From Capsulimonas corticalis (GTDB lineage: Bacteria; Armatimonadota; Armatimonadia; Armatimonadales; Capsulimonadaceae), in the NCBI RefSeq assembly GCF_003574315.2, contig NZ_AP025739.1:4960001-5024000 (forward strand): a stretch of 64,000 bases of DNA, written 5' to 3'. The notes under the pieces are model-generated. The model had not been told where the DNA came from. It saw nothing but the letters and a program-made list of their open reading frames with translations, and did no database searches. Within the stretch, counting starts at the first letter, position 1, and each line of letters opens with the position of its first letter. The position numbers were made by a program, and so were the translations under genes. This document shows positions 1 through 64,000 of this stretch, piece after piece.

Positions 1-415
1 GTAGCCGCGCGTCGTCCGGGCAAAAATAAGCGCCGATGCGCAGCCAGAAGCCAAGGTGGCATAGGTCGATACGGGTTTGCAGCCAGGAATCGTCATTTGC
101 CTGCTTGGTCGTCAAATTTCGATCGATGAATGCGCGTGCGCTGTCACGAGCTCCGGAATGATCGGGAGGCATGCCGCAGTCCATCAGCGTCAGCAGCGTC
201 CATACGGTATCGGTCCAGCGCCCCGCCGGCCATTCGCCGTTCGGGAGCTGATTTGCAAGAAACTGCGCGCCCCAGCCCTCAAGCGCGACCCGCCCGCGCT
301 CCGCGCGCCACTCATCCTCCGTGCAGCCGCATAGATCGCGCATGGTTTGCCATCGAATGACCGGGTCGCCGGCCATCAGCCAATGGATCACCTCAGGCGT
401 TACCGGCTCGCTCAC
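1..415 (-). CDS. Squalene-cyclase/prenyltransferase-fold protein, N-terminal part (runs off window)
   Basis: The frame is open from a GTG at 415 to the window edge, about 138 residues. The GTG overlaps the stop of the upstream yjbR-like gene (GTGA at 412-415), so the two are probably co-translated. The start reads roughly VIHWLMAGDPVIRWQ, followed by MRDLCG and then a repeat-like stretch with GEWPAGRWTDTVWTLL. This pattern resembles bacterial proteins annotated as squalene cyclase or prenyltransferase (alpha/alpha-barrel, QW-like repeats), which begin with a 'WLL..DP.IRWQ..RDL' block. I infer the fold from that resemblance. Substrate and role are unknown, and the C-terminal active-site region lies outside the window. 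Confidence 0.6.
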   Translation of the reverse strand, partial: MSEPVTPEVIHWLMAGDPVIRWQTMRDLCGCTEDEWRAERGRVALEGWGAQFLANQLPNGEWPAGRWTDTVWTLLTLMDCGMPPDHSGARDSARAFIDRNLTTKQANDDSWLQTRIDLCHLGFWLRIGAYFCPDDARL

Positions 416-780
416 TCACGATTCTCCAATAATTCGGCCAGCTTCTTCGGCGCAACCGTGCGATAGGCGTCGGCGACGATCTTCGCGATTTCGTCCCAGT
501 CGACCGGGATGTCCAGCCATACGCCTATCCATCCTCGGCAGCCGACATAGGGAGGCGAGAAGAAACGCGTCGGCTCCGCCTGCACCATTGCGTCCTGCGC
601 GCCCATGGGCGCGGCGCACCAGAATGCGACGCGATCGTCGTGATGGTGATCCGCATACATCATAAACATCTTCTTGTCGCGTATGAACCATGCCGCTTCC
701 CCATGGCTGGGGCGCTCGTTGGTTTCCGGCAGCGATAAACATAGTCGCCGCAGCAGATCGAGGGGATTATTCGCTTGCAT
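412..780 (-). CDS. MmcQ/YjbR family protein
   Basis: The 122-residue protein has the family's pattern: an N-terminal helix (LLRRLCLSLPE), a GEAAWFI strand, then WCAAPMG, FSPPYVGCRGWIGVWLD and a C-terminal helical DAYRTVAPKKL. The family has a CyaY-like fold, and its DNA-binding role is proposed rather than proven. No SD precedes the ATG at 780. A TACAAT box lies only 6 nt upstream, so the mRNA may be leaderless. The stop overlaps the GTG of the next gene. Confidence 0.8.
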   Translation of the reverse strand: MQANNPLDLLRRLCLSLPETNERPSHGEAAWFIRDKKMFMMYADHHHDDRVAFWCAAPMGAQDAMVQAEPTRFFSPPYVGCRGWIGVWLDIPVDWDEIAKIVADAYRTVAPKKLAELLENRE

Positions 781-783
781 ATT

Positions 784-803
784 GATATTGTATCATCAAT
801 ATC
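784..803. promoter_or_regulatory. Palindrome over the yjbR-like -10 box
   Basis: GATATTG (784-790) and CAATATC (797-803) form a perfect 7-bp inverted repeat with a 6-nt spacer. The repeat overlaps TACAAT (792-787 on the minus strand), the likely -10 box. A repressor bound here would block the promoter. No good -35 box is visible, and the regulator is unknown. Confidence 0.4.
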
Positions 804-850
804 GCCAGGATGGGGGAAGCCGGATCTTCAGGATTTTCGCGCTGTACGAT

Positions 851-1519
851 TTATTGCAGACCGCCGTTGTCGCGCAGAGTCGCCGCGACGATATCATGGG
901 CTTTCGCGACCGCCATTTTGAGCGGCGTATCGCCATTCGCGAGGCGCGCGTTGGGGTTGGCGCCGTGCTCCAGCAGCAGCCTGGCGATGTCGGGCAGATC
1001 GTTCGCGGCGCAGTAGTGCAGGGGAGACCAATCGCTTCCGTCGCTAGCCGCCTCCACGTTGGCGCCGCGCTCGATGAGCATCCGGGCGATCTCGGCTTTG
1101 CCGCGCGCGAGCGCGCTTTGCAGCGGCGTCACCCGGAATCCACCCGAGACGGCGTTGATGTCCGCGTCGTGTTCGATGAGGAGCTACGCGGCGCCCGGAT
1201 GTCCGAAGAAGCAGGCGAGATGCAGGGGAAGCCAGCCGTCGGGGGATGTCTGGTGGATGATGTTTGGATCTTGTTCGATCTCGCGTGTTATGACCGATGA
1301 CGTTCCCACTGCCGCTGCTTCCCAGATATCCGTCGGCGGTCGGCGCTGGATCAGTTCCTGGACGATCGCGTCCTGGCCCTGGTAGACGGCGGACACGAGT
1401 GGGGTAACGCCGTCTGAGTTTCGAGCGTCCGAGGCGGACGGATCGCCGTCTAATAGCGCCTGGACACGGGAAAGATCGCCGCCGCGAATGGCGTTAAAGA
1501 TGTCGTGGGATTGGGGCAT
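851..1519 (-). pseudogene. Ankyrin-repeat protein gene interrupted by an in-frame TAG
   Basis: The gene starts at ATG 1519 behind GAGGAG and would encode 222 codons of ankyrin repeats. Codon 112 is TAG (1184-1186). Both halves lie in one frame, and the repeat pattern continues straight across: ...LHLACFFGHPGAA, stop, LLIEHDADINA... One base change (for example GAG to TAG) explains it. The downstream half keeps good repeats (TPLQSALARGKAEIARMLIERGA; DWSPLHYCAAND). The gene lies 14 nt behind the NirB-like gene on the same strand and is probably in its operon. The upstream 111 residues could still be made as a short protein. Confidence 0.8.
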
Positions 1520-1533
1520 CGTGATTTCTCCTC

Positions 1534-3147
1534 TCAATCCCTGCTCGCCCAATCCATCAGCTCGCGCACCAGGACTTTGATCGCGCCGGTCACTTCGGGT
1601 TTGGCGAAGGGCAGATCGGCGAGCAAGGCGGGGATATCGCCCGTGGACGGAGACGGGGAGGGCGGCGCGGTTTCGCCGCCGTCGGCGACCCATTCGACGA
1701 TGTCTTTGACGAGGGGTTTGCAGGTTCCGCAGCCGGTGCCGGCGCGGGTGGCGGCCTGGACGGATTCCAGAGTGCGGCAGCCGCCTTCGACGCATTTGCG
1801 GATGTCGCGTTTGGTGACGCCGATGCAGTTGCAGACCTTCACCGCGTCGGGCATCTCCAGCAGCTTGTTCTTCGCGGACGCGGCGGCGGGCGGGGCGCTG
1901 TCGAACAGCAGCTCGCGGCGCAGTTCGGAGAGCGGGGAGGCGTGGTCAAACGCCTGGATCAACGCCGACGCTTTCTCCGTATCGCCGAGCATAATCGCGC
2001 CGACCAGCGTATCATCACGGATGATGAGTTTCTGATAGATCCCCCGTCGGCTCTCCATGAACAGCACGACTTCGTCGGTGTCGCGCTCGGGCTTGGTGAC
2101 GCCCATCGACACCAGATGGATCCCCATGACCTTGAGCTTGGTCACCAGCTTCGAGCCTTTGTAGGCGGCGTTGGGCTTGCGGCCGGTCAGATGATCGGCG
2201 AGCACCTGGCCTTGTTCCCAGAGCGGGGCGACCAAGCCATAAGTTACTCCCCGATGCTGCGCGCATTCGCCGACCACATAGATGCTATCGTCCGACACGG
2301 AGCGCATCTGATCGTCCACCACAATGGCGCGCTCGACGGACAGGCCGCACTCTTTGGCGATCTCGACATTGGGACGGATCCCGGCGGAGATCACGACCAT
2401 ATCGCAGGAGAGCGTGGTTCCATCGGCGAAGGCGAGGCCGGTTACGCAGTCGTCGCCCAGAATTGCCGTGGTGGATTTGTTGAGATGGACATGGATGCCC
2501 ATGCGTTCGATCTGGGTTTTGAGCAGCGCCGCCGCCTGTGCGTCGAGCTGCGCGCTCATCAGATTGGCGCCGATATGGACGACGTGGACTTCGACGCCAT
2601 ACTTGAGCAGGCCGCGCGCCGCTTCCAGGCCCAGCAAACCGCCGCCGATCACGACGGCGCGCTCGCATTTGTTGGCGCATCCGGCGATCTTATGGCAGTC
2701 ATCCAGCGTTCGGAACACGCAGACGCCCGGCTTATCGTCCCCGGCCAATGTCGTCAGACCGTCCATCGGCGGAATATACGGCCGGCTTCCCGTGGCGATA
2801 ATCAGCGTGTCGTAGGGTAGGGCGGTCGCGCCGGCGTTTGGCTTGCCGCCCAGCGGGGACGCGGTGACGACCTTGGCGTCGCGATCGATATGCGTCGCGC
2901 GCAGCGGCGCGTGCAGGTCGATCTTGTTGTCGCGATACCAGGCGAGAGGATTGAGGTAGATCTCGGACGGCGACTGCGCGCCGTTCAACACGTTGGAAAG
3001 CAGGATGCGATTGTAGTTGCCATGCGGTTCATCTCCAATGATGGAGATCTCGTACTGCGCCGCGCCGCCGCGCTGGAGGATCTCCTCCACCGTGCGCGCG
3101 CCGGCCATGCCGTTACCGATGACGACGAGTTTTTTCTTTTCGGACAT
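1534..3147 (-). CDS. NirB-like NAD(P)H/FAD oxidoreductase with BFD-type [2Fe-2S] domain
   Basis: The 537-residue protein matches the flavin half of assimilatory nitrite reductase large subunits (NirB/NasB). It has an FAD motif GNGMAGA at 11-17, an NAD(P)H motif GGGLLG at 168-173 and a C-terminal VVGECAQHRG segment near 291-300. A BFD-like Fe-S domain follows with Cys439, Cys441, Cys473 and Cys476 (CxC...CxxC). The siroheme/4Fe-4S half of NirB is absent, so this is an electron-transfer module, not a nitrite reductase. It could feed a nitrate reductase or another reductase encoded elsewhere. The start is ATG 3147 with GGGGAG about 8 nt upstream. A pro/ser-rich linker leads to a short C-terminal tail. 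Confidence 0.8.
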   Translation of the reverse strand: MSEKKKLVVIGNGMAGARTVEEILQRGGAAQYEISIIGDEPHGNYNRILLSNVLNGAQSPSEIYLNPLAWYRDNKIDLHAPLRATHIDRDAKVVTASPLGGKPNAGATALPYDTLIIATGSRPYIPPMDGLTTLAGDDKPGVCVFRTLDDCHKIAGCANKCERAVVIGGGLLGLEAARGLLKYGVEVHVVHIGANLMSAQLDAQAAALLKTQIERMGIHVHLNKSTTAILGDDCVTGLAFADGTTLSCDMVVISAGIRPNVEIAKECGLSVERAIVVDDQMRSVSDDSIYVVGECAQHRGVTYGLVAPLWEQGQVLADHLTGRKPNAAYKGSKLVTKLKVMGIHLVSMGVTKPERDTDEVVLFMESRRGIYQKLIIRDDTLVGAIMLGDTEKASALIQAFDHASPLSELRRELLFDSAPPAAASAKNKLLEMPDAVKVCNCIGVTKRDIRKCVEGGCRTLESVQAATRAGTGCGTCKPLVKDIVEWVADGGETAPPSPSPSTGDIPALLADLPFAKPEVTGAIKVLVRELMDWASRD

Positions 3148-3264
3148 GACGTTGCTCCCCTGTCAGGAAAGAGAGACCGCCTCCGCGTGACGCCGTGGAG
3201 CGGTCGTGATGGATTGGGGGCAACGCTGCCGATTCGGTGTAGGCGCTCAAAGAGGCGGGTGATA

Positions 3265-3284
3265 TCTCGCAACGCTGCGAGATG
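3265..3284. promoter_or_regulatory. 20-bp palindromic operator candidate upstream of the NirB-like gene
   Basis: ATCTCGCA (3265-3272) and TGCGAGAT (3277-3284) form a perfect inverted repeat with a 4-nt centre. On the minus strand it lies just downstream of a TATACT box (3298-3293), so it spans the expected start of transcription. That is a classic repressor position. The cognate regulator is unknown. Confidence 0.5.
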
Positions 3285-3335
3285 ATAGTGTGAGTATAGC
3301 GGAGAAATGTTGCGGACATGTTTCCAAAGTGAAGA

Positions 3336-3474
3336 GGCCCTCACCCCCCGGCCCCCTCTCCCAATTCTGGGAGAGGGGGAGTCAGAGTTATGAGTTCTTT
3401 GGATCTTTGATCCAAATCTTACTCCTAACCCTCTCCCCGAATGAAGAGAGTTGGCGAAGGGCCGGGTGAGGGCC
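3336..3474. repeat. 139-bp intergenic palindromic element (type 1, copy A)
   Basis: The outer arms begin GGCCCTCACCC and end GGGTGAGGGCC. Inside are a strong C-rich/G-rich hairpin around AATTCT and a GGATC/GATCC hairpin. The same layout recurs at 27100-27240, and a short form lies at 21015-21082. It starts 5 nt behind the stop of the phosphatase gene on the minus strand, so it can also act as a 3' hairpin. No coding capacity was found. Confidence 0.75.
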
Positions 3475-3478
3475 TGTT

Positions 3479-5008
3479 CTACGCTTTGGTCACGCGGATT
3501 CGATCGATCTCTTTGCCGAATTCGTTGATCTGCCGCAGCGTCAGTGCGCGCCCATCGATTTCGATCACGCTGAGCGAGTGTTCCCGTGAGTAAAACTTGG
3601 AGACGAAATGGTTCTCAGGCCCGTCGGTGAACACCCATCGGTCCGGGCTGTCCGTGAATTCCGGTTCGTAGAGCGCGTTCCCTCCGGCGCCGGTCGTCAC
3701 ATGGATGATACCCCTGGGGAGCGTCTTTTCTTTGCCGTCAAACTCCCGATCGATCGTCAATTTGCCGGGGACGATCCGGTCGCGCGTCGCCGTATGGCTC
3801 GCGTTCGTGAGATCGGTCGGCTCAAATTGGATCGGCATCGTCCGCTGGTAGGTGTGCTCATGCCCGTTCAGGACGATATCCACGCCGTGCTTCTCGAAGA
3901 TCGGCGACAGGGCGCGCATATGCTGCTCTTTATAGTGCTCCTGGCCGACATTGAACGCAGGCTGGTGGTACACCACGAATTTCCAGTGGGCGTCGGTGTC
4001 CGCCAGATCCTGTTCGATCCATGCCTGGAGCGCCGGACTGGTGGGATCGACATAGGCGTTGGCGTCGAGGCATAAGAAATGGGCGTCGCCGTTGTCGAAC
4101 GAATAGTTCGCCATCCGAGGGAAACGGTCTCCGGCGCAGGCTTGAAACTGCGCCAGCACGGCGGGATCGGCGCAGACGGTCGGCGTTGAATCGGCGGGCT
4201 GCGCGGGGCCGTTCATCGGCAGATGCATCGCCGTGTAGTAGGCGAGGGCGTCGGAGTGCTTCGTGAAATCTCCCGCCTCGCGCCCGATGGCGTCGCGCCC
4301 GGTAACATCGTGGTTCGCCAGCACCGTATAGAAGGGCACGGAGCGGAGCAGGGGAGCGCCGAGCTCCGGTCCGGCAGTGGTGGCGTCGTAGATTGGAAAG
4401 AAGAACTTGGCGTATTCGCGGTCGAGACCGCTTTGGTAGACATTGTCGCCGGTGTTCATCACAAAATCGGGCTTGGCGACATACGCTTGATAGGCGATTC
4501 GGTGATCGCTGACATCGCCGTTGGAGTTGTCTCCGAAAGCGACAAAGCGAATCTTACGGCCTCGCGGCTGGCGCGTCGTCGCATATCCTTCCGCGATCAC
4601 CTTGCCTTTGCCCTGGACTTGATAGTAATACTTACGCCCCAATTTCAGGCCCGTCAAGGCGGCGTTGTAGTTGCGCCGTTTCAGCGCGGCGTCTCCGCTC
4701 ACCGCCGCATCACCGATGGCGCGCGCGCCCTGGATCGGAACGGCGATCTGGCCGTACTTTTTACTCAGGCCATAAGCCACCGTAAAGTCGGCGGCCGCGT
4801 CTTCGGTTTGCCAGGCGACAACGAGCGTATCGTCGTTTTCCTTCAGCTTGCTCGCCGATCCCGGCTGGATATAGGGGAGTACGGTGAAGAGGGGGAGGCG
4901 GGCGTCGGCTTCGGTGGCGGCGAACAGCCCCTGCCCATTGGGCGCGAGGGCGAGAAATGTGACGCCTCCTGCAAAATGCAAAAACTCGCGACGGCTGATT
5001 TGCTTCAA
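3479..5008 (-). CDS. Purple acid phosphatase-like metallophosphoesterase, Tat-exported
   Basis: The protein has 509 residues from a TTG at 5008, 7 nt behind AGGAG. The N-terminus carries a twin-arginine signal (SRREFL, residues 5-10) and a short hydrophobic stretch, so export in folded form is likely. A fibronectin-type N domain (VVAWQTED...VAYGLSKKYGQ) precedes the metallophosphatase core: FGDNSNGD, NTGDNVYQSG, ANHD, VYHQPAFN and NGHEHTYQR. These motifs supply the Asp, Asn and His ligands of a dinuclear metal site. It probably releases phosphate from organic phosphoesters outside the cytoplasm. The exact substrate is not determinable from sequence. Confidence 0.85.
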   Translation of the reverse strand: MKQISRREFLHFAGGVTFLALAPNGQGLFAATEADARLPLFTVLPYIQPGSASKLKENDDTLVVAWQTEDAAADFTVAYGLSKKYGQIAVPIQGARAIGDAAVSGDAALKRRNYNAALTGLKLGRKYYYQVQGKGKVIAEGYATTRQPRGRKIRFVAFGDNSNGDVSDHRIAYQAYVAKPDFVMNTGDNVYQSGLDREYAKFFFPIYDATTAGPELGAPLLRSVPFYTVLANHDVTGRDAIGREAGDFTKHSDALAYYTAMHLPMNGPAQPADSTPTVCADPAVLAQFQACAGDRFPRMANYSFDNGDAHFLCLDANAYVDPTSPALQAWIEQDLADTDAHWKFVVYHQPAFNVGQEHYKEQHMRALSPIFEKHGVDIVLNGHEHTYQRTMPIQFEPTDLTNASHTATRDRIVPGKLTIDREFDGKEKTLPRGIIHVTTGAGGNALYEPEFTDSPDRWVFTDGPENHFVSKFYSREHSLSVIEIDGRALTLRQINEFGKEIDRIRVTKA

Positions 5009-5079
5009 AAACCTGCTCCTGAAAACGGTCGAATGCGGAGATTATACCGCTTCCGCCGTCCGAGATATATTAAGCGAAG

Positions 5080-5598
5080 ATGAAATTCCGGGCAAAATTT
5101 GAAACGTTTACGGGAAATGGAGACGCACGGATGAAAGGCATTCCCACGACGGAAAACTCCAATCGACTGCTCGCCCGTCTGCGCCGGGTTCGACAGCTCG
5201 CATTTACAGCCTCCAGCAACAGCGACGCCGGCTGGAACGCGAAGGGCGAGGGCGTGGTCGCCATCGACGAGACTTCGCCGGAGCAGATTGTCTTTCGGGA
5301 AACCGGCCACTGGATCGCGCCCAACGGCAAGCGATTTCGGTTCCACAACGTGTACCGATGGACTCGCCTCAGCGAAGAGGTCGTACGACTGGAGCATCTA
5401 CGCATGGGCGTTACGCGCCCCGTGCTGCTCTTTGACCTGACGCCTAGCGGCGAAGCATGCTGGGTTTCGGTGACCGGGCATCAGTGCAAACAGGATTGTT
5501 ATACGGCGGAGCTATGGGTGGAGGAAAGCGGCGTGCAATTGGAATGGATCGTTGAGGGACCGGAGCGGCGGGATGTGATCGGGTATGTGTACGAGTGA
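5080..5598 (+). CDS. DUF6314-like protein
   Basis: Up to 172 residues of beta-rich, probably lipocalin-like sequence. Blocks such as VFRETGHWI, RFRFHNVYRW, VRLEHLRMG and a closing LEWIVEGPERRDVIGYVYE follow the DUF6314 pattern as I remember it. The ATG at 5080 has only a weak SD. ATG 5131 has GGAG at good spacing and may be the true start, giving 155 residues. Function unknown. Confidence 0.55.
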   Translation: MKFRAKFETFTGNGDARMKGIPTTENSNRLLARLRRVRQLAFTASSNSDAGWNAKGEGVVAIDETSPEQIVFRETGHWIAPNGKRFRFHNVYRWTRLSEEVVRLEHLRMGVTRPVLLFDLTPSGEACWVSVTGHQCKQDCYTAELWVEESGVQLEWIVEGPERRDVIGYVYE

Positions 5599-5635
5599 GA
5601 AAGGCAAACCCGCTCCGGAGCAAACCCACTCCGTC

Positions 5636-5777
5636 CTACCTACCCCGGCGCTTCGCGCCACCCCTCCCGCGACGGGAAGGGTTGGGAGGATTGCCTCTTA
5701 CGAAAGCCGTGTTCGTTATCGATCCGAATTACCCTTCCCGTCGCGGGAGGGGGCGGCCGGAGGCCGGGGGTAGGTAG
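5636..5777. repeat. 142-bp intergenic palindromic element (type 2)
   Basis: The element begins CTACCTACCCC and ends GGGGTAGGTAG. Inner arms match over CCTCCCGCGACGGGAAGGGT and its complement near 5731-5750. It fills most of the gap between the convergent DUF6314-like and M16 genes. The sequence differs from type 1, but size and architecture are alike. The rest of the 5599-5837 gap holds nothing I recognise. Confidence 0.7.
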
Positions 5778-5837
5778 GCCGGGAGGGGGCGCGCGAAGCC
5801 CGCGTGTGGGTTCGCGCCGGGATAGGTCACCCGCGCC

Positions 5838-7274
5838 TCATCGCTGCACCACGCCGTCGTTTTTGCTGTCTGGTTCGACTATCGCGATGGCGGGGTGCAT
5901 GAAGTATTTATTCGCGACCCGCTGGACGTCGGCGGCGGTGACGGCGTTGATGCGGTCGGTGAAGGCTTCGTCCAGGTTGCCGGTGTCGTTGGAAGAGATT
6001 TCGGCGAGGCCGAGCAGCTCGGCGCGGTCTTCAATGCGCTCGTGCTTGATCTTTTGCGTGCCGATGAGATAGTGTTTCGCACGGCTGATTTCGGCGTCCG
6101 TGGCGGGCTTGGTTTGCAGATCGGTGATCTGGTCTAGCAGAAGCTTCTGCACGTCGGCGACGGGGTTGCCTTTGGGCGGCGTCGCGGAGGGCGCGCTTGC
6201 CGCCGTGAAGATGTAGGCGGTCAGGTCCCCCGAGTAGAGCTGCGGGGAGTAGAAGGAGCCCAGGTCATAGGCCAGCCCCTGCTTTTCGCGCAGGTTGGTG
6301 AACATGCGCGAGGTCTTCATGCCGCCGAGCAGTGCGTTCGCCACTTGAAGCGCGAAGTAGTCGGGATTGGACATCGACGGCGCTCGGAAACCCGCCATCA
6401 CGCAGTTCTGAGTCAGATCGGACATGGTGGCGTGGAAGGGCGCGGGATCGCCGGCGAGCGACGGCAGCTCGACCAGAGGGGCCGGGACGCGGCGGGCGCC
6501 GCGGACGCCTGGCTCGTAGTCCGCCATATCACGCGCGATCTCGCTGACCGCGTCCTCGGGCTTGATATTCCCGACGATCGAAACGGTCATATTTTGCGGA
6601 ATGTAGTAACGCAGATAGTACTGCTGGAGCTGTCGGCGAGTGATGCGCTGAATGCTGCGCACGGTCCCAACGGCCGGCAGCGCGTAACCGCTATTGGCGA
6701 ACAGGCGACTGCGGACGCCGTTGTACGTGACGGTGAACAAGCCGGCGTCGCTGTCGTTGATGTCCGAAAGCATGTCGGCGCGGCGCTGCTCCACAATGTC
6801 GGGATCGAATGTCGCGTTCTTCAGGACATCGGTGATCAGGGACATCATGACGGAGTAGCGGTCGCTGACGGCGAGCGCGGAGATGCGGGTCCAGTCCGGC
6901 TGGCGCGAGACGTCGACGCTTCCTCCGAGGTCGGCGATCTCGCCGGTGATCGTCTCCGACGAGCGGGCGACGGTAGACGCGAGCAGCGCGCGCGCGACGA
7001 AGCTGCCGATACCGGCGTTCTGCGCCGTCTCCATGCCGCTGCCGACAGTGATGAACACATCCACGGCCACCAGCGGCGCGCCGGATTCCTGCCGGACGAC
7101 AACCTTCATGCCGTTGGGCAGCGTGGTGCGATAGAGCTTGCTGGACGGCGCGGCCGTTCCGGGGGCGCTCGTGGCGGGCGCAGCGGGAGCGGCGGCGACT
7201 TCCGCGTGCGTCCTCGCGGCGCTGGGGATCATCAGCAGGGCGCAGGCGGCGGTTGCGAAAAGAGTTCGGGACAC
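5838..7274 (-). CDS. M16 family peptidase-like subunit, non-catalytic
   Basis: I start this at GTG 7274, 7 nt behind AGGAG. An ATG at 7301 also keeps the frame open but has no SD. A signal peptide (LFATAACALLMIPSAARTHAE) is followed by an Ala/Pro linker and two M16 domains (about 478 residues). The zinc motif HxxEH is replaced by GIGSFVARAL, so it should not hydrolyse peptides. The later R/Y-containing substrate-pocket region is kept. Such proteins pair with a catalytic M16 subunit, here the gene just upstream. It is probably periplasmic or surface-exposed. Confidence 0.85.
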   Translation of the reverse strand: MSRTLFATAACALLMIPSAARTHAEVAAAPAAPATSAPGTAAPSSKLYRTTLPNGMKVVVRQESGAPLVAVDVFITVGSGMETAQNAGIGSFVARALLASTVARSSETITGEIADLGGSVDVSRQPDWTRISALAVSDRYSVMMSLITDVLKNATFDPDIVEQRRADMLSDINDSDAGLFTVTYNGVRSRLFANSGYALPAVGTVRSIQRITRRQLQQYYLRYYIPQNMTVSIVGNIKPEDAVSEIARDMADYEPGVRGARRVPAPLVELPSLAGDPAPFHATMSDLTQNCVMAGFRAPSMSNPDYFALQVANALLGGMKTSRMFTNLREKQGLAYDLGSFYSPQLYSGDLTAYIFTAASAPSATPPKGNPVADVQKLLLDQITDLQTKPATDAEISRAKHYLIGTQKIKHERIEDRAELLGLAEISSNDTGNLDEAFTDRINAVTAADVQRVANKYFMHPAIAIVEPDSKNDGVVQR

Positions 7275-7284
7275 GCAGGTACTC

Positions 7285-8766
7285 CTAAAGCCGGGATGCA
7301 TTGGTCGGATCGGTGTCGGCGCCGCGAGACACGGCGTTCGAATTCACGGCGGGCAGCCGGGGCGCGAGCGCCGGGCCGTCATTGGAAAGACTGGTCGCCG
7401 TAATCGGGTCCGTCGCGGGCAGCAGCGTGACGAGAGAATATTTGTTGGGATCGAGGTACTTGACGGCGGCGTCCTGCACCTGCGCCGGCGTGAGGTTTTC
7501 GAACTTCGTGATATACGCCGTGTCGTATTGATACGAGTCGATCATATTGTAGAAACCCAGCGCGTTGGCGCGCCCGCTCGTCGTCTGCACGTCGAACAGA
7601 TACGATGAGAGCAGGGAATGCTTGGCCGCCGCGAGCTCTTTTTCGGACACCGGCGTCTCGCGCAGGGCCGTGATCTCGCCCAGGATCGCCTTCAAGACTT
7701 TGTCCCGGTTGCCGGGCTCGAACACGGCGGTGATCGTCATCATCCCTTCATCCTTTTGGGTGAGGTAGTTGGCGCTGATCCCGGTCACGAGCTTTTGCTT
7801 GGTGAGCAGATCGTCCGTAAGGCGGTTGTGGCCGCCCTGTCCCAGGATCGTCAGCAGCACATCCATTGCGTACGCCTGGGAGTGGTCGCGGACGGAGGGA
7901 GCGCGGAAGCCGATCGTCAGATACCCTTTGGATACGGGGGCGACCATGCTGCGCGTGCGGATATCGGTCTGCGGCGGCTCGGGGAGCACTTTGTCTTCCG
8001 GCAGCGGGCGCTCGGCCCACTTGCCGAAGGCCTTTTCAGCCATCGCGAAGCCTTCGTCCGGCGTGATCTTTCCCGTGAGCACCAGCGTGACATTCCCCGG
8101 AACGTAGTATTCGTGGTAGAAATCCTGCACGGTCTTGCGCGTCATGGAAGTCACTTGCGTGGGCGGGCCGAGCAGCGGTCTGCCGTACGGGTGGGTGGGG
8201 AAAGTGATGGCGCTGAGAACTCGGGCGATCCGCTGGGATGGATCCGCAAGCTGGCGGGCCATTTCGTTCAGGATGACCGGACGCTCCTGGTCCATGTCCT
8301 GCTGGCGCAGCTCGGCGTGCATGAGGACGTCGGATAGAACTCCGAGCGCGGGCTCCGTATCGGACGATCCGACGGTGACGTAGAAATGCGCCCAGTCGTA
8401 AGAAGTCGCCGCGTTCATCGAGCCGCCGAGGTCTTCAATCGCGGCGTCGATCTCTCCGGGCTGGCGCGTGGGCGTGCCTTTGAAAAGAAGATGCTCGATG
8501 AAGTGGGCGGCGCCGTTGTTGTCCGGCGTTTCGCGGCGCGTTCCGGCGCCGACCCAGGCGTCGACCGTCACCAGGTCGGCGTTCCCCGAGGGGGCGACCA
8601 GGACTTGAAGGCCGTTCGCCAGCGTCTTGTGCGCGACGGGGCTAAGACCCTGCGTGACGGACGCGGCGGGGGCGAAATCCATATCCGCGGCGAAAACGGG
8701 AACCGGTGAAAACCCGAAAGCGGTGAGAAGAAACACAAGCGCGGGGCGGGAGGGCCAAAGGCGCAC
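7285..8766 (-). CDS. M16 family zinc peptidase, catalytic subunit
   Basis: The best start is GTG 8766 (GAAAGG about 9 nt upstream), which gives 493 residues with a signal peptide ending near VPVFAA. HFIEH at 88-92 is the inverted zinc motif HxxEH, and the downstream ER.VILNEM helix carries the third ligand. C-terminal sequence ends in an M16C-type half. The stop TAG (7285-7287) lies inside the AGGAG of the non-catalytic partner, 10 nt before its GTG, so the two chains are translationally linked. A heterodimer that degrades peptides in the envelope is the likely role. Confidence 0.88.
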   Translation of the reverse strand: MRLWPSRPALVFLLTAFGFSPVPVFAADMDFAPAASVTQGLSPVAHKTLANGLQVLVAPSGNADLVTVDAWVGAGTRRETPDNNGAAHFIEHLLFKGTPTRQPGEIDAAIEDLGGSMNAATSYDWAHFYVTVGSSDTEPALGVLSDVLMHAELRQQDMDQERPVILNEMARQLADPSQRIARVLSAITFPTHPYGRPLLGPPTQVTSMTRKTVQDFYHEYYVPGNVTLVLTGKITPDEGFAMAEKAFGKWAERPLPEDKVLPEPPQTDIRTRSMVAPVSKGYLTIGFRAPSVRDHSQAYAMDVLLTILGQGGHNRLTDDLLTKQKLVTGISANYLTQKDEGMMTITAVFEPGNRDKVLKAILGEITALRETPVSEKELAAAKHSLLSSYLFDVQTTSGRANALGFYNMIDSYQYDTAYITKFENLTPAQVQDAAVKYLDPNKYSLVTLLPATDPITATSLSNDGPALAPRLPAVNSNAVSRGADTDPTNASRL

Positions 8767-8901
8767 GTTGCAAACCCTTTCGAACGCCAAATGATGCTGT
8801 TGCGATTGTACCCGAAACTGAGGCCGCCTGCAACGTGCATTCGCAACCGTTCTTTTGGGGCGCCGCGCCCCGATGCGTGGAAACCTTTGCGCTGTGTTTC
8901 G

Positions 8902-8910
8902 TGGTATGAT
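8902..8910 (+). promoter_or_regulatory. Extended -10 promoter of rodA
   Basis: TGG followed by TATGAT (8905-8910) is an extended -10 element without a clear -35 box. Transcription would start near 8917, about 4 nt before ATG 8921, leaving no room for an SD. Confidence 0.45.
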
Positions 8911-8920
8911 AATGCGAACC

Positions 8921-10054
8921 ATGACCGTGCACAAACAGGGCTTTCGGCAGCTGGACTTCGGCCTCTTCGCGGCCGTGCTCCTGATTTGCTGCGGCGGATT
9001 GCTTTCCATCAAGAGCGCGGTCCATAACGATCCCCATGGGATGGACTTCTTCCGTAAGCAGATCATTGGGATCGTCCTTGGCTCCTCCATTATCTTGTTT
9101 CTGGCGACCCGCGAATACGAAACTCTCCTCAGACGCTTCGCGAGATACATCTATCCGCTCAATATCCTGCTGCTGGCCGCCGTTCTCATGCACATCGGGC
9201 ACGCGTCCCACGGCGCGCAGCGATGGATCGCTCTTGGCCCTTTCCAATTGCAGCCGTCGGAGTTCGCCAAGATCATCCTGATCGGCACGCTGTCGCTGTA
9301 TTTGGCGGAGAACATCGAGACGATCCGCGAGTGGCGCACGGTGCTCCGGTCGTTCGGGCATATCCTGATTCCCATGCTGCTCATCGCGAAGCAGCCGGAC
9401 CTCGGAACGGCGCTGGTGATCCTGGCGATCTGGTTCGGGACACTGGCGATCGCCGGCGCGAACCCCAAGCATCTGCTGGCGTTTTTTGGAACGGGCGTCG
9501 TCCTGTTCGCCTGTCTCTGGCACTTCAATCCGAAGGTCGGCGGCAATCCGATCCTCAAAGATTATCAGAAAAATCGTCTGGAAGTCTTTTTGAATCCCGA
9601 CGCCGACCCGCGCGACTCCGGGTATCACTTGCGGCAAAGCGAGATCGCGATTGGAAACGGCCGGATCAGCGGCGAGGGTTATCTGCACGGCGCGCAGAGC
9701 AACGGGCGGTTTATCCCGGAACAGCACACCGACTTTATCTTCACCATTGTCGGCGAAGAGGGCGGTTTCGTCGCTTGCGTCGCCCTGCTCGCGCTCTATC
9801 TCTTCGTACTGGAGCGCGGCGTAATGATCCTCGCCGACTGTAAAGACACCCTCGGCCGTCTTCTCGCCGCCGGCGTGCTCTCCATGCTCACATTCCATAC
9901 CGTGGTCAACGCGGGCATGACCATGGGCATCATGCCGGTCGTCGGCGTCCCGCTGCCGTTCTTCTCCTACGGCCTCAGCAGCCTGATCGTCAATATGTCG
10001 GCGGTCGGGATCCTGCTGAGCGTCGCCGCGCAGAAGCACCGCGTGATGTTCTGA
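8921..10054 (+). CDS. rodA: Rod-shape-determining peptidoglycan glycosyltransferase RodA
   Basis: A SEDS-family integral membrane protein of 377 residues from ATG 8921, with about ten hydrophobic segments. Family signatures include GAQRWIALGPFQLQPSEFAK, KQPDLGTALV, the catalytic-loop region QSEIAIGNGRISGEGYLHG, EQHTDFIFTIVGEE and the closing PLPFFSYGLSSL. RodA polymerises lipid II glycan strands during elongation together with a class B PBP. An in-frame ATG at 8912 is also possible; both are very close to the predicted mRNA 5' end. mreB/mreC and PBP2 are not in this window. Confidence 0.9.
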   Translation: MTVHKQGFRQLDFGLFAAVLLICCGGLLSIKSAVHNDPHGMDFFRKQIIGIVLGSSIILFLATREYETLLRRFARYIYPLNILLLAAVLMHIGHASHGAQRWIALGPFQLQPSEFAKIILIGTLSLYLAENIETIREWRTVLRSFGHILIPMLLIAKQPDLGTALVILAIWFGTLAIAGANPKHLLAFFGTGVVLFACLWHFNPKVGGNPILKDYQKNRLEVFLNPDADPRDSGYHLRQSEIAIGNGRISGEGYLHGAQSNGRFIPEQHTDFIFTIVGEEGGFVACVALLALYLFVLERGVMILADCKDTLGRLLAAGVLSMLTFHTVVNAGMTMGIMPVVGVPLPFFSYGLSSLIVNMSAVGILLSVAAQKHRVMF

Positions 10055-10370
10055 GCGTCGGAGAGACGTTTCGGCGCCAGCCGAGCTTAATATTTTCTGA
10101 AAATTCTTTTCCACAATCGGGAACAATTATCGAGCGCTGGCAGTCGCAGTAGGTTATATTGGTTCTCGAGCAGCGTACTGGCTCATCAATCCATGAGGTT
10201 GAACCCTTCGATCCGCCACGTCGAGGGGTAGAATACGAGCGTCGATGGGCGACTGCAAGCCAATCCCAGCGCCATACTCAACTCGTTTCCCATTCCGTTT
10301 CAGCGTTCGAGCTGGGTGGGTAAATGGGAGGCATCAGTATGGAGCCCTGAGCCCATCGAGGAGATTCACT
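10055..10370 (+). other. Intergenic region, no gene recognised
   Basis: 316 nt between rodA and the HtpX-like gene. I found no convincing ORF with an SD, no tRNA and no standard riboswitch core. It contains short self-complementary segments but no terminator with a T tract. Confidence 0.4.
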
Positions 10371-11315
10371 GTGTTGCGTGCACCCTTAAGAATGTTAGGC
10401 TTGTTTGTGGCGTCCTTTTTCTTCTGGACGCTGATGGGATTCGTTCTCGGTCTTGTGATGGGAGCCGTGCCCGTCGGCATTGCTATTGGCGTCATCGTCG
10501 GCGTCGTCAACTGGTTTGTCTGTACCTGGTCGTCGGAGAAATTCGCGATCGATCTCTACGACGCCGAGCTGCTCGACAGCGAAAAGGCGCCGGGCATGAA
10601 CGATATGATCCGGGAACTCAGCCGGGATATCGGGATCGACGCCCCGCTGCTCTACGCAATACCGATCTCCGCGCCGAACGCCTTTGTCGTTCCGCGTCGT
10701 GACCGCGGCAATGTGGTGGTCGTCACCAACGGCTTGACCAAGCACCTCAATCGTGAGGAAGTGCAGGCCGTCGTCACCCTGATGCTGATCCGCCTCGCCG
10801 ACAAAGAAGCGCCGTCATGGTCGGTGGCGAGCGCGATCGCCGGACTGCCGATCTACGTGGCGTGTACGGGCGACTGGAAAAACGTGCTTCGCAAGAAGCT
10901 GGCGGTCGATCGGAAGACCGGCCTCACAATCGTCGAACGCGTCATGATGGCGTTTCTGATCGTGCCCTGCGCGATTGTATTGCGCATCGGTTACGATCAT
11001 CAATCCATCGCCGGCGCCGACCGGGCGACGGCGCGGCTTCTGGGGACGCATCGAGATCTCTACTCGGCGCTCGCCAAAATGGAGGAGCATCTGCCCAAGA
11101 CGTGGTGGGGCCGCTCCTACTTCAACGCCGCCACCGCGCCGCTGTTCGCCATTGAACCGCTCGCCAGTCCGGAAACCATCGCGGGGCTCGCCCCGATCTG
11201 GCGCTTCTCGCAGCACCTGTTTGGAAACATGATCCTTTCCCCGTCGGAGCGCCGCCGTTTGCTCAGTGAAGCTCCTGTCGCGGAGCCGCTCTCCGGAGAA
11301 TCGGTGCACGTCTGA
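10371..11315 (+). CDS. Degenerate HtpX-like (M48) membrane protein lacking zinc ligands
   Basis: I start at GTG 10371, 6-7 nt behind GAGGAG, which gives 314 residues. Two N-terminal membrane segments (residues 9-53) precede an HtpX-type domain: MNDMIRELSRDIGIDAPLLY, SAPNAFVV, VVVTNGLTKHLNREEVQAV. Where HtpX has HExxH, this protein has VTLMLIR (about 135-141). The later E-x-AD motif reads IAGADR, so the third ligand is lost too. The fold looks intact but catalysis is very unlikely. It may be a binding or regulatory pseudo-protease. Confidence 0.8.
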   Translation: MLRAPLRMLGLFVASFFFWTLMGFVLGLVMGAVPVGIAIGVIVGVVNWFVCTWSSEKFAIDLYDAELLDSEKAPGMNDMIRELSRDIGIDAPLLYAIPISAPNAFVVPRRDRGNVVVVTNGLTKHLNREEVQAVVTLMLIRLADKEAPSWSVASAIAGLPIYVACTGDWKNVLRKKLAVDRKTGLTIVERVMMAFLIVPCAIVLRIGYDHQSIAGADRATARLLGTHRDLYSALAKMEEHLPKTWWGRSYFNAATAPLFAIEPLASPETIAGLAPIWRFSQHLFGNMILSPSERRRLLSEAPVAEPLSGESVHV

Positions 11316-11336
11316 ACCTGGCGACGTGCTGTTGGT

Positions 11337-11383
11337 TGATCGAATGGCCTTTCGTTGACAAAGACCATTCGATCAGCTATACT
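11337..11383 (+). promoter_or_regulatory. glnD promoter with inverted repeat around the -35 box
   Basis: TTGACA (11355-11360), a 17-nt spacer and TATACT (11378-11383) make a near-consensus sigma-70 promoter. TGATCGAATGG (11337-11347) and CCATTCGATCA (11365-11375) are exact complements flanking the -35 box, with CTTT/AAAG pairing further inside. This could be an operator or a hairpin ending the upstream transcript; there is no T tract after it. Confidence 0.7.
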
Positions 11384-11417
11384 CACACCACTATTCCCTG
11401 TCTTTTCGCCCGTCGGC

Positions 11418-11449
11418 GGCCGCCCTGGCCGGCAGGCGTCAGGGCGGCC
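11418..11449 (+). promoter_or_regulatory. Hairpin in the glnD leader
   Basis: GGCCGCCCTG (11418-11427) pairs exactly with CAGGGCGGCC (11440-11449) across a 12-nt loop. It lies between the predicted transcription start (~11390) and the likely TTG start at 11463, directly before the putative SD, so it could limit translation. Confidence 0.5.
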
Positions 11450-11462
11450 AGGCGGAACGCGA

Positions 11463-14159
11463 TTGTCCAACGTCACTGAAATCCTCCCTCCCGACTGCTG
11501 CGCTCTTTTCGAGCCGCAGCTCGCGAGCCTCTCCACGACCGCCGACATCGGCGCCTTCCTCAAAAAATGTCACCAGGAGATTAATTCCCTCGACCGACTC
11601 TCGTCGGGCGCGGGCGTCGCATTGCTGGCGCACAACTGCGCGCTGGTCGACGCGGTCCTGCGGCGGCTGTTTGCGCTGGCCGTGGAGCACGCCGCCGCCC
11701 TGGCGCCGGCGGGTGAGGACGCGCCCACGATGCCGGAGCTGACGATCGTCGCCTCGGGAGGCTACGGCCGCCGGGAGCTGGCGCCGTACTCCGATGTGGA
11801 TGTGACGTTTGTGAGCGTGCGCGAGGACGACGCTTACTTGAACGCCATCATCAAGGACATGTTCCAGTCGGTAATGGATGTGTTTCTGTACGGCGCCAAC
11901 CTCAAGGTCGGTTACGCCTATCGCCTGCTGGGAGATCTGGGCCAGCTCGACCACCAAACGCAGACGACGCTGCTGGACGCGCGCTTTTTGTGCGGCGATT
12001 CCGAACTGTTTAAGGAGTTCCGGGCGACCTTCCGGGCGCAGCTTTTGACGGCCGATTTCATGTTCCAGAAGTGGGCGGAGCGGAAGTCGGTGCTGGCGAA
12101 GTTTGGCGGCGATCAGGTCTATGTGGTTGAGCCGCAGATCAAGGAAGGCGCCGGCGGTCTGCGCGATATCCAGAACGCCGAATGGATCGGCGAGGCGCGC
12201 TATCGGGTGAGCTATTCGCGCGTGTGGCGGACGCTGGTGGAGCAGGGCATCGTCACGGAGCGCGAATCCGCGTCGATCCGGGCGGCCCGCGAATTCCTTT
12301 GGAACGTGCGCAGCGTCCTGCACATGGTCGCCGGCGAAGCGCGCGACACGATGACCACCGAGAAACAGGAATCCGTCGCCGCCTATCTCGGCTATCCCGA
12401 TGGACCGGAGACGCCGGCGGTCGAGACCTTCATGCGCGAGTACTACACACATGCGGCCGAGGCGAGGCGCATCGCGCGCAAGGCCATCAAGCGCTGCCTG
12501 GACAGCGAGATCCTGCTGGGCCTGGGCCTGGCGTCGATCCGCCGTTCGCTCTACGTGGCCGACCCCGACATCGCCGACCGCGACATGGCGATGCCGCTGC
12601 ACGCCGCCGAACTGGCGCAGGCCTACTCCCTGACGATCTCCGATGAACTGGAAGAAGCGATCTGCCGATTTCTGGAGCGCCACCCCACGGCTCCGGATCC
12701 CGCCTATGCGGGACGCGTCTTCACGCGTCTGCTCGCTTCCAAGGATGCTTCCGCCATTCTCGATCGTCTCTCGGAGCAGGGCGTCCTCGCCTGGCTGCTG
12801 CCTGAGTTCGCGCCGTTGATGACGCTGATCCCTTACGACGCCGCCCATGACTTCACGGTCGGCGCCCACTCGCTGCGCGTCGTGCGCAACCTCCATCAGT
12901 TCCATCAGGAGACCGACCCGCGTTTCGCCGACTTCCGGCGCGTCGCCGGCGAAGTCGCCTTCCCGGAAGTGCTCAACCTCGCGGGGCTGATCCACGATAT
13001 CGGAAAGCAGTGGCCGGAGGGTGGACACGCCGAAACGGGCGCGGACGCCTCGGTGCTGATCGCCGAACGGATCGGCTGGGATACCGAGCGCCGTGACAAA
13101 TTGGTGTTCCTGATCCGCAACCATCTCTTGATGGCGGAAACCAGCCGCCTGCGCGACCTCTCCCTGGAGGAGACCGTGCGCGAGTTCACGCGTCAGGTCC
13201 CCGACATGGAATCGCTCAATATGCTCTACCTGCTCACCTGCGCGGATACGCAGGCGGTGGGCGAGGGGGTCTGGACGGAAGTCAAGGGCAAGTTCCTGAC
13301 GGAGCTTTATTACCGGGCGGAAGCCGTGCTGGCCGGCGGCTCGTCGGGCGAGACGCCCGCGTTCGTGCCGAACCTCGCGCGCCAGCGTGACCGAATCCGC
13401 AAGCAGCTCGCGCAGCACAATCTGCCGATCGACCTGATCCACGAGCACACGCGCAATCTGCCCGCCCAGTACCTGCTCAATACGCCGCTGGAGGAGATGT
13501 ACCTGCACATCGCCATGATTGGTCGATTGCGCGAGACATTCACGCCGATCGTCGATTTCCGGCATGAGTTTGGCAACGACTACACCGAGATCACGATCTG
13601 CGCCTACGACGATCCTAAACCAGGCCTTCTGGCGAAGATCACCGGCGTGCTTTACGCCCACGACATCAACGTCCACGTGGCGCAGGTGTTCACGCGTGAA
13701 GCGAGCGTGCGGATCGCGATCGACACCCTTTGGATCGATTACCGGGGCAAGCCGCTGGCGTCGGGCAAGAAGGCGGAAATCCAGGAAAGCCTGCGCAAGG
13801 TGATGCTTGGCGAGATGGCCCTGGCCGATCTCTTGAAGAAGCGCAATAAGCCGGTGAAGGATCAGACGATCTATTCGGCCAAGATCGACGATACGACTTC
13901 GGATCAGTTCAGTCTGCTGGAAGTGAGCGCGCCCGATGAAAAGGGCGTTGTTTACCGGCTGGCGAATGTGGTGTCCGGCCTCGGCTGGAACATCCACGCG
14001 GCTCGCCTGTCCGTCTGGGGCAGCCGCGCCCGCGACGCATTTTATGTGACCGGCCCGGATGGGAAGAAACTGCCCGCCTCCGATGTCGCCCGGCTGCTGG
14101 AAGTGCTGCCGGTTTCGACATTCGTGAAGCGCAAGCTGACCACGGCCGGCGGCGGTTAA
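11463..14159 (+). CDS. glnD: Bifunctional PII uridylyltransferase/uridylyl-removing enzyme
   Basis: GlnD modifies PII signal proteins with UMP under nitrogen limitation and removes it when glutamine is plentiful. The frame is open from 11355, but the promoter occupies that stretch. I therefore place the start at TTG 11463 (AGGCGG upstream), giving 898 residues, normal for the family. Nucleotidyltransferase motif GGYGRRELAPYSDVDV lies near 98-113, the HD hydrolase motif LIHDIGKQ near 508, and two C-terminal ACT domains near 710-790 and 818-890. Its expected substrate GlnK, with Tyr51 intact, is encoded at 56.9 kb. Confidence 0.92.
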   Translation: MSNVTEILPPDCCALFEPQLASLSTTADIGAFLKKCHQEINSLDRLSSGAGVALLAHNCALVDAVLRRLFALAVEHAAALAPAGEDAPTMPELTIVASGGYGRRELAPYSDVDVTFVSVREDDAYLNAIIKDMFQSVMDVFLYGANLKVGYAYRLLGDLGQLDHQTQTTLLDARFLCGDSELFKEFRATFRAQLLTADFMFQKWAERKSVLAKFGGDQVYVVEPQIKEGAGGLRDIQNAEWIGEARYRVSYSRVWRTLVEQGIVTERESASIRAAREFLWNVRSVLHMVAGEARDTMTTEKQESVAAYLGYPDGPETPAVETFMREYYTHAAEARRIARKAIKRCLDSEILLGLGLASIRRSLYVADPDIADRDMAMPLHAAELAQAYSLTISDELEEAICRFLERHPTAPDPAYAGRVFTRLLASKDASAILDRLSEQGVLAWLLPEFAPLMTLIPYDAAHDFTVGAHSLRVVRNLHQFHQETDPRFADFRRVAGEVAFPEVLNLAGLIHDIGKQWPEGGHAETGADASVLIAERIGWDTERRDKLVFLIRNHLLMAETSRLRDLSLEETVREFTRQVPDMESLNMLYLLTCADTQAVGEGVWTEVKGKFLTELYYRAEAVLAGGSSGETPAFVPNLARQRDRIRKQLAQHNLPIDLIHEHTRNLPAQYLLNTPLEEMYLHIAMIGRLRETFTPIVDFRHEFGNDYTEITICAYDDPKPGLLAKITGVLYAHDINVHVAQVFTREASVRIAIDTLWIDYRGKPLASGKKAEIQESLRKVMLGEMALADLLKKRNKPVKDQTIYSAKIDDTTSDQFSLLEVSAPDEKGVVYRLANVVSGLGWNIHAARLSVWGSRARDAFYVTGPDGKKLPASDVARLLEVLPVSTFVKRKLTTAGGG

Positions 14160-14195
14160 ATTCATTCGGAGCGAATGAGTAGGAGAGGAAACGCC

Positions 14196-14879
14196 ATGCC
14201 CAGCGATACGAACGGTTCGGAGCAGTTCAGCGCCAAATACCTGCATGTGAAGGCGCGCGCCGTGGAGCGCGCCCGCGAGCGCGGTGAAACCGGAACCCGC
14301 GTCGCGGTTCCGCGCACCCAGCGTCTCCCGCCCGGCCAGTATCTCACGCAGAAGTTCCCCGTGCTGGACCTCGGTGTCCAGCCCCCGTTCGATCCCGATA
14401 CTTATCGGCTGACCATCAACGGCGCCGTCCGCAACCCCGTCAGCCTGACCTTCGACGAACTGCGCGACCTGCCCTCTATCGAACTCACCGCCGATTTCCA
14501 CTGCGTCACCCACTGGTCCCGCTACGACCTGAACTGGACCGGCGTCCCCTTCGAAACCATCGTCGACCTGGTCGATCCGCTTCCCGAGGCGACGCATGTG
14601 ATGCAGCACGCCCTGGAAGGGTACAAGACGAATAACTCGATGGAAGAACTGTCCCATCCCGACGTGATCGTCGCTTACGCCCTGGACGGCGAACCGATCC
14701 CCCGCGAACACGGCGCGCCGGTGCGGATCATCGCGCCGCATCTGTACGCCTGGAAGGGCGCGAAGTTCCTGAACCGTATTGAGTTTATGACGCGCGATCA
14801 GCGCGGGTTCTGGGAAGTGAACGGTTATCATAACCATGCGGATCCGTGGAGCGAAGAACGGTTCTCGAAGGATGAGTAG
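14196..14879 (+). CDS. Sulfite-oxidase-like molybdopterin oxidoreductase
   Basis: 227 residues from ATG 14196 behind AGGAGAGG. The fold is the sulfite oxidase/YedY-type molybdopterin domain: LTINGAVRNPVSLTFDEL, then DFHCVTHWSRYD with the molybdenum-ligating Cys103, and HGAPVRIIAPHLYAWKGAKFLNRIEF. No Tat signal or heme domain is visible, so it probably acts in the cytoplasm or needs a partner. The substrate is unknown. Confidence 0.85.
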   Translation: MPSDTNGSEQFSAKYLHVKARAVERARERGETGTRVAVPRTQRLPPGQYLTQKFPVLDLGVQPPFDPDTYRLTINGAVRNPVSLTFDELRDLPSIELTADFHCVTHWSRYDLNWTGVPFETIVDLVDPLPEATHVMQHALEGYKTNNSMEELSHPDVIVAYALDGEPIPREHGAPVRIIAPHLYAWKGAKFLNRIEFMTRDQRGFWEVNGYHNHADPWSEERFSKDE

Positions 14880-14908
14880 GGGGGACGATCCTTTCTCACG
14901 GAGTCCCA

Positions 14909-16636
14909 ATGCATGAAGCCGGATTTCTTCTGAATATTGGGATCGCGCTCCTTGCGGCGCTCGCCGGCGGGCTTGTCGCGCGCGCGGTGCGGCTGCCCGT
15001 TCTGATCGGCTATCTGATCGCGGGCGTTGTGGTCGGGCCGCACACGCCGGGGATTTTGGCCAGTCCCGACACCATTCACACCGTCGCCAACCTCGGCGTC
15101 GTGCTGCTGATGTTTACCGTCGGCATCCACTTTTCCCTCGATGAATTAAACGCCGTGCGGCGGACCGCGCTGGTCGGCGGCGGGGTGATCCTGCTCGGCA
15201 TGGTCTTGCTGGGACTGCTGATCAGCGCGGTGTTCCATTGGGGCGTTTACGGCGGGCTCTTTTTGGGATGCGCTTTGTTTCTCTCGTCCACCGCCGTCAT
15301 GATGCGGATCATGGATGAGCGCGGGGAGCTGGGGACGACGCATGGGGCGATTATGCTGGGGATCCTGGTGGTGCAGGATCTGTCGCTGGTGCTGATGGCG
15401 GCGCTGCTGCCCGCGCTCGCCGGAGTGGCCGCGCACGGCGCGGCGGCGCTTGCGCCGCTGGGATGGGCGCTGCTGAAGGCGGCGCTGTTCATGGGCGCGG
15501 CGATCGTGCTGGCGATCAAAGGGGTTCCAGCGCTTATGGGACGCGTGGCGCGGATGGGATCGCAGGAGCTGTTCCTGCTGACCGGGGTGGGGATCTGCCT
15601 GGTGACAGCCGTCACGGCGGAGCTTGCGGGATTGGGATTGGCGCTGGGCGCCTTCATCGCGGGGATTGTCGTATCCGAGACGGATTACGCGCACGAGCTG
15701 TTCGCACAGATCCGGCCTCTGCGCGATGTCTTCGCCGCCGTCTTTTTCGTCTCCGTCGGCATGCTGCTCGATCCGGCGTTTCTGCGAGCGCACTGGCCCG
15801 CCGTGCTCTGCGTGGTGCTGGCGATCGTTATCGGCAAGGCGTTTCTCTCCGCGCTCGCCGTTTATGCGACGGGGCATCATGGGCGCACGGCGATCCTTGC
15901 GGGGCTGGGACTGGCGCAGATCGGCGAGTTCTCATTTGTCCTCGCGAATATCGGCGGCGAGCGCAAGCTGATCGATCCGGAGATCACGGGCGTGATCCTT
16001 TCGGCGGCGCTGATCACGCTGCTGCTGACGCCGTTTGTGTACGGCGCCGCCGGGCCGGTTTATACGCGTCTGAACCGAAATCCCATCGTCTCACGCTGGC
16101 TCAACCGTCACCCCGAGGAAGAACTCGTGAACGCCGAAGCCTGCTCCACGGCTCGCGTTTTGGTGCTTGGCTATGGACGCGTCGGCCGGTATGTTTCCGA
16201 CGCCCTGCGCGCGAACGATATCGCTCATATTGTCGTAGACTATGATGGGAACGCCATCGCCAAACTCAGGCAGGGCGGTGTGACGACGATCTACGGAGAC
16301 GCTTCTTCGGAAACGGTGCTGGCGCAGACGAATCCGCAGTGTTTGGATCTCGCCATTGTGGCGCTGCCCGAGGCGGCGACGACCGAGATGGCGCTGCATG
16401 TGCTGAAGCATCTCGCTCCCGAGCTTCCCGTGGTCGCGCGCGTCCATCGGGGCATCGATATCCCGCGCATGCGCGAGGCCGGAGCGGACGCCGTGATTCA
16501 TGCGGAGTTTGAGGCCGGAACGGAGATGATCCGTCAAAGCCTGAGCCGCCTGGATCTGAGCGATACAAAAGTTCAGGAGTACATCGACGGCGTGCGCGAG
16601 CACCGATACCGGCGCGAAGCAGAGCCGGCCGTATGA
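14909..16636 (+). CDS. CPA2 (Kef-type) cation/proton antiporter with RCK-N domain
   Basis: 575 residues. The first ~390 form about 12-13 membrane segments of the CPA2 type (LIGYLIAGVVVGPHTPG, LFLSSTAVMMRI, GAFIAGIVVSETDYAHEL, VFFVSVGMLLDP). A cytoplasmic TrkA-N/RCK domain starts near residue 414 with the nucleotide-binding LVLGYGRVGRYV and VVDYDGNAI. It likely exports K+ or Na+ in exchange for protons, gated by nucleotide or redox state. Its stop overlaps the ATG of a small membrane gene. E. coli Kef systems also use accessory subunits, but those are soluble flavoproteins of another type. Confidence 0.88.
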   Translation: MHEAGFLLNIGIALLAALAGGLVARAVRLPVLIGYLIAGVVVGPHTPGILASPDTIHTVANLGVVLLMFTVGIHFSLDELNAVRRTALVGGGVILLGMVLLGLLISAVFHWGVYGGLFLGCALFLSSTAVMMRIMDERGELGTTHGAIMLGILVVQDLSLVLMAALLPALAGVAAHGAAALAPLGWALLKAALFMGAAIVLAIKGVPALMGRVARMGSQELFLLTGVGICLVTAVTAELAGLGLALGAFIAGIVVSETDYAHELFAQIRPLRDVFAAVFFVSVGMLLDPAFLRAHWPAVLCVVLAIVIGKAFLSALAVYATGHHGRTAILAGLGLAQIGEFSFVLANIGGERKLIDPEITGVILSAALITLLLTPFVYGAAGPVYTRLNRNPIVSRWLNRHPEEELVNAEACSTARVLVLGYGRVGRYVSDALRANDIAHIVVDYDGNAIAKLRQGGVTTIYGDASSETVLAQTNPQCLDLAIVALPEAATTEMALHVLKHLAPELPVVARVHRGIDIPRMREAGADAVIHAEFEAGTEMIRQSLSRLDLSDTKVQEYIDGVREHRYRREAEPAV

Positions 16637-16794
16637 CACCGCTCCTTTATCGACTTCTGCATCCGAAATCGCCTAACCCCTCACCCGGCGGCTCTCCCCG
16701 CGAGCCCGACGGCTGCTCGCGCGTCTTCTGGATCGGCATGTTCCTCGTCGCCCTTATCTTTGGGTTTCTCTTCTGGTATTTCGAAGTGCGGTGA
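16633..16794 (+). CDS. 53-residue single-pass membrane protein coupled to the antiporter
   Basis: ATG 16633 overlaps the antiporter's TGA (ATGA), so it needs no separate SD. The peptide starts MTPLLYRLLHPKSPNPSPGG, has a Pro/Gly-rich polar part to about residue 30, then one transmembrane helix (about 32-50, VFWIGMFLVALIFGFLFWYF) and a short EVR tail. I do not recognise a family. Coupling suggests it is made in step with the antiporter, perhaps as a small subunit. The next feature downstream is an IS element, so the gene has survived at its edge. Confidence 0.6.
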   Translation: MTPLLYRLLHPKSPNPSPGGSPREPDGCSRVFWIGMFLVALIFGFLFWYFEVR

Positions 16795-16799
16795 CAACT

Positions 16800-16819
16800 C
16801 CAGTCCATAAATGGTCTGG
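16800..16819. repeat. Imperfect 20-bp palindrome at the IS right side
   Basis: CCAG/CTGG and CCAT/ATGG pair around an AA centre with one mismatch. It lies 3 nt beyond the tnpB stop. Hairpins at this position are what TnpA recognises in IS200/IS605 ends. In TnpB systems the guide RNA also overlaps this end of the gene. Confidence 0.45.
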
Positions 16820-16822
16820 CTT

Positions 16823-17950
16823 CTACGCTTTCATGGAAGCGAGGCTCTGTTGTCCCAGAGCCAAAATATTGACAGCGGCATTGGTATCGCGATCCACGGA
16901 AAGACCGCACATCGGACACCGATGCCACCGATCGGACAACTTCTTCTTCGTGCGGCCCTCTTGCCCGTCAGGGCGGTAGCCGCATTCCGAACAGTCCTGC
17001 GAAGTGTATGCAGGGTTGACGGCGAGAATCTCACGACCAGCGCTTTCAGCCTTCGACGTGAGAACAGAACGAAATTGGGACCAGGCGGCATCGGAGATGG
17101 ATTTGGCCAGGCAGTAATTGCCAAGCATATTCTTAACGCTCAACTTTTCGACGGCAATCACGCCGAAACGGTTGACGATTCGCCTTGCCTGCTGATGACA
17201 GAAGTCATGCCTTCGATTGCGGATACGCTCATGGATACGAGAAACGACCTTGCGGGCTTTCTTGCGAGCCTTAGAACCGCGCTACTGCTTCGCAAGTTTG
17301 CGCTGAGCCTTGGCGAGCGCCTTTTCTTCTTTGCGGAAGAATCGCGGGTTCTCGATGAACTCTCCGTTGGAGAAGGCGGCGAAAGTCTTGAGACCAACAT
17401 CAATACCGATCGCTTCTTCGGAGGGCGGCAAGTGCTCGGCTTCAATTTCTTGGCAGAGACAGGCGAACCACTTATTGTTGATCCGTAGTACGGTACAGGT
17501 TTTCAGTTCGCCCCAGGGTTTTCGATGGATCTTCGCTTTGATCTGGCCAATTTTGGCAAGACGGATCGTGCTGTCTCCCACCTTGAAACTGTCGTTTTGG
17601 GTAAAGGTGATGCTGTCGTATTGGCCGGCGCCTTTGAGGCGTGGGAACCCTGGTGTTTCCCCTTTCTTCACTCGGTCGAAGAACGCTTTGAACGCAAGTT
17701 CGACACGATGAACGACATCCTGGAGCACCTGACTGTAGACCAATTTGAGTTCGGGGTGGGCTTTCTTCCAGGCAGGGAGGTACGCCTTCTGCGCGAAGTA
17801 TCCCACGGAGACCTGAACGGTGTCGTATTGGAACTTCCTGTCGTTGATCATGCTGTTGTAAACGCGGCGGCATGTTTCGAGCGTCGCTTCCAGCGTATGC
17901 TTCTGAGCCCTGTCGGGATACAACCTGATTTTTAGACAGTTGCGGTTCAC
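16823..17950 (-). pseudogene. tnpB: TnpB (RNA-guided nuclease family) interrupted by an in-frame TAG
   Basis: GTG 17950 opens a 376-codon frame typical of TnpB (KIRLYPDRAQKHTLEATLETC...). Codon 223 is TAG (17284-17282), between ...AQRKLAKQ and RGSKARKKARK, which are contiguous in intact relatives. All key residues survive: RuvC Asp184 (GIDVG), Glu268 (AVEKL), Asp355 (DRDTNAA) and zinc-ribbon Cys320/323/345/348. The single nonsense codon with otherwise intact motifs means recent inactivation, a sequencing error or suppression. Intact TnpB cleaves DNA with an RNA from the IS 3' end. Confidence 0.85.
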
Positions 17951-18106
17951 AGATTTATGATACCTGAAGCTGCTAGGATGGTACAGATTTTCGCGATACC
18001 AATAGAGGATCGGAGTTTGTCGACTTCGGAAAGACGACGCGCTATCCATCTCCCCCATGAATGGGGAAGGCTTCCGCGCTTCTCGCTAAGATCGGAAAAT
18101 TGCAAG

Positions 18107-20662
18107 ATGATGTTCTCCGCACGGCGCGTCGCCGTTCCCGCGTTTGTGTCCGCGCCGATCGTAATTTGTGTCCTGATGATGTTTGGTGTTTTTTCCGCGC
18201 ACGCAGTCCCGCAGCCTCCATCTTTGTCCCGAACCGATGCGCCGCTGGACGGCGCCTGGCAATTCCATCGCGGCGTCGCGCCGCATGCGCAGGAAGCCGC
18301 GTTTGACGACTCGGCCTGGGATCCGGTTAAGCTTCCCCATACCTGGAATGCGAAGGATGGGGAAGACGGCGGCGGCAAATACTATCGCGGCGTCGGCTGG
18401 TACCGGACGCACTACACGCCGCCGGCGAACCTAGCGGGGCGGCGTCTGCTCCTGCAATTTGATGCGGCGAGTCTGGCGGCGTCGGTGTATGTGAACGGCG
18501 CGCTGGTCGGCGAGCATCGGGGCGGTTTCGCGGCGTTTCGCTTCGATGTGACCGAGGCGCTGCATGTGGGCGCCGATAATGTCATCGCGGTGAAAGTCGA
18601 TAACGCCAAGGCGGATATTATCCCGCTGGAAGGCGACTTCACGGTCTTTGGCGGTTTGTACCGGATGGCGCATGTGATCAGCACGGACGCCGTTCATATC
18701 CGGACGGACGACTTTGGCAGCGACGGTGTCTTTCTCACACCGGCGCATGTGACATCGGATGCGGCGGACCTTAAGATCCTGACGGAAGTGCGTAACGATT
18801 CGCCCGCCGCGCGCGACGTGACGGTGAAAACGACCGTGTTTGACGCCCAGGACCATATGGTGACATCGCTGGCGAAGCGGCTGATCGCGCCGGCGGGCGT
18901 CAGCACCGATGTCGTTCAGGACACGGTCCTGAAGAAACCGCGCCTGTGGGACGGAGCCGCGGATCCCTATTTGTATCACGCCGTTGTCGAGCTGCGCGCG
19001 GGCGATCGGGTGATTGACTCGGTGCGGGAGCCGCTGGGGTTTCGCTCGTACGCCGTTTCGCCGGAGACCGGCTTTTCGCTGAACGGCAAGTATCTGGACC
19101 TGCACGGCGTCAACAAGCATCAGGACGGGCTGGACCAGGGCTGGGCGGTAGCCGACGCCCAGCAAGACGCCGACTTTGCGCTGATCAAGGAGCTGGGCGC
19201 GAATATCGTGCGCCTGAGCCACTACCAGCATTCTCAGCACACGCTCGATCTTTGCGACAAACTGGGCATCGTCACGTGGGCGGAGATCCCGCTGATCGAC
19301 GTCTTTGAGAAAAACGATCGGTTTGCGGACAACGTGCGCCAGCAGTTGACCGAGTTGATCAAGCAGAACTACAACCACCCGGCGATCTGTTTTTGGAGCC
19401 TCTCCAACGAGCTGGGAGGACAGGCCGCGCCACTGCTCGCCTCGCTGGATAAAACGGCGCACACGCTCGATCCGAGCCGTCTCACGGTTCTCGCCAGCAA
19501 CCGTTATGATTACGACCCCATCAATTTTCAAACGGATGTGCTGGGCTACAATCGATACTTCGGGTGGTACTATCGACGTACGACGGACCTGGCGGCGTGG
19601 GCGGATCGTTTTCACGCGCGGTATCCGCTGACGCCGTTTGGGATCACCGAATACGGCGCCGGCGCGAGCGTGGCGTTCCATGGCGACGAGCCGCAGCCGA
19701 TCGACCACACCGAGGAGTACCAGGCGGTCTACCATGAGACGGCGTGGAGCGTGATGAGTGAGCGCCCCTACCTCTGGTGCAAGCTGGTCTGGAATATGTT
19801 CGACTTCGCCGTGGACGCGCGCAAGGAAGGTGACCATGCCGGCCGCAACGACAAGGGCCTCGTGACCTACGATCGCCGCACGCGAAAAGATGCGTTCTAC
19901 TTCTACAAAGCGAATTGGTCGAAAGAGCCAACGGTTTATATCACGGGCCGCCGCTACGACAACCGTTTCGGCGCGAAGCGAACCATCAAGGTCTACTCCA
20001 GCGCCGCGAGAGTAAATCTCGTGGTCAACGGCGCCGATCTGGGCGACCGGACGAGTGAGGACCATGTGTTCGAGTGGCGGGACGCGCTGATGAACGCCGG
20101 CGCGAACACGGTCGTCGCCAGCGCGACCATCGACGATAAGAAGATTTCCGACATCGTCACCTGGCAAGTCCCGCCACGCCTTCCCGATGGGGGATACACA
20201 ATCACGGACGGCGCGACATACCTGCGGCTTGATGCGCCGAAGACCGGACGCCGGGCCGGCGCGCAGATTCGTGAATGGCGCGCCGACGCGGCTAATAATC
20301 AGATCTGGAATTTGACCGCCGTCGCCGATGGATCGTATACGATCCAAAACGCCGACAGCGGCTTTTATCTCTCGGCGGCCCAAATCCAGGGCAACTGGAC
20401 ACTGGTCCAGCAGCGAGCCGCCGCCGGCCCGCAGACATGGCGCATCGAACCCGCGATCTTCGGGAGCCGCCTCGTCAACCAGCCGTCGGGCATGATTTTG
20501 GACAACGTCAACGGCTTCCTCACCACCGAGGGAATGGGCGTCACCTTCATCCCAACCCGCGACGACGGCCGCGCGGGATGGACCCTCCAGCCGGCGCTTC
20601 CGCTGGACGCCGCCGGCAACGCCATCAAAAGCAACCCAGAAAACTCAGGAGAAACCCAATGA
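18107..20662 (+). CDS. Secreted glycoside hydrolase family 2 enzyme with C-terminal ricin-type domain
   Basis: 851 residues from ATG 18107. The frame is open further upstream, but the signal peptide (IVICVLMMFGVFSAHA) begins here. Sugar-binding jelly-roll (LDGAWQFHRG...WYRTHYT), immunoglobulin-like and TIM-barrel domains follow. Glu435 in FWSLSNELGG is the predicted acid/base and Glu515 in ITEYGAG the nucleophile. From about residue 695 a RICIN/beta-trefoil-like region repeats YTI and W-containing motifs. The likely action is beta-galactosidase or a related exo-beta-glycosidase on plant or microbial polysaccharide. The specificity is not certain. The stop overlaps the next start (ATGA). Confidence 0.88.
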   Translation: MMFSARRVAVPAFVSAPIVICVLMMFGVFSAHAVPQPPSLSRTDAPLDGAWQFHRGVAPHAQEAAFDDSAWDPVKLPHTWNAKDGEDGGGKYYRGVGWYRTHYTPPANLAGRRLLLQFDAASLAASVYVNGALVGEHRGGFAAFRFDVTEALHVGADNVIAVKVDNAKADIIPLEGDFTVFGGLYRMAHVISTDAVHIRTDDFGSDGVFLTPAHVTSDAADLKILTEVRNDSPAARDVTVKTTVFDAQDHMVTSLAKRLIAPAGVSTDVVQDTVLKKPRLWDGAADPYLYHAVVELRAGDRVIDSVREPLGFRSYAVSPETGFSLNGKYLDLHGVNKHQDGLDQGWAVADAQQDADFALIKELGANIVRLSHYQHSQHTLDLCDKLGIVTWAEIPLIDVFEKNDRFADNVRQQLTELIKQNYNHPAICFWSLSNELGGQAAPLLASLDKTAHTLDPSRLTVLASNRYDYDPINFQTDVLGYNRYFGWYYRRTTDLAAWADRFHARYPLTPFGITEYGAGASVAFHGDEPQPIDHTEEYQAVYHETAWSVMSERPYLWCKLVWNMFDFAVDARKEGDHAGRNDKGLVTYDRRTRKDAFYFYKANWSKEPTVYITGRRYDNRFGAKRTIKVYSSAARVNLVVNGADLGDRTSEDHVFEWRDALMNAGANTVVASATIDDKKISDIVTWQVPPRLPDGGYTITDGATYLRLDAPKTGRRAGAQIREWRADAANNQIWNLTAVADGSYTIQNADSGFYLSAAQIQGNWTLVQQRAAAGPQTWRIEPAIFGSRLVNQPSGMILDNVNGFLTTEGMGVTFIPTRDDGRAGWTLQPALPLDAAGNAIKSNPENSGETQ

Positions 20663-21015
20663 TCACCGTCGCCAACCGGCTTTACGTCAAGCCCGAATAC
20701 GCCGACCAGTTTGAAACCGTCTTCCGCGAACGCGCCGGCCTCGTGGACAAAATGCCCGGTTTCATCTCCAATCTCGTCCTGCGGCCCGTCAACGAGGGCC
20801 AGCCCTATGTCGTCCTGACCACCTGGAACAGCCGCCAGGACCTGATGAACTGGATCCGCTCCGAAGCCTTCACCGAAGGCCACGCCAAATCCGGCACGCT
20901 GCCCAAAGACGCTTACTTTCAGCAGAATGAATTGGAGCTCAACGAAGTGATCCAAGACTCCGCGCGGCCGGACCTTGAGCCGGAACCGCACGGCGGGCCG
21001 TTTAAGATGCACTAG
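20659..21015 (+). CDS. Antibiotic-biosynthesis-monooxygenase (ABM) domain protein, HmoA-like
   Basis: 118 residues from ATG 20659, overlapping the GH2 stop by 4 nt. The dimeric alpha-beta ABM fold is evident from ITVANRLYVKPEYADQFE, MPGFISNLVLRPV and YVVLTTWNSRQDLMNWIRSEAF. This arrangement is most like heme-degrading HmoA/IsdG-type proteins, and a His in the helix (EGHAKSG) could be a heme ligand. Heme degradation is an inference; a general monooxygenase is the alternative. Confidence 0.75.
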   Translation: MITVANRLYVKPEYADQFETVFRERAGLVDKMPGFISNLVLRPVNEGQPYVVLTTWNSRQDLMNWIRSEAFTEGHAKSGTLPKDAYFQQNELELNEVIQDSARPDLEPEPHGGPFKMH

Positions 21016-21082
21016 AAGATGGCCCTCACCCCCAGCCCCTCTCCCAATTCTGGGAGAGGGGCTGGGGGTGAGGGCCATCTTC
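21015..21082. repeat. Perfect 31-bp inverted repeat (short type 1 element, copy C)
   Basis: Two perfectly complementary 31-nt arms (21015-21045 and 21052-21082) flank the hexamer AATTCT. The sequence is the core of copies A and B (CCCTCACCCCCAGCCCC / CTCTCCC). It begins on the last base of the monooxygenase stop codon and ends 60 nt before the nadC start. It can form a very stable 3' hairpin. Confidence 0.85.
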
Positions 21083-21141
21083 AGGTATAGTAACCATTAT
21101 CCGTTGCGCAAGAGATGCGCGGCGGTTCGAGGCAGGTAATT

Positions 21142-21984
21142 ATGGACATTCCAGAGTTTTTGTTTGAGCCGATCGTGCGCGCCGCGTTGACGGAGGACAT
21201 CGGGGCGGGGGATATCACGACGACCGTGTGCATTCCCGCCGGGACGACGGCGAGCGCGACGGTGCTGGCGAAGAGTCCAGGCGTGGTGGCGGGATTGGCG
21301 GTGGGGGCGCTGGCGTTCCGGCTGCTGGATCCGAATGCGCGCTGGGAGGCGCTGGCGGAGGATGGCGCGAAGGTTGGAGCGGGACGGCATGCGATTGCGC
21401 GGGTTTCGGGCGATGCGCGGGCGCTGCTGACGGCGGAGCGGGTGGCGCTCAATTTTATGCAGCGGATGAGCGGCGTGGCGACCGTGACGGCGCGGTATGT
21501 CGATCTGGTCGCGGGGACGAAGGCGCGGATCATAGATACGCGCAAGACGACGCCGGGCTTGCGTGTGCTGGAGAAGTACGCCGTTCGAGTTGGCGGCGGC
21601 GTGAACCATCGTCTAGGGCTTTATGATTGTGTACTGATCAAGGACAATCATATTAAGGCCGCCGGAGGGATTACGGCGGCGGTGACGGCGGCGCGGGCGC
21701 AGGCGCCGCATACCATGAAGGTGGAAGTGGAGGCGTCCACGATCCCACAGGTGCGGGAGGCGCTGGCGTGTGGCGCGGATATTATCTTGCTCGACAACAT
21801 GGGGCTGAATCTCTTGCGGGAAAGCGTCGAAATTATTGGGGGCAGGGCGATCACGGAGGCGTCGGGCGGCCTCAATGAATCGACGGTCGCGGCGGTGGCC
21901 GCGACGGGCGTGGATGTCCTCAGCATCGGCGCGCTGACGCACTCCGCGCCGGCGATGGATATCTCCCTGGACTTCGCCGAATGA
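21142..21984 (+). CDS. nadC: Nicotinate-nucleotide pyrophosphorylase (carboxylating)
   Basis: NadC converts quinolinate and PRPP to nicotinate mononucleotide in de novo NAD synthesis. The start at ATG 21142 gives 280 residues, normal for the family. Motifs include ALTEDIGAGDITT, the long NFMQRMSGVAT helix, IDTRKTTPGLRVLEKYAV, GGGVNHRLGLYDCVLIKDNH, VEVEAS and a closing SIGALTHSAPAMDISLDF. The stop overlaps birA (ATGA). nadA and nadB are not in this window. Confidence 0.95.
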   Translation: MDIPEFLFEPIVRAALTEDIGAGDITTTVCIPAGTTASATVLAKSPGVVAGLAVGALAFRLLDPNARWEALAEDGAKVGAGRHAIARVSGDARALLTAERVALNFMQRMSGVATVTARYVDLVAGTKARIIDTRKTTPGLRVLEKYAVRVGGGVNHRLGLYDCVLIKDNHIKAAGGITAAVTAARAQAPHTMKVEVEASTIPQVREALACGADIILLDNMGLNLLRESVEIIGGRAITEASGGLNESTVAAVAATGVDVLSIGALTHSAPAMDISLDFAE

Positions 21985-22709
21985 CCATCGGTTCCCAGTG
22001 GCGCCATTACGCCGAATGCGGGTCCACCAGCGACCTCGCGCGCTCCTGGGCGCTCGATCCCGAAGCGCCCGCCCCGGACGGCGCCGTGGTGACAGCGGAT
22101 TTGCAGACGCAGGGGCGGGGGCGGCGCGGCGCGTCGTGGCGCGCCGCCGGCGGCGAGAACCTTCTGATGACCGTGGTTCTGCATCCCCCGTATCCCGTCA
22201 GCGCCGCGTGGCGTTTGGGATATGTGGCCGCCCTGGCCGTGGCGGACGCGCTTGCGGAGCTAGGTTTGTCCCCTCAACTCAAGTGGCCCAACGATGTCCT
22301 GCTCGCCGGGAACAAGACCTGCGGCGTTCTGGTTGAAACGGCGCTCCTGCCGAACGGAGAGTGGCGCGCGATCCTCGGAATCGGCGTCAACGTCAACCAG
22401 ACGGAGTTTCCGGACGCCGAGACGTTCGTCTACCCGCCAACCTCGCTGCGGATGGCTTCCGGCCGGACCTTCGCCATGGATGAGGTTCGTCAGCGGCTCT
22501 GGGAGTGGCTGGAGCGCTGGGAGGATATTCACCGGAGCGCCGGCGATTTCGATCCCATCGCGGCCGGCTGGCGCCGATACTTAGCGGTAGGGGCAAAGGT
22601 GCGTCGCGGCGGCGAAACGGCGGAGCTTCAGGACATTGAGAGCGATGGAGCCGCGCGGGTTTGTCTTCATGACGGAACTTTTACCGTCTGGCGTACGGTA
22701 GACGGATAA
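21981..22709 (+). CDS. birA: Biotin--[acetyl-CoA-carboxylase] ligase
   Basis: 242 residues, with no N-terminal DNA-binding domain, so an enzyme-only (group I) BirA. Key blocks: ECGSTSDLARSWA, TQGRGRRGASW (biotinyl-AMP loop, GRGRRG), LKWPNDVLLAGNKTCGVLVE and GIGVNVNQTEFP. It charges biotin carboxyl carrier protein. Translation is coupled to nadC by a 4-nt overlap; nadC-birA pairs occur in many bacteria. Confidence 0.93.
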   Translation: MTIGSQWRHYAECGSTSDLARSWALDPEAPAPDGAVVTADLQTQGRGRRGASWRAAGGENLLMTVVLHPPYPVSAAWRLGYVAALAVADALAELGLSPQLKWPNDVLLAGNKTCGVLVETALLPNGEWRAILGIGVNVNQTEFPDAETFVYPPTSLRMASGRTFAMDEVRQRLWEWLERWEDIHRSAGDFDPIAAGWRRYLAVGAKVRRGGETAELQDIESDGAARVCLHDGTFTVWRTVDG

Positions 22710-22817
22710 GAGGGCTCCCATAGTGTATAATAACAAATGCTGTGAGAAGCTTATCGTTTCGCCGCGGCGTCAGTTTGCGGGTGCGCGAGGGCGCACCTCG
22801 CCAAGGAAGTTAGAGAT

Positions 22818-23090
22818 ATGATAAGGTCTCGCTGGCTGAGCACCTTCACCGTAATCGGCGCATTGCTGATCGTGCTCGGAGTTGTCGGATTGGTCCTGGG
22901 ACATCGGTTCATCTATGATCCCGGCCAGGTCGCGGACGGCAATGAGCCATGGTATTATATTCTGGTCGGCGTTTTGATGATCGTCAACGGCATCTTTTCC
23001 CCCGCGCCCGAGCCGGCGGAGAAGACCGAGGATGAGACCGTCGAGTACGGCGACAAAGCCGGAAAGCGTGAGACGGCGCCGCCCGCGTGA
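22818..23090 (+). CDS. Small two-helix membrane protein
   Basis: 90 residues behind AAGGAAG. Two hydrophobic helices (about 9-30 and 46-62) are followed by a charged C-terminal tail rich in Glu/Lys. A TATAAT at 22726-22731 and a GGTGCGC/GCGCACC hairpin lie in the 108-nt leader. I do not recognise the family. It is followed by the zinc-ribbon protein in the same direction. Confidence 0.6.
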   Translation: MIRSRWLSTFTVIGALLIVLGVVGLVLGHRFIYDPGQVADGNEPWYYILVGVLMIVNGIFSPAPEPAEKTEDETVEYGDKAGKRETAPPA

Positions 23091-23128
23091 GATGGTAAGA
23101 GTAAGCAAATAGGGGATATTGGGACCAA

Positions 23129-23419
23129 ATGGCATCTGAAGTGATCCGATGCAGCGACTGCAACGCGCCTTTCCGGGCCGTGCCGCTGTGGCTGCTGAAC
23201 GCAAAAGTTAATTTTTCCTGTACGTCCTGCCCAAAGCGGGGCGGACGTTCCACGGTCCGGTTTGAGCCGGCCATCGAGCCCGTTGTCACCGCCCGCAAAG
23301 CGGTCGACCTGGACGCCGATCCCGACTTGGAAGGGATCGACATGGAGGAGATCGACGAAGATATCGAGCTGGAGCTCGGCGACGACGATCTCGACGGCAA
23401 GGACGACAAAGATATTTAG
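23129..23419 (+). CDS. Small zinc-ribbon protein with acidic tail
   Basis: 96 residues. CSDC (8-11) and CTSC (31-34) make a CxxC...CxxC zinc ribbon in the first 40 residues. The last ~35 residues are highly acidic (DLDADPDLEGIDMEEIDEDI). Such layouts occur in nucleic-acid or protein-contact factors, but I cannot assign a role. A strong terminator follows 12 nt behind the stop. Confidence 0.6.
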   Translation: MASEVIRCSDCNAPFRAVPLWLLNAKVNFSCTSCPKRGGRSTVRFEPAIEPVVTARKAVDLDADPDLEGIDMEEIDEDIELELGDDDLDGKDDKDI

Positions 23420-23431
23420 GTCATATCGACC

Positions 23432-23469
23432 AAAAAGCGGGGAAGGCATTGCGCCTTCCCCGCTTTTTT
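23432..23469 (+). terminator. Rho-independent terminator
   Basis: AAAAAGCGGGGAAGGC and GCCTTCCCCGCTTTTT form a long perfect stem with a 5-nt loop and end in a T run. The A/T symmetry also serves the convergent gene. Confidence 0.95.
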
Positions 23470-23488
23470 CAGTTTCGTCTCTTTGTGT

Positions 23489-23971
23489 CTAATCGCTGAG
23501 CCCCGGCGCCTGGTATTCCGCGCTGGTCAGGCGCCAGACTGGGGTGGGAAAGACCAGCAGGCGATGTCCGGTTTCGCGCTTCCAGTGCAGCGTGACGTCT
23601 TGGTCGGTGAGGACCGCGCCGCCTGGCGCGCTGACGGCGTGTAAATGCCCCTTGGACGTCGCCGTATCGCCCTCGATTGTCACGATGGGGCTGAAGAATT
23701 GGACGTCCACGGGGCCCGCTTGTCCCACAACGCGTCGCAGGAAGAAGTTGAGCTGGTCCGTGTTCGAGACCGTTGCGTCGTGGTACTCGGCGGACACCAC
23801 GGACATCACCTGGGAGACGCTGTGGCGTTCGGCTCCCTCAATGAGCGTCTGCGTTTGCGCGTCGATCATCTCATTGTCGCTGGGAGCGGGGCGGGAGGCG
23901 ATGAGATAGACGCCGAGCACCGCCGTCAGCACGCCGGCGGCGGCGAGAAGTATTTTGGAGCGTTGTTGCAA
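23489..23971 (-). CDS. Membrane-anchored hypothetical protein, NTF2-like
   Basis: 160 residues with one N-terminal helix (ILLAAAGVLTAVLGVYLIA) and an extracytoplasmic domain. TLIEGAERHSVSQVMSVVSAEYHDA and later beta strands suggest an NTF2/SnoaL-like fold. That is a loose match. Function unknown. It lies 21 nt downstream of the deacetylase on the same strand. Confidence 0.55.
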   Translation of the reverse strand: MQQRSKILLAAAGVLTAVLGVYLIASRPAPSDNEMIDAQTQTLIEGAERHSVSQVMSVVSAEYHDATVSNTDQLNFFLRRVVGQAGPVDVQFFSPIVTIEGDTATSKGHLHAVSAPGGAVLTDQDVTLHWKRETGHRLLVFPTPVWRLTSAEYQAPGLSD

Positions 23972-23992
23972 GATGTCCCTCGTAAGGACATT

Positions 23993-24763
23993 CTACCCAT
24001 TCGGGGCGGACCTGCTGTCTTTGCGCGTGCGCAGCCGCCAATCAAAGTTCAGCGGGCCGACGCCGTACGTCAGCGACAGGAACGGCACGTGGTAAACGCT
24101 GATGCGCGGCAGGCGCAGGGGATCGTCGCCGCGCCGCACGCGGCCAAACTCGGTGGTGACCGCCATGGCGTATCCGGCGGCCCGTGTCTCAGCGACGACT
24201 TCCTCGCTCAAATGGCCGTAGGGATAGCAGAGAACGTCCATCGGCAGCTGAAGCTCCTGCTCTAGCTGCTGCTTGCTGACGGTCAGCTCGCGGCGCAGTT
24301 GGTCCTGGCCGATTCGGTTCAAATGAGGGTGCGTCGCCGTGTGCGCCTGAAACGACACGCCGTCCCATGCCGCCATCTCGCGAATTTGATTCCAATCCAG
24401 GAGCGGGGTGGCGTCAAACCCTTCTTCGATCACCCATTCGTTTGTCTTGCCGATGCGCTCGGAGACCAGAAAGACGGTATATGGGAAATTCAAATCGCGA
24501 AGCAGTGGATGCGCGTTGGTCAGAAGGTTTTCGTACCCGTCGTCAAAGGTCAGAAGAACGGGCTTCGCGGGCAGAGTCGCGCCGCCGGCCATCGCTTCGG
24601 CGAGTATGGGGAAGGTGATCGGGGTGTAGCCGCCGCGTTTCAGCATTCGCATTTGTGCGGCGAATTCCGAGCGGGTGACATAGAAATGCTTGTACTGCGG
24701 CGCGCGCGGCGCGTCTTCCACCGCGTGATACATCAAAATTGGAACGGGCGACCAATCGGACAT
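23993..24763 (-). CDS. Polysaccharide deacetylase (NodB/CE4 type)
   Basis: 256 residues from ATG 24763, which lies 2 nt after the glycosyltransferase stop. CE4 motifs: LLTFDDGYEN (catalytic base and metal Asp), HTATHPHL (metal His pair) and CYPYGH. There is no signal peptide, so it may act on a lipid-linked or cytoplasmic glycan, or the start could be further in. It probably removes acetyl groups from a surface polysaccharide assembled by the neighbouring genes. Confidence 0.88.
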   Translation of the reverse strand: MSDWSPVPILMYHAVEDAPRAPQYKHFYVTRSEFAAQMRMLKRGGYTPITFPILAEAMAGGATLPAKPVLLTFDDGYENLLTNAHPLLRDLNFPYTVFLVSERIGKTNEWVIEEGFDATPLLDWNQIREMAAWDGVSFQAHTATHPHLNRIGQDQLRRELTVSKQQLEQELQLPMDVLCYPYGHLSEEVVAETRAAGYAMAVTTEFGRVRRGDDPLRLPRISVYHVPFLSLTYGVGPLNFDWRLRTRKDSRSAPNG

Positions 24764-24765
24764 GA

Positions 24766-25990
24766 TTACCGGGAACCTGGGAACTGAACGAGGGCGGTGT
24801 AGAGCTCTTCGAGGCGATCGACTTGCTGTTCGATGGAAAAGCACTCCCAGGCGATGTCATGCCCGCGCTGGCCGAGACGTGTTCGCAGCGCCGCCGCGTG
24901 AGGTCCGGAGATCAGACGCGTGATGGCTTCCGAGAGGGCGGTCATATCGCCGTGGGGGATCAGATATCCCGATTGATCGTCGCGCACGACTTCCGCGCAG
25001 CCGCCGATATTGCTGGCGATCACCGGCAGCCCCGTCGCCATCGCCTCGACCAGCGCTAAACCGAAGGATTCCGTCTTGGGCAGATGGACGAGCAGATCGA
25101 AGGCGGGCAGCAGCTCGGGTATATCCTCGCGCCGTCCCGCGATTGTGACCTTATCCGTCACGCCCGCCTCGGCGATCAATCCCTTCAGCCTTTGTTTATC
25201 TCCCGCATCTCCTTCCGGACCGACCAGCACCAGATGGAGCGAGGGGTGCTTTTTGAGCAGCGCCGGAAGCGCCGCGACCATCATCTCCTGTCCCTTGGCG
25301 TAAAGCCGCCCGACCATGCCGATCACCATCGCCTTGGACTCGATGCGCCATGTGAGGCGCGCGCCGGCGCGGCGCAGGCCATGCATCAGCGTATTGGGCG
25401 TGGTGAAGGCGCCCAGATCGATCCCGTTGTGGATGATCGGCACAAAGCTGTCGGGGAGATTGTGGAGCTGCAAAAGCCGCTGCTGCACGGCGGCGGAGAC
25501 GGCGATCACCCGGCTTGCGGTTTTTTGGAAGAACCACCCGCTCAGCGCATGCGGCTCGCCCAGCGGCTTGTCGAGATGGGAATGGATCAGCAGGTGCGGC
25601 TTGCGTCCGCTGCGGGAGCCGCCGCGCACGAGGCCCGCCGCGAGCAGCGCCGGCACATAGTCGCGCCGTGAATGGACGTGGACGACATCGGGGCGCTCTC
25701 GTCGAATGATCGACGCCAGACGGACGATGGCGGCGGGATCGCCGCTGTTGCGGCTGACAAGCGGGTACGCCGGAATGCCGCATTCGCCGCACGTTTGCGA
25801 AAGAAACGTATTCGGCGCGCAGCAATACCCCACGGTCACGTCCCGGTCGCGCAGGCGCTCCGCCAGCCGAATGGAATGCCGTTCGATTCCGCCTTCGCCG
25901 CTGGACGTCGCGACGTACAGCACGCGCGGCGCAGCCGGGGGCTTTACGGTCTTACGGGATTGGCGCGAGGCGCGCTCATGCATGTCGCTG

Positions 25991-26007
<17 letters not shown>
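24766..26007 (-). CDS. Glycosyltransferase family 4
   Basis: 413 residues with a GT-B fold: N-terminal VLYVATSSGEGGIERHSIRLAERL, DVVHVHSRRDYVPAL, then IGMVGRLYAKGQEMMVAAL and the donor-binding motif ESFGLALVEAMATGLPVI with E-x7-E geometry. It likely adds a sugar from a nucleotide donor to a growing surface glycan. ATG 26007 overlaps the rmlB end by 17 nt; an internal ATG at 25983 is possible. Confidence 0.88.
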
Positions 26008-27001
<994 letters not shown>

Positions 27002-27099
27002 TGAAGAGTGTCGTCCCGCGCGGCCGCCGTCCGGCCTTGCTGTGAGAATGAGTTCTATTATAGCAGGACAGGAAGCGGGCGTCAACGACGGGGAAAGCT

Positions 27100-27240
27100 G
27101 GCCCTCACCCCCCGGCCCCCTCTCCCAAAATTGGGAGAGGGGGAGTCAGAGGGAGTTTTTCGATTTGGATCAAAGATCCAAAATCTTAACCCTCGCCCAG
27201 ACCTTTGGGAGAGGGTGGCCCGAAGGGCCGGGTGAGGGCC
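27100..27240. repeat. 141-bp intergenic palindromic element (type 1, copy B)
   Basis: Same outer arms as copy A (GGCCCTCACCC... and ...GGGTGAGGGCC) and the same internal hairpin with AAAATT instead of AATTCT. A GGATC/GATCC stem with the same GAGTCAGAG-type stretch is also present. It starts 7 nt behind the mqnA stop on the minus strand and occupies most of the 27002-27246 gap upstream of rfbB. Confidence 0.8.
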
Positions 27241-27246
27241 TCTGTC

Positions 27247-28056
27247 TTACCTTCGCGAAGAAAGCACGTGGAGCGGCGCGGGGGCTTGGTCGAGCAGGCC
27301 GACGCGGCGGGCGCGCAGTCCGAACTCTTCCAGGGCGGCCAGATGGTCCTCGCCGAGATCGTAGTCCATAATCTCGGTCAGGTAGCGGAGGCAGAGGGAT
27401 TTCGGGCAGTTCAAAACCTCGGCTTGCTCCTCAGCGATGAGATCGAGCTGCGTCAGCCCCCACGCCTTGGCCGTTTTGAGCGCCCGAATCAGATCCGGCG
27501 TAACGCGGTCCGGATCGCCGAGCCAGATGGCGAAGACGAAGGGGAGGCCGGTGAGCTTGCGCCACGCCTCGCCGAGGTCGAGCGTGAACAGGCCCTCATT
27601 GTTCGCCAGCATGCCTTTGTCGCCGATCAGCAGGGCGGCGTCGGCCACTTCCAGCATCGCGGGCAGATCCGGCGCGTGGTGCAGATACGATGGGTAAATG
27701 TGGTGCTGTTCGGCCAGCAGGATTTTGAGCAGAGCGACGGATGTGAGCGACGACGTGTCCAGCGCGACGGAGGTGGTCAGCTTCCAGGGCAGGCGCGAAA
27801 AGGCGCGGACGGCCAGGATCTCATCCTGACTGGAGATGGAAACGCCCGGCAAAATTCCGTATCCGGGCGTGCGGAAGTATTCGAAGGACGAGACGAGGGC
27901 GGCGGCGATTTCGCCGGACTTCAGCATCACGGCGAGCTGGGACGGAACCGCGTAAACGACTTCAATGCCCGAGGCGCGGCCTTCTTCGGTATGCGTAAAC
28001 CATCGGGTCAGGGGTTTTTCGTTCAGGTAGGGAACACTGCCGATCACAACACTCAT
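27247..28056 (-). CDS. mqnA: Chorismate dehydratase (futalosine menaquinone pathway)
   Basis: MqnA removes water from chorismate, the first committed step of the futalosine route. 269 residues of periplasmic-binding-protein fold: IGSVPYLNEKPL, the GEIAAALVSSFEY block, ADAALLIGDKGM and LPFVFAIWLG. The start overlaps the stop of the DUF393 gene (ATGA). Last gene of an operon with mqnP. Confidence 0.9.
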   Translation of the reverse strand: MSVVIGSVPYLNEKPLTRWFTHTEEGRASGIEVVYAVPSQLAVMLKSGEIAAALVSSFEYFRTPGYGILPGVSISSQDEILAVRAFSRLPWKLTTSVALDTSSLTSVALLKILLAEQHHIYPSYLHHAPDLPAMLEVADAALLIGDKGMLANNEGLFTLDLGEAWRKLTGLPFVFAIWLGDPDRVTPDLIRALKTAKAWGLTQLDLIAEEQAEVLNCPKSLCLRYLTEIMDYDLGEDHLAALEEFGLRARRVGLLDQAPAPLHVLSSRR

Positions 28057-28469
28057 CGACGGACTCCTTGCCCGAGACGGCAGACGCCGTTTTCGTCACA
28101 TGGGGGCGGCAGCCGCAGCACTCGGGAGATTTCGAGGCGATGGTTGGCGATCCATTGGTAAATCGCCGGCCCAACGCCATACAGCAGGGGAAACCGCATC
28201 ACGAGACCCAGCCAGCGCAGGCCGCGCATCTCGCTGAAAATCGCCGCCCAGGCGAAGTAGCCCGTGCGCCATGTTCCATCGGGCATCTCCGCCTGCATCT
28301 GGCCGCGAATCTGGCTAGGCGTAAACCGCTCGCCAACGCGCTCGGCCCACCGCGGATCGTGTGCGTTCACGAAACGAACGCGATGGCGCGTATCAAAGCG
28401 CTGGAGACGGTTGGCGCCGGCGACGCACATCGGGCACTCGCCGTCGATATAAACGATGATCGCTTTCAC
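28053..28469 (-). CDS. DUF393/DCC-family thiol-disulfide-like protein
   Basis: 138 residues with the DxxCxxC-type motif DGECPMC (9-15) after a YVYID-like strand and a thioredoxin-like pattern. The second half (RWLGLVMRFPLLYGVGPAIYQWIANHR) matches the usual DCC tail. Start and stop overlap its neighbours by 4 nt on both sides, so it is translated with mqnP and mqnA. Role unknown; a redox link to quinones is only an inference from position. Confidence 0.85.
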   Translation of the reverse strand: MKAIIVYIDGECPMCVAGANRLQRFDTRHRVRFVNAHDPRWAERVGERFTPSQIRGQMQAEMPDGTWRTGYFAWAAIFSEMRGLRWLGLVMRFPLLYGVGPAIYQWIANHRLEISRVLRLPPPCDENGVCRLGQGVRR

Positions 28470-29392
28470 CGCAGCCTGCTTCCCACCACGACGTCCGCCA
28501 GGGTCAGCACAAAGAGCGCCATGCTGATATAGCCGTTCAGGGTGAAGAAGGCGAGGTTCAGCTTGGAGAGGTCGTTCGGTTTGACCAGGGATTGCTCATA
28601 CCACACAAGCGCCGCGACGAGCACAACGGCGAAGGCGTAGAGAACGCCCAGGTGCGCCGACACGCCCGCCATCGCGAGCAGGCCGATCATGATGACATGG
28701 GAGATGCGCGAAAGCAGCAGCGCCCGCGCGTTGCCGAGCCACGCCGGAACCGAGTAAAGACCGTTCGCCTTGTCAAACTCCGTGTCCTGAAGCGCGTAGA
28801 TGATGTCGAAGCCAAACAGCCAGCAGACGACCGCGCCGCCGATCCAGAGCGCCGGCGCATCGATGCGTCCAAGGATTGCGATCCACGCGCCGACGGGGGC
28901 GATCGCCAGCGCGATCCCAAGCGCCAAATGCGAAAACGGCGTGAATCGTTTGGTGTAGGAATAGAAGAATACCACAAGCAGCGCAACCGGGGAAAGCGCC
29001 AGCGCCAGCGGATTGAGCATCGCCGACGCGAACACGAGCAGCGCGGAGGCGACGATCGTAAAGAACGTCACCTGCGGCACCGTCAGCTGCCCGGCCGGCA
29101 GCGCGCGCATTGCGGTGCGTGGGTTCGCGGCGTCAAACTTACGGTCCACGATCCGATTAAACGCCATCGCCGCCGAGCGCGCGCCGACCATCGCCAGCAA
29201 AATCCAGGGGAGCTTGGCGAAGAACAGCGGCCAGTGGCCGCGCCCGGCGATGACCGCCGCCATCAGCGCGAACGGGAGCATAAAGATCGTATGCTCGAAC
29301 TTGATCATCTCCAGGATGATCTTCGTCTGCCGCAATCCCCGCACGATGGGGTTGGGCGAAAGCGATTGCGTTGCTGCGGGCCTCGGCGCCAT
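28466..29392 (-). CDS. mqnP: UbiA-family prenyltransferase of menaquinone synthesis
   Basis: MqnP attaches the isoprenoid chain to 1,4-dihydroxy-6-naphthoate. 308 residues from ATG 29392, 7 nt behind GGGAG. UbiA motifs: the first Asp-rich N..DRKFDAANPRT and the second DIIYALQDTEFDKANGLYS, among about eight membrane helices. UbiA itself is similar, but linkage to mqnA supports the menaquinone assignment. A TTGCAA/TACAAT promoter lies just upstream. Confidence 0.88.
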   Translation of the reverse strand: MAPRPAATQSLSPNPIVRGLRQTKIILEMIKFEHTIFMLPFALMAAVIAGRGHWPLFFAKLPWILLAMVGARSAAMAFNRIVDRKFDAANPRTAMRALPAGQLTVPQVTFFTIVASALLVFASAMLNPLALALSPVALLVVFFYSYTKRFTPFSHLALGIALAIAPVGAWIAILGRIDAPALWIGGAVVCWLFGFDIIYALQDTEFDKANGLYSVPAWLGNARALLLSRISHVIMIGLLAMAGVSAHLGVLYAFAVVLVAALVWYEQSLVKPNDLSKLNLAFFTLNGYISMALFVLTLADVVVGSRLR

Positions 29393-29411
29393 AATAGTCT
29401 CCCTTGGAATT

Positions 29412-29440
29412 ATTGTACCCAGGGAAGACAGACATTGCAA
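29412..29440 (-). promoter_or_regulatory. mqnP operon promoter
   Basis: On the minus strand TTGCAA (29440-29435), a 17-nt spacer and TACAAT (29417-29412) lie 20 nt before the ATG, leaving room for the GGGAG SD. Confidence 0.65.
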
Positions 29441-29521
29441 CTTTTTTCACAAAGTAGGAACTCCCTTCGCGCATCTCCATTTCCCAGCAAGACGATTTTC
29501 GAGAAATCTTTCAATCAGGAA

Positions 29522-29551
29522 TTGACTCATAGCTCGTTGCGCGGGTATAGT
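29522..29551 (+). promoter_or_regulatory. arsR-like operon promoter
   Basis: TTGACT (29522-29527), an 18-nt spacer and TATAGT (29546-29551). Transcription would start at about 29558, directly before ATG 29559, so the first mRNA is probably leaderless. Confidence 0.65.
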
Positions 29552-29558
29552 TAAGAAC

Positions 29559-29894
29559 ATGCTGAACTATTCTCCGAGCTTGGACGCCACGTTTCATTGC
29601 CTTTCCGATCCGACACGGCGCGCGATTGTCGAGCGGCTGGCGATGGGGAGCGCGTCGGTGAAGACGCTTGCCGCGCCATTTCCCATCTCTCTCCCCGCTG
29701 TCATGCTCCATTTGCAGGTTCTTGAGGCAGGCGGCCTCATTACGAGCAAGAAGGAGGGGCGAGTTCGAACCTGCGAACTCAATCGCGAGCCGATCCTTCA
29801 GGCGGAGGAATGGATGAGAAATCGAAAAGCAACTTGGACCGAACTATTCGATCGACTGGAAAATCTACTGGATGGAGATGACGAACGCCAATGA
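29559..29894 (+). CDS. ArsR-family winged-helix transcriptional regulator
   Basis: 111 residues: LDATFHCLSDPTRRAIVERLA, a recognition region PFPISLPAVMLHLQVLEAGGLI and the wing TSKKEGRVRTCEL. No metal-binding Cys cluster is present. It matches the subgroup linked to AHSA1-domain genes. The stop overlaps the next start (ATGA). It probably represses its own operon. Confidence 0.88.
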   Translation: MLNYSPSLDATFHCLSDPTRRAIVERLAMGSASVKTLAAPFPISLPAVMLHLQVLEAGGLITSKKEGRVRTCELNREPILQAEEWMRNRKATWTELFDRLENLLDGDDERQ

Positions 29895-30352
29895 GCAATA
29901 CACCGATACACGATACGTTCACCATTGAGCGACAGTTCAAGGCCGGGCGTAAACGCGCATTTGAGGCATGGTCCCAAATCGCAATGAAGGAGAAATGGTT
30001 CGTGGGACCGGCGGGGAAGTGGACGCTTCTCAGGCGGGAATTTGATTTCCGGATCGACGGCCGGGAAATCGCTCGGGGTGAGTTCAGCGACGGGAACACC
30101 TCACATTTCGATGCGGTTTACCTGGATATCGTCGATCAAGAGCGGATTGTCTATGCCTACCGGATGTATGTGAACGACGTGCTTCTTTCGGTATCTCTCG
30201 TGACGGTGGAGTTTGAGGATTGCGGCGCTGGCAGTAAAACCAAATTCACGGAGCAAGGCGTCTACTTCGCCACGCAAGAAGCCGCCGTCAGCCGCCGCCA
30301 CGGTTCCGAGATGTTAATGGATAACGTGACGCGAGCCATTGAAGGAGAATAA
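29891..30352 (+). CDS. SRPBCC/AHSA1-domain protein
   Basis: 153 residues with the START-like fold used for hydrophobic ligands: FTIERQFKAGRKRAFEAWSQ, EKWFVGP, the FDFRIDGRE block and a C-terminal helix. It is paired with an ArsR regulator and a DinB-like protein, an arrangement common in soil bacteria. Ligand unknown. Confidence 0.85.
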   Translation: MSNTPIHDTFTIERQFKAGRKRAFEAWSQIAMKEKWFVGPAGKWTLLRREFDFRIDGREIARGEFSDGNTSHFDAVYLDIVDQERIVYAYRMYVNDVLLSVSLVTVEFEDCGAGSKTKFTEQGVYFATQEAAVSRRHGSEMLMDNVTRAIEGE

Positions 30353-30353
30353 A

Positions 30354-30830
30354 ATGGAGCAAGCCGCTCACCTCGCTATCCAGGACGTCCACCAACTCAA
30401 CGGGCGTCTTTTGCGAAACCTCGCCAAAATACCGGACGACCGCCTGAACTGGTCGCCCGCTCCAACCGCCCGAACACCGCTCCAACTTGTGGCGCATTGC
30501 GCCTTTTCGCTGGGGTTTATTCACACCATGCTGAATGGAACTCCTTATCCGGCGAAGACGACTGCCTTGGCGGACGCCGAGTTTCTCGAAATGGAGCGTG
30601 AAATTACCACCCGCGAACAGGCTCTTTCGCTGTGGGAAAACCGCTTCCATCAGTATCTGTCGTTTTTGATTTCGTTACAGCCCGATCAGATGGACACATT
30701 AGTGAGGCTTCCTTTTGCGATGGGAGAGCTGCCGATGCATTTTATGGCGGGCATCGGGGCGGTTCATACGCGGGAGCATGTGGCGCAGCTGGAACATTTG
30801 CAGACGATTTATGGAGATCGGGAATGGTGA
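30354..30830 (+). CDS. DinB-like four-helix-bundle protein
   Basis: 158 residues from ATG 30354, 7 nt behind AGGAGA and 1 nt after the previous stop. DinB-fold signatures: QLNGRLLRNLAKIPDDRLNWSP, LVAHCAFSLGF and HTREHVAQLEHL. The possible metal ligands are His at the LVAH, HTREH and EH positions. Some relatives are metal-dependent thiol transferases, but no specific role is supported here. Confidence 0.8.
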   Translation: MEQAAHLAIQDVHQLNGRLLRNLAKIPDDRLNWSPAPTARTPLQLVAHCAFSLGFIHTMLNGTPYPAKTTALADAEFLEMEREITTREQALSLWENRFHQYLSFLISLQPDQMDTLVRLPFAMGELPMHFMAGIGAVHTREHVAQLEHLQTIYGDREW

Positions 30831-30933
30831 TCCGTGGGGCGCGAAACTGCAATTCGCAGCAAGCGCTCCACGGAGCAATTTCTTCCCAGTTTCTCTTGTG
30901 TCTGTCTCCCGAATGACGGCTGTCGTCGAGTTT

Positions 30934-31800
30934 CTAAGGGATCTGACCGGGCGCCCATAGCGCCTTCACGTCTTCGCCGCGCGCGTCGCGGGCTTTGAGA
31001 TCGGTGAGGAACTCGACGAAGCCGAATTCGGGCTCCCAGCCCATCAATCGCTTTGCTTCGGACATGTCGTGCTGCTCCACGGAGGCGGGCAGAGTAAGCG
31101 CGTACTTTTCGATCAGCGCTTTGGATCCGGGGACGCGCGTCTCGCACCAATCCGGTCCAAGCGATGGGAAGTTCTGAACGACATCGGCGGGCATATGATG
31201 GTTTGTGTGGATGACCGTCTGGAACAGGCCGATCTTTTTGTCGATCACGGCGCGCAGGGCGGCGACGGTGGAAGCGGCGACATCCCGCCGGTCGACGCCG
31301 TTGCGCAGGAGCATGGCGCCGAAATCGAGATAGGGCTTCGGAACGAAGTCGTGATAGCGCAGCATGGCGACGGACGCGTCGGCCGATTCGTGGTACGAAC
31401 GGCTAAGGTCTTCGCCGATGACCTTGGTGACACCGTAGATCCCGCCCCAGCCGTAGGCCATGGAGGACGCGAAGACAACGGCTTTGACGCCGAAAGCGCG
31501 GCAGGCTTCGAAGACGTTGAACGTGCCGTCTACGTTTACGGCGAAGATCGTGGCGTCGCTGACGGGCGGATTATGAGCGCAGTGCCATGCGGCCAGATGG
31601 ATCACCGCATCGCAGCCCTCCACGGCGCGCAGCGCGTCGGTCGGGGTGCGCGTGTCGCACCGGACAAATTCCACGCCCGCAAGCTCGTCGCGCGAGGGTG
31701 GGGCGACGTCGGCGCGCCGGATGTCATAACCCTCCTGGCGCAGGAGAGCGCAAACCGCCTGCCCCGCGTTGCCGGCGGCGCCGGTGACCAATATCTTCAT
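30934..31800 (-). CDS. NAD(P)-dependent epimerase/dehydratase (extended SDR)
   Basis: 288 residues from ATG 31800 behind AGAAGGA. Rossmann motif VTGAAGNAGQ (5-14), a FASSMAYG strand and catalytic YGVTK. The sequence resembles uronate dehydrogenases and other sugar-nucleotide enzymes. Substrate is not determinable. It is the only gene of its unit and is preceded by the operator array described at 31867-31937, so expression looks inducible. Confidence 0.82.
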   Translation of the reverse strand: MKILVTGAAGNAGQAVCALLRQEGYDIRRADVAPPSRDELAGVEFVRCDTRTPTDALRAVEGCDAVIHLAAWHCAHNPPVSDATIFAVNVDGTFNVFEACRAFGVKAVVFASSMAYGWGGIYGVTKVIGEDLSRSYHESADASVAMLRYHDFVPKPYLDFGAMLLRNGVDRRDVAASTVAALRAVIDKKIGLFQTVIHTNHHMPADVVQNFPSLGPDWCETRVPGSKALIEKYALTLPASVEQHDMSEAKRLMGWEPEFGFVEFLTDLKARDARGEDVKALWAPGQIP

Positions 31801-31829
31801 GAATGATTCCTTCTGTTGACAAAGAAATA

Positions 31830-31858
31830 CGACCTGGAAATCGCATTCGATCAGGTCG
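31830..31858 (-). promoter_or_regulatory. Hairpin in the epimerase leader RNA
   Basis: CGACCTG (31830-31836) and CAGGTCG (31852-31858) pair perfectly, with an inner ATCG/CGAT stem. It sits in the ~100-nt leader between the predicted start site and the ATG. Possible role in stability or translation. Confidence 0.45.
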
Positions 31859-31866
31859 CATCTCGC

Positions 31867-31937
31867 GGATACAATCGGGTAAGCCGATTGTTCATAATCG
31901 TACGTCCGATTGTATCCGATTGTACTTTCCATGTCAA
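31867..31937 (-). promoter_or_regulatory. Epimerase promoter with tandem and inverted operator repeats
   Basis: On the minus strand TTGACA (31937-31932), 17 nt and TACAAT (31914-31909) form a strong sigma-70 promoter. TACAATCGG occurs twice at a 10-nt spacing, once in the spacer and once over the -10 box. A third ACAATCGG lies at 31891-31884. GGATACAATCGG at 31867-31878 on the plus strand is the exact complement of the copy at 31906-31917. A cooperative repressor is the simplest reading. Confidence 0.8.
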
Positions 31938-31980
31938 TAGATCTGGTTCAAAACTGGTTTATTATTTTTGAATACTTAAG

Positions 31981-32015
31981 AAAAATAAGAAAAACCAGAG
32001 TGAAAACCCTGGTTT
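31981..32015 (-). terminator. Terminator of the sulfate operon
   Basis: On the minus strand AAACCAG pairs with CTGGTTT across a 10-nt loop and is followed by a T-rich stretch. It lies 44 nt beyond the cysA stop. Several other CTGGTTT/AAACCAG copies nearby could form alternative stems. Confidence 0.6.
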
Positions 32016-32058
32016 GAAACTGGTCCTTCGATTGCGGATTGTACGGAATATATTGGGG

Positions 32059-33129
32059 TCAGATGGAGTAATCGTCCCAGAAAACTTGGACTCGCTTGGG
32101 TTTGACATGCACGGATTCGCCGACCTGCAAGTTCAGCTCTCGGTATTTTTCTCGCGTGATCTCTGCGGCGATCGTCTCGGCGCCGTCGCTGGGGTCCAGG
32201 CCGACTCGGACGATGGGGCCGACGGCGGTGATGTGTTTGACAACCGCTTCGATCGTCGCGGAGCCGTTGCGGTGCCGCTGAATCTCCAGCTCATGCGGGC
32301 GCGTGTATCCCACGACGTTGGCGTCTTTCACCGTGGCGTCGCCGGGAATGGCGACATTCATTGCGCCGACATGCGCTTCGCCGCCCGTGACGCGTCCGTG
32401 GAACAGGTTGACGCTCCCCAGGAAGTTGAAGACGAAGGGGTTCGCCGGCGTATCGTAGACTTCTTCAGGAGTGCCGATCTGTTCGATCTGGCCGTGGTTC
32501 ATGACGACGATCCGGTCCGCCACTTCGAGCGCTTCTTCCTGATCGTGGGTGACGAAGATACTGGTGATGTGCAGTTCGTCGTGCAGGTGGCGCAGCCATT
32601 GGCGAAGCTCCTGCCGCACGCGGGCGTCGAGCGCGCCGAACGGCTCGTCGAGCAGCAGCATCTGCGGCTCCACGGCGAGGGCGCGGGCGAGGGCGACACG
32701 CTGGCGCTGGCCGCCGGAAAGCTGCGATGGGTGGCGCTGCGCGAGTCCTTCCAACTGGACCATTTGCAGCAGGTGCATGACGCGGTCGGTGATCTGCGCG
32801 TTAGTCGGGCGCTGGCTGCGCGGCTTGACGCGCAGACCGAAGGCGATGTTCTCGAAGACCGTCATGTGACGGAACAGCGCGTAATGCTGAAAGACAAAAC
32901 CGACCTGACGTTTGCGGACGTGGCGTTCGGTGATATCTTCGCCGTTGAAGAGGATGTTGCCCGTATCCGCCGTTTCCAGGCCGGCGATAATGCGCAGCAG
33001 GGTCGTCTTACCCGATCCGGACGGTCCAAGGAGCGCGAGCAGCTCGCCCGAGTTGATCTCCAGGTTGACGTCTTTGAGAGCCTGAAATTTCCCAAATTGC
33101 TTACTGACATTCGTAACGGTGATGCTCAT
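32059..33129 (-). CDS. cysA: Sulfate/thiosulfate import ATP-binding protein
   Basis: 356 residues from ATG 33129 (GAGGAA upstream). ABC ATPase with Walker [25 protein letters not shown] and Walker [12 protein letters not shown], plus the C-terminal TOBE-like domain of CysA. It energises the CysT-CysW permease. Last gene of the transport operon, 4 nt after cysW. Confidence 0.93.
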
Positions 33130-33133
33130 AACT

Positions 33134-34018
33134 TTATTCCTCGCCCACGCGGATCTGCCGCGCGGCGAACCACTCCACAATGTTCTTGGCCACCAGAGTC
33201 ACCAGCGCGAGCATCGCCAGCAGCGACGCCAGGGCGAAGGCGCTGACGAACTGGTAGTCGTCGTAAAATACTTCCACCTGCAAGGGCATGGTGTTGGTCA
33301 GGCCGACGATCTTCCCGGACACAACCGACACGGCGCCGAACTCGCCCATGGCGCGCGCATTGCACAGAATGACGCCGTACAGCAGGCCCCACTTGATATT
33401 GGGCAGCGTCACGCGGCGGAAGGTCTGCCAGCCGCTCGCGCCCAACACCTGCGCCGCGATCTCCTCATCGCTCCCCTGCGCCTGCATCAGCGGAATGAGT
33501 TCACGGGCGACGAACGGGAAGGTGACAAACGCCGTCGCCAGCACGATGCCCGGTGTGGCGAAGATGATCTTGATATCGTGATCCATCAGCCACGATCCGA
33601 AAATGCCGCGCGAGCCAAATAAAAGAACGAAGATCAAACCTGAAATGACGGGAGACACCGCGAACGGCAGGTCGATCAGCGTGATCAGCAGGTTCTTGCC
33701 TTTGAAATCGAACTTCGCGATGGTCCACGCCGCCGCGATACCAAAGACGACATTCATCGGCACGACGATCGCCGCCGTCAGCAGCGTCAGCCGCACGGCC
33801 GCGAGGGCTTCGGGCTGCTTCAGCGCATCCGTGTAAGCCGCCCAGCCTTTGGCGAACGCTTCATGGAACACCACGATCAAGGGCAGAATCAAAAAGAGGC
33901 CCATCAGCGCGAGCATCAATGCGATCAAGACGATCCGCAGCCATAGGGGATCGTTGGCGACCTTCGAGCGCGGCGCGCCCGTCTGCGCGCGTTTCACTAA
34001 ACCGGCGGTTTCCGCCAT
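33134..34018 (-). CDS. cysW: Sulfate ABC transporter permease
   Basis: 294 residues with six membrane segments and the coupling motif [22 protein letters not shown]-like EAA loop. FGEFGA-type region reads [14 protein letters not shown], typical of CysW. Functions in the inner membrane with CysT and CysA. Confidence 0.92.
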
Positions 34019-34041
34019 GGGTGTTTCCTTTCCGCCCCGGG

Positions 34042-34902
34042 TTAAACGGTGCCCTGTCGCTTCCGGCTCCAGGCCTGGAGGACATTGATCGCCAGCAGCA
34101 GCGCGAACGACGAGATCAGCATGACCAGCGCGATAGCCGTCGCTCCCGCATAGTTATACTCTTCCAATTTGGTGATGATCAGCAGCGGCAGGATCTCCGT
34201 CTTGTAGGGACGGTTGCCGGCGATAAACACGACCGATCCATATTCGCCCAGCGCCCGCGCGAACGCCAGCGTAAAGCCCGTCAGCATGACCGGCGCCAGG
34301 GGCGGCGCGAGAACGCGCAAAAAGGTCTGGAGGCGTGTCGCGCCGAGGCTCGCCGCCGCTTCCTCAAGCTCCGCCTCCATGTCCTCCAGAACCGGCTGCA
34401 CCGTTCGGACGACAAAGGGCAGCCCGATAAAGATCAGCGCAACGGTGATGCCGATCGGAGTGAACGCGATCTTGAGGCCGTGGGGTTCGACAATCCGTCC
34501 GATCCAGCCGTTCTGCGAATAGACCGTCACCAGACAAATGCCGGCGACCGCCGTTGGCAGCGCGAACGGCAGATCGACCAGTCCGTCAATGAGACGCTTG
34601 CCGGGAAAGCGATAGCGCGCCAGCACCCACGCCACCAGTCCGCCGAAGAAGACATTGAATAGGGCGGCGCAGAATGACGCGCCGAAGGTGAGCTTGAACG
34701 CTTGCAGCACCCGATCATCGGTCACCGTGCTCCAGATCTTAGAGATCGGCATCGAGCTCGTTTTCCAGAACAGCATGGACAGCGGAATCAGGACGAGCAG
34801 ACTCAAATAGAGCAGTGTAAAGCCCATGGTCAGCCCGAATCCCGGCAGCACGCGTCGCTGCTTTGCCGGTCGGATCGGTCTGGATTGGGTCGAGACAGTC
34901 AT
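34042..34902 (-). CDS. cysT: Sulfate ABC transporter permease
   Basis: 286 residues from ATG 34902. Six membrane segments, the EAA loop EEAAASLGATRLQTFLRVL and the signature ALGEYGSVVFIAGN mark CysT (CysU). cysW follows 23 nt later. A long hairpin separates it from the upstream binding-protein gene. Confidence 0.92.
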   Translation of the reverse strand: MTVSTQSRPIRPAKQRRVLPGFGLTMGFTLLYLSLLVLIPLSMLFWKTSSMPISKIWSTVTDDRVLQAFKLTFGASFCAALFNVFFGGLVAWVLARYRFPGKRLIDGLVDLPFALPTAVAGICLVTVYSQNGWIGRIVEPHGLKIAFTPIGITVALIFIGLPFVVRTVQPVLEDMEAELEEAAASLGATRLQTFLRVLAPPLAPVMLTGFTLAFARALGEYGSVVFIAGNRPYKTEILPLLIITKLEEYNYAGATAIALVMLISSFALLLAINVLQAWSRKRQGTV

Positions 34903-34950
34903 AACGGATGTCTTTCTTAAAATACTTTCCCTATAGAATACCTGATAAAG

Positions 34951-34986
34951 CAAGCCCGTCTGCAAGATGTCTTGCGGACGGGCTTG
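34951..34986 (-). promoter_or_regulatory. Strong intercistronic hairpin between sbp and cysT
   Basis: A 17-nt arm (34951-34967) pairs with 34970-34986 with a single mismatch and a 2-nt loop. It lies 23 nt after the sbp stop. With no clean T tract it may act as a partial terminator or RNA-stabilising hairpin that keeps binding-protein output above permease output. Confidence 0.7.
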
Positions 34987-35009
34987 GAAGATTTTCGTAT
35001 TCAGGGCGA

Positions 35010-36020
35010 TTATTTGTGATAGATCTGATCGAAGACACCGCCGTCACTGAAATGCTTGGCCTGGATCGCCTGCCATCCGCCGAAGAGGGAATCCACAGTG
35101 AAGAGGTTCACCTTCGCGAATTGCCCGGCGTACTTACGCGCGATCGAGGGAACGCGCGGTCGGTAGTAGTGCCGCGCGGCGATCGCCTGGCCTTCGGGCG
35201 TATAGAGATAGTTCAAATACGTCGTGGCGAGGGTGCGCGTGTGATGCCGGTCGACATTCTTATCCACGACGGCCACCGGCGGCTCCGCGAGAATGCTCAC
35301 GGAGGGAACCACGAGATCGTACTGTCCCTTGCCCAGATCCTTGGTGATGAGCAGCGCCTCGTTTTCCCAGGCGATCAGCACATCGCCGAGCCCGCGCTGG
35401 GTAAACGTGGTCGTCGCGCCCCGCGCTCCGGAGTCCAGAGCCACCACATTGTGATAGATCTTGGTGACCAGGCCGCGCGCCGTGGCGTCGTTACCGCCTT
35501 TTTGCTTGAGCGCATAGCCCCACGCCGCCAGGTAGTTCCAGCGCGCGCCGCCGCCGGTCTTCGGGTTCGGAGTGACGACGCCGACACCCGGCCGCGCCAG
35601 GTCGCTCCAATCCTTGATGTGCTTCGGGTTGCCATGGCGAACGACGAACACAATCGTGGACGTATAGGGCGAGCTGTTATACGGCAGCCGGCCTTGCCAG
35701 CCCGGGTTGATCAATCCAGACTTTTGGACGGCGTCGATATCATAGGCGAGCGCCAGTGTCACGACATCCGCTTCCAACCCTTCGCTGACGGCGCGGGACT
35801 GCGCGCCGGAACCGCCATGCGACTGATCGATATGGATATTCTGCCCTGTATGATCTTTCCAGTACTTTGCGAACGCGGTGTTGTAATCCTGATAAAGTTC
35901 ACGCGTCGGATCGTAAGACACGTTCAGCAGCTTCTGCGCATGGACCGCAGTCGCGGGCGCAAGCGCGGCGGCGGCGGTGAGCAGCGCGCCGAACGCCTTT
36001 ATGGTTTTATTGAGATGCAT
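35010..36020 (-). CDS. sbp: Sulfate-binding protein, copy 1
   Basis: 336 residues with a signal peptide ending AVHAQ. The mature sequence has the Sbp signature [20 protein letters not shown], then [28 protein letters not shown] and [19 protein letters not shown]. It delivers sulfate to CysTWA. Close paralogue of the next gene upstream. Confidence 0.93.
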
Positions 36021-36045
36021 TGGATGGGGTCCTTGTGGAGATAAG

Positions 36046-36294
36046 CCCTATTCCCCCGGCGCTAAAGCGCTTCCCCCTTTTTCCCATCAAGCTGCTTCGC
36101 AGGGGAAAAGGGGAGCGACTCACTGAGTTCCATTCACTCGTCTCGTAAGCGTGAAGATCTTGTCTACAGAGTCGAAACATTCATCTCGGCTGCTTGTCGA
36201 GCGAGCAAGGACTGTAGTTATCAGCACCCCTTTTCCCCCGCGAAGCGGCTTGTTGGGAAAAAGGGGGAAGCGCTTTAGCGCCGGGGGAATAGGG
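36046..36294. repeat. 249-bp element with 68-bp inverted-repeat arms (MITE-like)
   Basis: The outer 41 nt (36046-36086 and 36254-36294) are perfect complements. After 2 unpaired nt a further 25 nt (36089-36113 and 36227-36251) pair with two mismatches. The ~113-nt centre has no ORF. It lies between the two sbp copies and does not share sequence with the type 1 or type 2 elements. Confidence 0.85.
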
Positions 36295-36331
36295 ACCTCC
36301 GGTCGCTAAAGCGCCAGGGATGGGGCGCCTC

Positions 36332-37339
36332 TTACTTCTTATAAATCTGATCGAACACGCCGCCGTCCGAGAAGTGGACTTTCTGAGCGTTGCGCCAGCC
36401 GCCGAACGTATTGTCCACGGTGATCAGGTTGAGCTTCGGGAAGTACTTGGCGTACTTGCGGGCGATCGAAGCGACGCGCGGGCGGTAGAAGTTCTGCGCG
36501 GCGATGGTCTGACCCTGGGGAGTGTACAGCCAGTTCAGGTAGGTGGTGGCGAGAACGGTCGTATTGTGGCGGGCGACGTTCTTATCGACAACCGCGACGG
36601 GGGGTTCGGCCAGGATGCTGATCGACGGGTACACGATATCGTACTTGCCGGGGCCAAGATCGCGGGTCGCCAGCAGGGCTTCGTTTTCCCAGGCGATCAG
36701 GACGTCGCCCAGGCCGCGCTCGGTGAACGAGGTCGTGGCGCCGCGGGCGCCGGTGTCCAGCGCGACGACATTCTTGTAAAGCTTGCCGACAAAGGCGCGG
36801 GCAGACGCGTCATTGCCGCCCTTTTGCTTGAGCGCGTAGCCGTAGGCCGCGAGGTAGTTCCAGCGCGCGCCGCCACTCGTCTTCGGGTTCGGGGTGATGA
36901 CGCCGACACCGGGCCGCGCCAGGTCATTCCAGTCCTTGATGTGCTTCGGGTTACCATGGCGCACCAGGAAGACGATGGTGGAGGTGTAGGGCGAGCTGTT
37001 GTACGGCAGGCGGCTCTGCCAGCCGTGGTTGATCAAACCGGCGTCTTCAATGGCGTCGATATCGTAGCCCAGCGCCAGCGTTACGACGTCCGCGTCCAGG
37101 CCGTCGATGACCGCGCGGGCCTGCTTGCCGGAGCCGCCGTGCGACTGATCGACGTGCACGTTCTGATGCGTTTTGGAGAGCCAGTATTTGGCGAACGCCG
37201 TGTTGTAGCTCTGGTACAGCTCACGCGTCGGATCGTAAGAAACGTTCAGCAATTTCTGAGCGTGAGCGGAAAGGGGCAGCAGAGCCCCGGCAACGGCGGT
37301 GAACGCGCCCAATAAGCGCGCGGTGTCCTTCAGTTTCAT
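36332..37339 (-). CDS. sbp: Sulfate-binding protein, copy 2
   Basis: 335 residues from ATG 37339 (GGGGAAG upstream). Signal peptide ends PLSAHAQ. It is very similar to copy 1 from [15 protein letters not shown] to the C-terminus ([13 protein letters not shown]), so the pair arose by tandem duplication. It is first in the operon and directly behind the consensus promoter. Confidence 0.93.
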
Positions 37340-37414
37340 TTTTTGTATCTTCCCCTTGATGCGTTTTTCACAACGATGCACGCTTCCTAATTAAGAAGCA
37401 TGTTTATATTTACT

Positions 37415-37443
37415 ATTATAATACTAGTGAATCATTTTGTCAA
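37415..37443 (-). promoter_or_regulatory. Consensus sigma-70 promoter of the sulfate operon
   Basis: On the minus strand TTGACA (37443-37438), a 17-nt spacer and TATAAT (37420-37415), a perfect match. The ~70-nt leader contains an 8-bp stem (37379-37386 with 37395-37402, one G-T pair) around TTAATTA that may be a regulator site. Confidence 0.9.
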
Positions 37444-37567
37444 CCGATCACAAAGAAATTATGAAGATTTCCGTGGATCAATAGTCAGCTTCCGCCATGG
37501 AAATATCTCTTCCCTGTCCGGCTGGGTATAATCGGCTCACATCCGTCTTCAGAAAAGAGATATTCCC

Positions 37568-39361
37568 GTGACCGACCTCGAAACCACCACCGACGTACGC
37601 TGGGACCTCAGCGATCTCTATGATTCCATCGACGATCCGCGTATCGAAGCGGTTTTTACGGCGTTGCAAACGCGGTCCGAGGCGTTTCAGGCGAAGTACA
37701 AAGGCAAGATCGACAGCGCCGACCTGACCGCCGCCACGCTGGGCGAAGCGCTGCGCGAGTACGAGGCCATCGATGTGGAGGCGACCAAGCCGGCGGCCTA
37801 CGCCTCGCTGCTCTTCTCCACGGACACCTCCAACGCCGCTTACGGCGCTTTTATGCAGAAGATGCGGGAGAAGGGGACGGCGCTGTCGCTGCCGACGATG
37901 TTCTTCAGCCTGGAACTCGCCGCCGCGCCGGATGACGTGGTGACGCCCCTGCTGAGCACACCCGAAGTCTCGCCCTACAAGCACTTCGTGCTGGACACCC
38001 GCCTGCATCGCGAACATATGCTGAGCGAAACGGAAGAGCGGCTTCTGGAGGAGACGGCGAATACGGGCGCGCGCGCCTGGGACCGGCTTTTCGATGAGAT
38101 TACCGCGAACGCCGTCTTCAAGCTGGACGGCGAGGAGATGACGCAGCCGCAGGTGCTCTCCAAGCTTTACGTCGCGGACCGAGAGACGCGCCGAAAAGCA
38201 GCCGCCGCGTTCACCGAAGGGCTTCAGGCGAACAGCCGCTCCACGGGCTTCATTTTCAACACGCTGATGCAGGATAAAAACGTGCGCGACCGGCTGCGCA
38301 AGTATACATACCCCGAACAGTCGCGGCATCTGGCGAACGAGCTGTCCAAAGAGACCGTCGATCTTGTGGTCGACACTGTTTATCGTAACTATCCAGTCGT
38401 CGCCCGCTACTACCACGTCAAGCGCGAGATCCTCGGTCTGGATACGCTGACCCACTACGACCGCTATGCGCCGCTCTTCCAGGCCGACGAGACACTGTCG
38501 TTTGAAGAAGCGCATCGTCTGATCCTCGACGCGTTTGGAGAGTTTTCGCCCATCATGCGCGAGCGCGCCGCCGAGTTCTTCGACAAGAACTGGATCGACG
38601 CCGCGCCGGCGAAGGGAAAGCAGGGCGGCGCCTACTGTTCGTCCGTCACCCCCGACCTGCATCCCTACGTGTTCATGAACTACCTGGGCAAGATGAAGGA
38701 CGTGATGACCCTCGCCCACGAGCTGGGGCACGGCGTGCACGGCTCCCTGGCGCGCGCGCAGACCTTGCTGAACTTCTACGGCACGCTGCCGCTCGCGGAG
38801 CTCGCCAGCACCTTCGGTGAAATGCTCGTGTTCGACAAAGTCGTAGCCCAGGCGTCGATCAAGGACAAGCTGGCGCTCTACGCCGAAAAGATCGAAGGCA
38901 CATTCGCCACGATCCCACGCCAAACAGCGATGTACCGTTTCGAAAAGGCGATCCACAATCATCGCCGCACGCAGGGTGAACTGACGCTGGAGGACTTCGG
39001 CAACTACTGGCACACCGAGATCCAGGCTATGTTCGGCGACTCCATCACGATGGGCGACGAGCACCGCCTCTGGTGGTCCTACATCGGCCACTTCACCGGC
39101 TCCCCATTCTACGTCTACGCCTACTCCTTCGGCGAACTGCTGGCGCTCGCTCTCTACCGCAAGTCCCAGACCGAAGGCGCCGCCTTCGCCGCCAAATACC
39201 TGGACATGCTGAGCGCCGGCGGCAGCCTGACCCCGCAGGACCTGGTCGCCAAAGTCGGAGTCAACCTCGACGATCCCGATTTCTGGCAAGGCGGCTTCGA
39301 GGTGCTAGGCGGCATGGTCGCCCGGTTCGAGGAGCTTTGGGCGGAGTATCAGGCGGCGTAG
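37568..39361 (+). CDS. pepF: Oligoendopeptidase F (M3 family)
   Basis: 597 residues from GTG 37568. Zinc motif HELGHGVHG with an upstream LAHEL context, and the family N-terminal helical domain. It cleaves short peptides in the cytoplasm. A long ORF on the opposite strand is only its antisense shadow. A GC-rich hairpin follows the stop. Confidence 0.93.
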   Translation: MTDLETTTDVRWDLSDLYDSIDDPRIEAVFTALQTRSEAFQAKYKGKIDSADLTAATLGEALREYEAIDVEATKPAAYASLLFSTDTSNAAYGAFMQKMREKGTALSLPTMFFSLELAAAPDDVVTPLLSTPEVSPYKHFVLDTRLHREHMLSETEERLLEETANTGARAWDRLFDEITANAVFKLDGEEMTQPQVLSKLYVADRETRRKAAAAFTEGLQANSRSTGFIFNTLMQDKNVRDRLRKYTYPEQSRHLANELSKETVDLVVDTVYRNYPVVARYYHVKREILGLDTLTHYDRYAPLFQADETLSFEEAHRLILDAFGEFSPIMRERAAEFFDKNWIDAAPAKGKQGGAYCSSVTPDLHPYVFMNYLGKMKDVMTLAHELGHGVHGSLARAQTLLNFYGTLPLAELASTFGEMLVFDKVVAQASIKDKLALYAEKIEGTFATIPRQTAMYRFEKAIHNHRRTQGELTLEDFGNYWHTEIQAMFGDSITMGDEHRLWWSYIGHFTGSPFYVYAYSFGELLALALYRKSQTEGAAFAAKYLDMLSAGGSLTPQDLVAKVGVNLDDPDFWQGGFEVLGGMVARFEELWAEYQAA

Positions 39362-39384
39362 TGGCGAGGGATTATTCTTCGTTT

Positions 39385-39411
39385 GGCCTCATCGCTTCTT
39401 ACGATGAGGCC
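39385..39411 (+). terminator. Hairpin behind pepF
   Basis: GGCCTCATCG (39385-39394) pairs exactly with CGATGAGGCC (39402-39411). There is no T tract, so termination may be partial. Confidence 0.55.
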
Positions 39412-39430
39412 ACTTGTTAGTGAGTGATTT

Positions 39431-40048
39431 GTGGAGATCTTGGGTGGAAGATACGTCCGTCGAGGCTTGGTCTTTTGCCCACACTGTGGTTGTCGGATGA
39501 CGCCTGCTGCCCATCCTGGTCGGACCAGCACAGTATCTTACTATGAGTGCATTCGCTCATTTATGATGCAGACAGTTGGGTGCCCAGTTCGCAGGGTAAA
39601 TGCCTCGACACTTCACGACGCTATATTAGGCGAGATCAGCCGAGCGGCGGAACAGGCGGTCTGGATGAGCGACCTCATTGCGAATGCGATTACCAGGCTG
39701 CCCAAATCAGACAATCTCGCCGACGATTTAGCAGCGATCAATAAGCGACTTGCAGAACTTGATAAGCAACTGGAAAATCTTACGGAGGCAGTAGCCCTGG
39801 GTGGCGGACAACTACGGCCCTTGCTACAAAAAATGGAGTCCTTAGAGGCGACTCGCCTTCCGCTTGAGATGAAGCAACGGGAACTGGAACAGTCGATTGA
39901 AGTCGCGCGACGTCAGCAGCCGGATGCAGAGCGTATCTGTAAAGAGTGGTCTCGTTTTACCACGCTATGGGAAGCGGCGACGGAAGATGAGAGGGAAGAG
40001 TTGATGCAGGCGTTGGTTGTTCGTGTGGAAATGCACGAAAAAGAATAA
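39431..40048 (+). pseudogene. C-terminal remnant of a large serine recombinase
   Basis: 205 residues from a GTG with a stop codon just upstream in frame. The sequence begins at a recombinase zinc-beta-ribbon: GLVFCPHCGCRM, then YYECIR and VGCPVRRVNA supply four Cys. A coiled-coil region (about 95-165) follows, as in the tail of phage-type serine integrases. The N-terminal catalytic resolvase domain and the recombinase domain are missing, and no trace was seen upstream. It lies 64 nt from the 3' end of an initiator tRNA gene, so it is probably the relic of an integrated element. Confidence 0.8.
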
Positions 40049-40088
40049 GGAACCTGCGAAGTGGCAATTTTGCCGCAGGTTCCTTATT
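40044..40088. terminator. Bidirectional terminator-like hairpin
   Basis: Two 15-nt arms (40044-40058 and 40074-40088) are perfect complements, with a further GGCAA/TTGCC stem inside. It overlaps the recombinase stop and lies 25 nt beyond the 3' end of the tRNA gene. Confidence 0.8.
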
Positions 40089-40112
40089 CTAGGTTGGAAC
40101 TAACTTCCAAGA

Positions 40113-40189
<77 letters not shown>

Positions 40190-40278
40190 TCATTTGCGTT
40201 TACGATTAGGAGTATACCCGGCCCCTGGATGGATGTCAAGGGGCCGGAGCGTTTATTCGCAATGGGCGTCGATAAATA

Positions 40279-41997
40279 TTATCGATTGATTGTAACTGCG
40301 GTTTGATGGAGGTCGCCGCCGGCGCTGTAGACTACCGAAATCGTGAAGGAGTCGGAGTCGCCGATGACTTTGAGCGCCTGGTCGAAGTCGACTTTGTTCT
40401 TGACCGTGGTTTTGCCGACGCGCTGGATGACGGTGCCGACGAGCGGCATGCCGGCCGACAGGGAGGCGGCTTCCGCCGGGCTGTTTGTCTCGACGGCGAC
40501 AACCGTGACGCCTTGCGTGGTCGCGGGGAGAGACATCTCCTGGCGGTCGTGCGGGGTGATGTCGCGGATGCTCAGGCCGAGCTTGGAGGTCGCCGGGTTG
40601 GTGACGTCGGAAGCGCTGGGCACTTCGCCGGGAACGGGCGGCGCGGGGATCAGGGTGACGTTGGTGACGAGCGGGACGCCGCCGCGCACATACGCCACTT
40701 TGATCGACTTGCCGGGCTCGGTGTCGGCGATCGCCTGCCGGAGGCTGACCTCGCCGGTGACGGGCTCGCCGTTGAAGTAGGTGATGATGTCCGAGGCTTC
40801 AATGCCGGCTTTGCCGGCGGGACTGTCCACACGGACATCGCGGACAAAGGCGCCGGCCGCCTGGCTGAACTCCTGCTGAAGGGCAGGGGTCAGGTCATCC
40901 GGGGCGATGCCGAGGTAACCGCGTGTTACCTTCCCTTTGGTGATCAGCGAGTTCATAATCGACTGCGCGGTGGCGCTGGGGATGGCGAACCCGACGCCGG
41001 AGCTGGCTTCGACCGGGGATTCGATTGCGACGTTGATGCCGATAACATTGCCGTCAATGTTGAAGAGGGGACCGCCGGAGTTGCCGGGATTGATCGCCGC
41101 GTCCGTTTGGATCAGGTCGGGATAGTACCGGCCGGAGCCGGCGGTTTCTCCCGGGATGCGCTGGTGGCGGCCCAGGGCGCTGATGACGCCGACCGTCATC
41201 GTATTTTCCAGATTGAATGGGCTGCCGACGGCGATGGCCCACTGGCCGGGCTGGACCTGCCCCGAGTCCGCGAACTGGGCGGCGGGCAGCTTGGCGTTGC
41301 CGGGATCGATTTTCACGACGGCGAGGTCGCTGCGGTAGTCGGGATAGACCTTCCCCTTGAACTGGCGGCCATCGGAGAGGGTGACCGTCACCATGCCGTT
41401 GGCGGCGCCGTCGACGACGTGGTCGTTGGTCAGGATATAGCCGTCGGGGCGTACGATCACGCCGGATCCCGTCGCCTCAAAGCGCCGCTGCGTGCGCGGC
41501 GTCAAAGGATGAGAGTTCGGGGGCGCGCCCGGGGTTCCCGTGGACGGCGGAGCCGCCGGGCCTTTGGACGGCGTCTGGGGCTTCGGCTTCTTGGGCGTCT
41601 CCGGCGCGCCGGATTTCGGCGCGCTCTTGTCGGTCGGCGGCGCGGGCGCGCCGGGCTTCACGGGAGCGTCCGGCGTGGTCGGAGTATCGGGGGTATCGGG
41701 ACCGTCTCCAGGCGATTGATCCGGCGACATGCCGAAATCCGTCGCGTCCACGCTGCGGAAGCGCTCCACTTTGATATTGACGACGCTCGGTTCGACTGTT
41801 TTCGCAATCTTCGTGAAGGCGTCCTGCATATCGAGCAGCAGCGACTTTTGCTCCGGCGACGTGGGTGGGGGCGGGATCGTCCCCGCCGGCTTCGCCGGAG
41901 CGGCGAGCAGAGGACCGGCGGGGGCGGACAGTGTCAACATCAGGGCGCTCGCTGCGAGCATATTCCCCCGGCGTCGTGGGCGGCTGACGAAAATCAT
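40279..41997 (-). CDS. htrA: HtrA/DegP-family serine protease with two PDZ domains
   Basis: 572 residues from ATG 41997, behind AGGAG. A signal peptide (LAASALMLTLSAPAGPLLAA) leads to a helix, then a Pro-rich linker at about 80-165. The protease domain has His in NDHVVDG (~192), Asp in SDLAVVKI (~225) and Ser in NPGNSGGPLF (~304). Two PDZ domains follow (GYLGIAPDDL... and KLGLSIRDITP...). It degrades or refolds damaged envelope proteins. It lies directly behind the anti-sigma gene, as in sigE-rseA-htrA clusters, but has its own -10 TATAAT (42048-42043). Confidence 0.92.
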   Translation of the reverse strand: MIFVSRPRRRGNMLAASALMLTLSAPAGPLLAAPAKPAGTIPPPPTSPEQKSLLLDMQDAFTKIAKTVEPSVVNIKVERFRSVDATDFGMSPDQSPGDGPDTPDTPTTPDAPVKPGAPAPPTDKSAPKSGAPETPKKPKPQTPSKGPAAPPSTGTPGAPPNSHPLTPRTQRRFEATGSGVIVRPDGYILTNDHVVDGAANGMVTVTLSDGRQFKGKVYPDYRSDLAVVKIDPGNAKLPAAQFADSGQVQPGQWAIAVGSPFNLENTMTVGVISALGRHQRIPGETAGSGRYYPDLIQTDAAINPGNSGGPLFNIDGNVIGINVAIESPVEASSGVGFAIPSATAQSIMNSLITKGKVTRGYLGIAPDDLTPALQQEFSQAAGAFVRDVRVDSPAGKAGIEASDIITYFNGEPVTGEVSLRQAIADTEPGKSIKVAYVRGGVPLVTNVTLIPAPPVPGEVPSASDVTNPATSKLGLSIRDITPHDRQEMSLPATTQGVTVVAVETNSPAEAASLSAGMPLVGTVIQRVGKTTVKNKVDFDQALKVIGDSDSFTISVVYSAGGDLHQTAVTINR

Positions 41998-42083
41998 TCA
42001 CATCTCCTTGATGCAATCATTGCGGACGGATGCTGAATCGGAATTATACCCGTCTTGCGCAAAGTGCGACTCTCATACAATAG

Positions 42084-42114
42084 AAAAAGCCCCAGCGCGT
42101 CATTGCGCCGGGGC
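42084..42114 (-). terminator. Terminator of the sigma/anti-sigma unit
   Basis: On the minus strand GCCCCGGCGC pairs with GCGCTGGGGC (one G-T pair) over a 6-nt loop and runs into TTTTT. It lies 13 nt beyond the anti-sigma stop. Confidence 0.85.
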
Positions 42115-42127
42115 GGTGTCGTCATTC

Positions 42128-42769
42128 TCATCGACGATTACGGGAATACGCCCGTGGATCGCCGAAGCTGCTGAACTGCTGTTCGGCGAACGAGGCGTAT
42201 CCGGGATTCTGAGAGACCATCAAGCCATATCCCTCTTGACCGTAATCTCGGCGCGCCTCGATGCCGCGATCCAGATGCATGATCGGGACGGTGGGGCTGG
42301 CGAAGATATCGCCGCTCGCCGGGTCGGAGACGCTGAGCAGAGGAGTGGGTGCGCGCCGAGTGAGCGCCACAGTGAAGGGCATGTGCTTGTCCGGCTGCCG
42401 TGAATAGGTCAGCGCCAGCGTGCCGGCCCCGAACGGAGCCGCAACGGCCAGAACGCTGATGCAGGAGAGCGCCATGGCCGTAGCCAGGCGTTTCGCCCGC
42501 TGCGGACGAACGGAGAACGAAAGGCACAAATTGATCTGCGAGATCGCTTCTTCCGTCGCAATGCGTTTCCGGATCTCATACTCCAGAGCGCTGGTCGGCT
42601 GCGGGCGGGAAACCGCCCGCAGCAGGACTTTGACTTCCTGGATGACGTGATATTCTTCACGACAGGCGGAGCAGCGCTCCATATGCTGGGCAACCTCCAG
42701 CATCTGAACACCTGTCAATCGGCCATCAGAATAGGGAGATAGCAGCTCTCGTGTTCTGCGACAATTCAC
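42128..42769 (-). CDS. Anti-sigma factor with zinc-finger (ZAS) domain
   Basis: 213 residues from GTG 42769. HMERCSACREE (about 29-39) with an upstream Cys gives the H-x3-C-x2-C ZAS motif. One membrane segment lies around 96-115 (AMALSCISVLAVAAPFGAG). The C-terminal ~95 residues would be outside the membrane. It should hold the adjacent ECF sigma factor until released by a signal. Spacing to the sigma gene is 46 nt. Confidence 0.88.
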   Translation of the reverse strand: MNCRRTRELLSPYSDGRLTGVQMLEVAQHMERCSACREEYHVIQEVKVLLRAVSRPQPTSALEYEIRKRIATEEAISQINLCLSFSVRPQRAKRLATAMALSCISVLAVAAPFGAGTLALTYSRQPDKHMPFTVALTRRAPTPLLSVSDPASGDIFASPTVPIMHLDRGIEARRDYGQEGYGLMVSQNPGYASFAEQQFSSFGDPRAYSRNRR

Positions 42770-42815
42770 AGGGGAAACACTCCTCGTCGATCAACGTGGT
42801 ATGGTTGAACTTCGC

Positions 42816-43442
42816 TCAATGCGCCTCCGCAAGCTTGCGCTCCACCTGGAACTGCGCGATCTTCTGCCGAAGCAGCTTGCGTCCTCGGTGCAGGCGGGAC
42901 CGAACGGTGCCGAGCGAACAGCGCATCGCCGCGCTGACTTCTTCATAGGACATGCCTTCGATGTCCGCCAATACCACCGTCATGCGGAAATCCGCCGGCA
43001 GGCTATTGAGCGCGCGCTGGATATGTTCGTCCAGCTCATCGGACATTACCATCCGCTCCGGATTGGAGGCGGCGTCGGGGATCTCCAGAAAAACATCGTC
43101 CGAGCGTCCGCCCATATCGAGCGGCTGATCCAGAGACTGTAGGCGCGCCTTCGGTTTGCGTCGCAGATCATCGACAAACAGGTTCGACATGATCTTGTAA
43201 AGCCAGTTGTCGAACGGCCAGTCCCGGCGATAATTGCCAAAAAATCGGAACGCGCGGACAAACGCCTCCTGAGTGAGGTCCTCAGCGTCGGCGTGGTTGC
43301 CGGTCATACGATAAGCAATATTATATGCGTGTTTATGATAGCGCTGAACAAGGCGGTCGAATTCATGACGGCGTTCAACCTGCCCCTGGGCGGCGCCGGC
43401 GAGACTCTGCGGTGTCGCTGCGGCGTCGATCATTTCTGCCAT
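42816..43442 (-). CDS. ECF RNA polymerase sigma factor
   Basis: 208 residues from ATG 43442 (GAGAGG upstream). Region 2: YNIAYRMTGNHADAEDLTQEAFVRAFRFF; region 4: LPADFRMTVVLADIEGMSYEEVSAAMRCSLGTVRSRLHRGRKLL. It matches the SigE/RpoE-like group. It is transcribed from an ECF-type promoter, which implies autoregulation. Confidence 0.93.
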   Translation of the reverse strand: MAEMIDAAATPQSLAGAAQGQVERRHEFDRLVQRYHKHAYNIAYRMTGNHADAEDLTQEAFVRAFRFFGNYRRDWPFDNWLYKIMSNLFVDDLRRKPKARLQSLDQPLDMGGRSDDVFLEIPDAASNPERMVMSDELDEHIQRALNSLPADFRMTVVLADIEGMSYEEVSAAMRCSLGTVRSRLHRGRKLLRQKIAQFQVERKLAEAH

Positions 43443-43463
43443 TTGTGTGCGTCCTCTCTTCCC

Positions 43464-43491
43464 AATACGAAACCTGGTGAAACGAAGTTCC
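43464..43491 (-). promoter_or_regulatory. ECF-type promoter upstream of the sigma gene
   Basis: On the minus strand GGAAC (43491-43487), a 17-nt spacer and CGTATT (43469-43464). The predicted mRNA starts about 15 nt before the ATG, just ahead of the SD. Confidence 0.65.
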
Positions 43492-43651
43492 CGGTTCGCG
43501 TATTTTTCGGGATTTCGTCGACAATAATAAAACGCGCCTTCTACTCCATTGGTTCCTTTATGATCCATTTATACTTCGAAAACGTGAAGAAAAGATGAAA
43601 AGAACACCACGGACGATTCCGCAAGGTTTTATTCCATGTTTTCGCCTCCGA

Positions 43652-43681
43652 TTGACAGGGCTTTCATTAGGGTGGTATAAT
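43652..43681 (+). promoter_or_regulatory. rpsU promoter
   Basis: TTGACA (43652-43657), an 18-nt spacer and TATAAT (43676-43681) preceded by TGG, an extended -10. Very strong, as expected for a ribosomal protein gene. Confidence 0.9.
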
Positions 43682-43743
43682 ACGCCGTTGTCAAGAATTG
43701 TTGTCGACGTTAGAAGAACGTTATTGCAGAGGGGGGATTGTGT

Positions 43744-43941
43744 TTGACGCAGGTTCAGGTGCGGCCTAATGAGTCGCTCGACAGCGCGCTGAAGCGCTTT
43801 AAGAAGCAAATTCAGCAGACTGGAATTCTCAAGGAGGCTCGTGAGCACGAGCATTACGAGAAGCCCAGCGACAAGAAGCGCAAGGCGGAAGCCGCTGCGC
43901 GGCGCAAGCGTAGCAAGAACGAAGACAAAGAGAAGAACTAG
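43744..43941 (+). CDS. rpsU: 30S ribosomal protein S21
   Basis: 65 residues: TQVQVRPNESLDSALKRFKKQIQQTG, then a basic tail rich in Lys/Arg. Two TTG codons are in frame (43738, 43744). I choose 43744 because AGGGGGGA ends 6 nt upstream and the protein then begins MTQV, as in other S21 proteins. S21 helps the 30S subunit bind mRNA leaders. Confidence 0.93.
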   Translation: MTQVQVRPNESLDSALKRFKKQIQQTGILKEAREHEHYEKPSDKKRKAEAAARRKRSKNEDKEKN

Positions 43942-43949
43942 TTTCTGCG

Positions 43950-43988
43950 GAACGGCGCGCGCACCACAAATGCGCGCGCCGTTCTTTT
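43950..43988 (+). terminator. rpsU terminator
   Basis: A perfect 14-bp stem (43950-43963 with 43971-43984, GC-rich) followed by TTTT. Confidence 0.92.
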
Positions 43989-44021
43989 CCGCGAACTCTT
44001 TCGACCTTCCCCTGTGCTGTC

Positions 44022-46352
44022 ATGGCAAAAGAACCCGGACATTCCTTTACATTCTCGCGCACCGGACGATCCCGTCTGTCGCTGCGCCACGCGGATACTC
44101 CCGCTCGCGTCAAATCGCGCAAGCCCGGACGACGCGCGCCTCAAGTGCGTCCCGCATTCAATTTTGGGCGAATCGCGCTTTATTTCATCACCCTCCTCAC
44201 TCTTTCCGCACTCCTTTCTCTGCACTTACTTCCCGATAAAGTCGCCCTGCATGTCGGCGACGTGAGCGATATCGACGTTCGCGCGCAGCGAACCACGAGC
44301 TATGTGGATCAGCTCGCGACCCAGCAGCTGCGAGATGAAGCCGCCGCGCGCGCCGAAGTCGCCTACACATCGGTCCCGTACGCCGCCTCCGAGTCCGATC
44401 AGACGATTCAGGACATCTTCACGCATTTGCGCCGCGAGCGGTCCGCCGCCGCGCCGAGCGCGCCGCATGTCGCGGCGATTTTGCGTCAGGAAGTCGGCGT
44501 GATGGTTTCGACGCCTTCGCTGCTGGCGCCGCTGCTTCAGGACGCCACCGCCGGCTACCATATCGATCAGGCGGAGCGCGTGATGCGCTCGGCTGTCCAC
44601 GACGCCCTGGAGAACGAAATTCGCGACGATCATCCCGCCGATCTTTCGCGCGCCCAGGAAGAAGTCGCGGAAAAGATCTCCGCCTCGATGCTGCCCAGGT
44701 CCTATCTACCGGCCGTGACGCGTCTCGCCAACTCGGCGGTGCATCCCAACCGCGCGCGCGACGACCGCCGGACGGAAGCGGCCCGCGACGCCGAACGGCG
44801 CCTTGTCGCTCCTCAGATCAACCGGATCTTCACCGGAGACCTGGTGGTCCGGCGCGGCGAAACGGTGACGACCGCGACCGTCGACAAGCTGCGCGCTCTC
44901 GGACTGCAAAACCCCAGGCTCGATCCGATGATGATCGCCTGTGTTTCTCTGCTGGTGACGATGCTGCTGAGCCTGGTCTGCCTTTATTTGTCGCGCTACT
45001 ATCCGCGAGTGTACGTTTCGACGAAGACATTGGTCCTGCTGAGCGTCCTGGTCGTACTCTGTATCCTCGGACTGAAGCTTGGCGACACCATTCTGGGCGT
45101 GCGCCTCTCCGGATCACAATATGGATATGTCGGCATGCTCTGCGTCGCCTCGACGGGCATGCTGATTTCGGCGCTGGTGAATCCTCGGCTCGCGCTGCTG
45201 ATTACGGCGCTGCTCGCGGCGCAGTCCGGGTTTATTTTGGGCGACGACCTGCGCTTCTGTATCATGACGCTGCTCTCCACGCTGGTGGGAATCTACGCCG
45301 TCTCCGATATTCGTAGCCGCAGCGACGTCGTTCGCGCCGCCGCCGCGCTCAGCCTCGTCAATGTCGCGCTTTCGCTGGTGGTCGGCAAGATTGAAAACGA
45401 CGCCTGGGCGGACATGCAGCGCGCCGCGTTCTGGGCGATCGGGTCCGGCGTCATGTCCGTGGCGCTCTTTTCGCTGGGCGCCGCGCTTTTCGAGCGTCTC
45501 TTCGGCATCACGACGCATCTGGGGCTGCTGGAGCTTTCGGATCCCAATCGGCCGCTGCTGCAAAAGTTCTGTCAGCTTGCGCCAGGCACCTACACCCACT
45601 CCGTCATGGTCGGCAATCTGGCGGTCACGGCGTGCGAGGCGATCGGCGCCGATGCGCTGCTCTGCCGCGTCGGCGCTTACTACCATGACCTGGGGAAAAT
45701 GCGCCGGCCCGAGTTCTTTATCGAGAACCAGCTCGGCGGCTCCAATATCCACAACAAGCTGAACCCGTCGCTGTCGGCCCTTGTCCTGACGGCTCATGTG
45801 AAGGAAGGTCTGGAGATCGCGGAGGAAGAAAATCTGCCGCCGGTCATCAAGGACTTCATTTCCCAGCATCACGGCACCAGCCTGATCCGATACTTCTACC
45901 ACCAGCAGACACTGTTCGACGGCGGCGACGCCGCCCCCGGCCTGGAGCAGCAGTTCCGCTACGGCGGTCCCAAGCCGCAGAGCCGCGAAACGGCGATCCT
46001 GATGCTCGCGGACAGCGTCGAAGCGGCGTCGCGCACGCTGGACAAGCCGACCGTGGGCCGTATCGAGGATCTGGTGGATCAGATTATCAGCACGCACCTG
46101 GGCGACGGCCAATTGGACGAATGCGATCTCACCCTGCGCGACCTGCGCGGGATTCGTGACGCCTTCGTGCACCTGCTCGGCGGCATGCTGCACAATCGCA
46201 TTGAATATCCGGACGCATTGAAACAAGCTTCGGGCAAAACGGATAAGACGGATAAGAATGGAATTACTGATAAGCCGGCGGACGAACGAGTACTCATCGC
46301 TGAAGTACAAGAAGAGCCTGAGGTCGGCGATAAAAGCTCTGTTGCGGCGTGA
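44022..46352 (+). CDS. pgpH: Cyclic-di-AMP phosphodiesterase, 7TM-HD type
   Basis: 776 residues. An N-terminal helix at about 50-68, an extracytoplasmic domain, seven membrane segments (about 310-500) and a cytoplasmic HD domain: GAYYHDLGKMRRPEFFIENQ, LTAHVKEGLEIA and SQHHGTSLIRYFYHQ supply the metal ligands. PgpH proteins hydrolyse c-di-AMP to pApA. The last ~95 nt overlap the start of ybeY. There is no SD or promoter in the short gap after the rpsU terminator. Confidence 0.9.
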   Translation: MAKEPGHSFTFSRTGRSRLSLRHADTPARVKSRKPGRRAPQVRPAFNFGRIALYFITLLTLSALLSLHLLPDKVALHVGDVSDIDVRAQRTTSYVDQLATQQLRDEAAARAEVAYTSVPYAASESDQTIQDIFTHLRRERSAAAPSAPHVAAILRQEVGVMVSTPSLLAPLLQDATAGYHIDQAERVMRSAVHDALENEIRDDHPADLSRAQEEVAEKISASMLPRSYLPAVTRLANSAVHPNRARDDRRTEAARDAERRLVAPQINRIFTGDLVVRRGETVTTATVDKLRALGLQNPRLDPMMIACVSLLVTMLLSLVCLYLSRYYPRVYVSTKTLVLLSVLVVLCILGLKLGDTILGVRLSGSQYGYVGMLCVASTGMLISALVNPRLALLITALLAAQSGFILGDDLRFCIMTLLSTLVGIYAVSDIRSRSDVVRAAAALSLVNVALSLVVGKIENDAWADMQRAAFWAIGSGVMSVALFSLGAALFERLFGITTHLGLLELSDPNRPLLQKFCQLAPGTYTHSVMVGNLAVTACEAIGADALLCRVGAYYHDLGKMRRPEFFIENQLGGSNIHNKLNPSLSALVLTAHVKEGLEIAEEENLPPVIKDFISQHHGTSLIRYFYHQQTLFDGGDAAPGLEQQFRYGGPKPQSRETAILMLADSVEAASRTLDKPTVGRIEDLVDQIISTHLGDGQLDECDLTLRDLRGIRDAFVHLLGGMLHNRIEYPDALKQASGKTDKTDKNGITDKPADERVLIAEVQEEPEVGDKSSVAA

Positions 46353-46725
46353 AGACGCCTCGAAGGATTCGGAGATCAGCATCGTTCTTTGCGACGACGA
46401 CTTTATCCAGGATTTGAACCGCGCCCATCGCGGCAAGGATAAACCGACGGATGTGCTGTCGTTTCCTCAGGACGACGATCTCGTTTTGGGGGACATCGTC
46501 ATTTCTCTTCCGACCGCCGAACGGCAGGCGCGGGCGGCTGGCTGGCCGATGGAGGACGAGGTCGTTTTGCTCGGGATCCATGGCGTGCTCCACCTTCTTG
46601 GGTATGATGACGAAACGGCGGAAGAGGCCGCGCGGATGCGCGATATCTCCGCCGAAGTCCTGACGGCGTCGGGAATCGCCCTTCCTCCCGGATCGCAGCA
46701 TCCCTACTTTGTCGACTATGATTAA
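46258..46725 (+). CDS. ybeY: Endoribonuclease YbeY (rRNA maturation)
   Basis: 155 residues from ATG 46258. Motifs RGKDKPTDVLSFP and HGVLHLLGYDDE. In most YbeY proteins the last motif ends GYDH, so the third zinc-ligating His is Asp here (GAC for CAC). The first 95 nt lie inside pgpH in another frame, an unusually long overlap. YbeY matures the 16S rRNA 3' end and supports 70S quality control. Confidence 0.9.
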   Translation: MELLISRRTNEYSSLKYKKSLRSAIKALLRREDASKDSEISIVLCDDDFIQDLNRAHRGKDKPTDVLSFPQDDDLVLGDIVISLPTAERQARAAGWPMEDEVVLLGIHGVLHLLGYDDETAEEAARMRDISAEVLTASGIALPPGSQHPYFVDYD

Positions 46726-46745
46726 GGCAATCAGAAACACCACGC

Positions 46746-47462
46746 ATGCGTCCCGTACCTCGTCCTAAGAACCATCTCGATTCGTTCCGCTATGCCGTCG
46801 AAGGCATCGTCCATACCTTCCGCACGCAAAAGCACATGCGCTTCCACTTCTTCACGGTCGTGCTGGTGCTGCTGATCAGCGCGCTGCTGCGCATGAACCG
46901 TGTGGAAATGGCCATCTTATTCCTGGTCGTCTCCAGTGTTTTGATCGCGGAAATGCTGAACACGGCGATTGAGAGCGTGGTGGACATGGTGACGCAGGCG
47001 TACCATCCGCTGGCGAAGCTCGCCAAGGATATCGCCGCCGGCGCCGTGCTCATCGCGGCGATCAACGCGGTGGTCGTGGGTATCATTCTCTTTTTGAAAG
47101 ATCGGCGGATCGAGAGGCTGTCGCTTCAAATCGATCACGATCCGCAGCCGATGAATGTGATCGTCACGGTCACGCTTTTGATTTTGATCATCGTCATGCT
47201 CAGCAAGGTGATCGGAGGCAAAGGGGCGATCCTGCACGGCGGGATCGTCAGCGGCCACGCGGCCATTTCGTTCTGTCTGGCGGCCACGATCATGTACCGC
47301 GCCGCCGATCCCATGACTACCGCGCTCGCGATCGGCCTGGCCCTGCTGGTCGCGCAAAGCCGTGTGGAGGGCAAGATCCACACGCTTCAGGAAGTCATTG
47401 TCGGCGGCCTTCTCGGAATGTTCGTGACGACCTTGATCTACTTTGTCCGCGTGCCGCTGTGA
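46746..47462 (+). CDS. Undecaprenol/diacylglycerol kinase fused to a PAP2 phosphatase-like domain
   Basis: 238 residues. The first ~120 are a DgkA fold: FRYAVEGIVHTFRTQKHMRFH and the catalytic EMLNTAIESVVDMVT. The second half is PAP2-like membrane sequence with GGIVSGHAAISF and SRVEGKIHTLQEVIVG, matching the PSGH and SR-x5-H motifs; the final Asp is Glu. A kinase and a phosphatase for the same lipid on one chain could set the C55-OH/C55-P balance for cell-wall synthesis. Which activity dominates cannot be read from sequence. Confidence 0.85.
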   Translation: MRPVPRPKNHLDSFRYAVEGIVHTFRTQKHMRFHFFTVVLVLLISALLRMNRVEMAILFLVVSSVLIAEMLNTAIESVVDMVTQAYHPLAKLAKDIAAGAVLIAAINAVVVGIILFLKDRRIERLSLQIDHDPQPMNVIVTVTLLILIIVMLSKVIGGKGAILHGGIVSGHAAISFCLAATIMYRAADPMTTALAIGLALLVAQSRVEGKIHTLQEVIVGGLLGMFVTTLIYFVRVPL

Positions 47463-47511
47463 CGACGTGAAACCCGCTTTTCGCGGTCGATGGAGCAACA
47501 ACGTACCCTGC

Positions 47512-48879
47512 ATGAACGCCCACGATTACATCGCGCTCGCCTCTGTTGTTCTTCTCATTCTCCTCAACGGCTTCTTCACGCTCGCAAAAACGGCGCTGGC
47601 GACCGTGAGCCATATGCGTCTTCAATATCTGGTGACGGAGCGGGCGGCGGACGCGCCCGCGCAAAACCTGCAAGTCTTCAGCCGCGATCCCGCGCGGGTT
47701 TTCGCGACCGCTCAGGTTGGCATCACGCTCGCCTCGTTCGGCGTGGCGGCGATCATCGCCGGCGTCGTCTCCCCGGATGTATCCGACTGGCTGCGCCATC
47801 GCGGCTGGGCGCACGACATTACCTGGACGACGGTCATTCTCACCCTTGCCGCCGCCTTTGTCGCCATCACCGTTGGCGAGCTGGTGCCGTACGCCTACGC
47901 GCAGCGCTATCCGATGCGCGCCGCCACGCTGGCGGCCGCCCCGCTCCGGCTCTTCATGGTGATGTTCTCCTTTCTCGCCACAATCGCCCTTGGCCTCTCC
48001 AATCTGATAGTCAAGCCTTTCGGACTGACGGCGACCTTCGCCACTCCTATGGTGACGGAACAAGAGTTGCAAACGCTGCTCGACGCCGGCGCGCAGGCCG
48101 GGACGATCGAAGAGGGCGAAAAGGAGATCATCGAGAATGTCATCTCCTTCGGCGACACCGATGTTCGCCAGGTCATGACGCCGCGCATCGATATCAAGGC
48201 GGCGGATATCACGATCGGCTGCCCGGCGCTCATTCAGCTCATTATCTCCAGCGGACATACGCGTATTCCCGTCTATGAGTCGAATATCGACAACATCGTC
48301 GGGATCATCCACGCCAAGGACTTGCTGCCGTATCTGGCGCAGGGCCGCCGCGATGTCGTGCTTCGAAGCGTCGCGCGCACGCCGCTGATCGTCCCGGAAA
48401 ACAAGCGGGTGGACGAACTGCTGGAGGAGTTCCGGCGCTCGAATATACAGCTGGCGATTGTCCAGGACGAATACGGCGGCACCGCCGGCCTGGTCACGAT
48501 TGAAGATCTGCTGGAGGAGTTGGTCGGGGAGATCAAGGACGAGTACGATGTCGAAATTCCGATGGTGCGCAGCGTGGAGGAGGGCGTCGCCATCCTCGAC
48601 GGCCGTATGGCGCTCGACGATGTCAATGAAGAGCTCAACCTAGAACTGCCGACGGATGATTTCGACACGCTTGGCGGCTTCGTGTTCGGCCTCTTCGGCC
48701 ATCAGCCGGTGGAAGGCGAAACCGTCGTCGACGGCGACTGGGAATTTACGGTGAAGCGGACCGACGGGCGACGGATTCAGGAAGTGAAGATCGCGCCGTA
48801 CGCGGCGCCGGCGGAAGGATCCGAGGGGAGCGAAGAAAACGGCGCGGCGAAGTCGTCCGATACGAGCAGCCGCGCCTGA
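47512..48879 (+). CDS. HlyC/CorC (CNNM)-family membrane protein with CBS pair
   Basis: 455 residues from ATG 47512; an in-frame GTG at 47467 is possible. Four membrane segments of DUF21 (residues 5-175), then a CBS pair starting VMTPRIDIKAADI and RTPLIVPENKRVDELLEEFR, and a C-terminal CorC_HlyC domain (VEGETVVDGDWEFTVKRTDG). The family takes part in Mg2+/Co2+ efflux or ion homeostasis. Confidence 0.88.
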   Translation: MNAHDYIALASVVLLILLNGFFTLAKTALATVSHMRLQYLVTERAADAPAQNLQVFSRDPARVFATAQVGITLASFGVAAIIAGVVSPDVSDWLRHRGWAHDITWTTVILTLAAAFVAITVGELVPYAYAQRYPMRAATLAAAPLRLFMVMFSFLATIALGLSNLIVKPFGLTATFATPMVTEQELQTLLDAGAQAGTIEEGEKEIIENVISFGDTDVRQVMTPRIDIKAADITIGCPALIQLIISSGHTRIPVYESNIDNIVGIIHAKDLLPYLAQGRRDVVLRSVARTPLIVPENKRVDELLEEFRRSNIQLAIVQDEYGGTAGLVTIEDLLEELVGEIKDEYDVEIPMVRSVEEGVAILDGRMALDDVNEELNLELPTDDFDTLGGFVFGLFGHQPVEGETVVDGDWEFTVKRTDGRRIQEVKIAPYAAPAEGSEGSEENGAAKSSDTSSRA

Positions 48880-48903
48880 TCTTCCATGAACGTGTGGACA
48901 GAG

Positions 48904-49545
48904 CTATTTGGCGGTGAACACGCGGCGTCCTTCGATGCGCAGTTTGCCGGCGGCGAAGAGCGCGACCGCGCGCGGATAGCTGCGATGCTCCGCGATCAGC
49001 ACGCGCGCCGCGAGCGTCTCCGCCGTATCGTCATCTTCCACCGGGACCGTTTCCTGCAAAATGATCGGTCCGCTGTCGTAATTCTCGTCGACGAAATGCA
49101 CGGTGCATCCCGAGAATTTGACGCCGTAGTCGATCACCGCCTGATGGACGTGGCCGCCGTACATGCCCTTGCCGCCAAAAGACGGAAGCAGCGCGTTGTG
49201 GATATTCATCACACGGCCCGGGTAAGCGCTCACAATGGCGGTTGGGAGCTTTCGGACATATCCCGCCAGGCAGATCAGCTCGGCGTCGGCGGCGCGAAGC
49301 TCCGCGAGAAGCGCTTCGCTGTAAAGATGCTCGTCGTGATCGGTCGATCCCTTCGGGGAGGGAACCGTCGCGGTGCGAAGTCCGATGCCGGCGGCGCGAT
49401 GCAGCGCCGGGGACGAGGCGAAGTTGCCGATGACCGTGACGATCTGTCCATCGATACGGCCGTCCTGGCACGCATCGACAATCGCCTGCATGTTGCTGCC
49501 GCGCCCGTGGCGGCCAGACACTAAAATTGCAATTCTTAAACTCAT
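48904..49545 (-). CDS. purN: Phosphoribosylglycinamide formyltransferase
   Basis: 213 residues from ATG 49545. PurN motifs: LVSGRHGRGSNMQAIVDA, LAGYVRKL, then the catalytic NIHNALLPSF with Asn-His and GCTVHFVDENYDSGPII with the catalytic Asp. It uses 10-formyl-THF to make FGAR in purine synthesis. Convergent with the CorC-type gene; no terminator was seen in the 24-nt gap. Confidence 0.93.
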   Translation of the reverse strand: MSLRIAILVSGRHGRGSNMQAIVDACQDGRIDGQIVTVIGNFASSPALHRAAGIGLRTATVPSPKGSTDHDEHLYSEALLAELRAADAELICLAGYVRKLPTAIVSAYPGRVMNIHNALLPSFGGKGMYGGHVHQAVIDYGVKFSGCTVHFVDENYDSGPIILQETVPVEDDDTAETLAARVLIAEHRSYPRAVALFAAGKLRIEGRRVFTAK

Positions 49546-49694
49546 AACGGGGAGAGAGTTCGACGCTGGGACAGGGATTTCCTGCGAGGAGAGGCCCGAA
49601 CCCGATATGGCGGCTGATGATTGTGACAATCGCCCGCCTCATGTCGCCGGGCGTTTAAAAAATTTCTCATTCACCGAACACAAAGGAAAAGACG

Positions 49695-50597
49695 ATGATG
49701 AACGACGCCGTTCCATACGGAGCGATTGAAGCCGGCGGGACCAAATGGGTCTGCGCCGTAGGGACTGGGCCGGACGATATCCGGGCGCTCCAGCGCTTTC
49801 CCACGACCACTCCGGAGGAGACTCTGCGCAGCTGCATCGAGTTCTTCCAGCGTCAGGGGGAACTCCAGGCGATCGGTATCGGTTCGTTTGGGCCGGTCGA
49901 TCTCAACCATAATTCCCCGACGTATGGGTTTATCACCTCGACGCCCAAGGTCGGCTGGCGCAACGCCGATGTTGTCGGCGCGGTGAAGTCGGCGCTGGAC
50001 CTGCCCGTAGCTCTGGATACGGATGTCAACGCAGCCTTGCTGGGCGAAGTGAAGTGGGGCGCGGCGCAGGGGCTGACCGATGCGATCTATCTGACCGTGG
50101 GAACGGGGTTCGGCGGCGGCGCGATGGTCAACGGACAGCTCGCGCATGGCTTGCTGCATCCTGAGTTCGGCCATATGTTCGTGCCGCGCGATCCCAGCGA
50201 CACCTTCGGCGGCGCCTGCTCTTTCCATGGCGATTGTCTGGAAGGTCTCGTGTCGGGCCCGGCGATCGAGGCGCGCTGGAAGGCTCCGGGCGAAAGCCTG
50301 CCGCCCGATCATCCGGCATGGCGGCTGGAGGCGGGATACCTCGCCTATGCGCTTGTGAACATGACGTGCCTTCTGTCGCCCCAGCGAATCATTGTCGGGG
50401 GAGGCGTCGGCTCCAACCCGGCGCTCCTGACACTGGTTCGCGAGCGGTTCCAATCGATCCTGAACGGATACTTGCAGGCGGACGCGCTGCTGGGCGGGAT
50501 CGAGGAATATATCGTCTCGCCGGGCCTGGAAGGTCGCTCGGGAATCCTCGGCGCGATTGCCCTGGCTCAGGCGGAATTCGGGTCTGTTGACAAATAG
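49695..50597 (+). CDS. ROK-family sugar kinase, probable fructokinase
   Basis: 300 residues behind AAAGGA. ATP-binding GAIEAGGTKWVCAVG, substrate motif DTDVNAALLGE, LTVGTGFGGGA and zinc motif HPEFGHMFVPRDP with FGGACSFHGDCLEGL. The zinc motif with CxFHGxCLEG fits the fructokinase (ScrK/GmuE) branch. It phosphorylates fructose or a related hexose. Confidence 0.9.
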   Translation: MMNDAVPYGAIEAGGTKWVCAVGTGPDDIRALQRFPTTTPEETLRSCIEFFQRQGELQAIGIGSFGPVDLNHNSPTYGFITSTPKVGWRNADVVGAVKSALDLPVALDTDVNAALLGEVKWGAAQGLTDAIYLTVGTGFGGGAMVNGQLAHGLLHPEFGHMFVPRDPSDTFGGACSFHGDCLEGLVSGPAIEARWKAPGESLPPDHPAWRLEAGYLAYALVNMTCLLSPQRIIVGGGVGSNPALLTLVRERFQSILNGYLQADALLGGIEEYIVSPGLEGRSGILGAIALAQAEFGSVDK

Positions 50598-50615
50598 CGC
50601 TCTGTCCATTATGAT
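50587..50615 (+). promoter_or_regulatory. Promoter of the HEAT-repeat gene
   Basis: TTGACA (50587-50592), a 17-nt spacer and TATGAT (50610-50615). It overlaps the stop codon of the ROK gene. Confidence 0.85.
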
Positions 50616-50647
50616 GAGGCTTGCAAGTCTCTCGAAAGGACACAAGA

Positions 50648-52261
50648 ATGACGATTGACACAGCCGCGCCCAGGCGCCGGCCGGTGGCCCTGTTTGTCGC
50701 GGTCGGATTGGCGGGCGCCGTCGGCCTTTCCGTGGCGAACGGCCGCCGCGTGCAGAATCAGCGCGTTCACGAGCTTAGCTCCCCGGTCCAGGAAAAGCGC
50801 GACGCCACTGTCAAAGAACTGATGCTGGCCGAAGACTTGACCGATGTGCTGACGGCGACGCAAAACACATCCCCGGACGCCGACAAAGACGAGGCGGCGA
50901 AGGCGCAGAACGCGAAAAGCCTGATTCTGCGGCAAAACGCGTCGGCGTCCGCGCAGCGCGTTGTCATCGCCGGCGGAGTTCCCGACGATGTCGCGTTTTC
51001 GACCTTGTTCGCGCTGCGCAAGGACGCCGACGGCGGCGTCAAAGGGCATGCGACGGACTCCCTGGTGTTCCTGGGACAAAAGTCGCCGGAGAATTTGCAG
51101 GTCCTGGTCAAGAAGCTGGGCGACGGCGATCCGGACGCGCGCGGCGCCGCCGGTGACGCGCTCGCCAAGATCGGCGGCGATACCGTGGCGAAGTCCGTGG
51201 ACGCTCTGGTGAAGAACTCGGATGAGCAGGATACGTCGCTGTCCGTTTCTGGGAAGCTGGGCGATGCGGCCGTGCCTTACGCCGTGCGCCGGCTTTCCGA
51301 TCCCGATATGAGCTTTCGCGCGAAGATGGCCGAGCTTCTCGGGACGACCGGATCGGCCACGGCGATTCCCGCATTGATCGATGCAACGAAGCAGGAAAAT
51401 CCCATTGTCCGGCGCGCGGCGCTTCTGTCGCTGTCCAAAGTCGTTCAAGCGAACTATGCCGCCGCCGCGAAGTCAGACGACAAGCTCGCGCTTTTGCGCA
51501 CCTCCGAGCCGACGCTGATTGCCGCGCTCTCGGAGACTTCCAATGACGCCCGTGTTCGATCCCAGGCGGGGCTGACGCTGGGACGGTTCACCGACCCGCA
51601 ATCGATTCAAACACTGACCCGAGCCCTGGGAGATGACGATAATTTGGTGCGTCTGAGCGCCGTCGCCGCCTTGCAGAGCTCCGGGCTTCCAGCCGTCGGT
51701 CCGCTGCTCGCGCTGCTGAATGGCGGCGGGAACGAGACATCGCGCGCGCTTGCGGCGCAGGCTCTGGGCGGTATCGGCGCTCCGGAAGTCGCGCCGGCGC
51801 TTTCCAGATACGTCTCCTCCGTGGAGCCGTCCGCCACGGTTCGCCAGGGAGCGGTGATTGGTCTGGGAAGATTGAGCCGCGCCGAGGCTGTCCCCGCGCT
51901 GGTCGCGTCCCTGGAGGATCCCGACGTTCAGGTTTCGGGCGCGGCGGGGGACGCTTTGCTGAATGGATCGATGACTGCCGCCGCCATCCCGCCTCTGATC
52001 GCGGAGTTTTCCCGGCCGGCGCCGGCCGCGTTCAATGCGAGCCGCGTTCTGGCGCGCATGGGAATTGCGCCCACCGAAGCCTTAAAGACCGCCGTCGCCA
52101 GCCCCAATCCGGAGATTCAGACGTGGGCGGCGATCACCCTGGGAGAAAGCGGGACGAAAGACGCATCGGTCGCGGCGCTGCTGGAGACGCTGCGGCAAAG
52201 CCGGAGCGCTGAGGTGCAGTACGCCGCCGGACAGGCGCTGGTGCGCCTGTCGGAAGGCTAG
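50648..52261 (+). CDS. Exported or membrane-anchored HEAT-repeat protein
   Basis: 537 residues from ATG 50648 (GAAAGGA upstream). One N-terminal helix (PVALFVAVGLAGAVGLSVA) is followed by about 12-13 HEAT/PBS-lyase-type repeats: for example DGDPDARGAAGDALAKIGGD, LGDDDNLVRLSAVAALQSSG and LEDPDVQVSGAAGDALLNG. This is a protein-binding solenoid. No enzymatic domain. The last 4 nt overlap the convergent DUF1499 gene. Confidence 0.85.
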   Translation: MTIDTAAPRRRPVALFVAVGLAGAVGLSVANGRRVQNQRVHELSSPVQEKRDATVKELMLAEDLTDVLTATQNTSPDADKDEAAKAQNAKSLILRQNASASAQRVVIAGGVPDDVAFSTLFALRKDADGGVKGHATDSLVFLGQKSPENLQVLVKKLGDGDPDARGAAGDALAKIGGDTVAKSVDALVKNSDEQDTSLSVSGKLGDAAVPYAVRRLSDPDMSFRAKMAELLGTTGSATAIPALIDATKQENPIVRRAALLSLSKVVQANYAAAAKSDDKLALLRTSEPTLIAALSETSNDARVRSQAGLTLGRFTDPQSIQTLTRALGDDDNLVRLSAVAALQSSGLPAVGPLLALLNGGGNETSRALAAQALGGIGAPEVAPALSRYVSSVEPSATVRQGAVIGLGRLSRAEAVPALVASLEDPDVQVSGAAGDALLNGSMTAAAIPPLIAEFSRPAPAAFNASRVLARMGIAPTEALKTAVASPNPEIQTWAAITLGESGTKDASVAALLETLRQSRSAEVQYAAGQALVRLSEG

Positions 52262-52713
52262 ATTGCCGTATATGTTGCGAGACGCGCGTCCATCGCCGAT
52301 TGGAGGTCGCGGATGTGCTGGGCGTTCTGGCCCAGATCGCCGCGACCCTGGCGGGATCGTGAACGGATGATGACGCGGATCTGTCCAATCCCCTGGGGCT
52401 GGACATAAAGCGTGACGTCGTCGAGGAACTTTCCGACCGTGGTCTCCACCTCAGCATCGATCGTGTCGTTTTCGTCGTCGATATGGACGATGCGCCAGTG
52501 GGACAGCGACCTCATTGCCTGCTGAGCCGCCACCAGCGCCGTGGCCGGCTCCGCATAGTACACCCGAGAACGCAGTTCGGGATAATCCACGCTCTCCCCG
52601 GTGGTGATATCGTTGACTAAAAACCACCGCCGATTGATCCAGGCCCAAATCCCCGCGCCGGCCGCCGCCGCGATCAGGCCGGCGCATGCAAAGCGCCGGA
52701 AGTTCTTGCTCAT
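52258..52713 (-). CDS. DUF1499 protein, membrane-anchored
   Basis: 151 residues with an N-terminal helix (FACAGLIAAAAGAGIWAWI). The DUF1499 pattern runs from DYPELRSRVY through HIDDENDTIDAEVETTVGKFLDDVTLYV to RSRQGRGDLGQNAQHIRDL. Start overlaps the stop of the phosphatase gene (ATGA). Function unknown. Confidence 0.85.
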   Translation of the reverse strand: MSKNFRRFACAGLIAAAAGAGIWAWINRRWFLVNDITTGESVDYPELRSRVYYAEPATALVAAQQAMRSLSHWRIVHIDDENDTIDAEVETTVGKFLDDVTLYVQPQGIGQIRVIIRSRSRQGRGDLGQNAQHIRDLQSAMDARLATYTAI

Positions 52714-53663
52714 AAACCCTTCTCCGCAATAGATATTTTTGCGACCCCGACGTCGACCGCCCGCATCAATTTGTCATGCAGGGTGGAGTTGGAGGCCGCG
52801 ACAATCGATTTCAAATTGCTTTCGCTTGTGTCCAGCAGCCGCGTGCTGTCGAAACTATTCCCATGCGCGTCGGTGACGATCGCTCCCGCTTCGGTCGCGA
52901 TCAGCGCGGCGGCGGCGATATCGTACGTGAAGAGTCCAATGGGCGTGCCCCGTCCCAGCTCCACGTAACGATCGCGGCTCGCCGGATGATCTTTGAGGAT
53001 CCGCGCGCCGACATCCAGCACGGCGGCGAGCTGTCCGGTCAGCAGGCGCGTCAGGGAAAAGGCCGTGGAGTTAAAGACAAAGCAGCCGCCTTTGGTGGAA
53101 GCGTCGTTGATGATATCGCCCAGCGCCGTCGCAATCCATTCGATCGGGCGCGCGACGATTTCGTAGCTGAGCGGGGCTTTCGTGATCTCCGTAATGGGAA
53201 GCAGGCGAAGATCGGTCGAGGCGCCGTCCGAGCCGATCCACTGCGCGCCCTTACCGCGCTCGGCGAGGAACATCTGGTCGCTCTTGATCTCCTGGATGCA
53301 GCCGAAGCGCACATCGCCCATCGTGACGTCGGCCGTATAGTCGGCGAGCGCCACCGAAACCACGCAGCTTTCAAAGCCGGCGACCGCCGGTCGGGTGCCG
53401 TCGATCGGGTCGATGATCAGGACGCCCTCGGGCGAGCTTCCAAACTCGATCAGCCCTTTGTCTTCCGAATAGTAGGCGATGGAGAGCTTTTCTTTTTCGA
53501 TAAACGAGACAATCGCTTCCTCGGCGATATCGTCGATCGCGAAGGTGGCGTCGCCGCTCGCCGCCGTTCCCGAGATCGTCCGTCCATGCCACGCGCCGAG
53601 ATGGGGACGCACCGCGCCCCGGATATGCCGCGTCAGCGCCACTACTGTTTCCTGCGGTGTCAA
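52710..53663 (-). CDS. Inositol-monophosphatase family protein
   Basis: I choose TTG 53663, 5 nt behind GGGAGG, which gives 317 residues beginning with TPQETVVALTRHI. The metal-binding motif IIDPIDGTRPA is present with an upstream E (YYSEDKG) and a C-terminal DVGARILKDH in place of the usual W..WD. It is a member of the IMPase/FBPase/CysQ fold; the changes at the second motif leave the substrate open. Translated together with the DUF1499 gene. Confidence 0.82.
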   Translation of the reverse strand: MTPQETVVALTRHIRGAVRPHLGAWHGRTISGTAASGDATFAIDDIAEEAIVSFIEKEKLSIAYYSEDKGLIEFGSSPEGVLIIDPIDGTRPAVAGFESCVVSVALADYTADVTMGDVRFGCIQEIKSDQMFLAERGKGAQWIGSDGASTDLRLLPITEITKAPLSYEIVARPIEWIATALGDIINDASTKGGCFVFNSTAFSLTRLLTGQLAAVLDVGARILKDHPASRDRYVELGRGTPIGLFTYDIAAAALIATEAGAIVTDAHGNSFDSTRLLDTSESNLKSIVAASNSTLHDKLMRAVDVGVAKISIAEKGL

Positions 53664-53751
53664 AGGAGCCTCCCAGCATTCCGCCAATACATAGATGGAA
53701 TATTCGGCTTGCGGCGTAGGTATTCCTGCGACGATTGAAGAGATCGCCGGC

Positions 53752-53780
53752 TTGACGAAGGCCGTCCGACTCTGTAAAAT
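53752..53780 (+). promoter_or_regulatory. dacB promoter
   Basis: TTGACG (53752-53757), a 17-nt spacer and TAAAAT (53775-53780). The start of transcription would be at about 53787, 3 nt before ATG 53790, so no SD fits. Confidence 0.65.
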
Positions 53781-53789
53781 ACAGCATCT

Positions 53790-55247
53790 ATGTTCACCTC
53801 AACTCTCCACGCGCGCAAGCGCCGTCCTGTTCTCCTGGCGAATCTCTGTGTTGTTGCCTTCGCCGGCATTTTATGCCCCTCCGCCGCTGGCGCGCCGGCG
53901 AAATCGGACATTGCGGCGGCGATCGACAAGATGCTCGGCGCGCCCGCGCTGGAAGGCGGAGTCACGGGCGTTCTTGTGGAGCGCGCGAGCGACGGGGAGG
54001 TGGTTTACGAGCGCGCCGCCGACACGCGTCTGATGCCCGCGTCCAACCGAAAGCTGTTCTCGTCCGCCAACGGCCTGGTGATCCTGGGCAAGGATTTCAC
54101 GTTCCAGACCCAGGTCTTGTCGCGTGCTCCCGCCGATTCGGAGGGCGTGATCGCCGGCGACGTGACGCTCAAAGGCGGGGGCGATTCGACCATAATGCCG
54201 GACGATCTGACCAAAATGGCGGATGACCTGTGGGCGCGCGGCGTACGGCGGATCGACGGAAACATTGTCGGCGACGGCACTGCGTTTCCCGGACAGCCAT
54301 ATGGGATGGGGTGGGGCTGGGACTATCTTTCCGACGACTACGCCGCGCAGATTTGGGGCCTGGAAGTCAATCGAGGCGTCATCACCGTTCATGTATCGGC
54401 CGGTGGCGGCGACGGCGAGCCGGTCAAGGTCTCGCTCGATCCGGGGGTCGATAAGATCCCGATCGTGAACAACGCGCGAACCGGCGGGACTGCGCCTGCC
54501 TGCGTCATCACGCGCGACTGGAACACCAGCGTCATCACCGTCAGCGGCGCTCTGCCCAAGGGCGAGAAGACGCAGACGGACATCGCCGTCGGCGATCCTA
54601 TCACCTACGCCGCCGAGGTTTTTCGCACGGCCCTCATCCATCGTGGTATTGAGGTGAAAGGCGCGGCGTATGCGGCGGCCGTCGCAGTGGGCGATAAAAC
54701 CGTGCTGGCGACACGCCGAAGCGTCCCGCTGGATCAGTATCTCAAGCTGATGAATAAACCCAGCGACAATCTTTTGGCCGAAAGCATCGTGCGGGAGATC
54801 GGTCAGGTGAAGGCGGGGCAGGGGACTTACGAAGCGGGATACGCTGAGGAGCGGCGTTTGCTGGAGAGCGAGGGGATCGATATCCATCTCCTGCAGCTTG
54901 CCGACGGTTCCGGCGTGTCCCGGCGCGACTATGTGACGGCGCATGCTGTCGTCGGGCTGCTGCGCGTGATGGCGCGGCGCCCCGATTTTTCCGTCTATTA
55001 CGATTCTCTGCCCGTCGCCGGGGTCGACGGCACGCTGCGCAAACGAATGAAAGGAACATCGGCGCAGGGGAATGTTCACGCCAAAACCGGCACCGTGGGA
55101 GAGGTAAGCTGCCTCTCCGGATATCTGACCTCCAAGGACAAAATTCTCTATACGTTTTCCATTCTCATGAACAACTTTCCCGGATCCGCATCTGAGGCGC
55201 AGGGAGTCCAAAATCAAATCGTGACATATTTGACCGACCGGCTTTAA
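53790..55247 (+). CDS. dacB: D-alanyl-D-alanine carboxypeptidase/endopeptidase (PBP4, S13)
   Basis: 485 residues with a signal peptide (VVAFAGILCPSAAGAPA). The serine nucleophile is Ser85 in PASNRKLF (SxxK). Ser325 lies in KPSDNLLAES (SxN) and Lys432 in AKTGTVG (KTG). The long insert between the first two motifs is typical of PBP4. It trims peptidoglycan side chains or cross-links. Confidence 0.93.
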   Translation: MFTSTLHARKRRPVLLANLCVVAFAGILCPSAAGAPAKSDIAAAIDKMLGAPALEGGVTGVLVERASDGEVVYERAADTRLMPASNRKLFSSANGLVILGKDFTFQTQVLSRAPADSEGVIAGDVTLKGGGDSTIMPDDLTKMADDLWARGVRRIDGNIVGDGTAFPGQPYGMGWGWDYLSDDYAAQIWGLEVNRGVITVHVSAGGGDGEPVKVSLDPGVDKIPIVNNARTGGTAPACVITRDWNTSVITVSGALPKGEKTQTDIAVGDPITYAAEVFRTALIHRGIEVKGAAYAAAVAVGDKTVLATRRSVPLDQYLKLMNKPSDNLLAESIVREIGQVKAGQGTYEAGYAEERRLLESEGIDIHLLQLADGSGVSRRDYVTAHAVVGLLRVMARRPDFSVYYDSLPVAGVDGTLRKRMKGTSAQGNVHAKTGTVGEVSCLSGYLTSKDKILYTFSILMNNFPGSASEAQGVQNQIVTYLTDRL

Positions 55248-55279
55248 TATTTCAGAATGGAAATATTTTTGAGAAACTC

Positions 55280-55309
55280 TTGACAAATAATTCACGCTCG
55301 TGCTATTCT
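55280..55309 (+). promoter_or_regulatory. amtB-glnK promoter
   Basis: TTGACA (55280-55285), 18 nt and TATTCT (55304-55309). The -10 is weak. A ~90-nt leader follows. No sigma-54 (GG-N10-GC) site was seen. Confidence 0.55.
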
Positions 55310-55362
55310 CTCCGTACCGTTAGGCATGGTTGCTTAACGCGTAATGTTCCGGCTAAAGCAAT

Positions 55363-55406
55363 GAAGCATCCGGGTTGATCTCATGTCACCGATAGGAGGA
55401 TGCTTC
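55363..55406 (+). promoter_or_regulatory. Hairpin masking the amtB ribosome-binding site
   Basis: GAAGCATCC (55363-55371) is the exact complement of GGATGCTTC (55398-55406). The right arm covers the end of the SD (AGGAGG, 55394-55399) and touches the GTG start. With the stem formed, ribosome entry would be hindered, so this can be a translational switch. Confidence 0.6.
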
Positions 55407-56918
55407 GTGAAACTACGCCTTTGGCGTCCGGCGCTGACAGCGCTGGCGCTCATTTCCCTTTCATTCACGGCCTTTGCACAGGCCCCGTCTACAGCACCCG
55501 CAGGTCCCGCGACGGCTCCGGCCGCTGCAGCGCCTGCTCCTGCTCCCGCCGCTGCTCCTGCTCCGGCGGCAGCCGCCGCAGCACCCGCAGCAGCTCCCGC
55601 CCCCGCAGCGCCCGCTAAGCTTACCATCGACAAGGGCGATACCGCATGGATGATCGTGGCAAGCGCGTTGGTTATGCTGATGACACCCGGTTTGGCCTTT
55701 TTCTACGGTGGCCTTGCTCGCTCTAAGAACATCCTGAGCACGCTCATGATGTCGTTCGTTGCCCTGGGAATTATTACCATCCAGTGGGTGGTTTATGGGT
55801 ACTCCGTTGCGTTTTCCTCAGATCTTGGCGGGTTTATGGGCTTTATGGGCGACCCCAAGACATACTTCATGCTGAAGGATGTCGGCGGCGATCCAGTTGC
55901 GCTTGCTCCCACCATTCCGCACACCATCTTTATGATGTTCCAGATGACCTTTGCGATCATCACCCCTGCTCTGATCTCCGGCGCGGTTGTGGAGCGAATG
56001 AAGTTCAGCGCTTACTGCCTGTTCATTCTGCTTTGGGCGACCTTCTTCTACGATCCACTCGCTCACATGGTGTGGGGCGGCGGCTTCATCAGCGCCAAAC
56101 TGCATGCGCTGGACTTCGCCGGCGGTACGGTCGTTCACATCTCGTCTGGTGTTTCCGCTCTGATCCTCGCGTTCATGCTCGGCAAGCGTAAGGGACATGG
56201 CAGCGAAGAGCTGCGCCCGCACAACCTGCCGATGGTTCTGACCGGCGTCGCGCTTCTGTGGTTCGGATGGTTCGGCTTCAACGCCGGATCGGAACTGGCG
56301 GCGGACGGCGTTGCCGGACAGGCGTTCATCAACACCCACATCGCCACGGGCGCTGCGGCGATGTCCTGGATCCTGATCGAGTGGTTCAAGTATAAGAAGC
56401 CGAGCGCGCTTGGCTTCGGTTCTGGCGCGGTGGCCGGTCTGGTCGCCATCACCCCGGCTTGCGGCTTTGTCGATGTCAAAGGCGCGCTGATTATCGGTCT
56501 GCTCGTTTCCCCGATCTGCTTCGCCGCCATTCAGATGAAGAACAAGCTGAATGCCTACGACGATGCTCTGGATGTCTTCGGCGTTCATGGATGCGGCGGT
56601 ATGTTCGGCGCTCTGGCGACCGGCCTGTTCGCCACCGATAAGATCAACTCGAACATTACCGGCGCTCTGGGTTCCGCGAACGGCGTCTTCTACGGCGGCG
56701 GCATGACCCAGTTCATCCACCAGATCGAAGCCGTCCTGATCACGGTTGTCCTGGCGGTCTTCTTCACCTTCGTACTGGGCAAGATTGTCGGTCTCATCAC
56801 CGGCGGGCTTCGCGCTTCGGCGGACGATGAAGAGAACGGCCTGGATGTCACCGAGCATGGCGAGGTTGGCTATTCAAGCGACACCTCCACGGTTCCGGCC
56901 TTCGCGGGAGTGGATTAA
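55407..56918 (+). CDS. amtB: Ammonium transporter
   Basis: 503 residues from GTG 55407, 7 nt behind AGGAGG. A signal peptide (LTALALISLSFTAFAQ) is followed by an unusual ~50-residue Ala/Pro-rich stretch, then eleven Amt helices. Motifs: LAFFYGGLARSKN, AHMVWGGGFI, FAGGTVVHISSGVSAL (first pore His), WFGWFGFNAGSEL and VFGVHGCGGMFG (second pore His). It moves ammonium across the membrane and is blocked by GlnK. glnK follows 12 nt later. Confidence 0.95.
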   Translation: MKLRLWRPALTALALISLSFTAFAQAPSTAPAGPATAPAAAAPAPAPAAAPAPAAAAAAPAAAPAPAAPAKLTIDKGDTAWMIVASALVMLMTPGLAFFYGGLARSKNILSTLMMSFVALGIITIQWVVYGYSVAFSSDLGGFMGFMGDPKTYFMLKDVGGDPVALAPTIPHTIFMMFQMTFAIITPALISGAVVERMKFSAYCLFILLWATFFYDPLAHMVWGGGFISAKLHALDFAGGTVVHISSGVSALILAFMLGKRKGHGSEELRPHNLPMVLTGVALLWFGWFGFNAGSELAADGVAGQAFINTHIATGAAAMSWILIEWFKYKKPSALGFGSGAVAGLVAITPACGFVDVKGALIIGLLVSPICFAAIQMKNKLNAYDDALDVFGVHGCGGMFGALATGLFATDKINSNITGALGSANGVFYGGGMTQFIHQIEAVLITVVLAVFFTFVLGKIVGLITGGLRASADDEENGLDVTEHGEVGYSSDTSTVPAFAGVD

Positions 56919-57272
<354 letters not shown>

Positions 57273-57294
57273 AATCTGACGAATACTCCACTCA

Positions 57295-57324
57295 GGGCCG
57301 CGCCTCGTGCGCGGCCCTTTTTTT
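57295..57324 (+). terminator. amtB-glnK terminator
   Basis: GGGCCGCGC pairs with GCGCGGCCC over a 5-nt loop and ends in TTTTTTT. Confidence 0.95.
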
Positions 57325-57361
57325 GTCGTCAGGTATAATATGCGTCCGGAGGAATGGACAA

Positions 57362-58123
57362 ATGGCGTTTCGCCCATGTATCGATTTGCGCGGCGGCCGC
57401 GTCGTACAGATCGTCGGCGGCACCCTGTCGGACGATGGCCGGGGGGTTGTGACTAACTTTGAATCCGAGCGCGCCCCGGCGGAGTTCGCCGCGCTGTACC
57501 GCCATGACGGCCTGTGCGGCGGGCATGTGATCAAGCTTGGTCCCGGCAACGAGGACGCCGCCCTGGAGGCTCTGCGCGCCTATCCAGGCGGCCTGCAGCT
57601 GGGCGGCGGCGTGACGCCGAGTAACGCCGCGTCTTACCTGGACGCCGGCGCATCGCACGTCATCGTCACCAGTTATTTGTTTCCAGAAAACGAGCTGTCC
57701 TGGGAGCGCCTGGAAACCATGCGCGCCGCCGTCGGCAAAGCGCGTCTCGTGCTGGACCTCAGCTGCCGGAGACGTGAAGACGGCGCGTATCATATCGCCG
57801 TGGACCGCTGGGCGCGCGTCCTGCCCGTGACCCTGAACGCGGAATTGTTTGCTCGATTGGCCGAATATTGCGATGAGTTTTTGATCCACGCGGCCGATGT
57901 CGAAGGACAATGCCGGGGCATCGACGCGGAGCTGGTTCGCCTGCTGGGAGAATGGTCGCCGCTGCCGACGACCTACGCCGGCGGCGCCAAAGACCTGAGC
58001 GACATCGCCGCCGTGGAGCGCTTGTCCGATGGCCGCGTGGATCTGACGATCGGCAGCGCCCTGGACATCTTCGGCGGCTCGCTCATACGATACAAAGACG
58101 CCGCCGCGCTGGGGCGGCGGTAG
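57362..58123 (+). CDS. hisA: ProFAR isomerase (HisA), yeast HIS6 type
   Basis: 253 residues from ATG 57362 behind GGAGGA. The TIM-barrel reads RPCIDLRGGRVVQIVGGTL, HVIKLGPGNEDAALEAL, LQLGGGVTPSNAASYLDAGASHVIVTSYLF, LVLDLSCRR, EFLIHAADVEGQCRGID, TYAGG and DLTIGSALDIFGG. This matches the eukaryotic HIS6 form much better than the usual bacterial HisA. It isomerises ProFAR to PRFAR in histidine synthesis. No other his gene is nearby. Confidence 0.88.
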   Translation: MAFRPCIDLRGGRVVQIVGGTLSDDGRGVVTNFESERAPAEFAALYRHDGLCGGHVIKLGPGNEDAALEALRAYPGGLQLGGGVTPSNAASYLDAGASHVIVTSYLFPENELSWERLETMRAAVGKARLVLDLSCRRREDGAYHIAVDRWARVLPVTLNAELFARLAEYCDEFLIHAADVEGQCRGIDAELVRLLGEWSPLPTTYAGGAKDLSDIAAVERLSDGRVDLTIGSALDIFGGSLIRYKDAAALGRR

Positions 58124-58126
58124 GCC

Positions 58127-59272
58127 CTACGGCAGCGCCGCCACGGCGGCGTCGATGTCTTCGTGGGTGTTATAGAAGTGAGGAGAGAAGCGCACGAGGC
58201 CCGCGCGGAGGCTGGCCGCGACGCGGGCCGCTTTGAGCGTGTCCACTACTTCTTTGCCCGCGCGGGTTGGGTGGTGGAACATGACGATTCCGGAGCGCGA
58301 TGCGTCTTCCGTGGGGGAGTCGACGATATATCCTCGCTTCTCCAGGGATTCGATCGCGTGACGGGAGTTGGACAGGACGCGTTCGCCGATGTTCTCGATT
58401 CCGGCTTCCTCGATCAACGACAACGCGGCGTCCAATCCGACCAGGCCCAGGCCGTTGGGGCTTCCTTCTTCATAGCGCTGCGTGTTGGGCTTGGGCTCGA
58501 AGCGTGTGCCGTCGAAGCTGACGACGTCCACCACGCTCACGGCGCCCATGTTGACGAGACGTATTCGGTCCAGCAGCGATGGCTTGATATATAGTCCCCC
58601 CAGGCCATTGGGTCCCATCAGCCACTTATGCGAGCCCGTGGCGGCGATATCGACACCGAGCTCCAGCAGGTTGATCGGCAGCCCGCCCAGGCCCTGGATC
58701 ACGTCCAGAACGAGAATGGCGTTGTGCGCGCGCGCCAGGGCCACAAACTCGGCGATGTCGGCGCGGTAGCCGGTGCTGAACTGGACCCAGGACAGGGCAA
58801 TGACGCGTGTGCGGCTATCCATCGATTCCGCAAAACGTTCCGGGGAAAGCCGGCCGCCCGGTTCGGCGGAGACGAAGCGAGTCTCAACGCCGCGCCATGC
58901 CTGCGCCATCCAGGGGAACGTGACGGCGGGATACTCGCAGGACGCCGTGACGATATTGTCGCCTGGCTCCAGAATCAGGCCGTCCGCGACGATCGAGAGA
59001 GCGTGGCCCGTGTTGCGGGTAAAGGCGAGATCCTGATCGGGAACGCCCATCAGCGCCGCCAGCCGCCGCCGCGCGTTTGCCCAGGCCGGCATGAACTTCT
59101 CCATGAAACAGGCTTCCGGATCGATGCTCAGCATCGTGACCGCTTCGCTGACCGCGTCCACCACGCGCCGCGAGCTGGGGGAAATGGCGGCGTGGTTGAG
59201 ATAAATTCCGTTGGCGATGGAGTTTTGAAACTGGATATTTCGGTAAATATCTAGAGCAAAGGGGGCGAGCAT
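58127..59272 (-). CDS. Class-V aminotransferase (cysteine desulfurase-like)
   Basis: 381 residues from ATG 59272 (GGAAGG upstream). Fold-type I PLP enzyme: IYLNHAAISPSSRRVVDA at the N-terminus, FTRNTGHALSIVADGL, LDVIQGLGGLPIN and Lys in TGSHKWLMGPNGLGGLY. The C-terminal GLVRFSPHFYNTHEDIDAAV is typical of IscS/CsdA/epimerase-like members. No active-site Cys is obvious, so desulfurase activity is uncertain. Convergent with hisA, 3-nt gap. Confidence 0.85.
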   Translation of the reverse strand: MLAPFALDIYRNIQFQNSIANGIYLNHAAISPSSRRVVDAVSEAVTMLSIDPEACFMEKFMPAWANARRRLAALMGVPDQDLAFTRNTGHALSIVADGLILEPGDNIVTASCEYPAVTFPWMAQAWRGVETRFVSAEPGGRLSPERFAESMDSRTRVIALSWVQFSTGYRADIAEFVALARAHNAILVLDVIQGLGGLPINLLELGVDIAATGSHKWLMGPNGLGGLYIKPSLLDRIRLVNMGAVSVVDVVSFDGTRFEPKPNTQRYEEGSPNGLGLVGLDAALSLIEEAGIENIGERVLSNSRHAIESLEKRGYIVDSPTEDASRSGIVMFHHPTRAGKEVVDTLKAARVAASLRAGLVRFSPHFYNTHEDIDAAVAALP

Positions 59273-59369
59273 ATTGGGGCCTTCCTGGAAGTGATCGCCA
59301 TGCTGCTTGCTATTTGAGCCGCTCGGCACGTATAATGGCAGTATACCTGTCAATGAAAGGAGTGTAATT

Positions 59370-59666
59370 ATGAACTCTCTGGACGCAGAGCTGATTCGCA
59401 ATCTCCGCCGCGAGTTTGGCAAACGCCCGGTTGACACCACTCGCCTCGATATCCAAGTGACCAACGGGCGCGTGTCTTTAGGAGGCATGCTAGGCCGTTT
59501 GCGCGATCAACCCACGGTTTCCGTGGAAGAAGAGCTGGCGAAGATCGAAAAGATGTTTGTCCGTCACCCACTGGTCAAATCTTATACCAGCGCCGTCCGC
59601 ATCATGAAGGACGAAGACAATGACAAGGATCATGGCGATTCTCGCGGACGTATTCGTCATCAGTAG
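59370..59666 (+). CDS. Small hypothetical protein, possibly BON-like
   Basis: 98 residues behind AAAGGAG, with TTGCTA/TATAAT (59307-59336) as promoter. A core ELIRNLRREFGKRPVDTTRLDIQVTNGRVSLGG resembles a BON alpha-beta motif, but the domain seems partial. The tail is charged. Function unknown. Confidence 0.6.
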   Translation: MNSLDAELIRNLRREFGKRPVDTTRLDIQVTNGRVSLGGMLGRLRDQPTVSVEEELAKIEKMFVRHPLVKSYTSAVRIMKDEDNDKDHGDSRGRIRHQ

Positions 59667-59701
59667 TCGAACGCGTATCTTGCCCCGATTCCGGGGCAGG
59701 A

Positions 59702-61426
59702 TCAGCCGTTGATGCCCGCGACGTAGAGCGTCTTCTCGTTATTGTACGTCACCTGACCCGGCGCGCTTTTGCGCGGCTTCCGGACATACTTCTTCAGCGT
59801 GTAATCCACCGGAATAAGCGAAGAGTGTTTGATCTCGCTGCGCGCCGCCACCAGCTCCGCTGCGTGGCGCAGCGCGGCGGGAGAGACCGACGCCGGCCGG
59901 TTCTGCGCGCGGATCACCCCATGCGCGGAGGTCGCCGCGCGCACATGCAGCCAGATGTCCGACGACGAGGCGACCTTGGTCGTCAGGTAATCGTTCGCCG
60001 TGGCGTTTTCCCCCACCAAAATCTCCCATCCATCCGCTGACCGAAATGTCCGGATCTTGTGTCCCTCATAAGGCGGAGGCGCGTCGCGCCGATCGCTCTT
60101 GTCCGTGTTCTGCCGCGATTCGCGCAGGGAGAAGCGCTCTCCGACACGCTCGTGGATCGCCTCCACCATCTCTTCCGTCGTCGCCTGATCGAGATCGCGC
60201 TGGGCTGAGGCGATGGTCTGCACGTCGGCGGCGACCGTCATCCGCCGCGTTTCGAGGGAAAGCACGCTGTCGCGCGCCTTGCGCGCCTTCTTGTAATACC
60301 GCTCCGCGTTTTCCCGTGTGGACAGCGTGGGGTCGAGGGCGATGGTGCGTGTGGCCCCCGGCGTCTCGGAGTAGTAATCCGGAGACGTGATGGAGGTCTG
60401 TCCCTTCTCAATGTCGTGCGCGCTCGCCTGAATCATATCTCCGTTCTGCTGGTACTCCGCGGCGCGGGATGCATTCTTCAGTCCCTGGTCGATATCGTTG
60501 AGATCGCGCTCGCGCTGCTTTTGGATCCGCGCGAGCGCCGATTGCAGCGTGTCGCGAGCCTGGGTGAATGTGTCCCGCTGCTCCACGGAATTGGACGCAT
60601 GATCGATCGCCACGCTGATCGAATCTCGGCGATGCTGGAGCTTTTCGGAGACGGTCCGCAGGAGAATAGGGTAGGCGCCTTGAGTCGCGCCGCGATCGTC
60701 GGTCCAGATGACCGGCTTCCAGTCGCCGACTCTCAAAACTGTCAGCGCGTCATTCAAGCCATACCAGAGCGATCGTTCGGTGTACGGCGTCTTGGACCGC
60801 GCGACGGCTTCCCGCGCCAGAAATGGGCTGACGCCGCCGTATGTCGCCACGAGCCAATCGGCGCTCGTCTTTTCATCGAACACTTCTTCCGAGTCCCCTT
60901 CGTACGCCTCCAGGGGATTGCGCCGGCCCAGCTGGCGCGGCGGCCGCTGATACTTGACGCCCGGGAGCACCTCACGGAACCGGTTGATGTCGCGGCCGAT
61001 ATGCTTGGCCGCCCCGAGAATCGTGTGCGTTCCATTCACCAGGATCAAATTGCTATGGCGTCCCATGATCTCCGCCACCAGCGTCATCGTCTCGCCATCG
61101 TAGGTGCGGAACTCCAGAACAAAGATCCGCTCGCCCAGGCCGCTCGGCATGTCGGCGGCGACGAGACGGGCTCCGTCCAGATATTTCCGCAGAAGCATGC
61201 AGAAGACCGGCGGCTGCGGCGGATTGTCGCGTCGAATCGATGTGAAATGGACACGGGCGTGATCGGGATCGCAGGACAGCAGCAGATCGTGCTTGGCGCC
61301 CGCATTATAGATCCTCAGTACAAGATCGAGCGGCTCCGGCTGCGAGATCCGCTCGATCCGTCCGCCGGTGACGTTTTTTGAGACCTCATCGGTCACGGCG
61401 GCTAACATCAATGCATCGAAAATCAT
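59702..61426 (-). CDS. rqcH: NFACT-family ribosome quality-control protein RqcH
   Basis: 574 residues from ATG 61426. NFACT-N: MIFDALMLAAVTDEV, FCMLLRKYLDGARL, GRHSNLILVN. A long coiled coil (about 270-430) and NFACT-R (DGWEILVGENATANDYLTTKVASSSDIWLHV) follow. RqcH binds stalled 50S subunits and adds Ala tails. Older annotations call it fibronectin-binding protein. Confidence 0.9.
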   Translation of the reverse strand: MIFDALMLAAVTDEVSKNVTGGRIERISQPEPLDLVLRIYNAGAKHDLLLSCDPDHARVHFTSIRRDNPPQPPVFCMLLRKYLDGARLVAADMPSGLGERIFVLEFRTYDGETMTLVAEIMGRHSNLILVNGTHTILGAAKHIGRDINRFREVLPGVKYQRPPRQLGRRNPLEAYEGDSEEVFDEKTSADWLVATYGGVSPFLAREAVARSKTPYTERSLWYGLNDALTVLRVGDWKPVIWTDDRGATQGAYPILLRTVSEKLQHRRDSISVAIDHASNSVEQRDTFTQARDTLQSALARIQKQRERDLNDIDQGLKNASRAAEYQQNGDMIQASAHDIEKGQTSITSPDYYSETPGATRTIALDPTLSTRENAERYYKKARKARDSVLSLETRRMTVAADVQTIASAQRDLDQATTEEMVEAIHERVGERFSLRESRQNTDKSDRRDAPPPYEGHKIRTFRSADGWEILVGENATANDYLTTKVASSSDIWLHVRAATSAHGVIRAQNRPASVSPAALRHAAELVAARSEIKHSSLIPVDYTLKKYVRKPRKSAPGQVTYNNEKTLYVAGING

Positions 61427-61554
61427 GGTTTTCCAACTTCGCCACACATGGCTGCTCCCATTATACCCGGTGGGCTTTTGACATACCCGGAGCGCGGCGG
61501 GGTCCGGGCGTGGGCGCACGGATGTATTTTTTCATAAAATTCATTCAGGCAAGC

Positions 61555-61584
61555 TTGACTTGAGTGAAATCTACGGGCTATAAT
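61555..61584 (+). promoter_or_regulatory. Promoter of the short unit at 61.6 kb
   Basis: TTGACT (61555-61560), an 18-nt spacer and TATAAT (61579-61584). Transcription should start near 61591. Confidence 0.8.
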
Positions 61585-61625
61585 ATTAAAGGTCGAATAG
61601 TAATTTTTTTGGAGAGCATCAAGCA

Positions 61626-61805
61626 ATGAGAGACGTTTCTTCCGTCCTCGCCACAACTTTTGATAAGGATTGGGCCCTCGCCCGGCATCGCGCTTGGATT
61701 CAAGCGCGAGACCATGGGGATTGCTTGCGGCATCGGCATGCGCTCTACCACGTTCGCCTACACAGGCACGTGCACGTGCGTCGCCAACCAGTGTTTGAAT
61801 GCTGA
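61626..61805 (+). CDS. Possible 59-residue His/Arg-rich protein, or structured RNA
   Basis: ATG 61626 lies 9 nt behind GGAGAG, downstream of a good promoter and upstream of a terminator. The peptide starts MRDVSSVLATTFDKDWALAR and ends HVHVRRQPVFEC, with about ten His and ten Arg. Third-position GC is lower than in neighbours. In the +1 frame the composition is more typical of this genome and gives a Cys-rich stretch (TGTCTCVANQC), but no SD-backed start exists there. The RNA itself has a perfect 9-bp stem (61688-61696 with 61701-61709) and a 14-bp palindrome GCACGTGCACGTGC (61766-61779). Small protein, leader or regulatory RNA are all possible. Confidence 0.4.
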   Translation: MRDVSSVLATTFDKDWALARHRAWIQARDHGDCLRHRHALYHVRLHRHVHVRRQPVFEC

Positions 61806-61860
61806 CCCGCTTGACTGTCCCGCCTCCCGGCGGCTTAGTCGAAGCGGGTTTTTTGTTTTT
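61805..61860 (+). terminator. Terminator of the short unit
   Basis: ACCCGCTTGACT pairs with AGTCGAAGCGGGT (one bulge), with an inner CCGCC/GGCGG stem, followed by a T-rich run with TTTTTT. It ends about 80 nt before the HNH gene, so that gene is read through or has its own start site. Confidence 0.85.
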
Positions 61861-61940
61861 TTCGACCTTGCTTTATCTTGTGGATTTACGGCCCGGTAGA
61901 ACGGTGCGGGAAACGACGGAAAGGACTGGACTGTAGAGTT

Positions 61941-62504
61941 ATGAGCCATGAAGTTCTTGTACTGAACAGCGACTACGAACCGCTGAACGTTTGTAACATT
62001 CGGCGCGCGTTGCTGCTGCTTTATCTGGAGAAGGCGGATGTGCTGCACGTGCATGAAGGCGTGGATAGTCCGAAGTTGACCACCGGTCACGGCGTGTCGC
62101 TTCCGGCTCCGTCCGTCGTCCGTCTGCGCTACCATGTCAAGCGGCCGCTGCCCGAACTGAAGCTGTCCCGCCGGTCGATCTTCGCCCGGGACAACTACAC
62201 GTGCCAGTACTGCGGCGTTCAGTCCCGGGACCTCACGATCGACCACATCCTGCCCAAGCGTCACGGCGGCGGCATGCAGTGGGAGAACCTCGTGGCCTGC
62301 TGCCGGCGCTGCAATACGCGCAAAGCGGACAAACTCTTGCAGCATTCCGGAATGAAGCTGGCGCGCGCTCCGAAGCGTCCACGCTACGTCCCGTATATCA
62401 GCCTGACAAAGTACATCAACGGTACGAAAAACGATGTCTGGCGCGATTACCTGCCGATCTTCGGCGATGTCGGCGGCGCCAGCGCCTACGCCGCCACCGC
62501 GTAA
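61941..62504 (+). CDS. HNH endonuclease-domain protein
   Basis: 187 residues from ATG 61941. N-terminal EVLVLNSDYEPLNVCNIRRALLLL, then FARDNYTCQYCG, the HNH core LTIDHILPKRHGGGMQWENLVACCRRCNTRK with CxxC pairs. This is the small, stand-alone chromosomal HNH family found in many Gram-positives and relatives. Its role (DNA repair or defence) is not established. Confidence 0.88.
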   Translation: MSHEVLVLNSDYEPLNVCNIRRALLLLYLEKADVLHVHEGVDSPKLTTGHGVSLPAPSVVRLRYHVKRPLPELKLSRRSIFARDNYTCQYCGVQSRDLTIDHILPKRHGGGMQWENLVACCRRCNTRKADKLLQHSGMKLARAPKRPRYVPYISLTKYINGTKNDVWRDYLPIFGDVGGASAYAATA

Positions 62505-62524
62505 GCGCTGTATGAAATCAATAG

Positions 62525-62557
62525 GGAGGGCCGGCGATTTAAAATCGCCGGCCCTCC
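62525..62557. terminator. Symmetric hairpin between convergent genes
   Basis: Two 16-nt arms (62525-62540 and 62542-62557) pair perfectly. No T tract; it probably ends or stabilises both convergent transcripts. Confidence 0.7.
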
Positions 62558-62579
62558 TGAACTTGAGTCATGTCCGTTC

Positions 62580-63398
62580 TTATCGACCCCGTCGATAACC
62601 TCCCCGCGGAACACTCGCCTGTGCGTGGCGCGGAGCGGACGGCCGCGAGGCCGTTTGATATCCTCGCTGGCGCAGTATCTCAAAGGCGAAGACCGCCGCC
62701 GCCGCCGCCGTGCCCAGGGAATGGGCTTCCGGGCGCGCGTAGGGAATTTCCAACTGCATGTCGGCGCGGTCTTGAAACGAGCGCGTCACGCCGCGCTTTT
62801 CACCCCCAATGAGCAAAAACAAGGGCTGGGTCAGGTCGTTCTCGTAAAGCGGGCGAGATCCAGGGCCGTCGCCGGCGCAGGCGATCAAATAACCGGCGGC
62901 CCGGAAGGCGCTGGCGGCTTCTTCGGCTGTCTCGGCGATCGCCGTGGGGATTAATTCCGATGCGCCCGCTGAGGCGCGCGCTACGACGCCCGCCGCGCTC
63001 ATCCAGTTGCGTGGACGCACCACCAGGCCGCTTGCGCCCGCCGCATAGAGCGATCGGATCGAGGCGGCGAAGTTAAACGGATCCTCCACGCCGTCGATCA
63101 TCACGCACCAGCCGCATTTTTCTCCACTTGCAATCAAATCCTGCAGCGGCGCGAATTTGCGCTCGCCGACACTGGCGATGACCCCGCCGTGCGTCTTTCC
63201 CGTCACATAGGCGTCCAATGCTTCTTCCGACTCGCGCTTCACAAGGACGCCGCGCCGCTGGGCGTCCTGTTCCAGGCGGCGAATGGCGGGATCGTTCTTG
63301 TCGCCTCGAATGGCGATGAAGTGAATCGGGCGGCTGCCCGATTGAAGCGCGGCCGTGACGGAGATGGCGCCTTCCAAAATTGCGTTGTCGGTTTCCAT
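62580..63398 (-). CDS. TrmH/SpoU-family RNA 2'-O-methyltransferase
   Basis: 272 residues. An N-terminal substrate domain (GAISVTAALQSG...THGGVIASVGERKF) and the SPOUT knot: MIDGVEDPFNFAASIRSLYAAG (motif 1 Asn, Arg), LFLLIGGEKRGVTRSF (motif 2) and LGTAAAAAVFAFEI (motif 3). Most relatives have SLNVS in motif 3, so this copy is divergent at the SAM-contact loop. It likely methylates a ribose in rRNA or tRNA. Confidence 0.85.
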   Translation of the reverse strand: METDNAILEGAISVTAALQSGSRPIHFIAIRGDKNDPAIRRLEQDAQRRGVLVKRESEEALDAYVTGKTHGGVIASVGERKFAPLQDLIASGEKCGWCVMIDGVEDPFNFAASIRSLYAAGASGLVVRPRNWMSAAGVVARASAGASELIPTAIAETAEEAASAFRAAGYLIACAGDGPGSRPLYENDLTQPLFLLIGGEKRGVTRSFQDRADMQLEIPYARPEAHSLGTAAAAAVFAFEILRQRGYQTASRPSAPRHAQASVPRGGYRRGR

Positions 63399-63456
63399 GG
63401 TTGTTGTGATCTTTGCGGTGTCGAGGGTGGGGGGAGTTTACCTGATTTTGCAGGAA

Positions 63457-63489
63457 AACAAAAAAAGAACCGCGGTCTTTCGACCGCGG
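63457..63489 (-). terminator. Terminator-like hairpin upstream of the TrmH gene
   Basis: On the minus strand CCGCGGTC pairs with GACCGCGG over a GAAA loop (63489-63470), followed by a T tract (63466-63457). It lies ~60 nt before the TrmH start with no gene ending just upstream, so it may be an attenuator. Confidence 0.75.
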
Positions 63490-63491
63490 CG

Positions 63492-63521
63492 TCAAGTTGG
63501 GGATGAGCAATGGGAGGTCAT
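63492..63521 (-). other. Possible 9-codon leader ORF before the hairpin
   Basis: ATG 63521 with GAGG about 6 nt upstream encodes MTSHCSSPT and ends 3 nt before the terminator hairpin. Geometry resembles a leader peptide, but the codons give no clear clue to a controlling amino acid. The rest of the 63399-63688 gap holds no recognised gene. Confidence 0.25.
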
Positions 63522-63688
63522 AACAACCTCAAGCCACGACCCTATTATGCCGTCTGGTTGTTAAGAGAACATTAAGGGCGGATTAAGTTTGCGTTAAACG
63601 ATTTTCCTAAAGCAGCCAGGCCATTTTGCCGACAATTGCTTCAGGGCGCATTGCGCGTGCGCTCGCGATTATCTTTCAAATCGTGGAA

Positions 63689-64000
63689 ATGGCAGGTCAC
63701 AATATGACGTCGGCAACCCCCTCTTCACAGAAGACGTTTCAAATTGCGGAAGCGGAGCAGCGTATGGACCGGCTGCTCGTCAACCTCCTCTGGGGCCACT
63801 TTGTCGTGGCCCTTTTGCTGAGCGGCTGGTATCACACGCTTGCGGCGGCGCTGTTGATCGGTCTGCCCGCCGTCCTCGTTCCGTACTTCTTGTCCCGCGC
63901 CTGTCCCGGCGCGACCGTCACGCGATGCTGCATCGGCGTCGCGCTGATGATTTATTCGGCGCTGTATATTCAGCAGACACATGGCCTTTCGGAGATGCAT
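63689..64000 (+). CDS. Membrane receptor (chemotaxis or sensor type), N-terminal part
   Basis: The frame is open from ATG 63689 (or 63704, which has AGG upstream) to the window edge, at least 104 residues. After ~30 polar residues (SQKTFQIAEAEQRMDRLL) there are three hydrophobic segments with HFVVALLLSGWYHTLAAALLIG, and the end reads SALYIQQTHGLSEMH. The 'Q.T.G..EMH' motif is typical of a multi-helix input module found on methyl-accepting chemotaxis proteins and sensor kinases. Output domain is outside the window. Confidence 0.6.
   Translation, partial: MAGHNMTSATPSSQKTFQIAEAEQRMDRLLVNLLWGHFVVALLLSGWYHTLAAALLIGLPAVLVPYFLSRACPGATVTRCCIGVALMIYSALYIQQTHGLSEMH

Follow-up and report, generated by a model that had tools for sequence, protein, structure and literature searches.

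An HtpX-type protein of Capsulimonas corticalis without a zinc site, probably a maintained pseudoprotease

The window (the whole stretch of 64,000 nucleotides analysed here, from a single-contig genome of 7.65 Mb) encodes a membrane protein that, judged by its sequence, is of the HtpX type (M48B) but has had its zinc ligands and catalytic glutamate replaced. Given that the known M48 mechanism needs the missing residues, hydrolysis of peptides by that mechanism appears to have been lost, and as a protease homologue without catalytic residues the protein answers to the description of a pseudoprotease. The same residues are missing from three relatives, namely orthologues in two genomes of a second genus of the family (G002 and G006), which share 34-35% identity with the window protein, and a more distant copy in a third genus (G005); these four are called the dead proteins below. 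We propose that the window protein is a maintained pseudoprotease, which probably binds membrane-protein segments in its old cleft without cutting them, a reading to which we give reasonable, though not high, credence.

Loss of the zinc site in an intact gene

The gene is an open reading frame of 314 codons (10371-11315) with no internal stop and a GC3 of 0.78. A sequence-only reading had described it as intact, with a good Shine-Dalgarno sequence and normal codon use; this holds, as GAGGAG stands 7 nt before the start and the in-frame codon score (0.24) is comparable to those of the neighbours (0.27-0.35), while the other two forward frames score negative. A scan of window positions 8000-15000 against Rfam gave no match.

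10358..10363, forward strand: Shine-Dalgarno-like GAGGAG, 7 nt upstream of the GTG, from the sequence
10371..11315, forward strand: pseudo-HtpX gene, 314 aa, GTG start, the start being backed by orthologue alignment
10779..10784, forward strand: Leu137-Met138 (codons CTG ATG), aligned with the His-Glu of the catalytic HExxH
10791..10793, forward strand: Arg141, in place of the second HExxH histidine; shared by all four dead proteins
11007..11009, forward strand: Ile213, at the position of the Glu that is the third zinc ligand; the other dead proteins have Val or Leu here

Alignment with catalytic HtpX places LMLIR at the HExxH motif, with Leu137 at the first histidine, Met138 at the catalytic glutamate and Arg141 at the second histidine, in agreement with the earlier claim that non-ligating residues had replaced the motif. 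The third-ligand glutamate had also been said to be a glycine, which was a misreading: Gly215 lies two residues before the conserved Asp217, and the ligand position is that of Ile213. The HPx4R plug, described as family-wide in PMC7950410, was not found in the window protein and is present in all 53 catalytic relatives examined; one alignment places H285 at the plug histidine, without the proline or the spaced arginine. HExxH, the third Glu and HPx4R are together kept in 53 of 57 HtpX-type ORFs, the exceptions being the four dead proteins; this set comprises loci at hand, mostly the best-scoring matches of the phylum rather than a census of all matches, with duplicates, ORFs above 450 aa and BLAST hits of E above 1e-15 removed. 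As every one of the other HtpX-type proteins in the set retains HExxH and the third Glu, the loss of the ligands is not a matter of chance.

The protein might in principle still be an enzyme, using a different metal site or a mechanism without metal, and Arg141, Asp217, Asn103 and Glu130, which do not vary among the four dead proteins and which the alignment puts inside or close to the old cleft, could be read in this way. However, no His or Cys is invariant across the four, and the G005 copy has a single His and no Cys in its entire length. Thus, we see no sign of a substitute metal site common to the four, and we find a surviving enzyme very hard to credit.

Family assignment and predicted structure

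Descent from HtpX is supported by significant matches to the NCBIfam HtpX models (PRK03001, E = 1.1e-25, residues 22-273), although the score of 90.4 bits is far below the curated cut-off of 369 bits; against Pfam M48 the protein scores 19.6 bits, narrowly below the cut-off of 20.3. A profile of the four dead proteins recovers the HtpX crystal structure 3cqb (E = 2e-6). Together with the predicted-fold matches below, the PRK03001 match points to common descent and a common fold with HtpX of M48B. The window protein resembles Escherichia coli HtpX and the Vibrio parahaemolyticus domain (3cqb) in topology, the PNAF edge strand, the active-site helix, the Asp after the third ligand position and the N-terminal membrane helices, and differs from them in having neither HExxH, third Glu nor plug and in falling so far under the HtpX cut-off.

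An AlphaFold2 model of the window protein has a mean pLDDT of 72.9 and a pTM of 0.74 (70.0 and 0.71 for a catalytic control), from an alignment of six rows; as half of these are catalytic HtpX, the model may lean toward the family fold. Its closest folds are Ste24 and ZMPSTE24 (Z 12.9, 199-200 residues, 6.2-7.1 A), followed by 3c37 (Z 11.5), BepA (Z 11.3) and the HtpX domain 3cqb (Z 10.4, 98 residues, 3.3 A), and the best matches of the catalytic control are the same proteins. Among the matches listed at Z of at least 8 there are only zinc-metalloprotease chains (Ste24/ZMPSTE24, BepA, 3c37, HtpX, BlaR1 and minigluzincins), a listing in which absence excludes nothing. Foldseek alone gave nothing at E <=0.001, its best match being 3cqb at 2.4e-3. 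The model is consistent with the earlier statement that the fold around the active site is kept: the predicted fold best matches M48 structures, and the dead proteins offer no conserved His or Cys to which a common metal site could be assigned.

Relatives sharing the loss

A search of 101 genomes gave some match in 58, among which G002 and G006 were conspicuous. The orthologues in G002 and G006 and the G005 copy, which reads ALAVAR where catalytic HtpX has AHExxH, lack the same residues as the window protein, and Leu and Arg at the two histidine positions are invariant in all four. This argues against a single decayed copy, one of the outcomes that would have spoken against the sequence-only reading: the same dead site is found in relatives of two further genera. 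In a tree built without the motif columns a branch with SH-aLRT 97 separates the four from the rest, a grouping that supports a loss common to the relatives and is to be read with caution, because the very long branches of two of the four and the odd composition of three make long-branch attraction possible. A separate loss of the site in the G005 copy, giving two losses in all, keeps some probability, since this copy has different neighbours and a very long branch; against independent loss stand the grouping of the four and their common Leu and Arg. A single-protein search of genome contigs gave no match, an alignment search of genome contigs returned only the two known orthologues, and viral contigs yielded three catalytic HtpX and no dead relatives.

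With a score above 300 bits to NF002826 taken as the call, catalytic HtpX is present in 3 of 19 genomes of the order (G005, G014 and G017), and in G005 it occurs (344 bits) with the dead copy elsewhere in the genome. The suggested check for a second, catalytic htpX in the window genome found none by this curated model; the same holds for G002 and G006, and in all three genomes the dead copy is the best hit. Hence the window genome has no HtpX-type protein besides the dead copy, a circumstance that the earlier reading had not foreseen. That genome has 11 matches to PF01435 as other M48 proteins, and one FtsH.

Selection and conservation

Between G002 and G006 the dead protein is 81% identical, with dN/dS of 0.10 (NG86) or 0.14 (YN00), values that come from this one pair, outside the genus of the window, at a dS of about 0.9-1.2, near saturation; for most of the distant pairs the values are those of NG86 alone. 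In the same pair the neighbours give 0.04-0.05 (rodA) and 0.06 (glnD), or 0.04-0.06 together, and merR and the KaiC-like gene give 0.13-0.19 and 0.08-0.09, respectively. These values indicate purifying selection on the dead gene and, with the shared loss, support the earlier view of a maintained pseudoprotease. The gene is maintained but fast: between the window genome and G002 the dead protein is only 35% identical, as against 71% for rodA, 69% for glnD and 78% for the oxidoreductase, and catalytic HtpX evolves more slowly than GlnD (identities of 54-58% vs 49%, and 80% vs 73%).

The part best conserved between genera includes the PNAFV strand, which is retained, and the helix that once carried HExxH:

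10644..10805, forward strand: codons 92-145, covering what were the edge strand for substrate and the helix of the active site

Here 28 of 54 residues are identical between the window protein and its G002 orthologue, compared with 74 of 244 in the rest of the protein (Fisher p=0.004, with the boundary chosen after the conservation had been seen). Between G002 and G006 the stretch most alike is 56-90.

Fast evolution might instead mark a relaxed, slowly decaying leftover of htpX, as might the gaps in its distribution: it is missing beside rodA in G004 and was not found in G003. On the other hand, the frame is intact in four genomes, dN/dS is low in the one close pair, the same residues replace the two histidines in each of the four dead proteins, and codon use is like that of the neighbours. 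We consider such decay improbable.

Gene neighborhood and a possible link to RodA

The gene lies between two conserved neighbours:

8924..10054, forward strand, predicted start: rodA/ftsW-type gene, upstream neighbour (Pfam FTSW_RODA_SPOVE, 7.7e-93)
11478..14159, forward strand, predicted start (ORF opens at 11355): glnD, downstream neighbour (Pfam GlnD_UR_UTase)

The order rodA, dead htpX, glnD, molybdopterin oxidoreductase is kept in the window, G002 and G006. In all three genomes the dead gene follows rodA on the same strand, at a distance of 316 bp in the window, 77 bp in G002 and 72 bp in G006. Genes for a MerR-type regulator and a KaiC-like ATPase stand between the dead gene and glnD in G002 (L039, 10697-12014) and G006 (L040, 10760-12050) and are absent from this position in the window. 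In G004 (L113) rodA is directly followed by the MerR and KaiC-like genes; this, with the result for G003, indicates that the family can do without the dead gene. Among the other genomes searched, only G001 belongs to the genus of the window; it is 69% complete, its glnD starts at a contig end, and it is uninformative.

This neighborhood underlies the main rival to our proposal, in which the scaffold is maintained but now serves the RodA/cell-elongation machinery, or some other partner, and has given up the old cleft as a site for substrate. The adjacency to rodA in three of three syntenic genomes and the retention of the N-terminal membrane part are both in line with it. Nevertheless, conservation between genera peaks in the former active-site region rather than in the membrane part, the ORFs listed around the G005 copy include neither rodA nor glnD, and descent alone may preserve gene order; we therefore see this alternative as rather unlikely, if well ahead of decay or a surviving enzyme.

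Two further observations concern this region. A strong sigma-70-like promoter (TTGACA, 17 nt, TATACT; 11/12) lies at 11355-11383, between the dead gene and glnD, which suggests that glnD has a promoter of its own. On the minus strand, two ORFs at 5838-8850 adjoin rodA, with a similar ORF near rodA in L113 of G004; an inverted-HExxH motif suggests that the two may be M16-peptidase-like.

Functional implications

In the mechanism that we favor, an inner-membrane descendant of HtpX, devoid of all zinc ligands and the catalytic Glu, would have preserved its fold, its membrane helices at the N-terminus and the cleft of the former active site. This cleft may still bind stretches of membrane proteins that are extended or misfolded, and pseudo-HtpX would then hold these or hand them on, for example to FtsH, serving membrane-protein quality control as an adaptor or holdase. 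That it binds proteins rather than cutting them is probable in that the dead version persists in distant relatives, and the cleft is suggested as the site by the conservation that lies there and by the chaperone precedent of BepA. The conserved core could, however, reflect a constraint of folding rather than binding, and the fast evolution and the patchy presence in G004 and G003 count against our proposal. As to origin, a more speculative scenario, which we offer with considerable doubt, is that htpX was duplicated in an Armatimonadota lineage, one copy became a zinc-free binder and the enzyme was then lost, with the dead copy, as a holdase or adaptor, taking over membrane-protein quality control, possibly in connection with RodA.

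Pseudoproteases are best studied in animals, as with the iRhoms. These inactive rhomboids are catalytically dead relatives of a membrane protease that evolution has kept, a parallel to pseudo-HtpX; they differ in belonging to the rhomboid serine-protease family and in having been studied in animals. The iRhoms are not known to be homologous to pseudo-HtpX. BepA of E. coli, which has the M48 fold in common with pseudo-HtpX, is credited in PMC7950410 with chaperone activities beside proteolysis; it differs in being periplasmic, carrying a TPR domain and having all ligands present. No paper on a pseudo-HtpX was found in open-access full text, a scope that mostly leaves out subscription journals.

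A genome whose sole HtpX-type protein is dead, together with a sister genus having live and dead copies, would provide a natural test of the cutting as against the binding-only functions of HtpX. Furthermore, annotation as htpX-like by similarity alone can label a dead enzyme a protease; conversely, a Pfam search at E 0.001 leaves the orthologue L042 and the G005 copy without any family. A separate M48 protein, L088 (G001:C232:1287-1757; 612 aa), reads HQMTH, with Gln for the catalytic Glu, which could be an assembly error in that draft genome; it is 75% identical to L005 of the window genome (693 aa), which reads HEMTH.

Follow-up and report, generated by a model that had tools for sequence, protein, structure and literature searches.

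A conserved leader-peptide unit upstream of HNH endonuclease genes in Armatimonadota is a probable transcription attenuator

A ribosome that has reached the final codons of an open reading frame (ORF), or its stop, would cover the 5' arm of an adjoining terminator, given the established size of its footprint. In msrDL, formation of a Rho-independent terminator is obstructed by a ribosome that has stalled at the leader's stop codon (PMC10314930), and the 24-residue TnaC peptide is arrested at its own stop codon, with Trp12 and Asp16 as key residues (PMC8429421). SpeFL, an ornithine-sensing leader peptide, has also been described (PMC8429421). Here, we analysed a 64,000-nucleotide stretch of the Capsulimonas corticalis genome (hereafter "the window"), in which positions 61555-61861 probably constitute a leader-peptide transcription attenuator of the HNH gene at 61941-62504. 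We are confident that this segment acts in cis as a leader for the HNH gene and encodes a translated peptide, and we lean towards a ribosome blocking the terminator as its mode of action.

The unit lies on the + strand and opens with a sigma-70-type promoter (TTGACT-N18-TATAAT, 61555-61584, 11 of 12 consensus matches), from which a short, terminated leader transcript is predicted to span 61591-61861, both ends being deduced from the positions of promoter and terminator. A Shine-Dalgarno-like GGAGAG (61611-61616) precedes a leader ORF of 59 codons (61626-61805) encoding MRDVSSVLATTFDKDWALARHRAWIQARDHGDCLRHRHALYHVRLHRHVHVRRQPVFEC and ending in a stop codon. The intrinsic terminator (61806-61861) consists of a stem (61806-61848, approximately -27 kcal/mol) and a T run after it, TTTTTTGTTTTTTT. 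Within the ORF lie a perfect 9-bp hairpin, TCGCGCTTG-GATT-CAAGCGCGA (61688-61709), which is possibly a pause hairpin, a perfect 14-bp palindrome (61766-61779), and a cluster of His codons, LHRHVHV (61758-61778), located 9-15 residues ahead of the stop and recurrent in relatives when these are compared from the stop codon. An earlier note, made from the sequence alone, had described the promoter, the Shine-Dalgarno sequence and ORF, the strong terminator and both repeats exactly as we find them, and had seen no known family in the peptide; likewise, the 59 amino acids yielded neither a profile nor a sequence match in Pfam, NCBIfam, PADLOC or PDB. By treating 61555-61861 as a complete stand-alone unit, however, the note overlooked its role as a leader to the downstream HNH gene. 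The unit is present as a single copy in the 7.65 Mb genome, and candidate paralogues in this genome or in phages were not convincing.

Upstream regions were read for approximately 80 loci encoding HNH homologues, nearly all of them from Armatimonadota, and the order of promoter, short ORF, terminator and HNH gene was found in most. Promoter, short ORF and intrinsic terminator are thus conserved jointly upstream of the gene that they would regulate. Near-consensus promoters (at least 10 of 12 matches) were detected between -450 and -200 in 46 of 79 loci, where shuffling predicts 1.1, and in none of the 79 within the last 110 nt before the HNH start, in scans covering sigma-70-like types; in about one third of the loci, the promoter or the terminator was not recognised by the scans used. 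Since the sole visible sigma-70-like promoter for the HNH gene sits before the terminator, this layout is that of an attenuator, and read-through would presumably be the only route by which the HNH gene is transcribed. The position between rqcH and an HNH gene, as noted earlier, holds across the phylum for the HNH neighbour but not for rqcH: a different gene lies upstream in the closest relative of the window genome, a Capsulimonas sp. metagenome-assembled genome of the same genus (locus L009), and a link to rqcH was discarded. At four plasmid-borne HNH relatives from other phyla (a cyanobacterium, an actinomycete, Persicobacter and Sinorhizobium), no leader unit was visible by eye, although four are too few to decide. 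Finally, one contig filed as a Methanoregulaceae archaeon (L080) carries a Fimbriimonadia-type HNH locus with 94% upstream identity to L073, and is probably mis-binned.

The position of the leader stop relative to the terminator is also conserved. In the window, the TGA stop codon directly abuts the stem, which begins at the very next base. Across relatives, 10 nt or less separate the stop from the stem, a spacing at which a ribosome on the stop would mask the terminator, in approximately 25 of 40 loci; among 50 terminator-bearing ordinary genes taken from the window and the relatives' contigs, this applies to 4 (p=4e-8). The former count is approximate because the ORFs listed for this comparison were those whose stop fell at most 30 nt ahead of the stem, a requirement that favours near-stem stops, and because the 25 were counted by hand. 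In nearly all the remaining loci of the 40 the ORF enters the stem, and in L003, L031 and L039 it enters or passes the terminator rather than ending there.

Substitution patterns indicate that the leader ORF is translated and that its peptide is under selection. The leaders of the window and of Capsulimonas sp. are 88% identical, and their ORFs differ by synonymous changes in 6 codons and non-synonymous changes in 6, against 10.5 expected (p=0.006), with four of the six non-synonymous changes confined to codons 51-54. The same residues are encoded by different codons in the two genomes, with CTACACAGG versus CTCCATCGG for LHR and GTTTCT versus GTGAGT for VS. Purifying selection is restricted to frame 0 in this pair, and likewise in four independent pairs of loci (L022/L027, p=0.004; L035/L054, p=0.003; L039/L043, p<0.001; L041/L042, p=0.002). 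Similarly, synonymous codon changes outnumber non-synonymous ones in the peptide cores of L067/L061 (10/0), L094/L087 (10/3) and L098/L046 (9/1), core segments that were chosen because the peptides looked alike. No significant codon signal was found in pairs L010/L011, L031/L034 and L048/L050.

Alignment of the leaders from 25 loci on their stop codon revealed an enrichment of His at positions -10 to -14 (38 of 125 residues, compared to 8% overall), along with acidic residues around -17 to -20 and basic residues at -21 to -27, a typical peptide core being SLRMLEDGLCVRQHLFH. When a 21-position profile of this peptide was searched in six frames against 151 whole genomes, the best 11 matches were all located just upstream of HNH genes, as were 16 of the 29 matches overall. 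Seven of these 16 correspond to loci outside the set from which the profile was built, and all seven include a promoter and a leader ORF. Leader peptides from Chthonomonadia-like loci are rich in His and Arg, whereas Fimbriimonadia leaders occupy the same place with other motifs and no His, namely WSTGSWFGTRGRYR in hot-spring lineages and PPxWxDTIIR elsewhere. This suggests either that divergence has made the peptide unrecognisable or that one gene is served by different leaders and, given such strong differences between classes, a single common signal is not proven. In the Fimbriimonadaceae, a DTIIR-like segment, in which GAC ACN and ATA codons are conserved, was observed in L055, L063, L064, L066, L078, L083 and L085, and could represent a peptide or a nucleotide motif. 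Hot-spring Fimbriimonadales (L058-L077, upstream of HNH) have leader ORFs that begin 4-9 nt past the -10 box, so that the mRNA is probably leaderless, and in most of them the leader frame stays open across the terminator and closes with a TGA that overlaps the start codon of HNH.

Among the four options that the earlier note had offered for the unit, namely a small basic protein, a leader, a structured RNA or two overlapping products, the linkage to HNH genes and the coding selection support the leader. A free-standing gene for a small basic protein, with its own promoter and terminator and a downstream HNH gene transcribed by leakage, would be in line with the selection on the ORF, the full set of gene signals, and a His-x-His pattern that could bind metal. 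We nevertheless consider it unlikely because the best genome-wide matches of the profile adjoin HNH genes, no promoter is seen for the HNH gene itself, and codons at the C-terminus vary freely, in contrast to the preserved spacing between His cluster and stop and between stop and terminator; the small protein is thus coding, as had been proposed, but fits solely in the role of a leader peptide linked to the HNH gene. The existence of two overlapping coding frames at 61626-61805 was suggested by the codon-position GC of the ORF (71/44/59%), whose arithmetic does yield a higher GC at third positions of the +1 frame. However, neither the +1 nor the +2 frame is under purifying selection in any pair with a frame-0 signal, and the probability of a second product is negligible. 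A structured RNA or riboswitch in which the ORF would be incidental might be expected from the folding of the transcript, which is better than that of shuffled sequences (z = -4.45, with a contribution from the terminator), and from a near-invariant mid-ORF stretch that includes the hairpin (about 61690-61765), with 1 substitution in 84 nt between the window and L009 compared to 14 in 96 elsewhere (p=0.0009). As this near-invariance extends to synonymous sites, it may reflect a genus-level constraint on an RNA hairpin. Yet no Rfam covariance model, including HEARO, matched even at E<=1, conservation operates at the codon level with substitutions tracking the frame-0 codon structure, and what is kept in relatives beyond the genus is reading frame 0 rather than the two repeats: the hairpin is identical in L009 but was not seen in L003, and the palindrome is already broken in L009. 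A structured RNA as the main product is hence highly improbable.

A classical trp-type attenuator, in which stalling at scarce His or Arg codons would free a segment of RNA to pair with the 5' arm of the terminator as an antiterminator, appears rather doubtful. The His/Arg-rich composition of leader peptides in Chthonomonadia-like loci would suit this explanation, as would the ability of TCAAGCG in the window (inside 61688-61709) to pair with CGCTTGA in the stem, and a CAGGCTCC/GGAGCCTG pairing that falls among the top 1-6% relative to shuffles in several hot-spring Fimbriimonadales. However, when duplex energies were compared to dinucleotide shuffles across 73 loci, the mean z was -0.37 and the pairing in the window was no better than shuffles (rank 0.75). 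An antiterminator helix exclusive with the terminator was weakly supported in a single related clade, within the Fimbriimonadales, and an RNA-only antiterminator switch was rejected. There is also no run of codons for a single residue across relatives, the His cluster being found in Chthonomonadia-like loci only, and since Fimbriimonadia leaders are not His-rich, His starvation is unlikely to be a general signal. Moreover, the order of the peptide is conserved and not its composition alone, and the His codons are located 30-42 nt ahead of the stem, beyond the coverage of a ribosome stalled there.

For the leader-peptide attenuator that we favour, RNA polymerase would start near 61591 and normally end at the terminator at 61806-61861, resulting in a short transcript, while the leader ORF would be translated up to its stop, directly against the terminator stem. 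A ribosome would come to a halt on or close to the end of this ORF, most likely because the nascent peptide in the exit tunnel responds to some signal, and the conserved His-rich segment, approximately 10-19 residues from the stop, would then lie in this tunnel. The halted ribosome would occupy the terminator's 5' arm and prevent hairpin formation, so that the HNH gene would be transcribed, i.e., arrest would turn the gene on. We infer ribosome arrest because of the conservation of residues at positions anchored on the stop. A broader scenario, which we put forward tentatively and consider somewhat less than an even bet, is that such leaders are nascent-chain sensors across the phylum Armatimonadota, turning on the HNH nuclease in response to ribosome arrest, whether caused by a small molecule or by translation stress. 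If true, this would make the HNH nuclease part of a ribosome-stress response.

The proposed regulated gene (61941-62504, + strand) encodes a 187-aa HNH endonuclease with PF14279 (HNH_5) and PF01844 domains. Its HNH domain matches models of IscB, Cas9d, retron HNH and PtuB below their respective cut-offs, and the protein is a stand-alone relative of such nuclease cores. To our knowledge, the PF14279-type stand-alone HNH family is widespread but has no known role. A conserved leader-peptide switch before such a gene would make its function testable, since it would indicate when the nuclease is wanted, namely while a certain nascent peptide keeps a ribosome in place. The literature searched held nothing relevant on HNH genes with a leader peptide or attenuation, so that the family described here most likely belongs to a known kind of regulator, the leader-peptide attenuator, that had not been described before a nuclease in this literature. 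As far as the same search shows, it would also be the first attenuator-type regulator described in the poorly studied phylum Armatimonadota. Ordinary gene callers may overlook leader ORFs of this type or enter them as hypothetical genes.

Several known leader systems resemble this locus in part. The predicted leader ORF uORFC-6-1, upstream of hflX, is likewise associated with attenuation before a ribosome-related gene, but belongs to Firmicutes and differs in both gene and sequence (PMC8632094). The hisL and trpL attenuators share with the window the combination of promoter, leader ORF, terminator and structural gene, whereas the window displays neither a supported antiterminator pairing nor a single-residue run, and its stop is adjacent to the terminator rather than placed between the first and second pairing regions. 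With SpeFL, the Armatimonadota leader would share a nascent chain that senses a metabolite and causes termination arrest, as proposed here. SpeFL is also rich in His and Arg. The streptococcal macrolide resistance leaders msrDL/mefAL similarly place a short translated ORF ahead of a Rho-independent terminator and the gene under its control; however, the macrolide-sensing MsrDL is only a hexapeptide (PMC10314930), while Armatimonadota leaders comprise approximately 45-65 residues, are rich in His and Arg towards the C-terminus, precede an HNH nuclease gene, and are predicted to undergo arrest. In TnaC of the tna operon, the key residues are located about 9-13 residues before the stop, at the tunnel constriction, and arrest at the stop codon leads to read-through (PMC8429421), yet TnaC senses tryptophan and governs Rho-dependent termination, as opposed to the intrinsic terminator of the Armatimonadota leader, and no sequence relationship between the two is shown. 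By analogy, the Armatimonadota leader may thus operate like msrDL and TnaC, with no kinship to either being implied.
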